From positions 1 to 64,000 of the forward strand of contig JAISUT010000016.1 of NCBI GenBank assembly GCA_031271905.1: a stretch of 64,000 nucleotides of DNA, written 5' to 3'. Every line of letters starts with the position of its first letter. Within the stretch, counting starts at the first letter, position 1. Positions 1 through 64,000 of the stretch are shown one piece after another. The notes beneath the pieces are model-generated. The model searched no databases. It saw only the letters and a list, made by a program, of their open reading frames with translations, and was not told the DNA's origin. Source of the stretch: Acidobacteriota bacterium. Its GTDB lineage: Bacteria > Acidobacteriota > UBA6911. A program made the translations under genes and the position numbers.

Positions 1-486
1 GGGGGGAGGCACGTGAACCGCACGGCACGCCGCACCCAGGCCCCGGACGCCACAAGGGGCGCGCGACCTCCAGCGAAGCTTTGATAAAGAAATAGGAAAC
101 ATACAGAAAAAAAAAAAAAAATCAAGTCTTTCCTCCCCGGCGCCGGGCCGGGCGCCGGGCTGGCGCCGCAGTGTCGCGACATGGATGGGAGACACCCAGG
201 CCATGTCCCTATCCTTTATGGAGGACCCGAAAACCGCGGGACGCGCGCTGTGGCAAAATCGCCACAAGTCGGAGTCCCATGCGGCGCGCGGTCGCCGCCC
301 CGGCCGTTTCCCCATCCCCATAAACCATACGCGCCACCCTATTTGTACGCCCCAACCCGCCGCAGTCGTTTTCTGGCGTGCAATTTGCAAGAAGGGATGG
401 TTTCGGGTGAAAGCGCCGGGTGCTTTGACCGTTTTGCGACAGGCGCGATATGGCGGCATACATGGATATTCCATAAGGGGGGCGGC
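1..486. other. Non-coding region upstream of lpxC
   Basis: I see no convincing gene here. The lpxC reading frame stays open back to about position 181, but that stretch has no family similarity and no usable ribosome binding site, so I treat it as untranslated. The region contains a run of 15 consecutive A residues at 107-121, just after an AT-rich patch with a TTGATA-like hexamer at 81-86. A strongly self-complementary GC block follows at about 137-165. Any lpxC promoter probably lies here, but none can be assigned with confidence. Confidence 0.5.
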
Positions 487-1404
487 ATGCTCAGATTCCA
501 ACGGACGTTGCGCAGACCGGTGGCTTTTTCGGGCGTCGGCTTGCACACGGGATATGCGGTGCATATGGAGCTCCGGCCCGCCCCTCCCGACACCGGGGTC
601 GTGTTCCGACGCACCGACTTGCGGGGGTTTGAGATCGAGGCGCGGCGCAAACATGTCGCCAAGGTCAGCTATGCGACCACGCTCATGAAGAAGGGGGTGA
701 TGATCTCCACCGTGGAGCACGTCCTCGCGGCGCTCTACGGGCTGGGCATTGACAACCTCTACCTGGATCTTGACGGCATGGAGGCGCCCATATTGGACGG
801 GAGTTGCGCCCGCTACATGGAAGAAATCCTGAAAGGCGGCGCCGCGGCAGACGCCCTGGGCAACATCGTCGAGCAGGACGCGCCGCGCCGCTACCTCGTC
901 GTCGAAAAGCCCATCGAGGTGCGGCAGGGGGACAAGGTCGCCGGCGTCTATCCCGTCGGCGCGGCCGAGGCGCCGCGCGCCACCTACCTCATCGAGTTCG
1001 ACCATCCCGCCATCGGACGCCAGCGCATCGACATGGCGTTGACCCCGGAGTCTTTCTGCCGCGAAATCGCCGGCGCGCGCACGTTCGGCTTCGTATCCGA
1101 CATCGAATACCTCAAGGGGCTGGGGCTCATCCGGGGCGGGGCGCTGGACAACGCCGTGGTGCTGGATCGGGACGGCATCCTCAACCAGCGGTTGCGCTAT
1201 CCCGACGAGTTCGTGCGCCACAAGCTGCTCGACCTGCTCGGCGACATCTCGCTGGTGGGCCACCCGGTCATCGGCCACCTGCGCGCCGAACGCGCGGGAC
1301 ACGCCATCCACACGGCGCTGGCGGAGCGGTTGCTCCGCAGCCCCGACCACTACCGCGTCTGCACCGCCGACGAGTTGGAAGACGTCCTGCGCGCGGCGGG
1401 GTGA
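487..1404 (+). CDS. lpxC: UDP-3-O-acyl-GlcNAc deacetylase LpxC
   Basis: LpxC is a zinc-dependent cytoplasmic deacetylase that catalyses the committed step of lipid A synthesis. The 305-residue product has the usual family length. Visible family signatures are GVGLHTG near the N-terminus, STVEHVLAALYGLGIDN with the first zinc-binding His, GGALDNAVVLD, and VRHKLLDLLGD carrying the second His and the Asp ligand. AGHAIHTAL near the C-terminus fits the catalytic-His region. The ATG at 487 was chosen because a G-rich ribosome site (AAGGGGGG) lies just before it and the protein begins in the family pattern (MLRFQRTL). It is followed at a short distance by a zinc-ribbon gene on the same strand. The identification is firm. 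Confidence 0.96.
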   Translation: MLRFQRTLRRPVAFSGVGLHTGYAVHMELRPAPPDTGVVFRRTDLRGFEIEARRKHVAKVSYATTLMKKGVMISTVEHVLAALYGLGIDNLYLDLDGMEAPILDGSCARYMEEILKGGAAADALGNIVEQDAPRRYLVVEKPIEVRQGDKVAGVYPVGAAEAPRATYLIEFDHPAIGRQRIDMALTPESFCREIAGARTFGFVSDIEYLKGLGLIRGGALDNAVVLDRDGILNQRLRYPDEFVRHKLLDLLGDISLVGHPVIGHLRAERAGHAIHTALAERLLRSPDHYRVCTADELEDVLRAAG

Positions 1405-1490
1405 GGCGCGGCGAGACCGCAGGCCGACCCTCGGACGCCCCCGGACACCCTCGGGCGGGGGCGCGAAGTTGACACGGAAGGAGAACGACC

Positions 1491-1796
1491 ATGGACTCGA
1501 CGAAGAACGACATCACGGTGAACTGCCCTTGCTGCGGCGCGCAACTGACCATCGACGCGGCGCTCGGCAAGGTGTTGCGGCACGATCCGCCGCCGACAAA
1601 GCGTAGCGACTTGGACTTGGACAACGTGCAAAAAATGCTCCAGGAACAGGCGCGGCGGCGCGAGGAGATCTTCGCGCAAAGTTCCGCCGACCTGAAGATC
1701 AAGTCGGAGTTGCTGGACAAGAAATTCGCCGCGGCGCTGGAGAAGAGCAAGGACGAGCCCGTCACCAAGCCTATGCGCGACATCGATTGGGACTGA
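1491..1796 (+). CDS. Small CPCCG zinc-ribbon-like protein
   Basis: This 101-residue acidic protein has an N-terminal VNCPCCGAQLTID segment, a half zinc knuckle of CxxC type. A charged, probably helical middle region (about residues 40-95) is rich in Glu, Lys and Arg, and the end is MRDIDWD. There is no membrane segment or signal peptide. A good ribosome site (GGAAGGAGA) precedes the ATG. It lies between lpxC and plsY on the same strand, so a housekeeping or envelope-linked role is possible. I recall similar small proteins mainly from Acidobacteria-like genomes, which is memory and not a search result. The function is unknown. Confidence 0.8.
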   Translation: MDSTKNDITVNCPCCGAQLTIDAALGKVLRHDPPPTKRSDLDLDNVQKMLQEQARRREEIFAQSSADLKIKSELLDKKFAAALEKSKDEPVTKPMRDIDWD

Positions 1797-1814
1797 GGCG
1801 GATCGACCTGCGCC

Positions 1815-1843
1815 TTGCCCAACCCGCGCCTGCGCTGTATGCT
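1815..1843 (+). promoter_or_regulatory. Candidate sigma-70 promoter for plsY
   Basis: A TTGCCC hexamer at 1815-1820 is followed after exactly 17 bp by TATGCT at 1838-1843. Both are four-of-six matches to the -35 and -10 consensus. Transcription would start near 1850, leaving a leader of about 58 nt before the plsY ATG. Confidence 0.4.
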
Positions 1844-1907
1844 ATCGCCCGTGTGAGCCGTGACGACAGTCGCCCGCCCGATGCGCGAAGGAACGTGAGA
1901 AGCAACT

Positions 1908-2510
1908 ATGGAAATCGCATATCTCATCCCGCCGATCGCCTACCTGCTGGGGTCCGTCCCCTTCGGCTACATCTTGGTGCGCTCCGCCGAGGGCGAGGAC
2001 ATCCGCAAAAGCGGCAGCGGCAACATCGGCGCGACCAACGTCTATCGCAAGAGCCGCTGGGCGGGGGTGCTGACCCTGTTGCTGGACGCGGGGAAAGGGT
2101 ACCTGGCGGTCTTGGTCGCCGAGAGGCTCGGCGAAGGCGACGTCTGGCCGGGGGTCGCCGCCATGTGCGCCATCCTCGGTCACGTCTTCACGGTCTGGCT
2201 CCGCTTCAAGGGTGGGAAGGGGGTCGCCACCGGTTGCGGGGCGTACCTCGCCTTGGCGCCGCTGGCGGTCGCGACGACGCTGGCGGCATTCGTCCTGGTG
2301 CTCGCCCTCACCCGCTACATCTCGGCGGCGTCCATCGCCGCCACCGCGCTGTTCCCGCTCTGGGCATGGCTGTACGCCTACCCGTCCCCGGTCGTCCTTT
2401 GGGCGGCGCTGGGCGGGCTTTTGATCATCGCGAAGCATCACCAGAACATCCGCCGGCTGCTCGCGCGCACCGAGAACAAGTTCTCCCTCGGCGGCAAGCG
2501 CGCCCCATAG
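1908..2510 (+). CDS. plsY: Glycerol-3-phosphate acyltransferase PlsY
   Basis: PlsY is an integral inner-membrane enzyme that transfers an acyl group from acyl-phosphate to glycerol-3-phosphate, making lysophosphatidate for phospholipid synthesis. The 200-residue protein has several hydrophobic segments. Its N-terminal signature includes YLLGSVPFGYILVR and SGSGNIGATNV, the loops that bind substrate in this family, followed by DAGKG. The second conserved loop, LRFKGGKGVATGCG, and the C-terminal KHHQNIRRL are also present. The stop is 12 nt before the next gene, so the two are probably cotranscribed. Confidence 0.95.
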   Translation: MEIAYLIPPIAYLLGSVPFGYILVRSAEGEDIRKSGSGNIGATNVYRKSRWAGVLTLLLDAGKGYLAVLVAERLGEGDVWPGVAAMCAILGHVFTVWLRFKGGKGVATGCGAYLALAPLAVATTLAAFVLVLALTRYISAASIAATALFPLWAWLYAYPSPVVLWAALGGLLIIAKHHQNIRRLLARTENKFSLGGKRAP

Positions 2511-2522
2511 GAGGAATCGCCC

Positions 2523-2717
2523 ATGTCCGTGCCCAAAGAACTCTTGGATATCCTCGCCTGCCCTCTCTGCCGGACGGAGGTGCGCCCCACCCCGGACGGT
2601 GACGGCCTCAAATGCGTCCGCTGCGGGCGCGTCTATCCCGTCAAGGACGACATCCCCGTCATGCTGCCCGAGGAGGCGAAGGAAGAGGCGCCGACTGACG
2701 CCGGTCAGTTCACGTAG
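2523..2717 (+). CDS. Trm112-family zinc-binding small protein
   Basis: This 64-residue protein starts with KELLDILACPLCRTEV and continues to KCVRCGRVYPVKDDIPVML. It is a typical Trm112/YcaR-like domain with two CxxC pairs for zinc. Bacterial members are often activating partners for methyltransferases or are encoded near lipid A genes; its exact partner here is unknown. GGAGGAATCGCCC before the ATG is a strong ribosome site. Its 3' end overlaps the 3' end of the convergent rodA by 13 bp, leaving no room for a terminator between them. Confidence 0.88.
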   Translation: MSVPKELLDILACPLCRTEVRPTPDGDGLKCVRCGRVYPVKDDIPVMLPEEAKEEAPTDAGQFT

Positions 2718-3802
2718 CGGCGGATGCGGACGCTCATGCACAGCCCCATCGCCATGAAGCAGGCGATCAGCGAGGAGCCGCCCGCGCTGACGAACGGCAG
2801 CGGCACGCCCACGACCGGGAACAGCCCCACGACCATCCCGATGTTGATGACGACGTGGAAAAGCACCAGCGCCGCGACGCCGGAGACGATCAGCGCCCCC
2901 ACCTTGTCGCGCACCTCGCCCCCCGCCAGATACAGCCGGTAGAGCACGAAGAGGAACAACAGCAGGATCGCGATGCTGCAAACGAACCCCAGCTCCTCCG
3001 CCAGCACCGCGAAGACGAAATCGGTGTGCCTCGCGGGCAGGAACCCCAGGCTCCCCTGCGAACCTTGCTTCAACCCCTTGCCCATGCCGCGCCCCGAACC
3101 GATGGCTATCTCCGACTGGATGGTCTGGTAGCCGACCCCCTTGGCGTCCCTCTCGGGGTTGAAGATCGTGACGACCCGCTCCTTCTGGTAATCCTTCAAC
3201 ACGAAGAACCATGCGGCGGGCGCGGACACCAGCACGAGGAGCAGCAATGCGACGACATGCTTGCGGCGTATGCCCGCCAGGCACGAAAGCACCGCATAGA
3301 TCGGCAGGTAGGTCAGGGTGGTCCCCGTGTCCCCTTGCAGGAAGACCAGCGCCGCCGGGACGAAGACGACCAGCGCGCCGATCGCCAGCTCCTTCAGGTT
3401 CAGGTGATCCATGTCCAGGTTCGCGTAATATTTCGCCAGCGCCACCAGCACGAGGACCTTCATGAACTCGGACGGCTGGATGGAGAGCGGCCCCAGGCTC
3501 AACCAGCTCTTGTTGCCATGCACGCTGTGGCCGACGAGCAGCACCAGGATGAGCGCCACCGCCCCCGCGCCGTAGAGCACGGCGATCCAGTCCGAGAACA
3601 CGCGGTAGTCGATGGCGGTCAGCACGGCGAAGGCGATGATGCCGCAGGCGAGGTACGCCAACTGCTTGCCGAAATAGGAGTCGATGCCCACGGACGACGT
3701 CGTGCTCCAGATCGCCAACACCCCCGAGCCCGACAGCGCCAAGAGCGCGAGGAACCAAAGCCAGTCGAAAGAGCGCATCAACCGCTCGTCCGGTTTGATC
3801 AT
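2705..3802 (-). CDS. rodA: Rod-shape glycosyltransferase RodA
   Basis: RodA is a SEDS-family polytopic membrane protein that polymerises glycan strands for side-wall peptidoglycan together with PBP2. The 365-residue product has about ten hydrophobic segments. SEDS signatures include SIQPSEFMK, the GDTGTTL loop, a long stretch ending in FVFAVLAEELGF, and PLPFVSAGGSS near the C-terminus. Its ATG overlaps the mrdA stop codon (ATGA), which suggests translational coupling and near-equal synthesis of the two partners. It is the last gene of the mre-mrd operon and ends convergently with the Trm112-like gene. Confidence 0.95.
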   Translation of the reverse strand: MIKPDERLMRSFDWLWFLALLALSGSGVLAIWSTTSSVGIDSYFGKQLAYLACGIIAFAVLTAIDYRVFSDWIAVLYGAGAVALILVLLVGHSVHGNKSWLSLGPLSIQPSEFMKVLVLVALAKYYANLDMDHLNLKELAIGALVVFVPAALVFLQGDTGTTLTYLPIYAVLSCLAGIRRKHVVALLLLVLVSAPAAWFFVLKDYQKERVVTIFNPERDAKGVGYQTIQSEIAIGSGRGMGKGLKQGSQGSLGFLPARHTDFVFAVLAEELGFVCSIAILLLFLFVLYRLYLAGGEVRDKVGALIVSGVAALVLFHVVINIGMVVGLFPVVGVPLPFVSAGGSSLIACFMAMGLCMSVRIRRYVN

Positions 3803-5718
3803 GGCGCCTCCCCTCCGGGCTGCTCGCTCACCGCAGGCGCAGCGGCCGCGGGAGGTTCGCTCGCCGCAGCCGCGCCGGGGCGGGTTGACGCACCCGGCTC
3901 CTCCGCCGCATCCGGACGGGCGTAGCGTTTCTCTTGGTATGCGGCGAACATCTTCTTGGCGATCGGCGCGGCTGCCATGCCGCCCGAGCCGCCATGTTCG
4001 ACGAACACCACCACGGCGATCTCCGGGTTGTCGCGGTTGGCGAAACCTGCGAACCAGGAGTGGTTCTCAGAGTTGGAACGCATGAATTGCTTGTTCTCGC
4101 GGCTCACCACCTGCACAGTCCCGGTCTTGCCGCAGATGTCCAGCCCCGGCACGTCGGCGTTGCGGCCGGTGCCGCCGTGGACGCTCTGCCACATCCCTGC
4201 GCGGATGCGCCGGACGTGCGCCTCTTCGAGGCCGAGGTCCGTGACCGGCCAGCTCCCCGGGCCGTCATCCGCGCGCAACAGCACATGGGGCGTCGTCAGC
4301 TTTCCGCCGGTGACGATGGCGCTGATGGCGCGCAGCATCTGCAAGGGGGTGACGCTGACCTGCCCCTGCCCGATGGAGACGGAGATGGTCTCGCCCGCGT
4401 ACCACTTGGTCCCGTGCTTGCGCTCCTTCCATTCGGGGCTGGGCATCACGCCGCCCTGCTCATCCCGGAGATCGATGCCGGTCGGCGAGCCCAGCCCCAG
4501 CGACTCGGCGTGCCTGGCGATCTTCTCGATCCCCAGCTTGCGCCCCAGCTCGTAGAAGAAGATGTTGCACGAGCGGGCGATGGCGGCCTCCAAGTGCAAT
4601 GCGCCGTGCCCGCCGCTGCTGGCGCAGCGGAACACGCGCCCGTAATAGGTGGAGGCGCCCCCGCAAAAGACGGAGGGATCGCCGTCCAACGCCCCCTCGT
4701 GCAAGCCCGCGCTCGCCATGACGACCTTGAAGATGGATCCGGGGGAGTAGCTGTTTTGTATGGCGCGGTTTTGCATCGGCCGGTCGGGATCGTTGACGAT
4801 GGCGCTCCACGCCTTGCTGGAGATGCGCGGCGAGAAGGTGTTGGGGTCGAACGACGGGGCGCTCGCCATCGCCAGGATCTCCCCGTTGCGGGGATCCATC
4901 GCGACGACGACGCCGACCCTGCCTTCCAGCGCCTGATCGGCGACCTGTTGCAAATCGAGGTCCAGCGTCAGCCGGATGTCGCCGCCGGCGACGTAGGGCT
5001 GTTCGTCCAGCAGTCCGACTTCACGCCCTCGGCTGTCCACCATCACCCGACGCGCCCCGTCGCGCCCGGTCAGCGTCTGGTTGTAGCTCCGCTCCACGCC
5101 GCTGCGCCCGACCAGCGTCCCCGCCCTCGCGCCGGGGTGGTCGCCCGAGGCGAGCTCCTTCTCCGATATCTCCCCCAGGTAGCCGAGCAGATGCGCCGCC
5201 AGCTTGCCGTAACGGTAGAGCCGACGCGGCTCCGACCCCAGCTTGACCTCGGGGTGGTCGCTCTGATGCGCCGAGACGACGGAGATGTCCTCCATCCCCA
5301 CGTCCTCTTTGACGATGATCGGATGGTAGAGGGGCGACTTCCGGTTGCGGTCGAACAGCCGCCCCAGCGCCTCCGGGGCTATGCCCAGCTTCTCGACGAG
5401 GTAGCGCTCCGTCGCATCGCGGTCTTTCATGTCCTCGCGGTACAGGATCACGTCGTAGCTGGGGCGGTTGTCCACCATCGGCGTGCCGTCGCGATCCAAG
5501 ATGGCGCCGCGCGCGGCGACCAGGGGGATCTCGCGGATGCGGTTTCGCTCCGCCAGGATCGCGTACTCGTCGCCCCTGACGATCTGCAACTGCCAGAGCC
5601 GCACGCCCAGCGTCAGGAAAACCAGCAACGCCACCCAGCGGAAGCGTCCGAGGCGTTGCTGTATGAGTTGCCGGTTAGCGTCTTGATGAATTGCCACAGG
5701 TGTCAGTCCGGTTCCCAA
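3799..5718 (-). CDS. mrdA: Peptidoglycan transpeptidase PBP2 (MrdA)
   Basis: This is a class B penicillin-binding protein, the cross-linking partner of RodA in cell elongation. One N-terminal membrane anchor (about residues 25-45) precedes the dimerisation domain (GAILDRDG region) and the transpeptidase domain. The catalytic triad motifs are visible: SIFK near residue 327 (nucleophile Ser), SCN near 383, and KTG near 529. The C-terminal 40 residues are Ala/Pro/Glu-rich and probably disordered. The start is uncertain: a TTG at 5718 or a GTG at 5697, which has GGAACCGGA upstream. No ATG lies near the N-terminus. It is coupled to rodA by a 4-bp overlap. Confidence 0.93.
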   Translation of the reverse strand: MGTGLTPVAIHQDANRQLIQQRLGRFRWVALLVFLTLGVRLWQLQIVRGDEYAILAERNRIREIPLVAARGAILDRDGTPMVDNRPSYDVILYREDMKDRDATERYLVEKLGIAPEALGRLFDRNRKSPLYHPIIVKEDVGMEDISVVSAHQSDHPEVKLGSEPRRLYRYGKLAAHLLGYLGEISEKELASGDHPGARAGTLVGRSGVERSYNQTLTGRDGARRVMVDSRGREVGLLDEQPYVAGGDIRLTLDLDLQQVADQALEGRVGVVVAMDPRNGEILAMASAPSFDPNTFSPRISSKAWSAIVNDPDRPMQNRAIQNSYSPGSIFKVVMASAGLHEGALDGDPSVFCGGASTYYGRVFRCASSGGHGALHLEAAIARSCNIFFYELGRKLGIEKIARHAESLGLGSPTGIDLRDEQGGVMPSPEWKERKHGTKWYAGETISVSIGQGQVSVTPLQMLRAISAIVTGGKLTTPHVLLRADDGPGSWPVTDLGLEEAHVRRIRAGMWQSVHGGTGRNADVPGLDICGKTGTVQVVSRENKQFMRSNSENHSWFAGFANRDNPEIAVVVFVEHGGSGGMAAAPIAKKMFAAYQEKRYARPDAAEEPGASTRPGAAAASEPPAAAAPAVSEQPGGEAP

Positions 5719-5800
5719 GGGCGGGGACGGCGCCCCATCCCCCGCCCCGCAACCTCGCCATGTCGCAGGTGCGCCGGACGGAGCCCCGCTTTTTGGAGTG

Positions 5801-5816
5801 CGGCGGCATGCCGCCG
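5801..5816. repeat. Perfect 16-bp palindrome between mreD and mrdA
   Basis: CGGCGGCATGCCGCCG reads identically on both strands and lies in the 152-bp gap between mreD and mrdA. It sits within a longer stretch (about 5770-5840) that looks like dispersed intergenic repeats I have seen in other GC-rich bacteria. Only one copy is in this window. It could form an mRNA hairpin within the operon. Confidence 0.5.
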
Positions 5817-5870
5817 TCTTCGCATTTTAAACGCAGGCAAGCCCGCCGTCGCCAAGGGCGCGCCACGCTT

Positions 5871-6362
5871 CTACATTTGCGCCTTGTTCGCCTGCGCCCG
5901 CTTGTAGCCTTCCATCACGGCGAAGAAGGCGAACCCCACCGTCGCCGTGATCAGCGCCTGCAGGAGGGCGCTGCCGGGGAAGATGCGGCTCGTGGTGCGC
6001 TCCATGACCTGCATCAGCGCATACATGCTCGCGGAGCTGGCGCAGGAGGCGACGAACAGGATCAGGAAGCGCACCATCGGCTGTTCGCTGGTGTTGAAGC
6101 GCTTCCACGACTGCCCGATGACCAACGCCGCCAGCGTCCGCCCGAACCCGTTGTAGCCCAGCGGCCAGCCCAAGGTGGCGTCCAGCAGGAGGCCGATGAG
6201 CGAACCGACGTAAAGGGCCTGCACACGGCTGCGGTAGACGGCGCAATAGGCGATTAGGATGATGGCGGGGTCTAGGAAATTGAAAAGGATGAAATTATTG
6301 CCTGCGATCATCTGGGCGACGACCGCTAAAAACGACGACACGGCTAGGAACAAATACTTCAT
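5871..6362 (-). CDS. mreD: Rod-shape-determining membrane protein MreD
   Basis: This is a 163-residue, very hydrophobic protein with about five membrane segments, the usual size and character for MreD, which joins the MreBC elongasome. The family is weakly conserved in sequence. The call rests on size, topology (including the LLDATLGWPLGYNGF segment typical of the family) and position between mreC and mrdA. A 321-bp gap holding a palindromic repeat separates it from mreC, so it may be less tightly coupled to the upstream genes. Confidence 0.85.
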   Translation of the reverse strand: MKYLFLAVSSFLAVVAQMIAGNNFILFNFLDPAIILIAYCAVYRSRVQALYVGSLIGLLLDATLGWPLGYNGFGRTLAALVIGQSWKRFNTSEQPMVRFLILFVASCASSASMYALMQVMERTTSRIFPGSALLQALITATVGFAFFAVMEGYKRAQANKAQM

Positions 6363-6431
6363 GGCGCCCGGCTCGAATCAGAAATGAAACGCCCCGGAGA
6401 CATTCCGGCGCTTCACAGACCAATCAACATG

Positions 6432-6552
6432 GGGAACCTCAAAAACCCCGACGCTGCGTTTGCGCCTTGGTCGAAAATGCCCATTCGCCTCAGAAAACTC
6501 CGCTTTTCGACCTGCGGCAGACGCCTTGTCTGCGAGGTTTTTAGAGGTTCCC
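6432..6552 (+). repeat. Palindromic MITE-like repeat, copy 1
   Basis: This is a full-length copy (121 bp) of the dispersed element, lying between mreC and mreD. It begins GGGAACCTCAAAAACC and ends GGTTTTTAGAGGTTCCC, so the termini are inverted repeats. The inner GGTCGAAAA/TTTTCGACC pair is intact. I define plus orientation as reading GCGTTTGCGCCTTGGTCG, as here; the flanking genes are on the minus strand. The 4-bp flanks (CATG and TATA) do not match. The rest of the mreC-mreD gap, to 6683, holds no gene that I recognise. Confidence 0.9.
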
Positions 6553-6683
6553 TATAGACTAATAAATTAATACGCCCCGCAAAACCACCCCGCACAACGC
6601 CATCAGGATACAACATTATTTCCTGGGTTCTCAAGGGTTTTCCAACGGTCCAAAGGGCCGGACGGCAACTTTATTTCACTTTT

Positions 6684-7549
6684 TCAATTTGCTTGGGGGA
6701 TTTCTTCCCGGGGGGTGCCCCCGCCCAGCAGGATCGCGACCTCCTCCAAGTGGATAAAGTCCATCATCGGCTGGACTTTTATCTCTTTGAACACGTCATT
6801 CCCCTTATCGACCGAAACGACGGTGCCGATTACAATCCCTTTCGGGAAAATGCCGTCGAGACCGGAGCTTACGACCAGCTCCCCCACCTCGACCGGCTGG
6901 ACGCTGCTGACGTAGCGCATCGTGAGCAAGGGGTTGCCGTCGCCGATGAGCACGCCGGGGGTGCGGCTCCCGTCGAGCATGGCGCCGATGGAGGCGTCCG
7001 GGTTGGTGAGCAGTTGCACCTGGGACTGGTTCGCCGTGACCAGCACGACGCGGCCGACGATGCCGTCGCCGGACAAGACGGGCGCGTCGAGGCGCACGCC
7101 GTCCCGCTCGCCCCGGTTCACATAGACCATGTTGGACAGGAAATCCGGCGTCCGGGCGGTGATGTCGGCGCCGACCAGGGTCAGCCCCCCGGCATCCCGC
7201 ATCGCCAAGAGCCGCCGCAACCGGTCGTTCTCCAGACGCGACTGTTCGTAGGCGCGGTTGAGCAGCGAGAGGCGGCTCGTCCGCTCCCTCAGCGCCTGGT
7301 TCTCGCGCCGCGCCCCCACCAGCCAAACGTAGTTGCGCCAGACGCCGCCGATGCCGCCGGAGACCGCCTCGCTGGCGGAGAGCATCGGAGACTGGATGGC
7401 CAGCACCCAGGACTTGATCAGCATGGTTCCGGACGAGTCCCGGACTTCGAGCGACAGCAACGCCACGTGCAGCACCAGCAACGGCAGCAACACCCACATG
7501 CCCCGCTCCCGGTTCGCCTTCGAATTGATGACGCGGTCGCTGTCGCTGG

Positions 7550-7562
<13 letters not shown>
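6684..7562 (-). CDS. mreC: Rod-shape-determining protein MreC
   Basis: MreC is a membrane-anchored periplasmic scaffold that links MreB to the cell-wall enzymes. The 292-residue protein has one N-terminal membrane segment (about residues 20-42), a coiled-coil region (about 70-110, RRENQALRERTSRLSLLNRA), then the beta-rich MreC core with VNRGERDGV, GIVGRVVLV and SSGLDGIFPKGIVIG. The start at 7562 is supported by GGAGGAT directly upstream and by the 13-bp overlap with the mreB 3' end. The reading frame stays open further upstream, but that part is antisense-type sequence inside mreB. Confidence 0.94.
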
Positions 7563-8575
<1,013 letters not shown>

Positions 8576-8578
8576 CCT

Positions 8579-9670
8579 TTATACAGCGGCTTTGATATTG
8601 TTCCGCAACGACTCCTTGGCCCGGTACATGGCGGCGTCGGCCTTGTTGATCAGGCCCTCGGCCGTCAGCGCGTGCCTGGGGTAGCTGGCGACGCCCAGAC
8701 TCACAGTCAGGCGTATCCGCGCGTCCCAAGCGGCGAAATCGTACTCCTCCACCTTCTTGCGGATGCGTTCCGCAGTGGTCAGCGCACCGGCCAGAGGGGT
8801 CTCCGGCAACACAATAACAAACTCGTCTCCTCCATATCTTGCAACGATATCCGTCTCGCGAATCATTTGACGGAAGACTTTGCCCATCTCAGCCAGCACC
8901 CTGCTGCCCGTCAGATGGCCGTAGGTATCATTGACCTGTTTGAACCCATCCACGTCGATGAACAATAAAGATACTTTTTTCTTGTACCGCAAGCAACGTT
9001 TTACATCGATTTCAAGATATTTCTTCAGGTAACGGCTGTTATAGAGCCCGGTCAGGTCGTCGGTGATCGCCAACTTCTGGGAGTTCTCGAATTCGCGGGA
9101 GACCGCCAGCGCCACGCCCAAGGGGCGGACGGCCTTCTCGACGAACATGCGGTCTGCGTCCGTGAACGTGCCGGAGAGCTTGTTGACCAGCTCCAGCACG
9201 CCGATCTTCTCCGTCCCCCGGGTGATCGGATGGCAGAAGACGGAGCTGATGGTGACGCCGTGGTTCCCGAAGGGGAGGCGCAGGTCGCAGGAGCAGTCGT
9301 TGTCGAGGAAGGGGGCGCCGCTGCGGAACGCCTTCTCGACGAGCGCCTTGTTCGCCCCCGTCTCGTACAGGTCGATGTCCCGGATGTCGCCCGCGCTGGC
9401 GGCGATCTGGAGCCCGTCGCCGGCGTCCCCCGACAGGTGCAGCAGGCAGCTCTCGGACTGCACATGTTCGAGGATCGCCTCGATCATCGGATGGCGCCCC
9501 GTGCTCCGCCGCCCCCATCCGGCGAATATCTCCATGCAGTCAAGGAAGGAGTCGAATATCTTCTGCGCCTCGTCCGCGCGCCGTCCGTCACGGCGCCGGT
9601 CCTTCCGGCACGCCTTCGCCTCGCCGATGTCCCTGACGTTGTTTTTAGCCCGCGAACCACCTGTCGCCAT
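8579..9670 (-). CDS. GAF-GGDEF diguanylate cyclase
   Basis: This 363-residue predicted cytoplasmic enzyme makes the second messenger cyclic di-GMP. An N-terminal region of about 40 charged residues is followed by a GAF-like sensory domain (about 40-190, with FCHPITRGTEKIGVLELVNK) and a GGDEF domain (about 200-360). The active site is intact (RYGGDEFVIVLPE). An RETD motif exactly five residues before GGDEF matches the product-inhibition site, so the enzyme should be active and feedback controlled. No membrane segment is seen. It is the first clear gene of the operon leading into mreB. GAGGGGAGAGACCGT precedes the ATG. Confidence 0.93.
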   Translation of the reverse strand: MATGGSRAKNNVRDIGEAKACRKDRRRDGRRADEAQKIFDSFLDCMEIFAGWGRRSTGRHPMIEAILEHVQSESCLLHLSGDAGDGLQIAASAGDIRDIDLYETGANKALVEKAFRSGAPFLDNDCSCDLRLPFGNHGVTISSVFCHPITRGTEKIGVLELVNKLSGTFTDADRMFVEKAVRPLGVALAVSREFENSQKLAITDDLTGLYNSRYLKKYLEIDVKRCLRYKKKVSLLFIDVDGFKQVNDTYGHLTGSRVLAEMGKVFRQMIRETDIVARYGGDEFVIVLPETPLAGALTTAERIRKKVEEYDFAAWDARIRLTVSLGVASYPRHALTAEGLINKADAAMYRAKESLRNNIKAAV

Positions 9671-9837
9671 ACGGTCTCTCCCCTCGAGATTTTAAGGGTG
9701 AAGGCATATCTTCGCCTGGACGGCTGCGACCGCCGCCGCCCAGGCGATTTCCCCTGTTCCAATCCACACACACGACTCACACACGGCACGGCGGAGCCGA
9801 CCGCCAAAGACTTCATCGGCGTCCCGCCCGCAGGTCG

Positions 9838-9981
9838 TTAGCGGTTGTTTTTAAGTTTGTCGTAGAGCGTCTGGAGGCCCTGAATCCGTTGGCGCGGGGC
9901 GACGACCGCCCGCCGGCCGCGCCCCCTCGGCGAGGCGGCCGGCGAGGCGACAATCGCAGTGGTCGCGCAACCAACCGACAT
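9838..9981 (-). CDS. Possible small protein upstream of the cyclase
   Basis: This is an open frame of 47 codons on the strand of the mre operon, ending RIQGLQTLYDKLKNNR. The C-terminal half reads like an amphipathic helix and its AT-richer codons differ from the surrounding junk frames. The N-terminal part is low-complexity Ala/Arg/Pro. There is no strong ribosome site and I recognise no family. It could be a real small protein, the remnant of a larger gene, or chance. Confidence 0.25.
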   Translation of the reverse strand: MSVGCATTAIVASPAASPRGRGRRAVVAPRQRIQGLQTLYDKLKNNR

Positions 9982-9982
9982 G

Positions 9983-9991
9983 TGCTATATT
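9983..9991 (+). promoter_or_regulatory. Extended -10 promoter element for the foldase gene
   Basis: TGCTATATT is a TG-N-TATATT extended -10 motif in an otherwise GC-rich stretch. It would place the transcription start near 9998, about 32 nt before the ATG at 10030. No good -35 hexamer is seen, as is common for extended -10 promoters. Confidence 0.35.
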
Positions 9992-10029
9992 ATCCGCTTT
10001 ACCTTGACGGATGGAGGCCGTTTCGTCCC

Positions 10030-11949
10030 ATGCTCGATCTGATGCGCCGTAAAAAGCGGTTGAAACTGATTCTCTGGCTGGTCATAGCAGCCCTTGCCCT
10101 CAGCATGCTCATCTTCTTCGTCCCCGGGACGGACATGGGCGGCTTCCTCGACAACCCCGGGGTGGTCGCATCCGTGGACGGGCGCGACATCTCGGCGCAG
10201 GACTTCTCCCGCCTGTACCGCCGGGTGGCGGAGCGGTACCGCACCAGCAACAACATCGACGAGGAGACCGTCAAGGCGATGGGCGTCCCGCAGTCGGTGC
10301 TGGACGAGCTGGTCAACTACGAGGTCATGGAGGTGCTGGCGCGGCGTTTCGGGCTCGGCGTCTCCGAGGACGACGTGCGGCGTTCGATCGAGACCAACCC
10401 CAACCTGCAGGTGGACGGCAAGTTCGTCGGCGTGGAGACCTACAAGGCGCTGCTGGGGCAGAACGGCTACACCCCCGCCGAGTTCGAGAAGGAAGTCCGG
10501 CGGCTGCTCCTGCATGACAAGGTGCGCGATTTCGTCACCAGCGCCATCACCGTGGGCGACGCGGAGTTGCGCGACGCCTACGAGCGCGCCACGCGCAAGG
10601 TCCAGGTGGACTACGTCATGTTGAAGAAGGACGACTTCAAAAAGCGCGTCACCCCCACGGACGCCGACGTCAAGGCGTGGTTCGAAGCCCACAAGGGCGA
10701 CTACGTGGTCAAGGAGAAGCGCCGCGCCGAGTGCGCCATGGTCCCGTTCATGCAGTTCGTCGAGAAAATCCAGGTCACCGACGAGGACATCCGCAAGGAG
10801 TGGAACTCCCTCCCGCACGACGAGGTCGTGGAGGCCGCGCACATCCTGCTCCTGGTCGATTCCCAGGGCGGACAGGCCGAGGACGCGGAAGTGAAAAAGC
10901 GGGCGGAGGAGGTTTTGCAAAAGGTGCGCTCGGGGGAGGACTTCGCGGGCTTGGCGCAGAAATTCTCCGAAGACGCGGGCAGCGCCGAGCAGGGCGGCTA
11001 CCTCGGCCCCTTCCCCAGGGGGCAGATGGTGCCGGAGTTCGAAAACGCCGCCTTCGCCCTGCAAGCGGGCGAGGTGTCCGACCTGGTCCGCACCGACTAC
11101 GGCTACCACATCATCAAAGTCCTGCGCCACGAGACCCCGACTTTGGAGTCGAGCCGGGGGCAGTTGCAGACGATGGTGATGCAGCGCAAAGTCCGCGAGA
11201 TGACGTTGCAGAAGGCGGAGGACGTCGTCAAGGCCGCCGCCGGGAAGAAGGACTTCAAAGAGGCGGTCAAGGACTTGGGCTTCGTCGTCGAGGTCGCCGA
11301 CACGGGGTTGCTCGACAAGGACTCCTCATCCTCTGAAACCGGGCTCTCCGCGAACCTGCGGGACGACATCTTCTCGTTGAAGGAGATCGGCTCGGTCGGC
11401 AAGCCCGTGGAGGAGCCGATAGGGTACGCCGTCGCCAAGCTCGCCGAAGTCCAGCTCCCCAGACCGGGCACGCTGGAGGAGTTCACGGCGCAGGCGACGC
11501 AGGACTACGTCGAATCCAAGGCGAAGGAGCTGCTGGATGCGGAGGCGCAGAAGCTCTCCGACGAGGGGATCAAAAGCAAAGACCTGGCCGCCGCCGCCAA
11601 GGCCCTGGGGCTCGAGGTCAAAAAGAGCCAGGAGTTCACCCAGACCGGCACCCCCGACCCGGAGATCGGCGCCAACACGCCGTTCAACCAGGCGGCGTTC
11701 GCGTTGGAGCAAGGGGCGGTCAGCGCGCCGCAGCCCATGCTGGACAACTCGATCGTGTTCCAAGTGACCTCGCGCTCGCCGTTCGACGAGGAGACCTTCA
11801 AGCAGCAGGAGGGTGCCTTGCGGACGAACATGTTGCAGAACCTGCAGGACACCTACTTCCAAGAATACGTGAAGCGGGCGCGCGAGGAGATGCTCAAGTC
11901 GGGCAAGATCAAGATCCACGAGCAGGCGGTGGAGCGCGCCGCGATGTAG
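10030..11949 (+). CDS. Membrane-anchored PpiD/SurA-type foldase
   Basis: This 639-residue protein has a cytoplasmic basic start (RRKKRLK), one membrane segment (about residues 16-33) and a large periplasmic part. An N-terminal SurA-like chaperone region (about 40-200) is followed by a parvulin-type peptidyl-prolyl isomerase domain (about 268-366, AAHILLL through GGYLGPFPRGQMVPEFE to DYGYHIIKVL). A second, degenerate parvulin-like region follows (about 500-600, with NTPFNQAAFALEQGAVSAP). This is the architecture of PpiD, which helps newly secreted proteins fold at the SecYEG exit. The ATG at 10030 has GGAGG 12 nt upstream; 10042 is an alternative. It is apparently monocistronic, with a terminator soon after. 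Confidence 0.88.
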   Translation: MLDLMRRKKRLKLILWLVIAALALSMLIFFVPGTDMGGFLDNPGVVASVDGRDISAQDFSRLYRRVAERYRTSNNIDEETVKAMGVPQSVLDELVNYEVMEVLARRFGLGVSEDDVRRSIETNPNLQVDGKFVGVETYKALLGQNGYTPAEFEKEVRRLLLHDKVRDFVTSAITVGDAELRDAYERATRKVQVDYVMLKKDDFKKRVTPTDADVKAWFEAHKGDYVVKEKRRAECAMVPFMQFVEKIQVTDEDIRKEWNSLPHDEVVEAAHILLLVDSQGGQAEDAEVKKRAEEVLQKVRSGEDFAGLAQKFSEDAGSAEQGGYLGPFPRGQMVPEFENAAFALQAGEVSDLVRTDYGYHIIKVLRHETPTLESSRGQLQTMVMQRKVREMTLQKAEDVVKAAAGKKDFKEAVKDLGFVVEVADTGLLDKDSSSSETGLSANLRDDIFSLKEIGSVGKPVEEPIGYAVAKLAEVQLPRPGTLEEFTAQATQDYVESKAKELLDAEAQKLSDEGIKSKDLAAAAKALGLEVKKSQEFTQTGTPDPEIGANTPFNQAAFALEQGAVSAPQPMLDNSIVFQVTSRSPFDEETFKQQEGALRTNMLQNLQDTYFQEYVKRAREEMLKSGKIKIHEQAVERAAM

Positions 11950-12010
11950 GGGATGCGCCAAGGGCGCGCCGCGCCGCAATCCGTAAGACACGCAAGACAG
12001 ACGCCTCCGG

Positions 12011-12044
12011 GGGGTGCGGTAAAAATCGCACCCCTTTCATTTTT
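12011..12044 (+). terminator. Rho-independent terminator after the foldase gene
   Basis: A perfect 8-bp stem (GGGGTGCG with CGCACCCC, 12011-12018 and 12027-12034) with an 8-nt loop is followed by TTTCATTTTT. It sits about 60 bp after the foldase stop codon and before the MoaF-like gene. Confidence 0.8.
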
Positions 12045-12142
12045 CATGACCGGGAATTTTGAAAATCCATTATGATAGCGGCGGTCTAAAACACAGCCCT
12101 CCGGCTCTGGCCGGGGCGATTCCGAGGAGGAGGTTGAGGCAG

Positions 12143-14002
12143 ATGAACATCCCGATGCATCGATTCGCGTATACGAAACTGACGTCTGACCAGGTCAAAC
12201 AGAAACTCAAGGCCGCAGACGCGGGCCCGACATCGGTGTCCGCACTGTCGGACGCGCTCGCCGGCAAGTCCATCAAGATCGTGTTGGACGGCGGCCCGAC
12301 CTTGGCATACGACTTCTCGAGCAAGAACCAGTTGACGCTCTCCGAGAACGGCGGCGCCAAGGTGAAGGCGGGTTACGGGGCGCTCACCCAGAAGAAGGTC
12401 GTGTTCTTCGCGCACATGATCCCCGGACAGCCCAAGGGCTACGACGTGGTCATCGACCAGGCGACCGGCCTCGCCACCGTGTTCGAGGTGTGGCTCTGCG
12501 GCGACAAGGTTGACAAGACCCTGAGCGGCAAAGAGGTGCCCCTCGACCAGCGCGAAGTCCAGCGCCAGATATATTTCGGCTACGTGGACAAGGGCGGCGA
12601 GGCGCCCAAGGAGCGCCACCACCTGACCAACCGCTGGGCGGGCAAGGGCATCCACTGGACGCAGGACAACGGCATCGAGACGCTGGAGCTGTACACCTCC
12701 GTGGCGTCCTCGAACTTCGTCGAGCTGACGCGCCATGTGGACGACCTCGGCTACTGCGCCCCGTCGGACTACATCCTGATCGACGACAACACGTTCGTCT
12801 ACCAGCGGACCGAGTGCGAGTTCTCCGGCATCTCCACGCTGTTCGTCGCCGACCTGTACGCGATGACGCAGGTGGGCGTGCGCCTCGGCTTCGACGAGAA
12901 GGACGCGCTGGAATACTACCTGTTCCGCGGCACCGGCGAAATCGTCGGCCAGCTCTCCTACCTCGAGCCGTTCGACGACCACGGCAAGGGCGGGATGGTC
13001 GTGCAGGCCCCCGGCGACCCCCAGGCCCCCGGCAAGGGCCAGCGCCTGGTCTACCGCCCGGTGCGGGACTTCCAGCCGATGACCGACGAAGAGGTGCACC
13101 AGGCCGCGCTCAAGCGCACGATGGCCTTCGGCGGCGCCGAAGGCGAGACCGCGCCCCAGATGACGATGGCGGGCAACAACTCCCCCTTCTCCGACATGAT
13201 GGTCGGCAAGAAGATCACCCTGCGCTACGACGGGCCGGTGCGCCCCCCGTTCCGGACGGGCCAGGCGCCTTTCAGCACCACCCTGCGCTACGACGCCGGC
13301 GGGCCGGTGCGCCATTACGACTTCATCGAGAAGTTCAAGCTCAGATACCGCGAGGACGGCGAGAGCACCTGGCACACGGTGGACTACCGCGGCTATGAAG
13401 GCGACGAGCAACTGTTCTGGTTCAGCCACATCCTCGCCGACAGCAAGCCGCGCGCCAGCGTGCAGGTGGCGGTGGACCTGCTCAACGGCCTGACCACCAC
13501 CATCCACTCCCAGATGGGGACGCCGTACTTCGGCAATGAGACTTCCTATCACGCGATCTTCGGCGTCGCCGAGGGGATCGAAGGGGTCGAGCCGCCGCAG
13601 TACATGCGCCACCAGTACACGGACGAGCTGGTGGGTCACGCCTTCTCCTGGTCCTACAGCGACCAGATGACCTCCATGCACGTCTACACCTCGCCGCACT
13701 CGATGACCTGGACCATCTTCACCGGCAACCAGGGGATGGGCGCGCAGTGGGGCTCCCCGTGCATCTTCGTCAAGCTGCGCGACGGGGTCTACATCTTCTG
13801 CCAGAACGAGGAGGCGTGCAACGGCGCGGAGATGATCGAGCTGATCAACACCAAGATCTCGCACGACTGCGGCTTCGGCTTCTCCGGCGGCGAGAGGGGG
13901 GTGAGCCTCAGCCTGACGGGCGCCATAGGGCGCCACATCGGGGCGTTCGACATCAAGCGGTTCTACGGCCCCAGGATCCATGCCAAAAAGAAAGGAGCGT
14001 AA
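12143..14002 (+). CDS. Large protein with tandem MoaF-like domains
   Basis: This 619-residue protein has no signal peptide or membrane segment. I read it as four beta-rich units. Unit 3 (about residues 355-470) opens with VGKKITLRYDGP and contains VAVDLLNGLTTTIHSQ. Unit 4 (about 495-605) begins TDELVGHAFSWSYSD and runs through MTWTIFTGNQGMG to GVYIFCQNEE. Units 3 and 4 follow the N- and C-terminal pattern of the MoaF family. Units 1 (about 39-120, LAGKSIKIVLDGGPTLAYDF) and 2 (about 161-280) look like a diverged duplicate pair. MoaF is named for molybdenum cofactor clusters but its biochemical role is unsettled; a calycin-like ligand-binding barrel is plausible. The next gene follows after 1 nt. 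Confidence 0.65.
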   Translation: MNIPMHRFAYTKLTSDQVKQKLKAADAGPTSVSALSDALAGKSIKIVLDGGPTLAYDFSSKNQLTLSENGGAKVKAGYGALTQKKVVFFAHMIPGQPKGYDVVIDQATGLATVFEVWLCGDKVDKTLSGKEVPLDQREVQRQIYFGYVDKGGEAPKERHHLTNRWAGKGIHWTQDNGIETLELYTSVASSNFVELTRHVDDLGYCAPSDYILIDDNTFVYQRTECEFSGISTLFVADLYAMTQVGVRLGFDEKDALEYYLFRGTGEIVGQLSYLEPFDDHGKGGMVVQAPGDPQAPGKGQRLVYRPVRDFQPMTDEEVHQAALKRTMAFGGAEGETAPQMTMAGNNSPFSDMMVGKKITLRYDGPVRPPFRTGQAPFSTTLRYDAGGPVRHYDFIEKFKLRYREDGESTWHTVDYRGYEGDEQLFWFSHILADSKPRASVQVAVDLLNGLTTTIHSQMGTPYFGNETSYHAIFGVAEGIEGVEPPQYMRHQYTDELVGHAFSWSYSDQMTSMHVYTSPHSMTWTIFTGNQGMGAQWGSPCIFVKLRDGVYIFCQNEEACNGAEMIELINTKISHDCGFGFSGGERGVSLSLTGAIGRHIGAFDIKRFYGPRIHAKKKGA

Positions 14003-14003
14003 G

Positions 14004-14624
14004 ATGGCTGACGAAAAATCGCAGACAAAAGCCGCCCGCCGATCCTTCCTGTTCAAGTCGGGCGCGGCGCTCACCGGCGCCCTGGCGGCGACGGTCGCCG
14101 CCTCGGCAAAGCCCTCGCAACCGACCCCCGGGCGGGACGGCGCGCTGGCGCTGAAGCTCGGCGTCTTGGAAGACCGCGAGGCGGTGCGCGGCCTCTACCG
14201 GGCGTACGAGGCGAGCCTTTCCGAGGGGCGCTACGAAGACGCCGCGAGCCATTTCGCGGCGCGCTCGGAAGCCGTCTTCGGCGGCGAGCGCTTCTCCGGG
14301 CGCGACGAAGGCGTGCGGCGGCTCTTCACGGAGAAGTTCCGCGAAGGCCGCACCGGCAGGAAGGCCGACATCCCGGCATCGCTCCACGCCGAGCCGTTGG
14401 CGGAAAGCATCGAGGTCGGCGCCGACCGCCAGACCGCCAAGGCGGTCTTCCCCTACTCGATGCGCGTGGGCGAGCCGATGGACGCGAGCCTGCAACTGGT
14501 GCAGATGGCGCGCCTGCATGGCGAGGGCATCCTCTACCGGCAGGAGAGCGGGCTGTGCGAGCTCTCCCTGGTGAGGGAAGGCGCGGGCTGGAAGATCGCC
14601 CGCGCGGAGTACCGCGCCATCTAG
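14004..14624 (+). CDS. Tat-exported SnoaL-like protein
   Basis: This 206-residue protein has an N-terminal twin-arginine signal (RRSFLFKSG, then a hydrophobic Ala/Gly/Thr stretch and ASAKPSQ as a probable cleavage region), so it should be exported in folded form. The mature part (about residues 45-205) has the pattern of a SnoaL/NTF2-like cone fold: DREAVRGLYRAYEASLSEGRYEDAA at the start and GAGWKIARAEYR at the end. Such domains bind small molecules or act as isomerases and dehydratases; no substrate can be assigned. The ATG follows the MoaF-like gene by 1 nt, with AAAGGAGCG as ribosome site. The pair is almost certainly one operon and may act in one pathway. Confidence 0.78.
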   Translation: MADEKSQTKAARRSFLFKSGAALTGALAATVAASAKPSQPTPGRDGALALKLGVLEDREAVRGLYRAYEASLSEGRYEDAASHFAARSEAVFGGERFSGRDEGVRRLFTEKFREGRTGRKADIPASLHAEPLAESIEVGADRQTAKAVFPYSMRVGEPMDASLQLVQMARLHGEGILYRQESGLCELSLVREGAGWKIARAEYRAI

Positions 14625-14765
14625 CCGTCTGCCCTTCGCGGGGCGCGGGTCGATGCCTGCGCCCCGCGATTCGGCGGCTATTCCGCTACGATGGGGGCGT
14701 TCGCGCCGTGCCCCCCATCGCAGCCAACCGTTGTTTGCGTGAAAGAGAAAGGAAGATGGGAAGCC

Positions 14766-15083
14766 ATGGGCGACGTCTTTGAAAACGTCTCGGTCGAGAA
14801 GAAGGCCAACGTCTATTTCGACGGCAAGTGCGTCAGCCACGCCGTCCTTTTCCCTGACGGGTCGAGAAAGACCGTCGGCGTCATCCTGCCCTCCACCCTG
14901 ACGTTCAACACCGGCGCGCCGGAAGTCATGGAGACGGTCGCCGGCGCCTGCCGCGTGCGGCTGAAGGGCGAGTCGGAATGGAAGGCTTACGGCCCCGGCC
15001 AGTCCTTCAACGCCCCCGGCGACTCCAGCTTCGACATCGAGGTGAGGGACGAACCCTACCACTACGTCTGCTACTACGGTTAG
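14766..15083 (+). CDS. ppnP: Pyrimidine/purine nucleoside phosphorylase PpnP
   Basis: This 105-residue cupin protein matches the YaiE/DUF1255 family, which splits nucleosides with phosphate to the free base and ribose-1-phosphate. The start ([21 protein letters not shown]), the middle ([22 protein letters not shown]) and the end ([18 protein letters not shown]) follow the family closely. The reading frame extends upstream, but the ATG at 14766 gives the standard length. A GAAAGGAAGATGGGAAGCC stretch precedes it. It is 141 bp after the SnoaL-like gene and may have its own promoter. Confidence 0.92.
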
Positions 15084-15150
15084 CCCCGGCGAGGCGCGCG
15101 GCGGGCGACGCGAACCACGCGCCGGGGGCGGCGCACCGTCGCCCCACCGC

Positions 15151-16539
15151 CTAGCCCCGCCCTATTCGCTTGCGGAACTGCGCGAGCGCCTGCCGCACCG
15201 CCCCGGGCGCGGTGCCGCCCCGTTCCCGCCGCCGCCCGACGACCGTCTCCAGCGTCAGGCAACCATAGAGGTCTTCCCCGAACAACGGCGAAAAGCCCCT
15301 GTACTCCTCCAACGGCAACTCTTCCAGCGGGACGTCCAGCTCCGAGGCGCGCATGACGACCTTGCCGACCAGGCCGTGCGCCTCCCGGAAAGGCATCCCC
15401 TTGGCGACCAGGTAGTCCGCCAGCTCCGTGGCGTTCAGGTAGCCGAGCGCCGTCGCCGAACGCATCCGCTCCTCGCGGATGGAGACCTTCTCGAACACGC
15501 GACACGCCATGCGCAGGCATTGGTCCACCGTGCGGACGGCGTCGAACAGCCCCTCCTTGTCCTCTTGCAGGTCTTTGTTGTAGGTCATCGGCAACCCCTT
15601 CAACACGGTCAGCAGGGCGACCAGGTGGCCGTAGACGCGTCCCGCCTTGCCGCGCAACAGCTCCAGCGCGTCGGGGTTCTTCTTCTGCGGCATCAGGCTG
15701 CTGCCGGAGGAGACGCTGTCGTCCATCTGCACGAAGGCGAACTCGGAGGAGTTGTACAGGATGAAGTCCTCCGCGAGGCGGCTCAGGTGCATGGCGAGGG
15801 CGCTGGCGAAAAACAGGAAGTCGAGCGCGAAGTCGCGATCCGCCACCGCGTCCATGCTGTTGGCGGAGGCGGAGGCGAAACCCAGGTCGCGCGCCAGCTC
15901 CTCGCGCCCGACCGGGTAGACCGTGCCCGAGATCGCCCCCGAGCCGAGCGGGCAGACGTCGATGCGCCGGAGCGCGTCCCGCAACCGGTCGCGGTCGCGC
16001 AGGAACATCTCGCCGTAGGCGAGGATGTAATGGGCGAACAAGACCGGCTGCGCCCGTTGCAGGTGCGTGTAGCCGGGGATGACGGCATGGGGATGGCGGG
16101 CGGCGAGGGCGCCCAGCACCCGCAGGAAGCCGTCGAGGAGCGCGGCGATCTCCCCCTCCCTCCGCTTGAGGTGGAGGCGCAGGTCGGTCGCCACCTGGTC
16201 GTTCCGGCTACGCCCTGTGTGGAGCTTGAGCGCGAGGGCGCCCACTTTGTCGGCGAGGGCGCCCTCGACGTAAGAGTGCACGTCCTCCGCGCCGCTTTCG
16301 GCGACGGCCTGCGGATTGCGGAGCGCCTCGTCCAGCACCGCCCGCAAGCCCTTTTCGACGGCCAGCCGATCCTTGCGGCCGAACACCCCCGCCCGCTCCA
16401 GCGCCCGCGCGTAGGCGAGGCTTCCGGCGACGTCGGCCTCCAACAGCTCGCGGTCGAAAGGCAGGGAGTCGTTGAACTCCTTGAACAGCGGGTCTTCGTC
16501 CGCCGCGAACCGCCCACCCCACAGTTTTTTCCTCGCCAT
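15151..16539 (-). CDS. argH: Argininosuccinate lyase ArgH
   Basis: ArgH is the cytoplasmic enzyme that cleaves argininosuccinate to arginine and fumarate, the last step of arginine synthesis. The 462-residue product has the usual length. It shows the N-terminal KLWGGRF, HTGRSRNDQVATDLR, the GYTHLQRAQP segment with the catalytic His, and the fumarase-superfamily signature GSSLMPQKKNPD with the catalytic Ser loop. The ATG at 16539 has GGAGGAAAGCGAG in front; the open frame further upstream lacks family similarity. No other arginine gene is adjacent. Confidence 0.97.
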   Translation of the reverse strand: MARKKLWGGRFAADEDPLFKEFNDSLPFDRELLEADVAGSLAYARALERAGVFGRKDRLAVEKGLRAVLDEALRNPQAVAESGAEDVHSYVEGALADKVGALALKLHTGRSRNDQVATDLRLHLKRREGEIAALLDGFLRVLGALAARHPHAVIPGYTHLQRAQPVLFAHYILAYGEMFLRDRDRLRDALRRIDVCPLGSGAISGTVYPVGREELARDLGFASASANSMDAVADRDFALDFLFFASALAMHLSRLAEDFILYNSSEFAFVQMDDSVSSGSSLMPQKKNPDALELLRGKAGRVYGHLVALLTVLKGLPMTYNKDLQEDKEGLFDAVRTVDQCLRMACRVFEKVSIREERMRSATALGYLNATELADYLVAKGMPFREAHGLVGKVVMRASELDVPLEELPLEEYRGFSPLFGEDLYGCLTLETVVGRRRERGGTAPGAVRQALAQFRKRIGRG

Positions 16540-17054
16540 CTCGCTTTCCTCCCAGGCGGCGCCTGTCCACAAGCCATCAAATTCCCGGGGTGCGGGGCTT
16601 CGCCCCACCCCCCGTAACGTCCCTGCGTCAACCCGCCGTATTCCCGAACCCGCGCTTTATGGACAGCCCTAGGCGCAAAGCAGTGATTTTCCCAGATCGA
16701 GCGGGGGCGGGCAAGACGGAAGCGGGCGGGGCGGGGAAGGAAAATTCACAACGGGCCGGATGCGCGCCCCCTTGGGGGCGTGCGAACACGTCCCAAGGAG
16801 GCGCGCACCCGCACCGAGGCGATTTCGAACGGGGGGTGCTGCGAAGGATTATCGGGCGGTGACAAAAACAGAAGGTTTGGTACAGCGGCTATTCGAGAAT
16901 ACAACAAAGTCGCCCGATCGAAAAAGTCTGCCTCGGTTTCTCCCTTTGAAATCGATCCGATCCGGGCGGAACCGACCGCCCGGCGCGGATCGAAGAAATC
17001 TTTTCAAGCCCATGGCGTCACGGCGGCGGTTCCCACGGGACGCCGCCGGTACGG
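16540..17054. other. 515-bp gap with two hairpins, no gene seen
   Basis: No open frame here looks coding. Two strong inverted repeats are present: CGCCCCCTTGGGGGCG at about 16765-16780, and the two-tier hairpin described separately at 16953-16992. The region lies upstream of argH and downstream of the NtrC-type regulator, so it must hold the argH promoter, which I cannot place. Confidence 0.5.
16953..16992. other. Two-tier perfect hairpin
   Basis: An outer stem CGATCCG/CGGATCG (16953-16959 and 16986-16992) and an inner stem CCGGGCGG/CCGCCCGG (16962-16969 and 16976-16983) are perfect, separated by a 2x2 internal loop, with a 6-nt AACCGA loop. It has no T-tract on either side, so it is not a classical terminator. 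It could be a 3' processing signal for the regulator mRNA or a structured RNA. Confidence 0.5.
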
Positions 17055-18491
<1,437 letters not shown>

Positions 18492-18561
18492 CCATGTTCC
18501 TTTCACAGGTTACAGGAATCAGCCGCTCCCGCTAGCGTAATTAATCAAATTTACGTTATTT

Positions 18562-18590
18562 GTTTTACTCACATTATTCATAGTTGTCAA
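18562..18590 (-). promoter_or_regulatory. Promoter for the NtrC-class regulator
   Basis: On the minus strand a perfect TTGACA (18590-18585) is followed after 17 bp by TAAAAC (18567-18562). It lies in a locally AT-rich region in front of the regulator, giving a leader of about 65 nt. Confidence 0.5.
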
Positions 18591-18729
18591 TGGAAAAATT
18601 TGCCCAGTTTGAAAAAACTGTCGGGATTTTGACGCGCCCATGGGAGGAGCCGTGCTTCGGAGGAGTCGGGGGAGGAGGCGGGGGATACCGGACAAGTAAC
18701 GCTGTCGCGGATGGTTGCCCGTTTGCGCG

Positions 18730-18770
18730 CAGGGGCGCGGCGCGGTTGGGCAAAAGTTGCCGCGCCCCTG
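18730..18770 (-). terminator. Hairpin after the PEP-CTERM gene
   Basis: An 11-bp perfect stem (CAGGGGCGCGG with CCGCGCCCCTG) encloses a 19-nt loop that could itself pair (GGCAA/TTGCC). It starts 10 bp after the PEP-CTERM stop codon on the minus strand. No T-run follows, so termination by this hairpin alone is uncertain; transcript stabilisation is an alternative. Confidence 0.4.
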
Positions 18771-18779
18771 TCAAATCAC

Positions 18780-19625
18780 CTACATCTTTTTTTGCGGCAA
18801 GGCGCCTCGTGGGCGCGCCGCGCGGGGATTGCCTTTCCTTCGGATGGCGAGGACGCCGACGCCGACCAGCCCCATGCCGAGTAGCAGCACGCTGGAGGGT
18901 TCCGGGACGGGGTTCACCGGGTTCATGGACTCGACCATGACGACGAAGTCGTTGTAGTCGCCGTCCCTGGCGCTGTCATCCCAGGCGAGGATGCGGTCGC
19001 CGACGCCGAAATAGCTGGCGTATTGGTTCGCCCCCTCGCCGATCGTCAGGAAGTCGCTGTCGTTGCCTGCGAAAGCGACCATGTGGTCGTAGCCGCCGTT
19101 GTAGGCGTCGTCGGAATACAAGGTGGATGTGCCGTCATTGTAATAGAAGCCGAAGAGGTTGCCGGCGGCGAAAGTCCCGGTGGCGTAGGTGCCCCCGCCC
19201 ACGGGCATGCCCGATTCGTCGAATGTCGGGAGCAGGCTCACGATCACCTGGCCCGAGCTGTTGATCTTGATGGACGCGCCTTGGCCGGCGATGGCGTCCG
19301 CGTCGAAGATCTTGACATAGTTGTTGCGGTCGGCCGCGTCGTAGATGCCGAACTCCGCGCCAGCCCCTTGGGTCAATTGGATGACCACCTCCGACATCGA
19401 GCCGACCGTGGTCGTCGTCCAGTATTTGTCAGGCTCCATGGCGCTGTTGACCGCCCCCGACGCATCGATGCTGACGGCGCCGATGCCGTGCAGTATCTCT
19501 TCGAGGCTGGCTTCGCCTGAAACCGTCGGCGGGTTGATCGTCGTCGCCTGCGCCACGCCGCCCGCCATCAGGCACGCCGGCAATGATAAAAGTGCCGCCA
19601 CCGCGAAATCCCGTAACTTCCCCAT
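18780..19625 (-). CDS. PEP-CTERM-sorted exported protein, DUF4114-like
   Basis: This 281-residue protein has an N-terminal signal peptide (hydrophobic, ending near GGVAQATT). Its mature part is rich in Gly, Asp and Asn. The region before the C-terminus (ILAWDDSARDGDYNDFVVMVE) is typical of DUF4114-like domains. The tail VPEPSSVLLLGMGLVGVGVLAIRRK is a textbook PEP-CTERM signal: motif, hydrophobic span and basic residues. It is recognised by an exosortase, which must be encoded elsewhere. The protein extends 17 residues past the basic cluster, longer than usual. A good GGAGG ribosome site precedes the ATG. Likely an envelope or exopolysaccharide-associated protein. Confidence 0.88.
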   Translation of the reverse strand: MGKLRDFAVAALLSLPACLMAGGVAQATTINPPTVSGEASLEEILHGIGAVSIDASGAVNSAMEPDKYWTTTTVGSMSEVVIQLTQGAGAEFGIYDAADRNNYVKIFDADAIAGQGASIKINSSGQVIVSLLPTFDESGMPVGGGTYATGTFAAGNLFGFYYNDGTSTLYSDDAYNGGYDHMVAFAGNDSDFLTIGEGANQYASYFGVGDRILAWDDSARDGDYNDFVVMVESMNPVNPVPEPSSVLLLGMGLVGVGVLAIRRKGNPRAARPRGALPQKKM

Positions 19626-19888
19626 GCCGCGAACCTCCGCCTGTCACTGCGAACCCGGCGCCCGGGGCACGGCGCCCTCGGATGCGTCCTCCCCTGAAAA
19701 CCCGGGATTCCCAATGCACCTAATCTTAATCGTCAGTCGCCCGGTGAAAGTTCAGCGCAAAATGCAAGGCGCGCGACGGCGCAGGCGGGACGCGCCAAAA
19801 TCCGCTTGACAGCGCGCGCCCGTATGCGCAAGTCTAAAGCGCACGTCAATGGGTCGTTGCGGTTTTTTGCTTAGGGGAACATAGTGAA

Positions 19889-20010
19889 GGGAACCTCTAA
19901 AACCTCGCAGGCAAGGCGTCGCCGCAGGTCGAAAAGCGGAGTTCGCTGAAGCGAATGATCATTTTCGACCAAGGCGCCGGCGCCGTCATCCGGGGTTTCC
20001 GGAGGTTCCC
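19889..20010 (-). repeat. Palindromic MITE-like repeat, copy 2 (inverted)
   Basis: A full 122-bp copy, and the only one in the opposite orientation. It lies just upstream of the plus-strand MFS gene, so its orientation relative to that gene matches that of the other copies relative to their minus-strand genes. The flanks TGAA and TAAA match at three of four bases. It occupies much of the 415-bp divergent gap at 19626-20040, which also has a TTGACA at 19806-19811 without a clear -10 partner. Confidence 0.9.
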
Positions 20011-20040
20011 TAAAACGCCGTTCGGGCGACAGGTGAAACA

Positions 20041-21333
20041 ATGAAGTATTACCAGAAGTTGACTCTGCTTTTCTGCCTGATGTGGGGCTTCGTCGGGATC
20101 CAGCGCGTCATCATTTCCGTCATCATGCCGAGGATCAAAGTGGATCTGGGGCTGGGCGACGACCATGTAGGGTATCTGGCCGCGGTCACAGGCTTGGTCT
20201 GGGCTTTCGGCACGTTGCTGTTCGCGGCCATCGGCGACCGCTACGGGCGCCGCCCCGTCATCGCGGTCTGCACGATCCTCGCCAGCGTCTTCTCCTGGGT
20301 CACGGGTTGGGCGGGCAGCTTCATGCAGATGCTGTTCGTGCGCGGCGGCCTGGGGCTGTTCGAGGGAGGGCCGTTCGGCCCCGCCATCGGCACGCTCTCG
20401 GAGGAGGCGCCGGAGCATCGGCGGGCGATGAACGCGGGCCTTGTCACCGGGGCGTTCATGCTGATCGGCGTCGGCGCAGGCTCGGTGGCGGCGGGCCTGT
20501 TGCTGGATTGGTTCGGCGGCGACTGGCGCAAGGTGTTCTATGTGGTGTCTATACCAGGCATCGTCGTCGGCGTCTTGATCTTCTTCGTGATGCGCGAGAC
20601 ACCCGCGATCGCCGAAGCCATCCGGCAACGCAAGAGCGGCGAACTGGCGAAAAAGAAGCCCGAGGAGAAAGTCCGCTTCACGGACGCCCTCAAATACCGC
20701 AACGTGCTCCTGTCGGCGATCAACAGCATCCCGGTCATGGGCTGGCTTTACGTCTTCACGACGTTCGCGAGCATATTCCTGGTGGAAGTGCATCATTTCG
20801 GCATATTGCAGGGCGGCTACATCATAGCGGCGTCGGGGCTGGGCGGGTTCCTGGGCGAGTTCATCATGGGCGCGGTCTCGGACTACATCGGGCGCAAGAA
20901 GGCGCTGATCGCCTCCGCGCTCCTGTGCACGGCCTTCGGCGTCGTGGTCGCCCTGTTGCCGGTGGGGACCTCGCCCCTGCTGTTCGGCGGGCTTTTCTTC
21001 CTGTTCGGGCTTTTCGGCGCGGGGATGTACCCGATGTACGTCGGGACGCTGCCCACCGAGTCGGTGCCGCCGCAGATATCCGGGATGGCGGTGGCGGTCC
21101 CGACCGCCACGGGGGAGATCCTGGGGGCGGCTTTGATGCCGACCATCGCCGGCCTCCTCAGCGAGAACGTCAGCCAGCACGCGCCGATGTGGATGGCGGC
21201 GACAGCGGGCGTGGTCATCGCCGTCGTGTCGCTGTTCTACATCGAGACGGCGCCGCGCTGCGTCGCGAAGATGAAGGTGAAGCCGACGCATGAAGACCAT
21301 CTGCTGAAGCGTTTCCGCGCGGGCAAGGCTTGA
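20041..21333 (+). CDS. MFS transporter, organic-anion/aromatic-acid type
   Basis: This 430-residue inner-membrane protein has about twelve membrane segments. It shows the major-facilitator signature GDRYGRRP in the loop after segment 2 and its second-half counterpart SDYIGRKK. RGGLGLFEGG in segment 4 resembles the organic-anion and aromatic-acid:H+ symporter groups. The substrate cannot be read from the sequence. It is followed after 40 bp by a sodium:solute symporter on the same strand, so the two are probably an uptake operon for related substrates. Confidence 0.88.
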   Translation: MKYYQKLTLLFCLMWGFVGIQRVIISVIMPRIKVDLGLGDDHVGYLAAVTGLVWAFGTLLFAAIGDRYGRRPVIAVCTILASVFSWVTGWAGSFMQMLFVRGGLGLFEGGPFGPAIGTLSEEAPEHRRAMNAGLVTGAFMLIGVGAGSVAAGLLLDWFGGDWRKVFYVVSIPGIVVGVLIFFVMRETPAIAEAIRQRKSGELAKKKPEEKVRFTDALKYRNVLLSAINSIPVMGWLYVFTTFASIFLVEVHHFGILQGGYIIAASGLGGFLGEFIMGAVSDYIGRKKALIASALLCTAFGVVVALLPVGTSPLLFGGLFFLFGLFGAGMYPMYVGTLPTESVPPQISGMAVAVPTATGEILGAALMPTIAGLLSENVSQHAPMWMAATAGVVIAVVSLFYIETAPRCVAKMKVKPTHEDHLLKRFRAGKA

Positions 21334-21373
21334 TGGCGGACTAAACGACCGAATTCATAAGGGAGATACTTGC

Positions 21374-23125
<1,752 letters not shown>

Positions 23126-23255
23126 GTCTCGACGCCCTTTCTTCGCGACGGCGGAGGCTGCCGGGGCGGGCTTGGCTTGGCGGGGGGCGCCCCTTTCGGC
23201 GGTGCGCCCGGCCAAGCCGCCCAAGCCGTCGAAGGGGCCGCCCCGGACGCCCCCG

Positions 23256-24062
23256 CTACATGCCGACGATGGCGGCGGTTTTGACGTAGTCCAGTTTGGG
23301 GAACGCCCGGTTCAGGTAGGCGTTCCCCTCTTCCTGGATGCGCGGTTGGTTGTCGCTGGGCGTCCCTTTGTATTCGCCGTACAGCGCATCCACCACATCC
23401 ATCCCCTCGACCACCTTGCCGAACGGGGCGAACCGCTGGTCGTCCAGGCTTGAGTTGTCGCGGTAGTTGATGAACACCTGCGTCGTGCGCGAATTGAGCA
23501 TCGCCGTCTGCGCGAAGGTGATGTATCCCCGCTGGTTCGACTGCGTGACCGGGTCGTCCCGGAATTGCGCAGTCCTCCAGACTCTGTTGAGCGCGGGGTC
23601 GCCGTTGATGCCGAACTGCACCATGAAGTTATCTATGACCCGGAAAAAGCGGCAGTCGTCGTAGTAGCCGTTTTTAACCAGGTTGTAGAAGCGGTCGGCG
23701 CCGAAGGGCGCCCATTCCCGCGTCACCTCCACGACGAAATCCCCCTTAGAGGTGACGAACTTCGCCCTGTAGGTCGCGGGCGCCTTCTCGTCCAGGCTGC
23801 TGGGGCTCAACAGCCTCCTCGCGGGCGGTGCAGGGGCGGGCGCGGGCGGGGTCGCCTTGGCGTTGGCGGCGGCCTGCTCGCCCCCTTTCGACGCCTCGGC
23901 CTGCGCCGGCGGCTCTTCTCCGGGCTGGGCGGGCGCAGCGGCGTCTTCCACCGCCGTCGGCGCGGATGTTTTTTCCGGCTCGGGCGCCTTGCGCGAGCAC
24001 CCGGTGAAAAGACCTGCGCAAAGCAGGGCTGCGACAATCAATGTTCTGGCGGTCAAACGCAT
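23256..24062 (-). CDS. Cyclophilin-type prolyl isomerase lipoprotein
   Basis: This 268-residue exported lipoprotein has a lipobox LFTGC at residues 18-22, then an Ala/Pro/Glu-rich linker (about 23-85) and a cyclophilin domain (about 95-265). Recognisable parts are AKFVTSKGDFVVEVTREWAP, RFYNLVKNGYYDDCRFFRVI, the GYITFAQT core and TQVFINYRDNSSLD. Members catalyse cis-trans proline isomerisation. The loop MVQFGINGDP replaces the usual MIQGGDP, which hints at altered activity. ATG 24062 has GGAGGAGC upstream. It is convergent with the SSS gene and follows the Fur gene by 47 bp. Confidence 0.9.
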   Translation of the reverse strand: MRLTARTLIVAALLCAGLFTGCSRKAPEPEKTSAPTAVEDAAAPAQPGEEPPAQAEASKGGEQAAANAKATPPAPAPAPPARRLLSPSSLDEKAPATYRAKFVTSKGDFVVEVTREWAPFGADRFYNLVKNGYYDDCRFFRVIDNFMVQFGINGDPALNRVWRTAQFRDDPVTQSNQRGYITFAQTAMLNSRTTQVFINYRDNSSLDDQRFAPFGKVVEGMDVVDALYGEYKGTPSDNQPRIQEEGNAYLNRAFPKLDYVKTAAIVGM

Positions 24063-24109
24063 GGGGCTCCTCCTCTGGTGGCAGTTGGTGGTTTCGAGAC
24101 CTGCGGGGA

Positions 24110-24502
24110 TCACGCCGAAAGCCGGCAGGAGGCGCAGATGCCGAAAAGGAATATCTCGTGGCTTTCGGCGACGAATCCAGGCGGCAGGCCGCACAGCGAC
24201 CGGCGGTCGTCGGCAAAGGCGCACCCTTCGACCTCGTACACCCGGTCGCAACTACGGCATTGGAAGTGGTGATGGTGCTTTTTGCCGGCGACCTCGTACA
24301 GCACGCCCAGCTCCGGCGTGTTGATCTTCTTCAACCAGCCCTCCTCCGTCAGCATCTTCAGGTTCCGGTACACGGTGGCCTGGTTCAGCGTCTCGACGGC
24401 CTTGCGTCCCGCCTGCAAGACCTCCTCGACGCTCAAGGGGCGGTCGTTGTCCCGGAACACCTCTTGAATGGCCGCGCGCTGGTTCGTCTTCCGTCTCATC
24501 AT
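24110..24502 (-). CDS. Fur-family metal-responsive repressor
   Basis: This is a compact 130-residue member of the Fur superfamily. A winged-helix DNA-binding part (about residues 5-80, [19 protein letters not shown]) is followed by a dimerisation part with HHHHFQC at about 85-91 and two CxxC pairs (CRSC, CASC) that hold structural zinc. It could be Fur, Zur or PerR. Because it is divergent from a ZIP metal transporter, a Zur-like zinc role is the most attractive guess. ATG 24502 has GGGGA 6 nt upstream. The cyclophilin gene downstream may be cotranscribed. Confidence 0.9.
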
Positions 24503-24653
24503 GGCATTCCCCGCTGAATCTTCCCGCCCCCGCACCCTTGCGGGACGCGCCTGCGAACGGTTCGCGAGGCATACCTGCGCCCGCGACGGGCGGGATGCGC
24601 CAGGGCGGGCAGGGAGGTATCGTAAAACGCCCGCGAGGATATTGCAAGCGGCT

Positions 24654-24677
24654 TGCGAGTCGTCGTGCGAGTCGTCG
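24654..24677. repeat. Tandem 12-bp direct repeat in fur/ZIP spacer
   Basis: TGCGAGTCGTCG occurs twice without a gap (24654-24665 and 24666-24677) in the divergent region between the Fur-family gene and the ZIP gene. It is a possible protein-binding site. Confidence 0.55.
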
Positions 24678-24728
24678 GGGTCGGCAGGCGCCCCGCACCC
24701 TCGCTTCGGCGATGCGGGGGCGCCCGAC

Positions 24729-24759
24729 GGAGAACCGGCCGGAGAACCGGATCTTGACA
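24729..24759 (+). promoter_or_regulatory. Direct repeats and -35 box before ZIP gene
   Basis: GGAGAACCGG occurs twice with a 12-bp period (24729-24738 and 24741-24750), three bases before a perfect TTGACA (24754-24759). The matching -10 is poor (AAAATG at 24777-24782, 17 bp away). A repeat touching the -35 hexamer is where a repressor or activator would act, and the divergent Fur-family protein is the obvious candidate. The whole spacer, 24503-24848, shows no other gene. Confidence 0.4.
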
Positions 24760-24848
24760 AACGGCGCCGAATGTGGAAAATGCGAGCTCGTTCGCAAAAG
24801 TCGCCGTCGAATGGTTCGCGGGCGAGGGTGCGGCAGGCGAGGTGGGGC

Positions 24849-25622
24849 GTGCAAGGAACCGTGGTCGTCGCAGTCAAGGTCTTGCTGGCGTTTGCGCTGG
24901 CGCTTGCCGGGGGCGCGACCAGCTCCCTGGTCGCGGTCTCGCACAAGAGCCTGTGCCGGCTGATCAGCCTGGCGGCGGGGACGTTGCTCGGGGTCACCCT
25001 GTTCATCATCGTCCCCGAGGCGTTCGAGGCGTCGCAAGAGGCGTCCTTGCCGCTATGGCACCTGGCGGTGGCGATACTGTCGGGCTACGCGCTGTTCTCC
25101 TTGGTCAGCCGCTACGTGTTCCACGTCTGCCCGGCCTGCGCCGCCAGCCATTTCGACGAGGCGGCGACCCATCATTTCAGCGAGATCGCCACGGCGATGA
25201 TCGTGGCGCTGGGGTTGCACAGCACCTTGGACGGGCTGGCGCTGGCGTGGGGGAGCGACGCCGAGACGGCGGGCGACGTGGGCGCCTCCCTGCTCGCGGC
25301 GATCTGCATCCACAAGATCCCCGAGGGCCTGGCGCTCGGGGCGCTGCTGCTGGGCGCGGGTTTCTCGCGTCTGCGCGTCGTCGCCTGGGTGGCGGCCGTC
25401 GAGGCGACCACGCTGGTCGGAGGCGCGTTGGGGCTGTGGCTGCTGCCCCAGGCCGCCGGCGCCTGGATGGATCTGGTCTTGGCGCACGTCGGCGGCGGCT
25501 TCATCTTCCTCGCGTCCCACGCGGTCTTCGGCGAACTCGTGCGGCATGGCAAGCGGCTGGTCGTGGGCAGCTTCTGCGCCGGGGTGCTGCTGATCGCCAT
25601 CATCCATTTCGCATTGCATTGA
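24849..25622 (+). CDS. ZIP-family divalent metal transporter
   Basis: This is a 257-residue inner-membrane protein with eight hydrophobic segments. The metal-site motifs of ZIP transporters are present as [12 protein letters not shown] in segment 4 and [10 protein letters not shown] in segment 5. A Cys/His-bearing loop ([18 protein letters not shown]) lies before segment 4. Likely substrates are Zn, Fe or Mn. The start is uncertain. GTG 24849 has GAGGTGGGGC before it and lies downstream of the TTGACA box; ATG 24771 in the same frame would add a basic N-terminus of 26 residues but would fall inside that promoter. Confidence 0.87.
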
Positions 25623-25632
25623 CGGTCTGGTG

Positions 25633-25638
25633 TATAAT
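25633..25638 (+). promoter_or_regulatory. Perfect -10 box before the flavoprotein gene
   Basis: TATAAT lies 11 bp after the ZIP stop codon and about 40 bp before the flavoprotein ATG. No good -35 is found at the right distance, so an activator may be needed. Confidence 0.45.
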
Positions 25639-25677
25639 CCCCTCCGTCTGGTTGCGCATATCGCATATGGAGGCGCC

Positions 25678-26253
25678 ATGGAGATCTTGGGTGTTTCTGG
25701 AAGTCCCCGGAAGGGCGGCAACACGGAGACGTTGCTGCGGGAAACCTTGCAGATGGCGGAGCGCATGGGTTGCACGACCCGGACGTTCCCCCTGTCGGAG
25801 AAGGCGGTGGCGCCCTGCAAGGCTTGCGGCGGCTGTTTCCAGTCGGGCGCCTGCGTCATCCAAGACGACATGCAGGAGCTGTACGCGCTGTCCTCGCGTG
25901 CGGACGCCATCGTGTGGGCGAGCCCCGTCTATTTCGGCGACGTCACCGCCCAGTTGAAATGCGTCATGGACCGCACCTTCGCCCAGCTCCAAAGGCGGTC
26001 GCTGAAAAACAAGGTGGCCGGGGTCCTCGTCGTCACGAGGCGCGTGGGCGCGGTACAGGCCAAGTCCCTGGTGAACTCCTTCTGCATCGTGCACGGCATG
26101 GTCGTCGCCGGCGGTGCCATCGGCTATGGCCGGGATCCGGGGGATGTGCTGACGGGGGTCGGCGGCGGCATGAACATGACGGCGATGGAGGAGGCGCGTC
26201 TCCTCGGCGAGGCCGTCGTCAACCTGGCGAAGAGGCTGCGAGGCGCCCCGTAG
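25678..26253 (+). CDS. Iron-sulfur flavoprotein-like NAD(P)H oxidoreductase
   Basis: This 191-residue cytoplasmic protein has a flavodoxin-like fold. GVSGSPRKGGNTETLLRE is the FMN phosphate loop. VWASPVYFGDVTAQLKCVMDR is the second flavin-binding region. Between them lies a compact cysteine motif, C-x2-C-x2-C-x5-C (CKACGGCFQSGAC), as in iron-sulfur flavoproteins that carry a [4Fe-4S] cluster next to FMN. Such proteins pass electrons or reduce small oxidants such as O2 or peroxide; the partner here is unknown. The ATG at 25678 has GGAGGCGCC in front. It sits beside the metal-homeostasis genes. Confidence 0.87.
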   Translation: MEILGVSGSPRKGGNTETLLRETLQMAERMGCTTRTFPLSEKAVAPCKACGGCFQSGACVIQDDMQELYALSSRADAIVWASPVYFGDVTAQLKCVMDRTFAQLQRRSLKNKVAGVLVVTRRVGAVQAKSLVNSFCIVHGMVVAGGAIGYGRDPGDVLTGVGGGMNMTAMEEARLLGEAVVNLAKRLRGAP

Positions 26254-26283
26254 CCGACGGTCGCGGCGCAATGGCGCCGTCGG
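26254..26283. terminator. Hairpin between flavoprotein and murJ 3' ends
   Basis: CCGACGG at 26254-26260 pairs with CCGTCGG at 26277-26283, and an inner GGCGC/GCGCC stem is also possible. It starts directly after the flavoprotein stop codon in the 70-bp gap between convergent genes. It lacks a T-run, so the terminator role is tentative. Confidence 0.35.
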
Positions 26284-26323
26284 GGGGGGATGGAGCCGGC
26301 ATGTCGGCGGAGGCGACCGCCGG

Positions 26324-27922
26324 TCAGACGGCGAGCCTCCGGCGGACGGCGGCGAGGATCCCCGCCGCCTCCGGGACTTTGAGCAGCGCGGCGGCGGTGA
26401 AATACAGCGCACCGAAGAGCGCCAGCACGGACGGAGCGGACGCCAGCGGCGGCAAGCCCTGCGTCCACTGCTTGAGCGCGAAGGCGGCGGCGGCGGCGGC
26501 GGCCGCAGCCCCCCACAGCCGGACGAGCAAGGCGGGCCCGATGCCGGTGCGCCCTATCCGGCGGTTGAGCGCGCGCCGCAAGAGGGCGAACTCCACCCAC
26601 GCCGCGACGCCCGCCGAGGCGGTCAGCCCCGCCAAGCCCAGGCGCGGTTCGACGCCCAGCCACGCGGGGGCGCGAAACGCCAGCAACCAACCCAGCGCCG
26701 CCGTCAGCGCGACCCGCAACGCCGCGAAGCGGAAGGGCGTGCGCGTGTCCTTGAGCGCCCAGAACGCGGACATGTAGAGACGCCCCAGGGTCGATGCCAA
26801 AAGGCCGATGGCGGCGCCCGCCAACACCAGCCACACGTACGCCCCGTCCGAGCGCGTGAACGCCCCGGTCTGGAAGACCAGGTTGACGATGCTGTCCCCG
26901 AGCGCGATGAACGCCGCCGCCGAAGGGACGATGAAGAAGGCGACGCGCCGCATCGCCCGCTCCAGGCGGTCGCGCAAGGGGGCGGCGACCGCCTCCGCAC
27001 CTCCGGCGGAGCCCGCCTGGCTCGCCATCTCCGGCAACTCCGCGTTGGAGACCGACATGCCGAAGAGGCTGACCGGCAGCAGGTAGATCGTCTGCGCGTA
27101 TGCCAGCGCCGAGACCGCGCCCGTGGCCATGAAACTCGCGAACATCTCGTCGATGTAGCCGCTCAACTGGTTGACGCCGCGCGTCGCCACCCCCGGGATG
27201 AAATTCCCCATCACCGCGCGGACGTGCCCCAGCGCCGGGTTCCACTCGAAGCGCACCCCTCCGAGGAGGCGGCAGACCGCAGGCAGTTGCACCCCGAACT
27301 GCAACAAGCTTCCGGCGACCGCGCCCCAGGCGGCGATTTCCGCGAGGTCGTAGGCGCGCGCCCCGCCCCCCGCAGCGCCGCCGAAGACCAGCAGCGCGCC
27401 GATGATCGCCAGGTTCCACAGCACCGGCGCCGCGTAGGGAAGGAAGAACCTCCGATGGCTGTTCAGGATGCCCAGACACCAGGCGGACAGCACGAGCACG
27501 CCCACGCCGGGGAACAGGATGCGCACCAGGCGGACGGTCGCCTCGCGCTTCGCCCCCTCGAATCCGGGGGCTATGAGGTCGATGAGCAACGGCGTCCCGA
27601 GGACGCCCGCCAGCACCAACACGGCGAGCGCCACCGCCAGGAGCGAGCCGACGGCGCGCGCCACCTTGTCGGCGGACTCCTTGTCCTTCGCCCCCAGGAG
27701 CCCCGCGTAGACGGGGATGAACGAGGCGGAGAGCGCCCCCTCGCCGAAAAGGTTTTGCAGGAGGTTGGGGATCTTCAGCGCCGCCTTGAAGGCGTCGGCG
27801 GCGTCGGAGTTGCCGAAGTAATGGGCGAAGACGCGCTCGCGCACCAGCCCCAGCACGCGGCTGGCGAGTATGCCCGCGCCGACCAGAAGCGCATTCCTGC
27901 CAGAACGTCCGTGCTCCGCCAT
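26324..27922 (-). CDS. murJ: Lipid II flippase MurJ
   Basis: MurJ moves lipid II across the inner membrane for peptidoglycan synthesis. The 532-residue protein has about fourteen membrane segments of the MATE/MOP superfamily. The N-terminal GAGILASRVLGLVRERVFAHYFG, the FKAALKIPNLLQNLFGEGALSASFIPVY segment and SVSNAELPEMA are characteristic. The ATG at 27922 is preferred; an in-frame GTG at 27934 is possible. It is the last gene of the tig-clpP-clpX-lon-engB-rho-murJ run on the minus strand, 112 bp after rho. Confidence 0.95.
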   Translation of the reverse strand: MAEHGRSGRNALLVGAGILASRVLGLVRERVFAHYFGNSDAADAFKAALKIPNLLQNLFGEGALSASFIPVYAGLLGAKDKESADKVARAVGSLLAVALAVLVLAGVLGTPLLIDLIAPGFEGAKREATVRLVRILFPGVGVLVLSAWCLGILNSHRRFFLPYAAPVLWNLAIIGALLVFGGAAGGGARAYDLAEIAAWGAVAGSLLQFGVQLPAVCRLLGGVRFEWNPALGHVRAVMGNFIPGVATRGVNQLSGYIDEMFASFMATGAVSALAYAQTIYLLPVSLFGMSVSNAELPEMASQAGSAGGAEAVAAPLRDRLERAMRRVAFFIVPSAAAFIALGDSIVNLVFQTGAFTRSDGAYVWLVLAGAAIGLLASTLGRLYMSAFWALKDTRTPFRFAALRVALTAALGWLLAFRAPAWLGVEPRLGLAGLTASAGVAAWVEFALLRRALNRRIGRTGIGPALLVRLWGAAAAAAAAAFALKQWTQGLPPLASAPSVLALFGALYFTAAALLKVPEAAGILAAVRRRLAV

Positions 27923-28034
27923 CTGATTTCCCACAGGCGCCTGAGAGAAACGGGCGCTGCGCCGCGCATTGCGGGAAGGCGCCCGTCCACCTGGGCGGAC
28001 GCCGCCATTCCCGCCTGCGGCGCCTTGCCGCCGC

Positions 28035-29507
28035 CTAGTTCCCGCCGCCGGAGAGCTGCGCCAGGAAGTCGGCGTTGGTCTTCGCCTTGCCCAGCTTCTC
28101 CAGCAACAGCTCCATGCTCTCCACGGTGGAGAGCGGGTTGAGCACCTTGCGCAGGATCCAGATGCGGTTGAGGTCGCCCTGGGGCAGCAGCAGCTCCTCC
28201 TTGCGCGTCCCGGACTTGTTGATGTCGATGGCGGGGAAGACCCGCTTGTCCACCAGCTTCCGGTCCAGGTGCAGCTCCATGTTGCCCGTCCCCTTGAACT
28301 CCTCGAAGATCACGTCGTCCATGCGGCTGCCCGTGTCCACCAGCGCCGTGGCGATGATGGTCAGGCTGCCCCCCTCCTCGATGTTGCGCGCCGCGCCGAA
28401 GAAGCGCTTGGGGCGCTGGAGGGCGTTGCTGTCCACGCCGCCCGAGAGCACCTTGCCGCTCGGCGGCACGACGGTGTTGTAGGCGCGCGCCAGGCGCGTG
28501 ATGCTGTCCAGCAGGATCACCACGTCGCGCTTATGCTCGACGCAGCGCTTGGCCTTCTCCAGCACCATCTCCGCCACCTGAACGTGGCGCGCCGCCGGCT
28601 CGTCGAACGTGGAGCTGACCACCTCGCCCTTGACCGAGCGCTGCATGTCGGTGACCTCCTCGGGGCGCTCGTCGATGAGCAGCACGATCAAGTCCACCTC
28701 GGGATGGTTCTTGGAGATGGAGTTGGCGATGGATTGCAGGAGCATCGTCTTGCCGGTGCGCGGCGGCGAGACGATCAGGCCGCGCTGCCCCTTGCCGATG
28801 GGCGACATCATGTCCATGACCCGCCCCGAGAGGTTGTTCGGCGCCGTCTCCAGCTTCAACTGCTCGTTCGGGTACAGCGGCGTCAGGTTGTCGAAGAGGA
28901 TCTTCTCCTTGACGGCGTCGGGATGCTCGAAGTTGACCGCCTCGACCTTGATGAGGGCGAAGTAGCGCTCCCCCTCCTTGGGCTGGCGGATCTGCCCGGA
29001 GACCGTGTCGCCCGTGCGCAAGTCGAATTTCCTGATCTGGGACGGGGAGACGTAGATGTCGTCCGGCCCCGGCAGGTAGTTGCATTCGGCGGCGCGCAGG
29101 AAGCCGTACCCTTCCGGCAGGCACTCCAGCACGCCTTCCGAGAAGATCAGGCCGCTCTGCTCCGTCTGCGCCTTCAGGATCTGGAAGATCAGCTCCTGCT
29201 TGCGCATCCCCGTGTAGCCGGGGACGTCGAGCCCCTTGGCGACGTCGGTCAGCGCGGTGATGGTCATCTCCTTCAGGTCGCGGATGTTCAACAGCCCGCC
29301 TTCCTTCCCGCCCTCGCGCCCTCCGCCGTCGCGCCCGTTGTCGCGCACACCGCTGTCACGGCCGTTTTCCTTGGCACTTTCCCGCACGGCCTCCCGGACG
29401 TCGGCGTCACGGCCGTTGTCGTTGTCTGTCGCTACCGCCGCCGCAGGGGCTGATGCCGCCGTCGCGGAGGCTGCGGCTCTGCGCCGCACTGTCACTGTCT
29501 CTCCCAT
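28035..29507 (-). CDS. rho: Transcription termination factor Rho
   Basis: Rho is a ring-shaped RNA helicase that ends transcription at factor-dependent sites. The 490-residue protein has a disordered N-terminal extension (about residues 1-70) with repeated NGRD units and Arg/Gly/Asp-rich sequence. The RNA-binding domain follows (about 75-195, [16 protein letters not shown] and [20 protein letters not shown]). The ATPase core has Walker [19 protein letters not shown], and the C-terminal [10 protein letters not shown] and [12 protein letters not shown] 29507 has GGAG 9 nt upstream. The many intergenic hairpins without T-runs in this window fit heavy reliance on Rho. Confidence 0.97.
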
Positions 29508-29546
29508 GATCGTATGCTCCAAAGGGCTGCGAAGGCGGATGCTTCC

Positions 29547-30164
29547 CTACGGCCTCCGCACGGCTCCTCGTTGTTGTTCCCGTTGTACATCACAACTTTT
29601 CACCGAATCCGCGATCCGGCGCCAGATGTCCTTGCAACCGTCCCCGTTCTCCGCCGAGGACATAACCACGTCTTGGTTGTTCAACGCTTTTGAAATCTCG
29701 CGCAACTGCTTCGCCTTCTGGTTGCCTGACAGCTTGTCCGCCTTGGTCGCGGCCACCAGCCGCTGGACGCCCAGCGCGTCCAGCCATGTCGCCAACCGCA
29801 AGTCCATTTCCGTCGGGGGCATCCTCGAATCCACGAGTTGCACGACCAAGGCGATGGGGCGGCGGACCTGGAAGTAGCGCTCGATCAGCTTCTTCCACTG
29901 CGCGATGGCCGCCTTGCCAGTCCGGGCGTAGCCGAACCCCGGCAGATCGACGAAAAAAAAAGAATTGTCTATCCGATAGAAATTTATGCTCTGGGTCTTG
30001 CCCGGCGTGGCGCTAGTCCGGGCGAGCCGCCTGTTTCCCGTCAGCCTGTTTATGAGGCTGGATTTGCCGACGTTAGACCGCCCCGCGAAGACGACCTCGG
30101 GGATCGTCGTGCGCGGGAAGTCGCGTTCTGATACGGCGCTGATTATGAAATCGGCTTGGGTCAC
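29547..30164 (-). CDS. engB: Ribosome-assembly GTPase EngB (YsxC)
   Basis: This 205-residue TRAFAC-class GTPase is needed for assembly of the large ribosomal subunit. The G motifs are visible: G1 AGRSNVGKSSLIN, switch region with TPGKTQSINFY, G3 DLPGFGYA, G4 ATKADKL and a G5-like MSSAE. The start is a GTG at 30164 with weak ribosome binding sequence. It lies between lon and rho on the minus strand, 39 bp before rho. The C-terminal 15 residues (REQQRGAVRRP) are basic. Confidence 0.95.
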   Translation of the reverse strand: MTQADFIISAVSERDFPRTTIPEVVFAGRSNVGKSSLINRLTGNRRLARTSATPGKTQSINFYRIDNSFFFVDLPGFGYARTGKAAIAQWKKLIERYFQVRRPIALVVQLVDSRMPPTEMDLRLATWLDALGVQRLVAATKADKLSGNQKAKQLREISKALNNQDVVMSSAENGDGCKDIWRRIADSVKSCDVQREQQRGAVRRP

Positions 30165-30182
30165 TGAATTCTTGAGGAAATT

Positions 30183-30231
30183 CCCCGGACGCCCTTGAAA
30201 ACCTGTCGGCGTGGCTTTCGGGCGTCCGGGG
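30183..30231 (-). terminator. 12-bp hairpin between lon and engB
   Basis: CCCCGGACGCCC (30183-30194) pairs perfectly with GGGCGTCCGGGG (30220-30231) around a 25-nt loop. It fills most of the 95-bp gap between the lon stop and the engB start. On the minus strand it is followed by AATTT, a weak U-tract. It may act as a partial terminator or protect the lon 3' end. Confidence 0.5.
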
Positions 30232-30259
30232 GGTGGTCGATGTTTATTTCATGTAATTG

Positions 30260-32668
30260 TCAATGCGCGACGCGCTCTCCGGGACGCATCCCCTCGATGC
30301 CCGGGATGTTCGGCAACATGGGCGGCGTCGCCAGCGGCACCGGCGGGCGCTCCAATGCGATGGCCAGCACCTCGTCCATGGTCTCGACCAGGTTCACGCT
30401 CATCACGTCCAAGATGTCCCGCGGGATGTCCTGCAAATCCTTCTCGTTCTCCTTGGGGAGGATGACCGCCTTGATGCCGGCGCGGTGCGCCGCCAAGAGC
30501 TTCTCCTTGACCCCGCCTATCGGCAGCACCTTGCCCCGCAGGGTGATCTCGCCGGTCATCGCCACGTCTTTGCGCACGGGGATCCGGGTCATCGCCGAGA
30601 CGATGGTGGTCGCCATCGTGATGCCCGCCGAGGGCCCGTCCTTGGGGATGGCACCCTCCGGGACGTGGATGTGCAGATCCATCTTCCGGTAGCAGTCCCG
30701 CCCGATGCCGTAGTCGTTCGCACGGCTGCGCACGTAGGTCATCGCCGCCCGCGCCGACTCCTGCATGACCTCGCCCAGCTTGCCGGTCAAGGTCAACTGC
30801 CCCTTGCCGTCCATGAGCGTCGCCTCGGTCTGCAACACCTCGCCGCCGACCTCGGTCCACGCCAGCCCCGTCGTCAGACCGACCTGGTTGACCTCGCCAA
30901 TCCCCTGGATGCGGAATTTGGCGGGGCCGAGGAGCTTGCCGACCTCCTCGACGGTGATCTCGTTCTTCTCGATCTCGCCGGTGACGATCAGCTTGGCGGT
31001 CTTGCGGCAGACGCTCCCGACCTCGCGTTCGAGGTTGCGCACCCCGGACTCGCGCGTGTAACGCCGGATGATCTCCAGCAAAGCGTCGTCCGTGAAGGCG
31101 ATCTGCTCCTCGCCCAGCCCGTTCCCCTCCATCTGCTTGGGGACGAGGAAGCGCCGGGCGATCTCCAGCTTCTCGTGCTCCGTGTAGCCTGAGAGCTGGA
31201 TGACCTCCATGCGGTCTTGCAACGGGCGCGGGATCGTGTGCAGGACGTTCGCCGTGGCGATGAACATCACCATCGACAGGTCGAACTCCGTGTCCATGTA
31301 GTGATCCACGAACATGTTGTTCTGCTCGGGATCCAGCACCTCCAAGAGCGCCGACGACGGGTCGCCCCGGAAGTCGGTGCTCATCTTGTCCACCTCGTCC
31401 AGCATGAAGACGGGGTTCTTGGCGCCGGCTTTTTTCATGTACTGGATGATCTGGCCGGGCAGCGCGCCGATGTAGGTGCGCCGGTGGCCGCGGATCTCCG
31501 CCTCGTCGCGCACGCCGCCCAGCGAGAGGCGCACGAACTGACGCCCGGTCGCCCGTGCGATGGACTTGCCGAGGGATGTCTTGCCCACGCCCGGGGGGCC
31601 GACGAAGCAGAGGATGGTGCCGAGGGGCTTCTTGACCAGGGAGCGCACCGCCAAGAACTCCAGGATGCGGTCTTTGACCTTCTCCAGGCCGTAATGGTCT
31701 TCCTCCAGCACCCCTTTCGACCAATTGATGTCGCGGACCTCCTTCGAGCGCTTGTGCCACGGCATCGCCAGCAGCCAGTCGAGGTAGGTGCGCGAGACGG
31801 TCGACTCCGCCGACATCGGCGGCATCATCTCCAGGCGCTGTATCTCCTTGATCGCCTTCTCGCGCGCGTCCTTGGGCATGCGCGCGTCCTCGACCTGCTT
31901 CTTCAGCTCCTCCAGCTCGCTCTTCTCGTCCTTGCGCCCCAGCTCCTTCTGGATCGCCTTCATCTTCTCGTTCAGGTAGTATTCCTTCTGCGCCTTCTCC
32001 ATCTGGCGTTTGACGCGCCCTTGGATGTTGCGGTCAACCTTGATCTTCTCCATCTCCACTTCGATGATCTCGTTGATCTTCTCGATGCGCTCGGCGAGAT
32101 CGACCATCTCCAGGAGCTGTTGCTTGTCCTCGATGCCAACGGGGAGGTTGGCGCAGATGTTGTCCGCCAGCTTGTGCGGCTCCAGCGTCTTCATCGCGTT
32201 GAGTATCGCGTCGTAGTTGACGTGGTGGCTCAGCTTGGAGAACTGCTCGAACACCGTCTGCAGGCGCTTGATCAGGAGCCCGGTGCGCGCGCCGCTCGAC
32301 GAGGTCTCGTCCAAAAGCTCCACGTCGGCGACGAAAAAGCCGGGGTCGTGCGAATAGCGCAACGCCCGCACCCTCTGGATGCCCTCCACCAGCACCTTGA
32401 TGTTGCCGTCGGAGAGCTTGACGCTTTGCACGATGTTGGCGACCGTCCCCACCGCGTAGATGTCCGAGGCGCGCGGCTCGTCCACCGAGGCGTCCATCTG
32501 GGTCGCCAAGAACACCCGCTTGGAGCCTTCCAGCGCGAATTCCAGGGCGCGCACCGAGGAGGGGCGTCCGATCACGAATGGGATCATCATGTGGGGGAAT
32601 ACCACGACATCCCGGATGGGGATCATCGGAAGACGTTCGGTTTTTCTCAATGGAGTCTCGCTTGTCAT
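30260..32668 (-). CDS. lon: ATP-dependent protease Lon
   Basis: Lon is a cytoplasmic AAA+ serine protease that degrades misfolded and regulatory proteins. The 802-residue product has the substrate-binding N-domain ([23 protein letters not shown]), a long coiled-coil region, the ATPase module (Walker [14 protein letters not shown], Walker [10 protein letters not shown]) and the protease domain with catalytic Ser near residue 679 ([13 protein letters not shown]) and a downstream Lys ([14 protein letters not shown]). The ATG at 32668 is preceded by AAAAACGAAAC and has no Shine-Dalgarno sequence, unusual for this window. Confidence 0.97.
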
Positions 32669-32712
32669 GTTTCGTTTTTAAAGGCGCGCCGTCCGGCGGC
32701 GCCCTGCGTTGC

Positions 32713-32734
32713 GGGGCGCGGCTCGTCGCGCCCC
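32713..32734. other. Perfect hairpin between clpX and lon
   Basis: GGGGCGCG (32713-32720) pairs with CGCGCCCC (32727-32734) over a 6-nt loop in the 83-bp gap between the clpX stop and the lon start. There is no adjacent T-run. It may adjust clpX/lon expression ratios. Confidence 0.45.
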
Positions 32735-32751
32735 GGCGGAATCGGTGCGGC

Positions 32752-34005
<1,254 letters not shown>

Positions 34006-34102
34006 AAGCTGACCCTCCAAAGGTGCGAACAGCCCTTACCGTCGAGTCGTCCTCGAAGGAGCCGGCCTGGTGCGGCGGCCGGTCGCCCCGCCCCGCCTCG
34101 CG

Positions 34103-34690
34103 TTATTCCTTCCGCGTGATGACCTGGTCCACGACCCCGTATTCCTTGCTTTGCTCGGCGGTCATGATGTAGTCGCGCTCCACGTCCCTCTCGATGCGCT
34201 CCAAGGGCTGGCCGGTGTGCTGCGCCAAGATCTTGTTCGTCGCCTCGCGGATCCTGAGGATTTCGCGGGCGTGGATGTCGATGTCGGTCGCCTGCCCCCC
34301 CAAGCCGTTCATCGACGGCTGGTGGATGAGGATGCGCGAGTTGGGTAGCGCGAAGCGCTTCCCCGGCGCCCCCGCAGCCAGCAGCAACGCCGCCATGCTG
34401 GCCGCCTGGCCGATGCAGATGGTCGAGACGTCCGGCTTGATGTACTGCATCGTGTCGTAGATGGCCATGCCGGCCGAGATGGAGCCGCCGGGCGAGTTGA
34501 TGTAAAGGTGGATGTCCTTGTCAGGGGACTCGGCCTCCAAAAACAGGAGCTGCGCGGTGACGACGTTGGCGACGTTGTCATCGACAGGCATGCCCAAGAA
34601 GATGATGTTGTCTTTCAACAGGCGCGAATAGATGTCATACGCCCGCTCGCCCCGGTTGCTCTGCTCGACTACCATCGGAATCAGTGTCAA
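34103..34690 (-). CDS. clpP: ClpP serine protease subunit
   Basis: ClpP forms the 14-subunit proteolytic chamber used by ClpX. The 195-residue protein has the family start [23 protein letters not shown]. The catalytic residues are Ser98 (GQAASMAA), His123 (RILIHQPS) and an Asp near 172. The predicted start is TTG at 34690, which restores the conserved first residues; GGAG 9 nt before it overlaps the tig stop codon. An ATG five codons further in would clip the conserved N-terminus. The gap to tig is 6 nt. Confidence 0.97.
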
Positions 34691-34696
34691 GGCTTT

Positions 34697-35971
34697 TTAC
34701 TCCACGCGAATATTAGCATTACGATAGATGAAATCAAGCGCCTTGTCCTGAAGCAGCCCCTGCTTCAAATCGTCCATGCGGTCCGCCTTCTCAAGCTCCG
34801 CCCGCCACTGCGCCGCAGGTTTCCGGGAGTTCGCCGCCAGTCTCTCCAGCTCCGCGTCCACGTCCTCTTCGGAGACTTCAAGGTTCTCCTGCCGCGCGAT
34901 GGCGTCCAGGAAGATCTGCCGCCGCACCGACTGCTGGGCTTGCGGCCGCTGCTCGTCGTAGATCTTCTTCCAGTCGAAACCGGCGGTCTGGTTGATGTCG
35001 AAACCTTGGTAGGCGAGGTTGTTGACCAGCCGGCGGGTGTACTCCCCCAACTCCTCGGTCACCAGGCAGTCCGGGACTTCGATCGGTTGACGCTCGATGA
35101 TGGAGTCCAGCAGCGTCTCCCGCGCCTCCTTTTCGGCAATCTGCCCCGCTTGCGTTACCAAATCCTCGCGCATCCTGGCCTTGAACGCCTCGGCGTCGTC
35201 GAACCCGATGTCCTTGGCGAACTCGTCGTTCAGCTCGGGGAGCTGCCGCTCCTTGACGTCCTTCACCGTGACGGTGTAGGCGACCTTTTTGCCCGCGAGC
35301 TTCTTGTTGTGGTAATCCTCGGGGTAGGCGATGTCGAACGTCTTGACGTCGCCGGTCTTGGCTCCGCGAAGATTCTCGGAGAACTCCTTGGCGGTCTGCG
35401 GATGCCCCACCACCAGGGTGACATCCTCGTCATGGGTGGGGGCTTCTTCGCCCTCCGCCTGCCCGTCTACGTCGACCAGCACGAAGAACCCGTCCTTCGC
35501 CTCGCCCTCCACCGGGACGAACTGGGAGTATTGCTCCCGCACGCGGTCGATGGACTGCGCCACGTTTTCGTCCGTCACCTCGGCCTTGCCCTGCTTGACC
35601 TCGACGCCTTTGTAGTCCTTCACCTCCAGCGGGGGGAGCTCCTCGAAGGTGAGCAGGAACTTCAGCGGCTCGCCCGGCTTGTTGTCGAACTCCTTGATCT
35701 CGGGGCGGGTCAGCGGCTTGAGGTTGTTCGCGTCGATGGCGTCCTGCCAGACCTTGTCCATCATCCGCTGCGAGGTCTCGTCTTGCAACTCCTTGGCGTA
35801 GCGCTGGCGGACGATGCTGGTGGGCGCCTTGCCGGGGCGGAAGCCGGGGATCTTCGCGTTGCGTGCGTATTCCTTGGCTACTTTTTCGAGTTCGTTCGTG
35901 AAATCCTCGGCGGAGATCTCCCCTTTGAGGTTCTTCCTGCAACTGTTCACTTGGGTGATTTCGGCTGTCAA
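34697..35971 (-). CDS. tig: Trigger factor chaperone
   Basis: Trigger factor binds the ribosome exit and shields new chains. The 424-residue product has the N-terminal ribosome-binding signature (KIPGFRPGKAPTSIVRQRYAKEL, about residues 40-62), a central FKBP-like isomerase region (about 150-235, DGFFVLVDVDGQAEG) and a helical C-terminal domain. It begins with TTG at 35971, supported by GGAG 7 nt upstream; no in-frame ATG is near. It heads the tig-clpP-clpX-lon series, and the tRNA-Leu gene lies upstream on the same strand. Confidence 0.95.
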   Translation of the reverse strand: MTAEITQVNSCRKNLKGEISAEDFTNELEKVAKEYARNAKIPGFRPGKAPTSIVRQRYAKELQDETSQRMMDKVWQDAIDANNLKPLTRPEIKEFDNKPGEPLKFLLTFEELPPLEVKDYKGVEVKQGKAEVTDENVAQSIDRVREQYSQFVPVEGEAKDGFFVLVDVDGQAEGEEAPTHDEDVTLVVGHPQTAKEFSENLRGAKTGDVKTFDIAYPEDYHNKKLAGKKVAYTVTVKDVKERQLPELNDEFAKDIGFDDAEAFKARMREDLVTQAGQIAEKEARETLLDSIIERQPIEVPDCLVTEELGEYTRRLVNNLAYQGFDINQTAGFDWKKIYDEQRPQAQQSVRRQIFLDAIARQENLEVSEEDVDAELERLAANSRKPAAQWRAELEKADRMDDLKQGLLQDKALDFIYRNANIRVE

Positions 35972-36015
35972 GATGGGCTCCTGCCTGTCTTTCTATAATG
36001 GTGCTGAATATTTAT

Positions 36016-36137
36016 GGGAACTTCTAAAAACCCCGGCATACTGCGTTGCGCCTTGGTCGAAAACGCTCATTCGCCTCGGCAACCCCCGCTTTTCGATCTG
36101 CGGCGACGCCTTGTCTGCGAGCTTTTCAGAGGTTCCG
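36016..36137 (+). repeat. Palindromic MITE-like repeat, copy 3
   Basis: A full 122-bp copy between tRNA-Leu and tig. It is flanked by a perfect 4-bp duplication, TTAT at 36012-36015 and 36138-36141. Its right end reads GAGGTTCCG, one mismatch from the consensus. It has the same orientation as copies next to other minus-strand genes. Confidence 0.92.
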
Positions 36138-36191
36138 TTATGGGCCCGGATCATCCGATCCGCGTTACGATCCCGGTTCCTTTTCCTTCCG

Positions 36192-36276
36192 TGGTGCGAA
36201 AGGGGGGACTTGAACCCCCACCCCTTGCGGGACTGGATCCTAAGTCCAGCGCGTCTGCCAATTCCGCCACTTTCGC
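36192..36276 (-). tRNA. tRNA-Leu (anticodon UAG)
   Basis: This 85-nt gene includes an encoded 3' CCA. The acceptor stem GCGAAAG/CTTTCGC is perfect. The anticodon stem CTGGA/TCCAG closes a seven-base loop, CTTAGGA, with anticodon TAG (plus-strand 36240-36242), which reads CUN leucine codons. A short variable arm (CCCGCAAGGGG region), typical of class II tRNAs, and a T-arm GGGGGTTCAAGTCCCCC are present. It lies between two copies of the palindromic repeat; the upstream copy ends only 22 bp from the mature 5' end, so the promoter must overlap or precede the repeat. Confidence 0.97.
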
Positions 36277-36298
36277 ATTCGGAGTCGCTGCTTTTCCA

Positions 36299-36420
36299 GG
36301 GAGCCTCTGAAAACCCCGGACGCCGCGTTGCGCCTTGGTCGAAAATGCTCATCCGCCTCGGCAAACTCCGCTTTCCAACCTGCGGCGACGCCTTGCCTGC
36401 GAGGTTTTCAGAGGCTTCCC
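36299..36420 (+). repeat. Palindromic MITE-like repeat, copy 4
   Basis: A full 122-bp copy directly upstream of tRNA-Leu, in the divergent gap before ruvA. Its right terminus reads GGTTTTCAGAGGCTTCCC. Flanks TCCA and TCTT do not match. Orientation is the same as copy 3, so the pair forms a 283-bp direct-repeat bracket around the tRNA. Confidence 0.92.
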
Positions 36421-36793
36421 TCTTATGATAGGGCGACCCTGCCGAAGCCGCCGTTTGAGAAATGCGACGCATCCCGAGGGCGCGTCCCACCCGTGCGTCC
36501 GGGGACGTCCCGGCGCCCGCCCCACGGACGTTCCTCCGACGGCGCGGAACCGGGTCGCGAAAAGCAAGGCGAACCTGCGACGCTACAGAAAACGACCCGC
36601 AAGTCTAACAAAGCCCGTGAAGCTCGTCAATGGACGCAATCGACGGATCGCGCCTAAAAAATGCGCCACATTTCTGAAACCGCATGCGGTTGCCGAAGTA
36701 ACGTCTTCGCGCCGAGCCGAGGTTTGTGGTTGCGCTCTCCCCCGCCCCGGGCAATAATCATCTTTTTCTTCTGTCGAGGCGGGGCGGCGAGAC
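36421..36793. other. Intergenic region upstream of ruvA
   Basis: This 373-bp stretch has no open frame that I believe. It ends with the ruvA promoter candidate described at 36730-36758. I find no LexA-like site. Confidence 0.5.
36730..36758 (+). promoter_or_regulatory. Candidate ruvA promoter
   Basis: TTGCGC (36730-36735), 17 bp, then AATAAT (36753-36758). Transcription would begin near 36765, about 29 nt before the ruvA ATG. I see no CTGT-N8-ACAG operator, so SOS control is not evident. Confidence 0.45.
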
Positions 36794-37399
36794 ATGATCG
36801 GACAATTGCGCGGGAAGCTCATCAACAAGAAACCCAACCTGCTCCTCGTGGACGTGCAGGGGGTCGGCTACGAAGCAACCATCCCCCTGACCACCTTCTA
36901 CGAGCTGCCGGAGGAGGGGGGCGAGGTCGTCCTGAAAATCCACACGCACGTGCGCGAGGACGCCATCGTCCTTTTCGGGTTCCACTCGCAACGGGAGAAG
37001 GATTTCTTCCTGAAGCTCGTCACCGTCAGCGGCGTCGGCCCCAAGCTCGCCGTCGCCATCCTGTCCGGCGCGCCGGTCGAGGAGCTGGCGCAGGCGCTGG
37101 CGGCTGGCGACACGCACCGTCTCACGTCGATCCCCGGCGTAGGGAAGAAGACCGCCGAGCGTCTGGCGCTGGAGCTCAAGGGGCAGATGTCGGCGTTCCT
37201 CCTGCCGGAGCAGGCGGAGGCGGCCAAGGCGTCCGGCGCGGCGCTGTCGGTCGAAGACGACATCCTCTCGGCGCTGGTCAACCTCGGCTACCCGCGCCCG
37301 TCGGCGGAAAAGGCGATCTCGCTGGCGCTGCGGGACGAGGGGGTGGAGCGCACGTTCGAGGGGATTTTGAAGACCGCCTTGCGGCGGCTCGCCGGGTAG
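36794..37399 (+). CDS. ruvA: Holliday junction protein RuvA
   Basis: RuvA binds four-way DNA junctions as a tetramer and loads the RuvB motor. The 201-residue protein shows the N-terminal barrel (MIGQLRGKL and VDVQGVGYE), two helix-hairpin-helix motifs (VSGVGPKLAVAIL and IPGVGKKTAERLALEL) and the C-terminal RuvB-contact domain (DILSALVNLGYPRPSAEKAI). It is 6 nt ahead of ruvB. ruvC is not next to it, unlike in many bacteria. Confidence 0.97.
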   Translation: MIGQLRGKLINKKPNLLLVDVQGVGYEATIPLTTFYELPEEGGEVVLKIHTHVREDAIVLFGFHSQREKDFFLKLVTVSGVGPKLAVAILSGAPVEELAQALAAGDTHRLTSIPGVGKKTAERLALELKGQMSAFLLPEQAEAAKASGAALSVEDDILSALVNLGYPRPSAEKAISLALRDEGVERTFEGILKTALRRLAG

Positions 37400-37405
37400 G
37401 GGGCT

Positions 37406-38437
<1,032 letters not shown>

Positions 38438-38483
38438 CTCGGGACGCGGCGCGCCGTGTCCTTTGACATGGGGGATGGCGGAC

Positions 38484-39422
38484 ATGGAATCACCGGTGCG
38501 GAAGATGCAATGCGCCATGGAGACCGTCGTCCGGGGAAAACCCGAGGCGGTGCGGATGGCGCTGGTCTGCCTGCTCGCCGAGGGGCACCTCCTGATAGAG
38601 GACGTGCCGGGCGTCGGCAAGACCACGCTGGCGCAAAGCCTCGCCCGCTCCTTCGACTGCTCCTTCCGGCGCATCCAGTTCACCAGCGACCTCCTGCCCG
38701 CCGACATCACCGGCGTCTCGGTATTCTCGCCGTCCGAGGGGGAGTTCGACTTCCGCCCAGGCCCGGTCTTCGCCAACGTCGTGCTCGCCGACGAGATCAA
38801 CCGCGCCGCGCCGCGCACGCAGAGCGCGCTGCTGGAGGCGATGGGCGAAGGGAAGGTCACGGCAGACGGCGACACGCACGAGCTGCCGCATCCGTTCATG
38901 GTGGTCGCCACGCAGAACCCGGCGGAGCAGCACGGCACCTACCCCCTGCCCGAGTCTCAGCTCGACCGCTTCCTCTTGCGCGTCCGCATGGGCTATCCCG
39001 GCAGGGACGCCGAAAAGGAGCTGCTCGGCGACAACCGGCGCGGGACGGCGTCAGGGGTGGCGATCGAACCGGTCTCGACCGTCGAAGACGTCCTGCGGGC
39101 GCAAGCCGAGGCGCGCGAGGTGCGCGTCGACGGGTCGCTCGTCGATTACATCCTCGCCATCGCGGACGCCACGCGCAGATCGGAGTTCCTGGCGACCGGG
39201 GCGAGTCCGCGCGCCGCCTTGGCGCTCCGTCGCGCGGCGCAGGCGCGGGCGTGGCTCGACGGGCGCGGCTACTGCATCCCGGACGACGTCAAGCGGCTGG
39301 CGCTCCCCGTGCTGGCGCACCGCTTGGTGGTCGGCGCCGATTTCTCCACCCCGCGCAAGCGCAGCGAGGAAGCGGAGGCGATCCTTGCCGAAATACTCCG
39401 CGGCATCGAAATCCCGCTCTAG
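38484..39422 (+). CDS. MoxR-family AAA+ ATPase
   Basis: This is a 312-residue AAA+ chaperone of the MoxR group. Walker A is EDVPGVGKTTLAQ, Walker B NVVLADEINRAAPRTQSALLEAM, the sensor I region is MVVATQNPAEQHGTYPLPESQLDRF, and the C-terminal lid includes GASPRAALALRRAAQARAWL. Such proteins usually pair with DUF58 or von Willebrand domain proteins to activate enzymes or handle stress; here the DUF58 partner follows with overlap. ATG 38484 has GGGGGA 8 nt upstream; ATG 38475 is an in-frame alternative. Confidence 0.93.
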   Translation: MESPVRKMQCAMETVVRGKPEAVRMALVCLLAEGHLLIEDVPGVGKTTLAQSLARSFDCSFRRIQFTSDLLPADITGVSVFSPSEGEFDFRPGPVFANVVLADEINRAAPRTQSALLEAMGEGKVTADGDTHELPHPFMVVATQNPAEQHGTYPLPESQLDRFLLRVRMGYPGRDAEKELLGDNRRGTASGVAIEPVSTVEDVLRAQAEAREVRVDGSLVDYILAIADATRRSEFLATGASPRAALALRRAAQARAWLDGRGYCIPDDVKRLALPVLAHRLVVGADFSTPRKRSEEAEAILAEILRGIEIPL

Positions 39423-40614
39423 GGGGGCGCCGTCGCGCGTCCGGCTCCGGCGCTTCCTGCGCGTGACCTTCCCCGGCGGGCTCGCCTTCTTCGGGCTCAC
39501 GCGCACGGGCGTCGCCTACCTCGCCCTCGTGGCGCTGGTCTCGCTCGCCGCCGTGCGCGCCGGCGACAACGCCCTGTACGCCCTGCTGGCGCTGCTGGCA
39601 TCCGCGCTGGTCGTCTCCAGCCTGATCTCCCGCCACGCGCTGAAGCAACTCTCGCTGACGGTGCGCACCCCGGACCGCATCTTCGCCGGCGACCGCGTCG
39701 TGACCCGCGTGTCCTTGACGAACCTGAAACGGTTCTTCCCCACCCTCGCCATCTCCGTGGAGGAGGTTGCGGAAGGCGCGGCGGGCGCGGGCGCGAACCC
39801 GCCATCCTCCGGCGCCTCCGACCCGTCGGCAGCCCCCCGCGCGGCATACTTCCCCATGTTGCGCGCGGGCGAGACCCGATCCGAGCGGCTGACGCAGGCT
39901 TTCCCGCGACGGGGATGGCGCCGGCAGTCGCTGAGGGTCTCCACCCGCTTCCCCTTCGGTTTTTTCCACCGGCAAGACCCGTTGCCGTCGCAGAGGCTGC
40001 TGGTCTACCCGGCGCTCGGGGAGATCCCGGAGGCGTTGCGGGGGCGCGACCTGTTCGCGGGGCAGTTGGAAAGCCGGACGCGCGGCGAGGGGGACGGTTT
40101 CTACGCCATCCGCGAGCACCGGGACGGAGAGGGCGTCCGCGTCATCGACTGGAAGGCGACCGCCAAGGCGCGTCGGCTGATGGCGCGCGAGTACGCGCGG
40201 GAGGATGAGGTGCGCTGCCTCCTGTTCCTCGACACGTCCGCGCCATCCGAAGGAGACGCCGACGCGCAGGCGGAGGACGGGGACGATGCGGCGGGCGTGG
40301 AGGATGACGCGCCTTTCGAGGCGGCGGTCTCGCTCGCCGCCGGCATCGCCGCGCATCTCCTCGGGAAGGGGGCGCTGGTGGAGTTGCGCGCGGGGGAGGC
40401 GCACGTCCCGGCGGGGGGCGGGACTGCGCACCTGCACCGGATATTGGAGGCGCTGGCGGTGGCGCGGCGGCGGCGCGGGGCGACGCCGGACATGCGTCAA
40501 CTCCTCTCCTGCCGGGGCTTCAAGGTGCTCCTGACGCCCCGTCCCGCAGAGGGGTTCCCCGCCGAGGTGCGCCGCGCCGCCCACGTCATCCCTTTCGACG
40601 CGGTTCGCCGTTGA
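39385..40614 (+). CDS. DUF58-domain membrane protein
   Basis: This 409-residue protein has a basic N-terminus, two adjacent membrane segments (about residues 38-85) and a long cytoplasmic or periplasmic part. The DUF58 core is seen as GEGDGFYAIREHRDGEGVRVIDWKATAK, then a VWA-like region (RCLLFLDTSA) interrupted by an acidic insert (DADAQAEDGDDAAG). It probably works with the upstream MoxR ATPase. The start is a TTG at 39385 with GGAGG 6 nt before it, giving a 38-bp overlap with the ATPase gene. It is convergent with the E3 gene, with only 6 bp between stops. Confidence 0.88.
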   Translation: MPKYSAASKSRSRGAPSRVRLRRFLRVTFPGGLAFFGLTRTGVAYLALVALVSLAAVRAGDNALYALLALLASALVVSSLISRHALKQLSLTVRTPDRIFAGDRVVTRVSLTNLKRFFPTLAISVEEVAEGAAGAGANPPSSGASDPSAAPRAAYFPMLRAGETRSERLTQAFPRRGWRRQSLRVSTRFPFGFFHRQDPLPSQRLLVYPALGEIPEALRGRDLFAGQLESRTRGEGDGFYAIREHRDGEGVRVIDWKATAKARRLMAREYAREDEVRCLLFLDTSAPSEGDADAQAEDGDDAAGVEDDAPFEAAVSLAAGIAAHLLGKGALVELRAGEAHVPAGGGTAHLHRILEALAVARRRRGATPDMRQLLSCRGFKVLLTPRPAEGFPAEVRRAAHVIPFDAVRR

Positions 40615-40620
40615 CCGCCG

Positions 40621-42015
40621 TCAGGATCTCGGGGGCCAGTGGATGGCGTTGCCGAAGACGGCGCGCGCCGCCTCGCCGACCGCCTCGCTCACCGTCGGAT
40701 GCGGATGCACCGTCCGAAGCAGATCCTCCACCAAGCCCTCGGCCTCCATCACGGCGACGGCCTCGGCGATCATCTCCGTCACATGCGGCCCGATCATGTG
40801 GACGCCCAAGACCTCGCCCAGCCGCCTGTCGGCGACGACTTTCACCACCCCCGGCCCGCCGCCGTCGATCATCGCCTTGCCGTTGCCCGCGAGGTCGAAC
40901 AGCCCTTCCACCGCGTCGAAGCCCTGCGCCCGCGCCTGCCCCAGGCTCAACCCCACCGTCGCGATCTCCGGCTCGGTGTAGATGCAGCTTGGGATGATGC
41001 GCGGGTCGTAGTGATGCCGCCCGGTCAGGATGTACTCGACCGCCGCCTCCCCCTGCGCGCTCGCCGCGTGCGCCAGCATGACCTGCGCGTTGCAGTCGCC
41101 GATGGCGAAGACGCCGCGCGCGCCGGTCTCGAAGTTCCCGTCCACCTTGATCGCGCCGCGCACGGTTCCGACGCCCGCCTTTTCCAAGGCGAGCGCCGCC
41201 GTGTCCGGCTTGCGCCCGACCCCGACCAAAACCTTCTCGGCGGCGAGGGTCAGCCTCCCGCCCCCCGCCTCGACCTCGACGGAGGCTTCGTCCGCGCCGC
41301 CTTGGCGCACCGCCGCGAGTTTCGCGCCGGTCAAAACCCGCACCCCCGCCCGCTCCAGCGCGACGCGCGCCATGCGGGCGATCCCGGCGTCCACCGAGGG
41401 CAGTATCTCCGGCAGCAGCTCGACGATGGCGACCCGCGCCCCCGCCGACGCGAAGACCGACGCGAACTCGACGCCGATCACGCCGCCCCCGACGATGCAG
41501 ACGGACCGGGGGAGCTTCGCAAGCGCCAGCGCGCCCGTGCTGTCGATGACTGCGGGCAGGTCTGCGCCGGGGAACGCCAGAGGCGCCGGGACGGAGCCGG
41601 AGGCGACGATGACCGCATCCGGGTTGGCGAGCTGGGGGGGCGCCTTGCCGTCCACCGTCACCACGCCAGGCGCGGCGAAGGCCGCCTCGCCCTTATGCAC
41701 CGCGACCTTGTTCGCCTTCAAAAGCCCGCCCACGCCGCCGACCAGCCGGTTGACGACCGCCTGTTTATGCGCTTGAGCCTCCGCCCAGTCCAGCGTCACC
41801 CGCTCCGCCTTGACCCCCGCAACGTCCCCGTCTTTGACATGCTTGTAGAACAACGCGGAGCGTAGCAACGCCTTGGTCGGGATGCAGCCGACGTTCAGGC
41901 AAGTCCCGCCGAACTCCCGCCGTTCGACGATGTGGGCTTGCGCGCCCATCTGGGCGGCTTTGATGGCGGCGACGTAGCCTCCCGGCCCGCCGCCGACGAC
42001 CAGTATCTTCTTCAT
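40621..42015 (-). CDS. lpdA: Dihydrolipoamide dehydrogenase (E3)
   Basis: E3 is an FAD-dependent disulfide oxidoreductase that re-oxidises dihydrolipoyl groups and makes NADH. The 464-residue protein shows FAD-binding VVGGGPGGYVAAIKAAQMG, the redox-active disulfide Cys39/Cys44 in GGTCLNVGCIPTK, the NAD-binding GGGVIGVEFASVF, GVFAIGDCN, and the interface His-Glu pair in VHPHPTVSE. The ATG is 3 nt after the E2 stop. It is the last gene of the dehydrogenase operon, so this E3 is probably dedicated to the complex. Confidence 0.96.
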   Translation of the reverse strand: MKKILVVGGGPGGYVAAIKAAQMGAQAHIVERREFGGTCLNVGCIPTKALLRSALFYKHVKDGDVAGVKAERVTLDWAEAQAHKQAVVNRLVGGVGGLLKANKVAVHKGEAAFAAPGVVTVDGKAPPQLANPDAVIVASGSVPAPLAFPGADLPAVIDSTGALALAKLPRSVCIVGGGVIGVEFASVFASAGARVAIVELLPEILPSVDAGIARMARVALERAGVRVLTGAKLAAVRQGGADEASVEVEAGGGRLTLAAEKVLVGVGRKPDTAALALEKAGVGTVRGAIKVDGNFETGARGVFAIGDCNAQVMLAHAASAQGEAAVEYILTGRHHYDPRIIPSCIYTEPEIATVGLSLGQARAQGFDAVEGLFDLAGNGKAMIDGGGPGVVKVVADRRLGEVLGVHMIGPHVTEMIAEAVAVMEAEGLVEDLLRTVHPHPTVSEAVGEAARAVFGNAIHWPPRS

Positions 42016-42018
42016 GCG

Positions 42019-43239
42019 TCACCCCTCGAAGACCGCGCGCGCGGGCCTTGCCAGGTGCCGTTGCAACGTCGCCAGGAATTCGGCGGCGGGGGCGCCGTCG
42101 ATCACCCGGTGGTCGAAGGTGAGGGATATCCCCGTCAGCGGGCGTATCACGACCTCGCCGTTGCGCGCCACCGGGGTCTCCACCGTGCGTCCGACGCCTA
42201 GGATGGCAGACTCCGGCTGGTTGACGATCGGCGTGAAGAAATCCACCGAGCCGTAGCCGCCGACGTTCGAGATCGTGAACGTGCCGCCTGACATCTCGTC
42301 GCGCCGCAACCGTCCGGCGCGCGCCTTCGCCGTCAGCTCCTTGATCTCGCGGCTGACCGCGAACAGGCTTTTGCCACCGGCGTCCCTCACCACCGGCACC
42401 ACCAGGCCGTTCTCGACCGCGACCGCGATGCCGAGGTTCACCGCGCCGGGGATCCGTATCTCGCCGCCGGAGGGGGTGTGGCAAAGGGTGGCGTTGACGA
42501 TCGGATGGTCCTTGATGGCGCGGGCGACGATTTTCGCCAAGAGATCCAGCACCCCGACCTTGACCTCGCCCTCGCCCAGGTCGCGGTTGAGCTGTTCGCG
42601 CAACGCCAGCAACTCGGCGACGTCCGCGCGCATGTGGTGCGTCACCATCGGCGCCTGCGACCAGCTCGCGAGCATCCCGTCGCCCACCGCCTTGCGCATG
42701 CCGGCGTAGGGGCGCGTCGTCGCGACGGCGGGGGCTGCGACCGCGGCAGCGGCTGAGGCGGCGGCCGCCGCCGCGCCGTAGTCCGCGACATCCTTTTTCA
42801 CTATCCTCCCGCCGGGCCCCGTGCCCGCGACCCGCGTGTAGTCGATGCCGAGCTTTCGCGCCAGCGCCCTCGCCGCCGGCGAGGCGAACACCCTGCCGCC
42901 TTTGCCCGTGACGGCGGGCGGGGCGACCGCCGTCGCAGCGGCAGGTTCAGGCGCGGCCGCCGCCACGGGCGCGGAGGCGGCCGCCTCCGGCACGGCCTCC
43001 CCCGGCGCGCCGACGTACGCCAACACCGCCCTGATCGGCAACGACTCGCCCACGCGCCCGACGGCTTTCAACAGCACGCCGTCGGCGGGGGACTCGACCA
43101 CGTTGGTCAACTTCTCGGTCTCGATCTCCAGCAGACCGTCCCCTTTTTTTACGGCGTCCCCCTCGTTTTTCAGCCAGTTAACGACCAGCCCCTCGGTCAT
43201 CGTCAGACCTAGCTTGGGCATCACGACTTCGACAGCCAT
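42019..43239 (-). CDS. 2-oxoacid/acetoin dehydrogenase E2 acyltransferase
   Basis: This is the 406-residue core subunit of the complex, which moves the acyl group from E1 to CoA. One N-terminal lipoyl domain carries the modified Lys43 (EIETEKLTNVV). A peripheral-subunit-binding domain follows (about 117-150, ASPAARALARKLGIDYTRVAGTG). The catalytic domain has the His-containing motif LTFDHRVIDGAPAAEFL near the C-terminus. Linkers are Ala/Pro-rich, as expected for mobile arms. It is 23 bp after E1 beta. Sequence alone does not decide between pyruvate and acetoin as substrate. Confidence 0.93.
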   Translation of the reverse strand: MAVEVVMPKLGLTMTEGLVVNWLKNEGDAVKKGDGLLEIETEKLTNVVESPADGVLLKAVGRVGESLPIRAVLAYVGAPGEAVPEAAASAPVAAAAPEPAAATAVAPPAVTGKGGRVFASPAARALARKLGIDYTRVAGTGPGGRIVKKDVADYGAAAAAASAAAAVAAPAVATTRPYAGMRKAVGDGMLASWSQAPMVTHHMRADVAELLALREQLNRDLGEGEVKVGVLDLLAKIVARAIKDHPIVNATLCHTPSGGEIRIPGAVNLGIAVAVENGLVVPVVRDAGGKSLFAVSREIKELTAKARAGRLRRDEMSGGTFTISNVGGYGSVDFFTPIVNQPESAILGVGRTVETPVARNGEVVIRPLTGISLTFDHRVIDGAPAAEFLATLQRHLARPARAVFEG

Positions 43240-43262
43240 CTCTCGCCTCCTTTCCCCCTTCG

Positions 43263-44237
43263 CTACGCGAACAGGCTCTTCACCGCCGCGACGACCTTCC
43301 CCTCGCTCGGCTGGTAGTTGCGCTCCAGCGCCGAGGAGAACGGAACCGGCGTGAAGGGCGAGCCGACGCGCTTGACCGGCGCGTCCAGGTAGTCGAACGC
43401 CTCGTCGGCAAGCCGCGCCGCGATCTCACCGCCGAAGCCGCCCGTCTCGACCGCCTCGTGGGCGATGACGACACGGCCGGTCTTGCACACCGACCCCAGC
43501 ACCGCGTCCATGTCCAGCGGGCAGAGCGAGACCAGGTCGATGACCTCCGCGCCGATCCCCTCGTCGGCGAGGGTCGCGGCGGCGGCGAGGCACTTGTGCA
43601 ACATCTTAGACCAGGTGAGGATGGTGACGTCGCCCCCTTCGCGCCGCACCTCGGCCTTGCCGAACGGGACGACGTACTCGCCCTCCGGCACCTCCTCGCT
43701 CATGCCGTTGAGCCCCTTGTGCTCGAAGCACATCACCGGGTTGTCGTCGCGAATGGCCTGAGCGAGCAGCCCCTTGGCGAGGCGCGGGCCGGAGCTGGCG
43801 ACCACCTTCAGGCCGGGGATGTGCGTGAAGAGCGCCTCCAGGCATTGCGAGTGCTGCGCGGCGGCGCCGATCTCCCCGCCCAGGTTGGCGCGGATGACCA
43901 ACGGCAGGCTTGTCTGGCCGTTGAGCATGTAGGTCATCTTCGCCGCCTGGTTCAAGATCTCGTCGAAACAGCAGCCGAGGAAGTCGCAGAAGTCGAGCGA
44001 CAGCACGGGGCGCAACCCCATCGCCGCCGCGCCGACCCCCAGGCTGACGATCTGCCCTTCGCTGATGGGGGTGTCCCACACCCGCTCCGCGCCGAACTCC
44101 GCGTACAGCCCCGCCGTCTGCCCGAACGAACTGCCCATGAGGGCGATGTCCTCGCCCGCCAAAAACACGTTGGGGTCGCGCAGCATCTCCTGCCGCTGGG
44201 CGTCCCGGATAGCGTCCACGTAAGTCATGATCGCCAT
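43263..44237 (-). CDS. 2-oxoacid/acetoin dehydrogenase E1 beta
   Basis: This 324-residue beta subunit of the thiamine-diphosphate E1 enzyme has VFLAGEDIALMG, DTPISEGQIVSLGVGAAAMGLRPVLSLDF, the QCLEALFTHIPGLKVVA loop with active-site contacts, and the C-terminal NYQPSEGKVVAAVKSL. The ATG has GGAGG 8 nt upstream and lies 13 bp after E1 alpha. The FCDFLGCCFDEILNQAAKMTYM segment resembles AcoB-like proteins in my memory, so an acetoin-cleaving enzyme is possible. Confidence 0.92.
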   Translation of the reverse strand: MAIMTYVDAIRDAQRQEMLRDPNVFLAGEDIALMGSSFGQTAGLYAEFGAERVWDTPISEGQIVSLGVGAAAMGLRPVLSLDFCDFLGCCFDEILNQAAKMTYMLNGQTSLPLVIRANLGGEIGAAAQHSQCLEALFTHIPGLKVVASSGPRLAKGLLAQAIRDDNPVMCFEHKGLNGMSEEVPEGEYVVPFGKAEVRREGGDVTILTWSKMLHKCLAAAATLADEGIGAEVIDLVSLCPLDMDAVLGSVCKTGRVVIAHEAVETGGFGGEIAARLADEAFDYLDAPVKRVGSPFTPVPFSSALERNYQPSEGKVVAAVKSLFA

Positions 44238-44250
44238 GGCAATGCCTCCA

Positions 44251-45219
44251 TCAGGATGTATAGACGTGTTCGAACATCGACTCCGGCGACGGGTCGGGGC
44301 TCGCCTCGGCGAACGCTATCGCCGCCCGGACCTCTTCCGCAGCCTGCGCCTTGATCTCGTCCAGCTCCGCATCCGTCGCGACCTTCCCATCCAAGAGGCG
44401 CTTCGCGAAACGCGGAATCGGATCGCGCTCGGGGGTGAGCCACAGCGCCTGCTCCGCAGGGTCTTTGTAAAGCGCGGGGTCGCCGATGAAATGGCCGTGG
44501 TGCCGCCAGGTGAGGCATTCGAGCAGCGAGGGCCCCTCCCCCTTGCGGGCGCGACGAACCGCCTCGGCGGCGACCTCCTTGACCGCGACGGGGTCGTTGC
44601 CGTCCACCGTCACCCCCGGGATGTTGTAGGCGGCGGCACGTTCGGAGAGGAAACGGTTGTTGGTCGCGCGCGCGGGCGGGGTGGACATGCCGAAGCCGTT
44701 GTTCTCGCAGACGAAGACGACCGGGAGGCACCAAGTCGATGCGAGGTTGAGCGCCTCGTGGAAGGTGCCCCGGTTGGTCGAGCCGTCGCCGAAGAAGGCG
44801 ACTGCGACCGCGTCGGTCTTCTTGTAGCGGAGCGCGAAGCCCACGCCGACCGCTATCGGGATGCAGGCGCCGACGATGCCGTTGGCGCCGATGATGCCCG
44901 CCGCGATGTCGGCGATATGCATCGAGCCGCTCTTGCCTTGGCTGTAGCCGCCGTCCCTGCCGTAAAGCTCCGCCATCATCTTGCGGACGTCGCCCCCCTT
45001 GGCGATGATGTGACCGTGGCCGCGGTGCGTGCTGCAGATGCAGTCCGTCTGCGCAAGCTCGCTGCAAACGCCTGCGGCGACCGCCTCCTCGCCTGAATAC
45101 AGGTGCAGGAAGCCGCCCAGCTTGCCATCGAGCATCAACCGCCGCGACGTCTCCTCGAACTCCCTGATGCGCACCATCGTGCGATATAACGCCAGATAAT
45201 CCTTCTTCTCCAGTTCCAT
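44251..45219 (-). CDS. 2-oxoacid/acetoin dehydrogenase E1 alpha
   Basis: This 322-residue alpha subunit of E1 binds thiamine diphosphate. Family marks are RIREFEETSRRLMLDGKLGG, STHRGHGHIIAKGG, GSMHIADIAAGIIGANGIVG, the thiamine/Mg motif FFGDGSTNRGTFHEALN and the ENNGFGMSTP loop. The last and RHHGHFIGDP carry conserved residues of the active site. I chose ATG 45219 because GGAGGAGGCGAGTC precedes it. Frame upstream of that runs into a palindromic repeat and is not coding. It heads the E1-E2-E3 operon. Confidence 0.93.
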   Translation of the reverse strand: MELEKKDYLALYRTMVRIREFEETSRRLMLDGKLGGFLHLYSGEEAVAAGVCSELAQTDCICSTHRGHGHIIAKGGDVRKMMAELYGRDGGYSQGKSGSMHIADIAAGIIGANGIVGACIPIAVGVGFALRYKKTDAVAVAFFGDGSTNRGTFHEALNLASTWCLPVVFVCENNGFGMSTPPARATNNRFLSERAAAYNIPGVTVDGNDPVAVKEVAAEAVRRARKGEGPSLLECLTWRHHGHFIGDPALYKDPAEQALWLTPERDPIPRFAKRLLDGKVATDAELDEIKAQAAEEVRAAIAFAEASPDPSPESMFEHVYTS

Positions 45220-45290
45220 GGACTCGCCTCCTCCCCCGGTGCCGATTTCCCGGACTCCCCCTTGCGCCTTAGCATCTTCGAAACGCTTCA

Positions 45291-45411
45291 GGGAGCCTCT
45301 AAACCCCGGACGCTGCGTTGCGCCTTGGTCGAAAATGCTCATTCGCCTCGGAAAGCTCCGCTTTTCGCCCTGCGGCAGACGGCCTTGCCTGCGAGGCTTT
45401 CAGAGGCACGC
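45291..45411 (+). repeat. Palindromic MITE-like repeat, copy 5
   Basis: A full 121-bp copy between lplA and the E1 alpha gene. The 4-bp flanks are identical, TTCA at 45287-45290 and 45412-45415. The right end has decayed (GAGGCACGC instead of GAGGTTCCC). It lies in the 315-bp gap at 45220-45534, in which I see no other feature. Confidence 0.92.
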
Positions 45412-45534
45412 TTCATTGGATCTTACGGTCGAAACGTCGCCGCGTTTCCCGCGAGGCGGTGCGCCGCACAAGGCCGTGCGCCCGCGCCCGGGCGCGATCC
45501 GCGCGGCCGAGCCCCGACGCGAAGGCGCGTCATT

Positions 45535-46602
45535 TCACGGCAAGGTCGCGCCTTGGACGAACCGTCGCACGTCCCGCAACACCCCCGCGAGGTCTCCGGC
45601 GGCGGCAGCCAGCTCCTTGTCAACCCCCTCCAGCAAAGCCCCTTTCGCGTAATCCTTGCCGATCCACGCGCCCTTCAGCCGCCGCCACACATCCACGTGC
45701 AGGGAGTCGGTCGCGATGCCGCAGTCGTAGACCTTGCCGTCGCGCGGGAAGAAGGAGAGCGCCAGCTTCCCCCACGGGAAATAGCCGACGAGCTCGGACG
45801 CCGCAGGCGCCGCCCCCCATATCCACTCCTCCGAGGCGTATAGGCGGGAGACCTCCTCGAATCGCGCCGCATCGACCAGCGACGCGCCGTCGCCGCGCCC
45901 GCATTCCAAGACCGCGACGCCGGGGGCCAGCGCCCCGACCTCCTGGAGAAAACGCTCTTTGACGGCCCGCTTCACCCGCGCGACGGTGAGTTCCGGCACC
46001 AACTCCGACAAGGTCACGACGCGGGACTCGACCGAAGCGGTCTCAGCCCGCTTGAACTTCAGCTTGTCCGGGGTCAGGCAGTCGCGGATGTTCCGGGCGT
46101 CGGAGCGGATCAGGATCGTGCCGTGATGCAACCCCGCGTATTTTTCGGTGCGGAAGGCGTTGCCGGAGAACTTGCGCCCGTCGGCGAGGATGTCGTTGCG
46201 CCCCGAAAGCTCCGCACGGACACCGAGCGCCCGCACAGCGCCCAAGACGACGCCGGACGTCCACGAGACGTCGTAGTCCGCACGGGGGAGGCAGAACGTG
46301 AAATTCAGGTTCCCCATGTCGTGGTAGACCGCGCCGCCGCCGGTGAAGCGGCGCGCCACCTTGACGCCCCTCGCCTTGACGACGGACATGTCGCACTCCG
46401 CGCGGGGGTCTTGGTTGCGCCCGATCACGATGGTGTCGTCGTTTTGCCAGACCGCCGCCACGAACAGCCTGACGCCAGCCCTCGCCTCGGCGGCGACCCG
46501 CTCGAACAGGCAGGTCTCCCAAGCGAGGTTCCGCCAAGGATCGCCCCAGTCGTAGTCCACGAAAGCGCACCTGTCTTCGACCATGCCGTCATTACCGCAC
46601 AT
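45535..46602 (-). CDS. lplA: Lipoate-protein ligase A
   Basis: This enzyme activates lipoate with ATP and attaches it to E2 lipoyl domains. In the 355-residue protein the N-terminal catalytic domain has NLAWETCLFER, IVIGRNQDPRAECD, the lipoate-binding RRFTGGGAVYHDMGNLNFTF and KFSGNAFR, then GTILIRSD. A C-terminal accessory domain (about residues 250-340) is present. Its neighbour downstream is the lipoyl-dependent dehydrogenase operon, which fits. The ATG at 46602 gives a few extra residues; an ATG at 46584 is possible. Neither has a strong ribosome site. Confidence 0.93.
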   Translation of the reverse strand: MCGNDGMVEDRCAFVDYDWGDPWRNLAWETCLFERVAAEARAGVRLFVAAVWQNDDTIVIGRNQDPRAECDMSVVKARGVKVARRFTGGGAVYHDMGNLNFTFCLPRADYDVSWTSGVVLGAVRALGVRAELSGRNDILADGRKFSGNAFRTEKYAGLHHGTILIRSDARNIRDCLTPDKLKFKRAETASVESRVVTLSELVPELTVARVKRAVKERFLQEVGALAPGVAVLECGRGDGASLVDAARFEEVSRLYASEEWIWGAAPAASELVGYFPWGKLALSFFPRDGKVYDCGIATDSLHVDVWRRLKGAWIGKDYAKGALLEGVDKELAAAAGDLAGVLRDVRRFVQGATLP

Positions 46603-46671
46603 CCTGGGGGATTTGTAAAGCGATGATTCCGCTGTGGGACGTTTTAGCGTGCGACGGGGCGACGGGACGAC

Positions 46672-46705
46672 AAAAAAAAGGGCGGGATCGCCCCCGCCCT
46701 TTTTT
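46672..46705. terminator. Bidirectional rho-independent terminator
   Basis: GGGCGGG (46680-46686) and CCCGCCC (46693-46699) form a perfect stem with a 6-nt loop, flanked by eight As on one side and six Ts on the other. It can terminate in both directions. In the minus direction it closes the tonB-exbBD-TPR operon before lplA. Confidence 0.9.
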
Positions 46706-46750
46706 ACGCTACACCCGTCTGTTTTCCAGCCATTCCGGCCGGCTAAAAAG

Positions 46751-47560
46751 CTATTCGGCTTTCTTACCCACGATCTTCGGGGCTTTGGCAGCCTCTTCTT
46801 GCGCTTTCCGCTTCAACTTCAAGGATTCCAACGCCACCTTGTCGGCCTGGCGGATGAGTTCCTTCTTGGCGTCCTCGTCCGTCTCCAGCTTGGCTTTCTC
46901 GCGCCAGAGCAGGTTCTGGTACTCCATGGCGTCGTAGTACCCTTCCCGGTATTGGATCGCCTTGCCGACGTAGTCCAGCCCTTCCTCGATTTCGGCGCGG
47001 AGCTTGGCCTTCTCCTCGTCGGACAGGTCTTTCACGTTCTGCCCCTGAAGCCCCGTCTTCGCGACGATGGCGTCGTAATCCATGACCGCGACCCGATAAT
47101 AGGCCTCCGCCTGCTTCGGATCGACCTGCAACACCTTGTCGCACCATTCCTTGGCTTCGGGGTTATTCTTCATCTGGGTGTACAAGCCCACGATGCTGAG
47201 CATGGAGTTGAGCTTGTTTCTCCCCGTGGGATCCGTGGAGGTCTCCGCGATGTTTTTGAAGGTTTCGATAGCCTTGTTGGCCATCTCCGTGCTTCGTGGA
47301 TCGGAAGAACCAGGAACGAACTGTGACATGTATGCCGTTCCCAGATACATGCGCGCCACCTCGAAATCCGGATCCAACTCCACGGACTTCTGGAAAAACT
47401 GCGCGGCCGCGTCATACTTCTGCTTGGTGAACTGCGCAACCCCCTTGTTGACGTAATCGCGCGCTTGCAATTTTTTCACAACCGGCAGATTGCAACCCGA
47501 CAGGGGGAGCATCATTCCCAAAAGAAGCAGTGCGACCAGCCACTTGCTGTTGACCCTCAT
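46751..47560 (-). CDS. TPR-repeat lipoprotein
   Basis: This 269-residue exported lipoprotein has a lipobox LSGC at residues 20-23, then several tetratricopeptide-like helical pairs (about 35-190; for example AAAQFFQKSVELDPDFEVARMYLGTAY and AKEWCDKVLQVDPKQAEAYYRVA) and a charged Lys/Glu-rich C-terminus. It should sit on a membrane facing the periplasm and act as a protein scaffold. It is the last gene behind two exbD genes, so a structural role in the TonB machine or in handling its partners is a fair inference. ATG 47560 has GGAGGCCACA upstream. Confidence 0.88.
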   Translation of the reverse strand: MRVNSKWLVALLLLGMMLPLSGCNLPVVKKLQARDYVNKGVAQFTKQKYDAAAQFFQKSVELDPDFEVARMYLGTAYMSQFVPGSSDPRSTEMANKAIETFKNIAETSTDPTGRNKLNSMLSIVGLYTQMKNNPEAKEWCDKVLQVDPKQAEAYYRVAVMDYDAIVAKTGLQGQNVKDLSDEEKAKLRAEIEEGLDYVGKAIQYREGYYDAMEYQNLLWREKAKLETDEDAKKELIRQADKVALESLKLKRKAQEEAAKAPKIVGKKAE

Positions 47561-47630
47561 TGTGGCCTCCAAAACTTATGAATATGTTAAACAACGTCAA
47601 GGCTGTCGCGCCCAACACCCGGGTGCGCAG

Positions 47631-48044
47631 CTATTGGATCTCTTGCGTCACCAAGCCGATATCCCCCACGCCGGCACCCTTGGCAATGTCGATGACGCGG
47701 ACGACATCGCCATACGGCAACTTCGGACTCGCGCTGATAAACATGTTCTTGTTCGAACGTTCGCTGTAGATTTTCTGGAGCTCGTCGCCTAAGCGGCTCA
47801 AGGTCTGTTCCGTCCCGTTGATGGCGATTTGCGCCGTTTCACTGACCGAAACCACGATCACGCTCGGATCGGGAGCTGACGGCGTGTCGCTCTCGGAAGA
47901 TTGCGGCACCTTGACGTCCAAATCCATCTGACGAATCGGCGTGATGACCATGAAGATGATGAGGAGCACCAAAAGGATGTCGATGTATGGCGTGATGTTG
48001 ATATTCGCCATCGCCCCACCCTTGTTCCCAACACTCATACTCAT
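47631..48044 (-). CDS. exbD: ExbD/TolR-family protein (second)
   Basis: This 137-residue protein has one N-terminal membrane segment (about 25-45, ILLVLLIIFMVITPI). The proton-path Asp lies in NITPYIDILLVLLI. A periplasmic domain ends in VRVIDIAKGAGVGDIGLVTQ. It is a second ExbD next to the first, differing in the N-terminal Gly/Met-rich tail. ATG 48044 has AAGGG 7 nt before it; the frame opens at a GTG further up (48074). Confidence 0.9.
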   Translation of the reverse strand: MSMSVGNKGGAMANINITPYIDILLVLLIIFMVITPIRQMDLDVKVPQSSESDTPSAPDPSVIVVSVSETAQIAINGTEQTLSRLGDELQKIYSERSNKNMFISASPKLPYGDVVRVIDIAKGAGVGDIGLVTQEIQ

Positions 48045-48084
48045 AGCAGAACCCTTCCCTTTCTTCCCTTTCACAACGCCACAA

Positions 48085-48205
48085 GGGAACCTCTAAAAAC
48101 CCCGGACGCTGCGTTGCGCCTTGGTCGAAAATGCCCATTCGCCTCAGCAAACCCCGCTTTTCGACCTGCGGCGACGCCTTGCCTGCGAGGTTTTTAGAGG
48201 TTCTC
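48085..48205 (+). repeat. Palindromic MITE-like repeat, copy 6
   Basis: A full 121-bp copy between the two exbD genes, very close to the consensus: GGGAACCTCTAAAAACCCC at the left and GGTTTTTAGAGGTTCTC at the right. The left flank is ACAA; ACAA occurs on the right after one extra base (48207-48210). It lies 11 bp upstream of the GTG that opens the downstream exbD frame and 40 bp upstream of its ATG. Confidence 0.93.
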
Positions 48206-48613
48206 AACAAGCGGTTTCACCGCCAGCCGCGCTCGACCGCCCCGCATCATCCGCCGGAGGAGCTGAAAAGCCATCCCCGGCTTCCAGGACGCAGACGCAT
48301 CCCCGACCAGCTCCGCCATGCCGCCGCGCCGAAAACATCCTCGACGCGGCGGCAGACGCAGGTCATCCAACCCCTTTTCGCGCTCCGGCAGCCTCTTAGA
48401 ACGCCATCGCGCACCATGCGCAACCCGGCAGGCGAACTTCCAACCGCCGGAATCCCCGACACAGTGTCGCAACGGACGCGAATACAAGCCCGCCGTCACA
48501 CACTTGGGTCGGCAAACGCCTTGGCATCGCACCGTCTCCGCATCGTTTCGCCCCACCGTTCCGGCTGGCGGACACCCCCGCGTCAAACACAGGCAACGCC
48601 TAGGCGTTTGTAG
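48206..48613. other. Gap between exbD genes, no gene seen
   Basis: About 408 bp follow the first exbD stop (minus direction) before the repeat. Short open frames exist on both strands, but none has a family pattern or ribosome site. A 14-bp palindrome, AACGCCTAGGCGTT, lies near 48597-48610, right at the 3' end of the first exbD. This long spacer inside an operon is unusual. Confidence 0.5.
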
Positions 48614-49036
48614 CTAATTCTGATCCAACTCGGTCATCAACCCGATACGATCGACTCCCGCATTACGGCAACCGTTGACGATGTCCACCACGCGCCCATA
48701 GGAAAGCGCGGTGTCCGCCCTCAGGAAAATCGTCCGATCCTGAACCCCATCGCCGGAGAACCTCGTCTTGAGGAAATCATACAACTGGTCTTCGGAAAGT
48801 GGATTCTTGGCCCGGTAAATCTTTCCCTCCCGGTTCAAGGAGATGACCACCGCCTCTTTGCTGTCCGCTTCGGGCGCTTCGAGGGGGTTCTTCGCCTTGG
48901 GAAGGTTGACGGTGATACCGCTTTGCAGAAGAGGCGTCGTAATCATGAAAATGATCAGCAGCACGAGCATGACATCCGCCATCGGAGTGACGTTGATGTC
49001 CGCTACCACGCTTCCGCCAGCGATTCTTCTAGCCAC
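48614..49036 (-). CDS. exbD: ExbD/TolR-family protein (first)
   Basis: This 140-residue protein has one membrane segment (about 20-42) whose beginning, INVTPMADVMLVLLIIFMITTP, carries the conserved proton-handling Asp. A periplasmic domain follows, ending RNAGVDRIGLMTELDQN. It partners ExbB in the proton channel that energises TonB. The GTG start at 49036 overlaps the exbB stop by 8 bp, so the two are translationally coupled. Confidence 0.93.
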   Translation of the reverse strand: MARRIAGGSVVADINVTPMADVMLVLLIIFMITTPLLQSGITVNLPKAKNPLEAPEADSKEAVVISLNREGKIYRAKNPLSEDQLYDFLKTRFSGDGVQDRTIFLRADTALSYGRVVDIVNGCRNAGVDRIGLMTELDQN

Positions 49037-49706
49037 GTCCTTCGCTCCGTTTCTTGAGGAAATAATCGATCAGTTCCGAAGAGGAGTTGTCCATCTCGAC
49101 GGTGAATGTCTCGATCCTGTTGGTGAAGATGTTGTAAAACCAGACGGCGGGGACGGCGACCAGCAGACCGAGGGCGGTCGTGACCAGCGCTTCCGAAATA
49201 CCGGCGGCGACGGCGCCGATGCCGGCGTTCTCTTCCTTCGCCATGCCTTGGAACGCATTGATGATACCGAACGTCGTACCGAACAGTCCGACGAAAGGAG
49301 CGGTGGAGCCGATGGTCGCCAATCCGCTGAGACCCTTCTTGAAGTTCTCGATGCTGATGGACGTGGCGCGCTCAATGGCGCGACGGGAAGCCTCGATGGC
49401 CTCGCCCGGTATCTCCTTGCTCTGGGTGTGGGCCTTCATCTCTTGCAGACCGGAGGTCAGCACCTTGGCGAGGTGGCTCTTGTTGTTCTGCTCGCCGAGG
49501 GAAAGCGCTTCGTCGATGTTGTTGTTCTTCAGGCTTTCGGCAACGGCGGGAGCGAACGCCCGGGATTGCTTGCGCGCCTGGCTGTAGGTCAGGAACCTTT
49601 CAATCACCACAGCGATCATGTAGATGGACATCAGGAGCAGGACGATGACGACGCCTCTGGCCACCCACCCCATTGATGCTACGAGTTCACTTAAATCCAT
49701 TCCCAT
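49029..49706 (-). CDS. exbB: ExbB/TolQ/MotA-family proton channel protein
   Basis: This 225-residue inner-membrane protein has three membrane segments (about residues 14-36, 125-150 and 165-190). The conserved region GLSGLATIGSTAPFVGLFGTTFGIINAF and LVTTALGLLVAVPAVWFYN are the pore-lining helices. It forms the proton channel with ExbD and drives TonB. GGAGGT lies about 10 nt before the ATG. It is separated from tonB by a 254-bp spacer with two repeat copies. Confidence 0.95.
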   Translation of the reverse strand: MGMDLSELVASMGWVARGVVIVLLLMSIYMIAVVIERFLTYSQARKQSRAFAPAVAESLKNNNIDEALSLGEQNNKSHLAKVLTSGLQEMKAHTQSKEIPGEAIEASRRAIERATSISIENFKKGLSGLATIGSTAPFVGLFGTTFGIINAFQGMAKEENAGIGAVAAGISEALVTTALGLLVAVPAVWFYNIFTNRIETFTVEMDNSSSELIDYFLKKRSEGRG

Positions 49707-49754
49707 CGAATTTGTACCTCCAGGTTGATATTTTGAGAACTACGATTTCTTCCG

Positions 49755-49827
49755 GGCGCCCCCAAAACCCCCGGACGCTACGTCGCGCCGTGCGCGACGC
49801 CCCGCGAGACCCTTGGAGACGCCCCTT
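49755..49827 (+). repeat. Decayed palindromic repeat (copy 7a)
   Basis: About 73 bp retain the order of the element (CCCCCAAAACCCCCGGACGCTACGTCGCGCC, written here in two parts: CCCCCAAAACCCCCGGACG then CTACGTCGCGCC, followed by GCGACGCC and GCGAGACC) but lack the central loop and clean ends. It lies next to copy 7 in the exbB-tonB spacer. Confidence 0.5.
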
Positions 49828-49848
49828 TGCTTCACCCCATGTGCTTCA

Positions 49849-49910
49849 GGGAACCTCTAAAACCCCGGATGCCGCGTTGCGCCTTGCCTGCGAGGTTTTA
49901 GATGCTCTCT
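49849..49910 (+). repeat. Internally deleted palindromic repeat, copy 7
   Basis: A 62-bp derivative. Its left arm runs to GCGTTGCGCCTTG and continues directly with CCTGCGAGGTTTTAGA. It thus lacks the central segment between the two GCCTTG motifs of the full element. The flanks are TTCA at 49845-49848 and 49911-49914. It lies in the exbB-tonB spacer. Confidence 0.85.
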
Positions 49911-49960
49911 TTCAATCATTTCAAAAATCACTTCAAACCCGCGCCTTGCCGACCTCGGCG

Positions 49961-50668
49961 CTAATTCAACTTGAAGTTGACCTTGACGTCCGCCGTCACG
50001 GGGGTGGGTTCGCCATTGAGCAACGTCGGCGAATACTTCCACTGTTTCACGGCGTCCACGGCGGCCTGCTTCAGGAGCGGGTGCCCGCTTTTGACGATGA
50101 TGTCCACCACGTTGCCTTCCTCGTCCACCTCCACCTCAAGGATGACCTCGCCCTGCACGCGGGCTTTCTGCGCCATCGGCGGGTAGACCGGCTGAACCCT
50201 GCGGATGAGCCGGGACTCTTGGACGTTGCCGCCCACGCGCACCGGCTTGGCCTTGGGCTTCGGCGGAGGGGGAGGCGCCACCGGACCTGAAGCGGTCGCC
50301 ACCTGCAGGATGTTCGACACCCCGGTGTTGACGGTGGCGGCGGTGGCGAGCGTGGATGTCACGGGCCCGGTGGCGATGAACGGCTGGTCGTCAACCACCG
50401 GAGGCGGGATCTCCGTGGGGATCTCCGTCGGGGCGACGAACTGGTTGGGATTGACCTGCGCCACGCGCGGCGGCGGCGCGTCAGACGGCGGCGGCGGCGG
50501 CGCGATCAGGAACGTCAGCAGCTCGCTTTCCGGCAGCACGCTGAAGAAGATCAGCGGCGCGAGGATGATGGCGCCGACGATCAGCGCCTCCACGAGGATC
50601 GCGATTCCGAACGACGCGGCCGTCTTGCCTCCGTCCGATTTTCCGATTTCATTTAAACCTTCAAACAT
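49961..50668 (-). CDS. tonB: Energy transducer TonB
   Basis: This 235-residue protein has one membrane anchor (about residues 18-45), a Pro-rich periplasmic linker (PPPPPSDAPPPRV, PPPPPKPKAKP) and a C-terminal TonB domain (about 150-235) with LIRRVQPVYPPMAQKARVQGEVILEVEVDEEG and AAVDAVKQWKYSPTLLNGEP. It carries energy from ExbBD to outer-membrane transporters. The first 15 residues are hydrophilic. It leads the tonB-exbB-exbD-exbD-TPR operon. Confidence 0.95.
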   Translation of the reverse strand: MFEGLNEIGKSDGGKTAASFGIAILVEALIVGAIILAPLIFFSVLPESELLTFLIAPPPPPSDAPPPRVAQVNPNQFVAPTEIPTEIPPPVVDDQPFIATGPVTSTLATAATVNTGVSNILQVATASGPVAPPPPPKPKAKPVRVGGNVQESRLIRRVQPVYPPMAQKARVQGEVILEVEVDEEGNVVDIIVKSGHPLLKQAAVDAVKQWKYSPTLLNGEPTPVTADVKVNFKLN

Positions 50669-50797
50669 TGTACACCCCCATTAAAAACTACCTGTGGGCC
50701 TTGGCGTAGTGCGTTTCCTCACTATCTTCTGGGACTTCACAGCGCCGTCCGGCTTCGCGCTTCCTCAGCCTCGCGCACCGTTAATTGTTGAAACCCG

Positions 50798-50827
50798 ATA
50801 CTAATATCTAGCCCGAAAAACTGTCAA
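50798..50827 (-). promoter_or_regulatory. Promoter for the tonB operon
   Basis: On the minus strand a perfect TTGACA (50827-50822) is followed by TAGTAT (50803-50798) at 18 bp, in a locally AT-rich stretch. Transcription would start near 50790, leaving a leader of about 120 nt before tonB. No Fur-like palindrome was recognised nearby. Confidence 0.5.
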
Positions 50828-50934
50828 GAAAATTCTCGCCCCCAAGGCGGATTTTTTCAGAAAAAACCCACCACACTGTATCCTTACGCATCCGGCGGAC
50901 GTATGTATTCTCTTCTTTCAAAAATAGTTTTCTT

Positions 50935-50998
50935 GGGAGCCTCTAAAAACCCCGGACGCTGCGTTGCACCTTGTCTGCGAGGTTTGTTAGAGGCGCCC
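50935..50998 (+). repeat. Internally deleted palindromic repeat, copy 8
   Basis: A 64-bp copy with the same internal deletion as copy 7: GCGTTGCACCTTG joined to TCTGCGAGGTTTGTTAGAGGC. It lies between the secF stop and the tonB promoter. The rest of the 50669-51067 gap shows only the promoter. Confidence 0.85.
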
Positions 50999-51067
50999 CC
51001 TTTCCCCTTTGCGGGCGGGTGCGCGCGGGGGGTGCCCCGGCAGCCCGCCATCACCCCGTGCGCCGCC

Positions 51068-52240
51068 CTACTTCGCCCCCTGCTTGCGATACCACCATTC
51101 GACGATCGTGGACGACAGCGCGATAGTCGAGTAGGAGCCGAGGATGATCCCGACCACCAGCGCGAACGAGAAGCCGTTGAGCACCTCGCCGCCGAACAGG
51201 AACAACGCCGCCGCCGCCAGGAACGTGAAGCCCGACGTCAGGATGGTGCGCGAAAGCGTCTGGTTGATGCTCTTGTTCAGGATGTCGTACAGCGAGTCTT
51301 TGCGCATGACGCGCAGGTTCTCGCGCACGCGGTCGAAGATCACGATCGTGTCGTTGACCGAGTAGCCGACCAGGGTCAGGAGCGCCGCGATCACCGTCAG
51401 GGAGATCTCCTTCTGGGTGAGCGCGAAAAAGCCCAGCGTGATCGCGACGTCGTGGAACAGCGCGATGATCGCCGCCACGCCGTAGATCGGTTTGAAGCGG
51501 AAGGCGATGTAGACCAGCATCGCCAGGAGCGAGAGGCCGATAGCCAAGCCCGCCCGCCTGCGCAGGTCGGAGCCGACGATGGCGCCGATGCTCTCCAAGC
51601 CCTTGATGGCGAACGGGCCGGTGTAGAACTCCTTCTTCAGCGCGGCCACGACCGCGTCGGAGGCGCCCGCCGACTTCAGGTCGTCCAGCGAGAGCATGAG
51701 GCCGTCCGCCGTCTTGTTCCGGTAGTCCAGCACCTTGGTCACCAGCGCGGCGTAATGGTCCTCGGTCTCCTGGATCGTCTTGTCCTGGGCCTTCAACCCG
51801 TCCGGGTCGCCCGCCAGCAGGAAGGTTTTGAGCGCAGACTCCCCCACGTTGTTGAAGTCCCGCTGGGCGCTCTGGACGTGCCCGGGGTCGAATTCCTTGC
51901 GCAGGGAGGCGACCAGCTTGTCCTTGTCCGCCTCGTACTCGCTGCCAGTCCCCAGCGCCTTCTGCAGGCGCACCTGGACGGAGTTCGAGTTCGCGGGACC
52001 GTAGCTTTGCAGGGTCGGCGCCGACGACGTCTCGGACTCCAGCACGTCGCGCAACTTGCCATAGTCCGGAGCGTCCTGGAACTTGACCAGGATGATGGTG
52101 CCGCCGGTGAAGTCGATGCCGTAGTTGAACCCCCGGCCGAAGTAGGCGCCCAAGCCGATCAGGAACAGGATGATGGACACGCTCGCGAACAGCCACTTCT
52201 TGGACAGGAAATCGATTTTGGTTTCTTTAAAGAGTTCCAC
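51068..52240 (-). CDS. secF: Protein translocase subunit SecF
   Basis: SecF is the partner of SecD in the proton-driven RND-like complex that pulls proteins across the Sec channel. The 390-residue product has six membrane segments. N-terminal signature GRGFNYGIDFTGGTIILVKF and the C-terminal LLTLVGYSVNDTIVIFDRVRENL region carry conserved residues. A larger than usual periplasmic domain (about residues 60-220) is present. The start is probably a GTG at 52240, with GAGGGG 8 nt upstream; the frame beyond it runs into the repeat. The repeat separates it from secD. Confidence 0.94.
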   Translation of the reverse strand: MELFKETKIDFLSKKWLFASVSIILFLIGLGAYFGRGFNYGIDFTGGTIILVKFQDAPDYGKLRDVLESETSSAPTLQSYGPANSNSVQVRLQKALGTGSEYEADKDKLVASLRKEFDPGHVQSAQRDFNNVGESALKTFLLAGDPDGLKAQDKTIQETEDHYAALVTKVLDYRNKTADGLMLSLDDLKSAGASDAVVAALKKEFYTGPFAIKGLESIGAIVGSDLRRRAGLAIGLSLLAMLVYIAFRFKPIYGVAAIIALFHDVAITLGFFALTQKEISLTVIAALLTLVGYSVNDTIVIFDRVRENLRVMRKDSLYDILNKSINQTLSRTILTSGFTFLAAAALFLFGGEVLNGFSFALVVGIILGSYSTIALSSTIVEWWYRKQGAK

Positions 52241-52279
52241 AAACAGCCCCTCTGATGAAATTCCCTTTAGATAGCTAGA

Positions 52280-52399
52280 GGGAACCTCTAAAAACCCCGG
52301 ACGCCGCGTTGCGCCGTGGTCGGAAATGCTCATTTACCCCGGTAAACTCCGCTTTTCGACCTGCGGCGACGCCTTGTCTGCGAGGTTTTTCGAGGCTCC

Positions 52400-52400
<1 letters not shown>
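52280..52400 (+). repeat. Palindromic MITE-like repeat, copy 9
   Basis: A full 121-bp copy between secD and secF with a perfect 4-bp duplication, TAGA at 52276-52279 and 52401-52404. The secD stop codon (minus-strand TAG, 52402-52400) uses the final base of the element plus two bases of the duplication. The element thus lies right against the gene end. Confidence 0.94.
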
Positions 52401-54013
<1,613 letters not shown>

Positions 54014-54117
54014 ATCTCACCTAAACGTGTAACTTAGAAATGGCAGGGGCGCCCGCGCCGCAGGCGCCGCATCGATCCCAGGCTGCGGGCGGCCGCGCCC
54101 GCCCGAACCCTACGGCC

Positions 54118-54417
54118 TTACGATTGCTGCGGAGGACCTTCGGACTCCTGGATGCCTGCGACGGCGCTCTTGGCGATCTCGATCTTCACCTGGTCCGCGA
54201 TCTTCAGGATGAACGTCTTTTCCTTGACCCCCGCCACCACGCCGTAGATGCCGGAGTTCGTGATGACGCGGTCGCCCGACTTGAGGGCCTCGCGCATCTG
54301 CTCCACCTTCTTCTGCTGGTTGCGTTGGGGCCTGATCATCAGGAAATAGAAGATCACTCCGATGATTACAATCGGCGCCAGCCCTCGGATGACGTCGGGG
54401 TTCGTGAATTGCTCCAT
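54118..54417 (-). CDS. yajC: Sec translocon accessory subunit YajC
   Basis: This 99-residue protein has one membrane segment (about residues 13-28, LAPIVIIGVIFYFLMI) followed directly by the family motif RPQRNQQKK and the cytoplasmic part LKSGDRVITNSGIYGVVAGV. It associates with SecDF. Its C-terminal tail is Ser/Glu/Pro-rich. It lies 104 bp ahead of secD, and a palindromic repeat separates it from tgt. Confidence 0.96.
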   Translation of the reverse strand: MEQFTNPDVIRGLAPIVIIGVIFYFLMIRPQRNQQKKVEQMREALKSGDRVITNSGIYGVVAGVKEKTFILKIADQVKIEIAKSAVAGIQESEGPPQQS

Positions 54418-54456
54418 ATTGGTTCAGATCGCCTTTCTCCAATGTGATTATCTAAT

Positions 54457-54575
54457 GGGAGCCCCTAAAACCCCGGACGCTGCGTCGCGCCTGATCGAAA
54501 ACGCCCATTCGCCTCGGCGAACTCCGCTTTTCGACCTGCGGCGACGCCTTGCCTGCCAGCTTTTCAGAGGTTCCC
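54457..54575 (+). repeat. Palindromic MITE-like repeat, copy 10
   Basis: A 119-bp copy between tgt and yajC. Flanks are TAAT and TAAA (three of four match). It ends 4 bp from the tgt stop codon. The centre has a small deletion at CGCGCCTGATCGAAAA compared with the consensus. Confidence 0.92.
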
Positions 54576-54579
54576 TAAA

Positions 54580-55677
54580 TTATCGAAGCCAGTCGCCGAA
54601 TTTTCCAAGTTCGATAGCTTGTCGTATTTTCCGCATCAGGTCAAGATAAAAGGTCAGGTTGTGAACCGTGGCGTAGACCGCGTACAAGTGCTCGCCCGAC
54701 ATGAACAGGTGGCGCAGGTAGGCGCGGCTGTAGCGGCGGCAGACCGGGCAGGGGCAGTCGGCGTCCAAGGGCCCGCCGTCGCCGGCGTGGGCGGCGTTTT
54801 TGATCGACACCCGCCCCGCGCCGGTGAACAGGTGGCCGTTGCGGGCGTTGCGCGTCGGCAGGACGCAGTCGAACATGTCCACCCCCGCGGCCACCGCCCG
54901 GACGATGTCCTCGGGCGTCCCCACCCCCATCAGGTAGCGCGGCCTGTCCCCGGGGAGCTGGGGCGCGGTCGCCTCCACGGTCTCGTACATCAGCTCCTTG
55001 GGCTCGCCGACGCTCAGGCCGCCGATCGCCACGCCGTCGAAGCCGAGCGGCAGCAGCGCCTCCACCGAGCGCCGGCGCAGGTCGGGGTGGACGCCCCCCT
55101 GCACGATGCCGAACAGCATCCTGCCGTCGTCCCCCTCCTCGGCCTTCGCCCTGCCCCACCGGTCGGCGCACCGCTTCGCCCAGCGCATCGAGCGCTCCAT
55201 CGAGCTTTCCGCGTCGGCGCGGCTCGCCGGCCAGGGGGTGCATTCGTCGAAGACCATCGCGACGTCCGCGCCGAGCGCACGCTGGATGTCCACGACGTTT
55301 TCCGGGGTGAAGAGGCTGCGGCTCCCGTCCAGGTGCGAGGCGAAGCGCACCCCCTCCTCGGAGATGGCGCGCAGGTCGCGGTGGCTGAAGACCTGGTAGC
55401 CGCCGCTGTCGGTCAGGATCGCCCCCCGCCAGGAGTTGAACTTGTGCAAGCCCCCCAACGCCCGGATGCGCTCATGCCCCGGCCGCAGGTAGAGGTGGTA
55501 GGTGTTGCCGAGGATGATCTCGGCGTCCAGCGCCTCCAGCGCCCCCATCGGCATCGCCTTGACCGCGCCCGCAGTCCCGACCGGCATGAACACCGGCGTC
55601 TCCACGGTCCCGTGCGGCGTGTGCAACCTCCCCCGCCGCGCGCCGGTCGCCGCGTCCTTGCAAAGCAGTTCGAACAT
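54580..55677 (-). CDS. tgt: Queuine tRNA-ribosyltransferase Tgt
   Basis: Tgt exchanges guanine for preQ1 at the wobble base of tRNAs with GUN anticodons. The 365-residue product shows TPVFMPVGTAGAVKAM, LGNTYHLYLRPG, LTDSGGYQVFS with the catalytic Asp, the second Asp in RYLMGVGTPEDIVRAVAAGVDMFDCVLPTRNARNG, and the zinc site CPCPVC with a later Cys/His in the RHLFMSGEHL segment. It is first in the tgt-yajC-secD-secF run, a very common neighbourhood. Confidence 0.97.
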   Translation of the reverse strand: MFELLCKDAATGARRGRLHTPHGTVETPVFMPVGTAGAVKAMPMGALEALDAEIILGNTYHLYLRPGHERIRALGGLHKFNSWRGAILTDSGGYQVFSHRDLRAISEEGVRFASHLDGSRSLFTPENVVDIQRALGADVAMVFDECTPWPASRADAESSMERSMRWAKRCADRWGRAKAEEGDDGRMLFGIVQGGVHPDLRRRSVEALLPLGFDGVAIGGLSVGEPKELMYETVEATAPQLPGDRPRYLMGVGTPEDIVRAVAAGVDMFDCVLPTRNARNGHLFTGAGRVSIKNAAHAGDGGPLDADCPCPVCRRYSRAYLRHLFMSGEHLYAVYATVHNLTFYLDLMRKIRQAIELGKFGDWLR

Positions 55678-55761
55678 CGTAGGGAACCCCTCAGGAAAAG
55701 CCCGCAGGCGGGGCGCGACGCCCGCTTCCCCGGCGGCGCGCCCCTCATGGTCGACGGGGCG

Positions 55762-56775
55762 TCAGTTGACGGAGTGTCCGGGGAGGGCGACGGAGTACAG
55801 GGCGTCGCCCGTCGCCAAAAACGCCGTCCCGCCCGAGACCGCCAGCCCCACGACCGTCGGCGCGGCGACATGGAGCTTGAGCGCGCCGTCCGCGACGCAG
55901 TAGCGGAACACCCCCATCCTCCCCTTGTGGCCGGTCGCGAGCAGCAGGTCGCCGTCCGGCAGGAACGCCATCCCCTGCGGCCGCGCCAAGCCCCCCAGCA
56001 GCCGCTCGACCTTGCCGTCGCGCGCGACGCGCACAAGGGAGTCCCGCACCGCGAACGTGGGGCCGGTCACGTATATCCGGTCGCCCGCGTCGATGGCGAG
56101 GTGGTAGGCGGCGACGCTCGGCTCCAGCGCGGCGAACTCCTCCTTCTTCCCGCCGGCGGGGTCGAGCCGCCAGATGCGCCCCGTCCGGTCGCCCACGAAC
56201 AGATCCCCCCGCGAGTCGAAGGCGAGCCCGGTCGGCGTGCCCAGGTCGTCGGCGACGACGTCCATTTGTTCAAAGTTCGTATAACGCAGCACGGTCCCGT
56301 CGTGGCGGCTGGAGACGTAGAGCTGGCCGTCGGGCGAGAACGCCAGCCCCGTGGGGTTCATGACCTCGCAGGCGAAGGGGTGCTTGTCCCCCTGGCGGGT
56401 GACGCGCACGAGCGGCTGCTCGACCTGCTGGCCTCCCGTGCCGCTGACGGTCGTGATGATCGAGCCGTCCGGGGCGACGACCGGGTTGGAGACCGGGTGC
56501 AGCTCGGCGGCGAGGCGCGCGGCGAGGTTGAACGGGAACACCGGCGAGGACTCGCCGCCGACGCGCAACGCCAGCCCCAGGCAGCAAGGGTTCTCCGGCA
56601 ACCGGACGCGCACCCGGTCCTCCGAGGCGGAAAGGACGAACGCCTCGGCGTCGCCCAGCAAGACCTTGGAGCCCAGGCCCGGGACGAAGCCCTGGCACTG
56701 GACGGCCAATTCCCCGCCCGGCACGCCGGTCTGGGCGGAAACCCCCGTGATGCGCAACCCGCCAGCCTCTCTCAT
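55762..56775 (-). CDS. IPT/TIG plus NHL-type beta-propeller protein
   Basis: This 337-residue protein has an N-terminal immunoglobulin-like IPT/TIG region (about residues 8-80, ITGVSAQTGVPGGELAVQCQGF and ENPCCLGLALRVGG). A propeller of NHL/SMP-30-type repeats follows (about 95-330), each with a pattern such as NPTGLAFSPDGQLYVSSRHDGTV or TPTGLAFDSRGDLFVGDRTGRIW. No signal peptide is seen, unusual for this fold combination, so it may be cytoplasmic. Its ligand or reaction is unknown; SMP-30-like lactonase residues cannot be assigned. It stands 84 bp from tgt. Confidence 0.85.
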   Translation of the reverse strand: MREAGGLRITGVSAQTGVPGGELAVQCQGFVPGLGSKVLLGDAEAFVLSASEDRVRVRLPENPCCLGLALRVGGESSPVFPFNLAARLAAELHPVSNPVVAPDGSIITTVSGTGGQQVEQPLVRVTRQGDKHPFACEVMNPTGLAFSPDGQLYVSSRHDGTVLRYTNFEQMDVVADDLGTPTGLAFDSRGDLFVGDRTGRIWRLDPAGGKKEEFAALEPSVAAYHLAIDAGDRIYVTGPTFAVRDSLVRVARDGKVERLLGGLARPQGMAFLPDGDLLLATGHKGRMGVFRYCVADGALKLHVAAPTVVGLAVSGGTAFLATGDALYSVALPGHSVN

Positions 56776-56885
56776 CGCGCCCGAATGTTACAGCGCGAAC
56801 CGCCGCGCGGCAACCCGGAATGCGCCAACGCGCCGAAGCCGCCACGGAAAGCCATGGGGCGCGGCGTGGGGCGCGGGCGGGCGGC

Positions 56886-58067
56886 CTACCCCTCGCCGGA
56901 GACGTACTCCAGGTCGCAGTTCACGACCGCGACATAGGAGGGGTCGCGCCGGGCGAGCGTGGTCTGCGCCACGGCGCGCACCTCGTCGAACGCCTGCGTC
57001 GAACGCTCGTGCTCCACCACCACGTCGAAGATCACGTTGGTGTGCGACGGCCCCTTGACGAGGCGCAGGTCGTGCAACCCCTTCACCCCGCCGATGGCGC
57101 CGACGGCGTCGGCGAGCATGTCGCGCAGCTCCGCGACGAGCGGGTTCTGCGTGTCGAGCGGATCCATGTGCCCCACGAGCGACACCCCCAGCCGCTCCCC
57201 CGCCTCCCGCTCGATGTCGTCCACCAAGGCGTGCGACTCGAAGATGTCCCCGCGCGAATCGACTTCGATGTGGACGGAGGCGAACACGTGCCCCGGCCCG
57301 TAGTCGTGGACGATCAGGTCGTGGACGCCGAGGACCTCCCTGTGCGAGAGCGCCAGCTCCGCGATCGCCCGCACCATCTTGGGATCCGCGCGCTGGCCGA
57401 GCAGCGGGCCGGCGGTCTCCCTCACCATGTGCAGGCCGGAGTAGATGACGAACACCCCCATCGCCACCCCTACGTAGCCGTCGATGTCGAGGCGGAGCCA
57501 TCCGTCCAGGACGAGCGAGAGCAAGACCACGGCGGCCGAGATGGCGTCGTTGCGGGCGTCGACGCCGGTCGCCTTCAGCGAGGGGCTGTCGATGCGCCGG
57601 CTGAGGTCGAGGTTGAAGCGCCAGAGCCAGAGCTTCGCCAGCGCCATGGCCACGAGCAGGGCGACGCCTGCGGCGTTCGGCGTGACCTCCGCCGGGTCGG
57701 CGATCCTGTCGAATGACGTCGAGATGAGCTGGACGCCGATGACGATGACCAGCGCCGAGACGATGACCCCGGTCATGTATTCGATGCGGGCGTGCCCGAA
57801 AGGGTGCTCGCGGTCGCTCTTTCGCGCGGCGAGCTTGAAGCCGACCAGCGTGATGACCGAGGCTGCGGCGTCCGACAGGTTGTTGAGGGCGTCGGCGATG
57901 ACGGCGACGCTGGAGGACGCCAGCCCGATGAAGACCTTCGCCATGCCTAGAAGGACGTTGAGCGCGACGCCGACGACGCCCGACAGCCGTCCGCACAGCT
58001 CGCGCCGCCGCCGCTGGTCGGCACCGCCCCACCTCGCCATGAAGCCGTCGATCAAGAAACCGGTCAC
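56886..58067 (-). CDS. CDF-family metal cation efflux transporter
   Basis: This 393-residue inner-membrane antiporter has six membrane segments (about residues 27-215). The metal-binding residues are in SSSVAVIADALNNLSDAAAS (segment 2) and GVDARNDAIS (segment 5). A histidine-bearing segment, SDREHPFGHARIEYM, precedes segment 3. A cytoplasmic domain (about 225-300) with HDYGPGHVFASVHIEVD is typical of CDF dimerisation domains, and a further C-terminal extension follows. Likely ions are Zn, Co, Fe or Mn. The GTG start at 58067 has no ribosome site; ATG 58040 is another option. Confidence 0.93.
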   Translation of the reverse strand: MTGFLIDGFMARWGGADQRRRRELCGRLSGVVGVALNVLLGMAKVFIGLASSSVAVIADALNNLSDAAASVITLVGFKLAARKSDREHPFGHARIEYMTGVIVSALVIVIGVQLISTSFDRIADPAEVTPNAAGVALLVAMALAKLWLWRFNLDLSRRIDSPSLKATGVDARNDAISAAVVLLSLVLDGWLRLDIDGYVGVAMGVFVIYSGLHMVRETAGPLLGQRADPKMVRAIAELALSHREVLGVHDLIVHDYGPGHVFASVHIEVDSRGDIFESHALVDDIEREAGERLGVSLVGHMDPLDTQNPLVAELRDMLADAVGAIGGVKGLHDLRLVKGPSHTNVIFDVVVEHERSTQAFDEVRAVAQTTLARRDPSYVAVVNCDLEYVSGEG

Positions 58068-58185
58068 GGTGGGGAATTAAACCACACGGGCGCGACGGTG
58101 TCCACCACGCGCCCGGGTGGCGCGCAAGGGGCGCGGAGGCGGCATGGGCGAAGGCGCGAGGCTTTCGCCCCCCGCGCGCCCGGGG

Positions 58186-58509
58186 TCATTCCAGCTCGAC
58201 CAGGGGCTGCCCCTTGGCGACCTTCTCCCCCGCCGCCGCCAGCACCGCCTTGACCGTGCCGTCGAGCGGCGACTGGATGCGGTTCAGCATCTTCATCGCC
58301 TCCAAGACCAGCAACGCGTCCCCGCGCCGCACGGCATGCCCGGGCTTGACGCGGACCTCCGCGACGACGCCGGGGATGGCGGCCTTGACGACGCGGGGAT
58401 CTTTCTTCTCGTAGGGCTTGCGCGCAACGTACTTGGCGGTCAGCCGCGTCTCGAAGACGCCGTTTTCCAGCGCCAGCCGGTCGAATCCAACTGCCTCGGT
58501 CTCGCTCAT
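58186..58509 (-). CDS. Biotin carboxyl carrier protein
   Basis: This 107-residue protein has a biotinyl domain at its C-terminus with Lys73 in the motif LEAMKMLNRI. PGVVAEVRVKPGHAVRRGDALLVLEAMKM is split by no linker, and the N-terminal half is charged (AKYVARKPYEKKDPR). It carries CO2 on biotin to the carboxyltransferase encoded next to it. ATG 58509 has GGAGAGAAACGTG in front; the ATG at 58524 has no such site. No biotin carboxylase gene is in this window, so it must come from elsewhere. Confidence 0.92.
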   Translation of the reverse strand: MSETEAVGFDRLALENGVFETRLTAKYVARKPYEKKDPRVVKAAIPGVVAEVRVKPGHAVRRGDALLVLEAMKMLNRIQSPLDGTVKAVLAAAGEKVAKGQPLVELE

Positions 58510-58534
58510 CACGTTTCTCTCCATGTCGCCGGGA

Positions 58535-60079
58535 TCAGAACGGGGGGACGCCGTGCTTGCGCGCCGGGCGCGCCTCCTCCTTGTCGCGCGTGACCTTCAG
58601 CGCGTGGGCTATCGACGCGCGCGTCTCCCCCGGCGGGATCACCGCGTCCACGTAGCCGGCGGCGGCCGCGACGTAGGGGTTGGCGAACTTGTCGGTGTAT
58701 TCCTTGATTTTCACCCGGCGCATCTCCTCCGGGTCGTCCGCCCCCATGATCTCGTTGCGGAAGATGATGTTGGCAGCCCCCTCGGGGCCCATCACCGCGA
58801 TCTCCGCCGTCGGCCAGGCGAAGACGAAGTCGGCGCGCAGGTGGTGCGAGCACATGGCGATGTAGCCGCCGCCGTAGGCTTTGCGCAGGATGACGGTGAT
58901 CTTCGGCACGCTCGCCTCGCTGTAGGCGTACAGCACCTTCGCGCCGTGGCGGATGACGCCGCCGTGCTCCTGGTCCGAGCCGGGCAGGTAGCCGGGGATG
59001 TCCACCAGCGTGACCAGCGGGATGCCGAAGGCGTCGCAGAAGCGGACGAAGCGCGCGATCTTGTCCGAGGCGTCGATGTCCAGCACCCCGGCCAGGTACA
59101 GCGCCTGGTTGCCGACGACGCCGACCGTCTCCCCCTCGATGCGGCCGAAGCCGGTGACGGCGTTGGGGGCGAAGTGCTCCTGCACCTCGAAGAAGTCGGA
59201 GTCGTCCACGAGGGCGCGCACGATGTCGCGCACGTCGAAGGGGATCTTCGAGTCCTTGGGGATCAGGGCCTCGATCTTGTATGCCGCCTTGGGCGCCTTG
59301 GGCGCGGCGACGGCGGCCTTCCGCCGGTTGCTGTCGGGGAGGAAGGAGACCAGCTTGCGTATCTGCCCGAAGCACTCCCGCTCGTCGCGGGCGAAGAAGT
59401 GGGCGTTGCCCGCCGTCTCCACCTGCACGCGCGCGCCGCCCAGCTCCTCCATCGATATCTCCTCGCCCACCACCGTCTTGACCACCTCAGGCCCGGTGAT
59501 GAACATGCGGGAGATCTTGTCCACGACGAACACGAAGTCGGTCAGGGCGGGGGAGTAGACCGCGCCGCCCGCGCAGGGGCCGAGGATGACGGAGATCTGC
59601 GGGACGACCCCCGAGGCGAGCGTGTTGCGGTAGAATATCTCGCCGTAGCCCGCCAGGGAGTTGACCCCCTCCTGGATGCGCGCGCCGCCCGAGTCGTTGA
59701 TGCCGATGATGGGCACGCCCATCTTCAGCGCGTGATCCATGACCTTGGTGATCTTGCGGGCGTGCATGAAGCCGAGCGACCCGCCGGCGACGGTGAAGTC
59801 CTGCGCGTAGACGCAGACGGGGCGCCCCTCGATGAGCCCGGAGCCGGTGATGACGCCGTCGGCGGCAAGCTCCTTGTCCGCCATGCCGAAGTCCTTGCCC
59901 GCGTGTTCGACGAACAGGTCGTATTCGTGGAAGGAGCCCGGGTCGAGCAACGCGGCGATACGCTCGCGCGCCGTCATCTTGCCGCTGGCCTTCTGCTTGA
60001 GGATGGCCTTGTCGCCCCCCCCCTGCGCGGCGGTGGACTTCCTCGAGAAGAACTCCCATATCCGCTGCACGAAGTTCAT
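58535..60079 (-). CDS. Acyl-CoA carboxyltransferase (PCC beta/MMD alpha type)
   Basis: This 514-residue enzyme transfers carboxyl groups between biotin and an acyl-CoA, propionyl-CoA or methylmalonyl-CoA by family. Two crotonase-like halves are visible. The first has KMTARERIAALLDPGSFHEYD, GINDSGGARIQEGV and PCAGGAVYSPALTDFV; the second has DIPGYLPGSDQEHGGVIRHGAK and ITVILRKAYGGGYIAMC. The first 25 residues (FVQRIWEFFSRKSTAA) are atypical and could be an amphipathic helix. It is followed by the biotin carrier. Whether it works in carboxylation or sodium-pump decarboxylation cannot be decided without the missing partners. Confidence 0.93.
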   Translation of the reverse strand: MNFVQRIWEFFSRKSTAAQGGGDKAILKQKASGKMTARERIAALLDPGSFHEYDLFVEHAGKDFGMADKELAADGVITGSGLIEGRPVCVYAQDFTVAGGSLGFMHARKITKVMDHALKMGVPIIGINDSGGARIQEGVNSLAGYGEIFYRNTLASGVVPQISVILGPCAGGAVYSPALTDFVFVVDKISRMFITGPEVVKTVVGEEISMEELGGARVQVETAGNAHFFARDERECFGQIRKLVSFLPDSNRRKAAVAAPKAPKAAYKIEALIPKDSKIPFDVRDIVRALVDDSDFFEVQEHFAPNAVTGFGRIEGETVGVVGNQALYLAGVLDIDASDKIARFVRFCDAFGIPLVTLVDIPGYLPGSDQEHGGVIRHGAKVLYAYSEASVPKITVILRKAYGGGYIAMCSHHLRADFVFAWPTAEIAVMGPEGAANIIFRNEIMGADDPEEMRRVKIKEYTDKFANPYVAAAAGYVDAVIPPGETRASIAHALKVTRDKEEARPARKHGVPPF

Positions 60080-60178
60080 AACGTCCCCCTCTCTGCGCAC
60101 GGCCGGCCTCCCGGCCGGCCGTGGACGCGAAAGCATAGCAGAAATCGGCGCGGTTGTTGGGTGATTTTGAGGGAGGCG

Positions 60179-62053
60179 CTATTCCACCGTGACGCTTTTG
60201 GCGAGGTTGCGGGGCTGGTCCACGTCGCAACCGCGCAATATGGCGATGTGATACGCAAGCAGTTGCAACGGCACGATCTCTAGGATCGGGAGCAGCGCGT
60301 CCGCCGTCTCCGGGATGCGGATGACGTGCCTGGACAGGTCTCCGATCTCCCCGTCCCCCTCCGTCGCCAGCGCGACGATGATGCCGTCGCGGGCGCGCGC
60401 CTCCTGGATGTTGCTGACCATCTTCTCGTAGCGCAACGTCGATCGCGGGTCGCGGGAGTCCTTCGCCGCCAATGCGACCACCGGCAACCTCTTGTCGATC
60501 AGGGCGTTCGGCCCGTGCTTCATCTCGCCGGCGGGGTAGCCCTCGGCATGGATGTAGGAGATCTCCTTCAGCTTGAGCGCCCCTTCCAGCGCGATCGGGT
60601 AGTGGATGCCGCGCCCCAGGTAGAGGGCGTTCGCGCGGCGGTAGACCTTCTTCGCCACGGCTTCGCAGTCCCCGGCCTTCTCCACCAGCCCCTGGACGAG
60701 GCCGGGCAGCCGGTCGAGCTCGCGGATGACCCTGCCGGCGTCGGCGGGAGGCAGCGTCCCGCGCGCCTTGCCCAGGTAGGTCGCGACCAGCGCCAGCACC
60801 GCGAGCTGGCAGGTGAACGCCTTGGTGGAGGCGACGCCGATCTCCGGGCCGCTCCGGGTGTAGAGGTTGCCGTCGCTTTCGCGCGAGAGCATGCTCCCGA
60901 CCACGTTGCAGACGGACAGCACCTTCGCCCCCCTGCCCTTCGCCTCGCGCACGGCGGCGAGGGTGTCGGCGGTCTCCCCCGACTGGCTGATGGCGATGAC
61001 CAGCGTCTTGCAGTCCACGATCGGGTCGCGGTAGCGGAACTCCGAGCCGTAATCGACCTCCACCGGGATGCGCGCGAAGTCCTCGATGAGGAACTTCCCC
61101 ACCAGCCCCGCATGCCAGGAGGTGCCGCAGGCGACGATCTGTATCTTCTCGACCTGCGCCAGCGCCTCGTCGGAGATGCCGGACTCCGCCAGGGTGACGG
61201 CGTCCGACGCCCCGGACGGGTCGTCCGGGTCAAGGATGATCCTGCCGGCGACGGTCTCCCGCAGGGCGCGAGGTTGCTCGCATATCTCCTTGAGCATGAA
61301 ATGCGGGCACCCCCCCTTCTCCGCCATCTCGGGGCTCCAGGCGACCTCCTTCAACTCGAAGGGGACCGCCTCCCCGTCCAGCCCCTGCAGGGAGAGTCCG
61401 CCGGGGGTGAGGACGGCGACCTCGCCATCCTTCAGAAAATACATCCGGCGCGTGTGATCGAGGATGGCGGGCACGTCCGAGGCGATGAACATCTCCCCCT
61501 CCCCCTCGCCCACGATGATCGGGGGGCCGTAGCGGGCGGCGACAAGGACGTCCGGCTCGTCGGCGGAGAGGATCGCCAAGGCGTAGCTGCCGCGCAGCTC
61601 GCGGAGCGCCGCCCGCACCGCCTCTTGGAACGTCCTGCCCGGCAGCAGCGACTCCACCAGGTGGGCGATCACCTCCGTGTCGGTCTCGGTGACGAACTTA
61701 TGCCCCTCCCCTGCGAGGCGCGCCTTCAGCTTCTGGTAGTTCTCGATGATGCCGTTGTGGACGACGGCGATGCGCCCCGTGCAGTCGCGGTGCGGGTGGG
61801 CGTTCTCCTCCGTAGGCTTGCCGTGCGTCGCCCAGCGCGTGTGCCCGATGCCGTAGCTCCCTTCGGGCGGGTCGCCGTCCAGAACCTTGGCGAGGTTCCC
61901 CAGCTTGCCGGACGCGCGACGCACCGACAGGTCGCCGCCGCTGGAGACGGCGATGCCCGCCGAGTCGTAGCCGCGATATTCGAGCCTGCGCAACCCGCCG
62001 ACGAGCACGGGGACGACCGGCTTCGCCCCCACATATCCAACTATCCCGCACAT
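60179..62053 (-). CDS. glmS: Glucosamine-6-phosphate synthase GlmS
   Basis: GlmS makes glucosamine-6-phosphate from fructose-6-phosphate and glutamine, the entry point to UDP-GlcNAc for peptidoglycan and lipid A. The 624-residue enzyme has the N-terminal glutaminase with catalytic Cys2 (MCGIVGYVG) and two sugar-isomerase domains (CGTSWHAGL, SQSGETADTL, STKAFTCQL). The C-terminus PRNLAKSVTVE is the standard ending. A GGGAG site lies upstream of the ATG. No glmS ribozyme was seen in the short leader. Confidence 0.97.
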   Translation of the reverse strand: MCGIVGYVGAKPVVPVLVGGLRRLEYRGYDSAGIAVSSGGDLSVRRASGKLGNLAKVLDGDPPEGSYGIGHTRWATHGKPTEENAHPHRDCTGRIAVVHNGIIENYQKLKARLAGEGHKFVTETDTEVIAHLVESLLPGRTFQEAVRAALRELRGSYALAILSADEPDVLVAARYGPPIIVGEGEGEMFIASDVPAILDHTRRMYFLKDGEVAVLTPGGLSLQGLDGEAVPFELKEVAWSPEMAEKGGCPHFMLKEICEQPRALRETVAGRIILDPDDPSGASDAVTLAESGISDEALAQVEKIQIVACGTSWHAGLVGKFLIEDFARIPVEVDYGSEFRYRDPIVDCKTLVIAISQSGETADTLAAVREAKGRGAKVLSVCNVVGSMLSRESDGNLYTRSGPEIGVASTKAFTCQLAVLALVATYLGKARGTLPPADAGRVIRELDRLPGLVQGLVEKAGDCEAVAKKVYRRANALYLGRGIHYPIALEGALKLKEISYIHAEGYPAGEMKHGPNALIDKRLPVVALAAKDSRDPRSTLRYEKMVSNIQEARARDGIIVALATEGDGEIGDLSRHVIRIPETADALLPILEIVPLQLLAYHIAILRGCDVDQPRNLAKSVTVE

Positions 62054-62338
62054 GACATGAACTCCCTTTGGCTGTCCTCGTTGGCCGTTCGCGAACTATG
62101 ACAATATTAGATGATCGTCCGTCTCCCAAAGGTTCATTACAGGTTTCACCCCCCGGACGCTCTTCCCAGCCCGAACATGCGGGCACATATGCTACAATCC
62201 CCCATCCCCGCCCCATGGGATATGGGCGGCGGGCGACGGTTTGAGAGTATAGACGATATGGGATGCCGGGACAACCGCGCCGCGATGCGAGCCGGGGCGG
62301 CGTCACGGCGGGTTTTTAAAGACGGGTTTCCATCGGTT
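62054..62338. other. Divergent glmS/moeA intergenic region
   Basis: This 285-bp spacer has a TACAAT at 62193-62198 that could be a -10 element for moeA, without a clear -35. GGTTTTTAAAG near 62310-62320 comes after a GC-rich, partly self-complementary stretch and could be an attenuator. I looked for a molybdenum-cofactor riboswitch and could not recognise one. Confidence 0.4.
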
Positions 62339-63553
62339 ATGATCAGCATCGAAGAAGCGCGGGAGATACTGCTCGGCAACATGCCGGCGCGCAAGACCGA
62401 GCGCATCCCCTTCCACCAGGCGCTGGGGCGCGTCCTCGCCGAGGACGTCGCCGCCTCCGCCGACGTCCCCCCGTTCGACCGGGCCACGATGGACGGGTAC
62501 GCCGTGCGCGCGGCGGACGTGCGGGGCGCGCCGGCGGACCTGGTCGTCGGGGGGGAGGCGCGCGCCGGCGGCGGGGTGCCCGCGGAACTGAGGCCGGGCG
62601 AGGCCGTCGCCATCATGACCGGAGCGCCGGTCCCCCGGGGGGCGGACGCGGTGCAGAAGGTGGAGGCGTGCTGCGCCTCCCCGTGCGAGAGCAGGGTGAC
62701 CGTGCTCGAGCCGGTCGAGGCGGGCGACAACATCGCGCCCAGGGGGCGCGAGGCGAAGGCGGGCGAGGCGGTGTTGCTGGCGGGACGGCACGTCGGGCCT
62801 GCGGAGGTCGCGCTGATGGCGTCCTTCGGCCATGCCGAGGCGGTCGTCTACGCGCGCCCGTCGGTGGCGGTCCTCTCCACCGGGGACGAGCTGGTGGAGT
62901 TCGACGAGTCCCCCCGCCCGGACCAGATACGGAACTCGAACGCCTGGTGCCTCCTGGCGCAATTGCGCCTGCTGGGGATAGAGGCGGACTACCTCGGCAT
63001 CGCGCGGGACGACCGGGCGCGGTTGCGCGAGAGGATGGCGGAGGGGCTGCGGCGGGACGTCCTGGTCATCACCGGCGGCGTCTCGATGGGCGAGTACGAC
63101 TTCGTGCGCGACGTGTTCGCGGAGCTGGGGGTGGACATCCTCTTCAGCAAGGTGGCGATCAAGCCGGGCAAGCCGACCGTCTTCGCGCGCAGGGGAGACC
63201 GCTTGGTCTTCGGCCTGCCGGGGAACCCGCTCTCCTCGCTGGTCACCTTCGAATGCTTCGTGCGGCCCGTGCTGGGGCGGATGTGCGGCATGGAGCGCCC
63301 GGATCTGCCGCGCGTGCAAGGGACGCTTTTGAAGGACGTGCGCCAGACGCCGGGGCGCACGTCCTTCCTGCCTGCGCGGGCCGCCTGGACGGAGCGCGGC
63401 TGGGAGGCGGTGGCGCTGGACTGGAAGAACTCCGCCGACATGATCGGCTTCTCCAAGGCGAACGCGACGGTGGTGTTCCCCGGCGGGCGCGACCTCCTGA
63501 GGGGGGGGGAGGCGGTGGAGATCATGCTGCTCCCCGATTTTTTCGCGAGGTGA
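62339..63553 (+). CDS. moeA: Molybdopterin molybdenumtransferase MoeA
   Basis: MoeA inserts molybdate into adenylylated molybdopterin in the last step of molybdenum cofactor synthesis. The 404-residue protein shows VPPFDRATMDGYAVRAAD, the IMTGAPVPRGADAV segment, GDELVE within VAVLSTGDELVEF, the MPT-binding TGGVSMGEYDFV and GLPGNPLSSLVTFECFVRP. The frame opens earlier, but ATG 62339 gives the family start (ISIEEAREILL). The ribosome site is weak. It is followed by moaC after 3 nt. Confidence 0.95.
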   Translation: MISIEEAREILLGNMPARKTERIPFHQALGRVLAEDVAASADVPPFDRATMDGYAVRAADVRGAPADLVVGGEARAGGGVPAELRPGEAVAIMTGAPVPRGADAVQKVEACCASPCESRVTVLEPVEAGDNIAPRGREAKAGEAVLLAGRHVGPAEVALMASFGHAEAVVYARPSVAVLSTGDELVEFDESPRPDQIRNSNAWCLLAQLRLLGIEADYLGIARDDRARLRERMAEGLRRDVLVITGGVSMGEYDFVRDVFAELGVDILFSKVAIKPGKPTVFARRGDRLVFGLPGNPLSSLVTFECFVRPVLGRMCGMERPDLPRVQGTLLKDVRQTPGRTSFLPARAAWTERGWEAVALDWKNSADMIGFSKANATVVFPGGRDLLRGGEAVEIMLLPDFFAR

Positions 63554-63556
63554 CCC

Positions 63557-64000
63557 GTGGCGGTAGACAGTGAATTGGAGTTGTCGCACCTGGACGCCGA
63601 GGGGCGGGCGCGCATGGTGGACGTGTCCGGGAAGGCGCCGACCTTCCGGCGGGCGCTCGCCGAGTCGTTCGTCAGGCTCTCGCGCCCCACGCTGGGGCTG
63701 TTGCTCGGCGGGAAGCTGCCCAAGGGGAACGCGCTGGAGACCGCGCGTCTCGCGGGGATCATGGCGGCGAAGCGGACGCCGGACCTCATCCCCCTGTGCC
63801 ACCCCCTGCTGCTGACCCATGTGGACGTGGATGCGACGCCGCAAGAAGACGGCGTGCGCTTCCTCGCCACGGTCACCTGCCCGGGCAACACCGGCGTCGA
63901 GATGGAGGCGCTGACGGCGGCGGCGCTCGCAGCCCTCACGCTCTACGACATGGTGAAGGCGGTGGAGAAGGGGGCGGTGATCGAGAAGGTGCAACTGTTG
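63557..64000 (+). CDS. moaC: Cyclic pyranopterin monophosphate synthase MoaC (partial)
   Basis: MoaC converts the GTP-derived 3',8-cyclo intermediate to cyclic pyranopterin monophosphate in the first stage of molybdenum cofactor synthesis. The 148 codons present include [58 protein letters not shown] and [26 protein letters not shown], with the conserved Asp and Lys of the active site. It begins with GTG, with CGAGGTGA just before it, and runs off the right edge a few residues before its expected end. Confidence 0.95.

Follow-up and report, generated by a model that had tools for sequence, protein, structure and literature searches.

The ERIC sequences of enterobacteria are imperfect palindromes of ~120-127 bp, found between genes in tens to hundreds of copies and within transcripts, on which an orientation-dependent effect has been reported and in which they are cut by RNases according to their orientation (PMC3049150, PMC10969869). 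The Correia/NEMIS elements of Neisseria are MITEs with terminal inverted repeats, often located just upstream of genes; once in a transcript, they are cut by RNase III (PMC10969869). The BOX, RUP and SPRITE sequences of pneumococcus are short non-coding repeats scattered over the genome, whose mild strand bias (~61-63%) mirrors the coding strand (PMC3049150), and REPs are units of 20-40 bp (PMC3733652). The repeat that brackets a tRNA-Leu(UAG) gene in the DNA described here is like ERIC in size, palindromic structure, intergenic setting and copy number, a likeness of form and setting. Like Correia/NEMIS, it is a MITE with terminal inverted repeats that often lies near gene starts. REP and REPIN sequences are likewise intergenic palindromes in high copy number, whereas the present element has a unit of 121 bp and 4-bp target duplications.

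The consensus of the repeat is 121 nt long (GGGAACCTCTAAAAACC...GGTTTTTAGAGGTTCCC), with 17-bp terminal inverted repeats that are perfect in the consensus. Almost palindromic, it is predicted to fold over its whole length, at -66.9 kcal/mol on one strand and -72.2 kcal/mol on the other (z of about -9.9 and -9.5, respectively). The element is non-coding, carries no transposase gene and gave no match to an Rfam family. Exact, A/T-rich target duplications of 4 bp were found at 39 of the 121 copies with both ends (32%), against 2.86 expected from shuffles, and no other length between 2 and 8 bp stood out in these copies. A short form of 63 nt lacks the middle, with its junction at two CGCCTTG repeats present within the long form; three of the eight short copies first examined also had an exact 4-bp duplication. 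With its terminal inverted repeats, its fixed 4-bp target duplication and insertions that are absent in relatives, the repeat is a MITE. A search for a transposase yielded one DDE_Tnp_1 fragment, with no matching terminal inverted repeats within ~1.5 kb, in a 67-contig assembly that may miss an IS; a scan for orphan terminal inverted repeats of an autonomous partner gave no convincing pair. The first 1.3 kb of contig C54 (L081) carry an AT-rich helicase-like open reading frame and a transposase fragment near the contig end. The composition of this stretch is unlike the rest, and it may be foreign DNA or a misassembly.

Long copies number at least 115 and short copies at least 67 in the 3.40-Mb genome (67 contigs), ~180 in all. 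The core pattern gave 115 matches genome-wide and the reversed control pattern 0, far above what chance would give, and 136 of the 138 copies read in context were intergenic. Ten copies lie in the window, the whole 64-kb stretch of DNA that was analysed. Besides the two at the tRNA gene (copies 3 and 4, see below), long copies occur on the plus strand at 6432-6552, 45290-45408 (TTCA on each side, by eye), 48085-48205, 52280-52400 (with a TAGA duplication) and 54458-54574, and on the minus strand at 19889-20010. Short copies occur on the plus strand at 49849-49907, where the deletion runs between the two CGCCTTG repeats, and at 50935-50997. At three or fewer mismatches, the element core was absent from 39 of 39 relatives. 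Among 396 genomes of the phylum, one other carrier was found, a member of the same genus (G002), with a subfamily 77% identical to the element and present in at least 40 copies. Judged from the 396 genomes searched, the MITE family appears restricted to one genus.

The tRNA-Leu(UAG) gene (anticodon TAG) lies at 36192-36276 on the minus strand (ARAGORN; Rfam tRNA, 60.5 bits). It is the sole tRNA with a UAG anticodon that ARAGORN found in the genome, and BLAST returned one full-length genomic match. Copy 3 (36016-36137, plus strand) sits in the spacer between the tRNA and tig and is flanked by TTAT at 36012-36015 and 36138-36141. Copy 4 (36299-36420, plus strand) sits between the tRNA gene and its promoter and has no clear or surviving target duplication at its ends. 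The 3' end of the tRNA is separated from copy 3 by 54 bp (36138-36191) and its 5' end from copy 4 by 22 bp (36277-36298), and the two copies are in direct orientation, 282 bp apart. The sequence-only reading had given exactly these coordinates, distances and orientation. The next gene downstream is tig, encoding trigger factor (34697-35971, minus strand; TIGR00115, 375 bits), and the divergent neighbour is ruvA (36794-37399, plus strand; TIGR00084). Of 13 relatives from the genus and family, 12 have the tRNA-Leu gene immediately upstream of tig; in the 13th the contig ends there, with a truncated gene present. None of these 13 relatives, the closest included, has a MITE copy at this locus, and neither does the congener carrying the subfamily. 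The leader of the closest relative is too diverged to give a base-exact empty site. Because relatives keep the order tRNA-Leu-tig without a copy, the unit predates the repeat insertions.

Across 35900-36800, the only promoter-like site was TTGACG-17-TAGACT, at 36630-36602 on the minus strand. This site, with TG ahead of its second hexamer, is the probable tRNA-Leu promoter (36602-36630) and aligns with TTGACA...TTTGCTA in five of the six congeners aligned, where it lies ~100-130 bp upstream of the tRNA. It had been argued from the letters that the promoter must be inside or beyond the upstream copy; it is placed beyond copy 4, at a site conserved in congeners, and none was found in the 22-bp gap. 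The predicted precursor leader, which we infer from the promoter position, spans 36277-36595 (minus strand) and contains copy 4; at ~320 nt, it compares with ~100 nt in congeners. With the promoter beyond copy 4, the hairpin should be in the tRNA precursor, and thus the long hairpin that had been proposed there is probably present, provided that the region is transcribed as the promoter predicts. The same leader holds an extra GC-rich stretch (36421-36545, minus strand), which is lineage-specific and missing from congeners. When 36421-36600 was considered as a further repeat, no second copy was found among the genome stretches compared. A motif, CTCGCCCTTGCTTTTGCC...CCGG (36560-36600, minus strand), between the promoter and the tRNA is common to several congeners (loci L052 and L054-L058) and partly retained here.

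Genome-wide, the copies show a strong orientation relative to the gene that turns its 5' end towards them: 95 run against that gene and 15 with it (~86%). Genes for these counts were called by codon usage, with a simple custom tool in place of a standard program. In co-directional gaps, 77 copies were antisense and 13 sense (p 3e-12), or 59:10 with strict gene calls (p 1.4e-9), and the short copies in such gaps, 17 in number, were all antisense. In divergent gaps, 18 of 20 copies were antisense to the nearer gene, and in convergent gaps orientation was unbiased (10:11). The bias peaks within 50 bp of the gene start, with 37 antisense copies against 2. It is absent from the subfamily of the congener (11:9; Fisher p 0.004 against the element here), which is not what a simple insertion rule would predict. 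As far as the literature was searched, ERIC has not been described as lying so predominantly antisense to the gene that faces it. The bias of the pneumococcal repeats is also weaker and is not tied in this way to the gene facing the copy, and those repeats are over-represented in convergent gaps, where the present bias disappears. A limited literature search, which is weak evidence of absence, gave no report of a comparable orientation bias.

Several sources of the bias were considered and rejected. A replication-strand artefact was ruled out, as contigs carrying genes in both directions kept the bias (40:7), and so did divergent gaps. An age effect was not seen, identity to the consensus being equal for both orientations (p 0.72). 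An element-borne open reading frame fused to the downstream gene would have a preferred frame, and no frame preference was found. Nor does an element-borne promoter account for it: no sigma-70-type site lies within copies 3 or 4, in contrast to Correia elements, which carry promoters, and -10-like sites flanking the copies showed no clear enrichment on the gene side. With regard to selection at the RNA level, G-U pairs outnumbered A-C mismatches in antisense copies of co-directional gaps (111:79, p 0.024), in a set of copies that share ancestry. The bias may arise from insertion preference or from selective loss of sense copies that harm leaders. Tentatively, and with more doubt than confidence, the element may read the direction of transcription, its transposition being coupled to transcription or to leader RNA so that it inserts antisense, mostly within ~100 bp of start codons, or else the antisense hairpin may be kept as a leader element. 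Copy 4, lying in the tRNA-Leu leader, would be an example of this, if it is true. The direct arrangement of copies 3 and 4 follows from the same bias, because nearly all copies are antisense to the gene that they precede.

Copies flanking other tRNA genes, which the sequence-only reading had suggested looking for, do occur. In a census of 39 tRNA loci (44 genes), with expectations taken from the intergenic copy density of the genome, 8 loci had a copy within 200 bp, with 9 copies against 4.9 expected (p 0.06). Within 100 bp the count was 7, where 2.8 were expected (p 0.025); this excess weakens at 200-300 bp (p 0.06, 0.17), and the copy counted near tRNA-Asn is a partial one. If 6 five-prime and 3 three-prime copies are spread over 39 loci, the probability that at least one tRNA is bracketed is 41%, and the bracketing of one tRNA by two copies is about as chance predicts. 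At tRNA-Trp, a copy (L029:1586-1710) lies 11 bp upstream of the tRNA and downstream of rpmG (PF00471), and is therefore probably within an operon. The tRNA-Leu(CAA) gene is separated from a TTGACT-17-TACTAT site by a short copy, and at tRNA-Val(UAC) and tRNA-Cys it is upstream of a promoter-like site that a copy is found (both readings by eye). It has been weighed on these counts whether the copies are functional hairpins, one on each side, that guide 5' or 3' processing or stabilise the tRNA-Leu precursor. The presence of copies in the probable precursors of Leu-UAG, Leu-CAA and Trp, all in the preferred orientation, argues for such a role, as does the slight excess within 100 bp. However, relatives, the closest among them, make the same tRNA without a copy and most retain the promoter, 31 of 39 tRNA loci have no copy within 200 bp, and the excess both fades with distance and includes the partial copy; a functional role is improbable.

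Still less probable is a role of the direct repeats as a recombination substrate, arising when the tRNA segment was duplicated or lost or serving such events, which had been put forward as a route to duplicate, delete or excise the gene. The layout invites it, with a single tRNA-Leu(UAG) gene between two direct copies a short distance apart, but copies 3 and 4 are only 83.5% identical, share no identical run longer than 21 bp and each match dozens of other copies better than each other, and copy 3 has its own target duplication. By these comparisons, they are independent insertions. The expected change in tRNA copy number among relatives was not found either: barring possible contig-edge fragments, nearly all of 15 genomes have one copy of the gene, and its position is kept in nearly all relatives. 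As tRNA-Leu(UAG) is the only CUA reader found, its loss should be lethal. A third alternative, equally remote, is that a RAYT or gene conversion spread the repeat, which would then be a REP/BIME-type palindrome instead of a transposon. Its intergenic, palindromic and abundant copies would suit that origin, as would the failure to find a partner enzyme; against it stand the fixed ends, the long terminal inverted repeats, a unit far longer than a REP and the exact 4-bp duplications at 32% of copies. To our knowledge, REPs lack target duplications, and the REP/BIME reading is largely refuted by the duplication statistics.

The account that we favour, with a probability of roughly 0.85, is that two copies of a genus-restricted MITE inserted independently into an old unit of promoter, tRNA-Leu(UAG) and tig. 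The element, with its 121 bp, 17-bp terminal inverted repeats and 4-bp A/T-rich target duplication, would have been mobilised in trans by a transposase encoded elsewhere, one insertion entering the tRNA leader and the other the spacer between the tRNA and tig. Both copies would then be transcribed and would form long hairpins within the precursor, from which the mature 5' end would still be made by RNase P, the hairpins perhaps being trimmed by RNase III.

What was found at the tRNA gene is genuine and ordinary: two insertions from a new MITE family. A striking tRNA layout thereby becomes a countable case of MITE insertion, in which the promoter has been placed and the tRNA unit is older than the repeats. 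The orientation bias is unusual and is the part of the finding most worth following. At 95:15 it is clean, has convergent gaps as an internal control and is missing in the sister subfamily; it therefore makes it possible to test directly whether short transposons in bacteria choose a direction of transcription or are sorted according to it.
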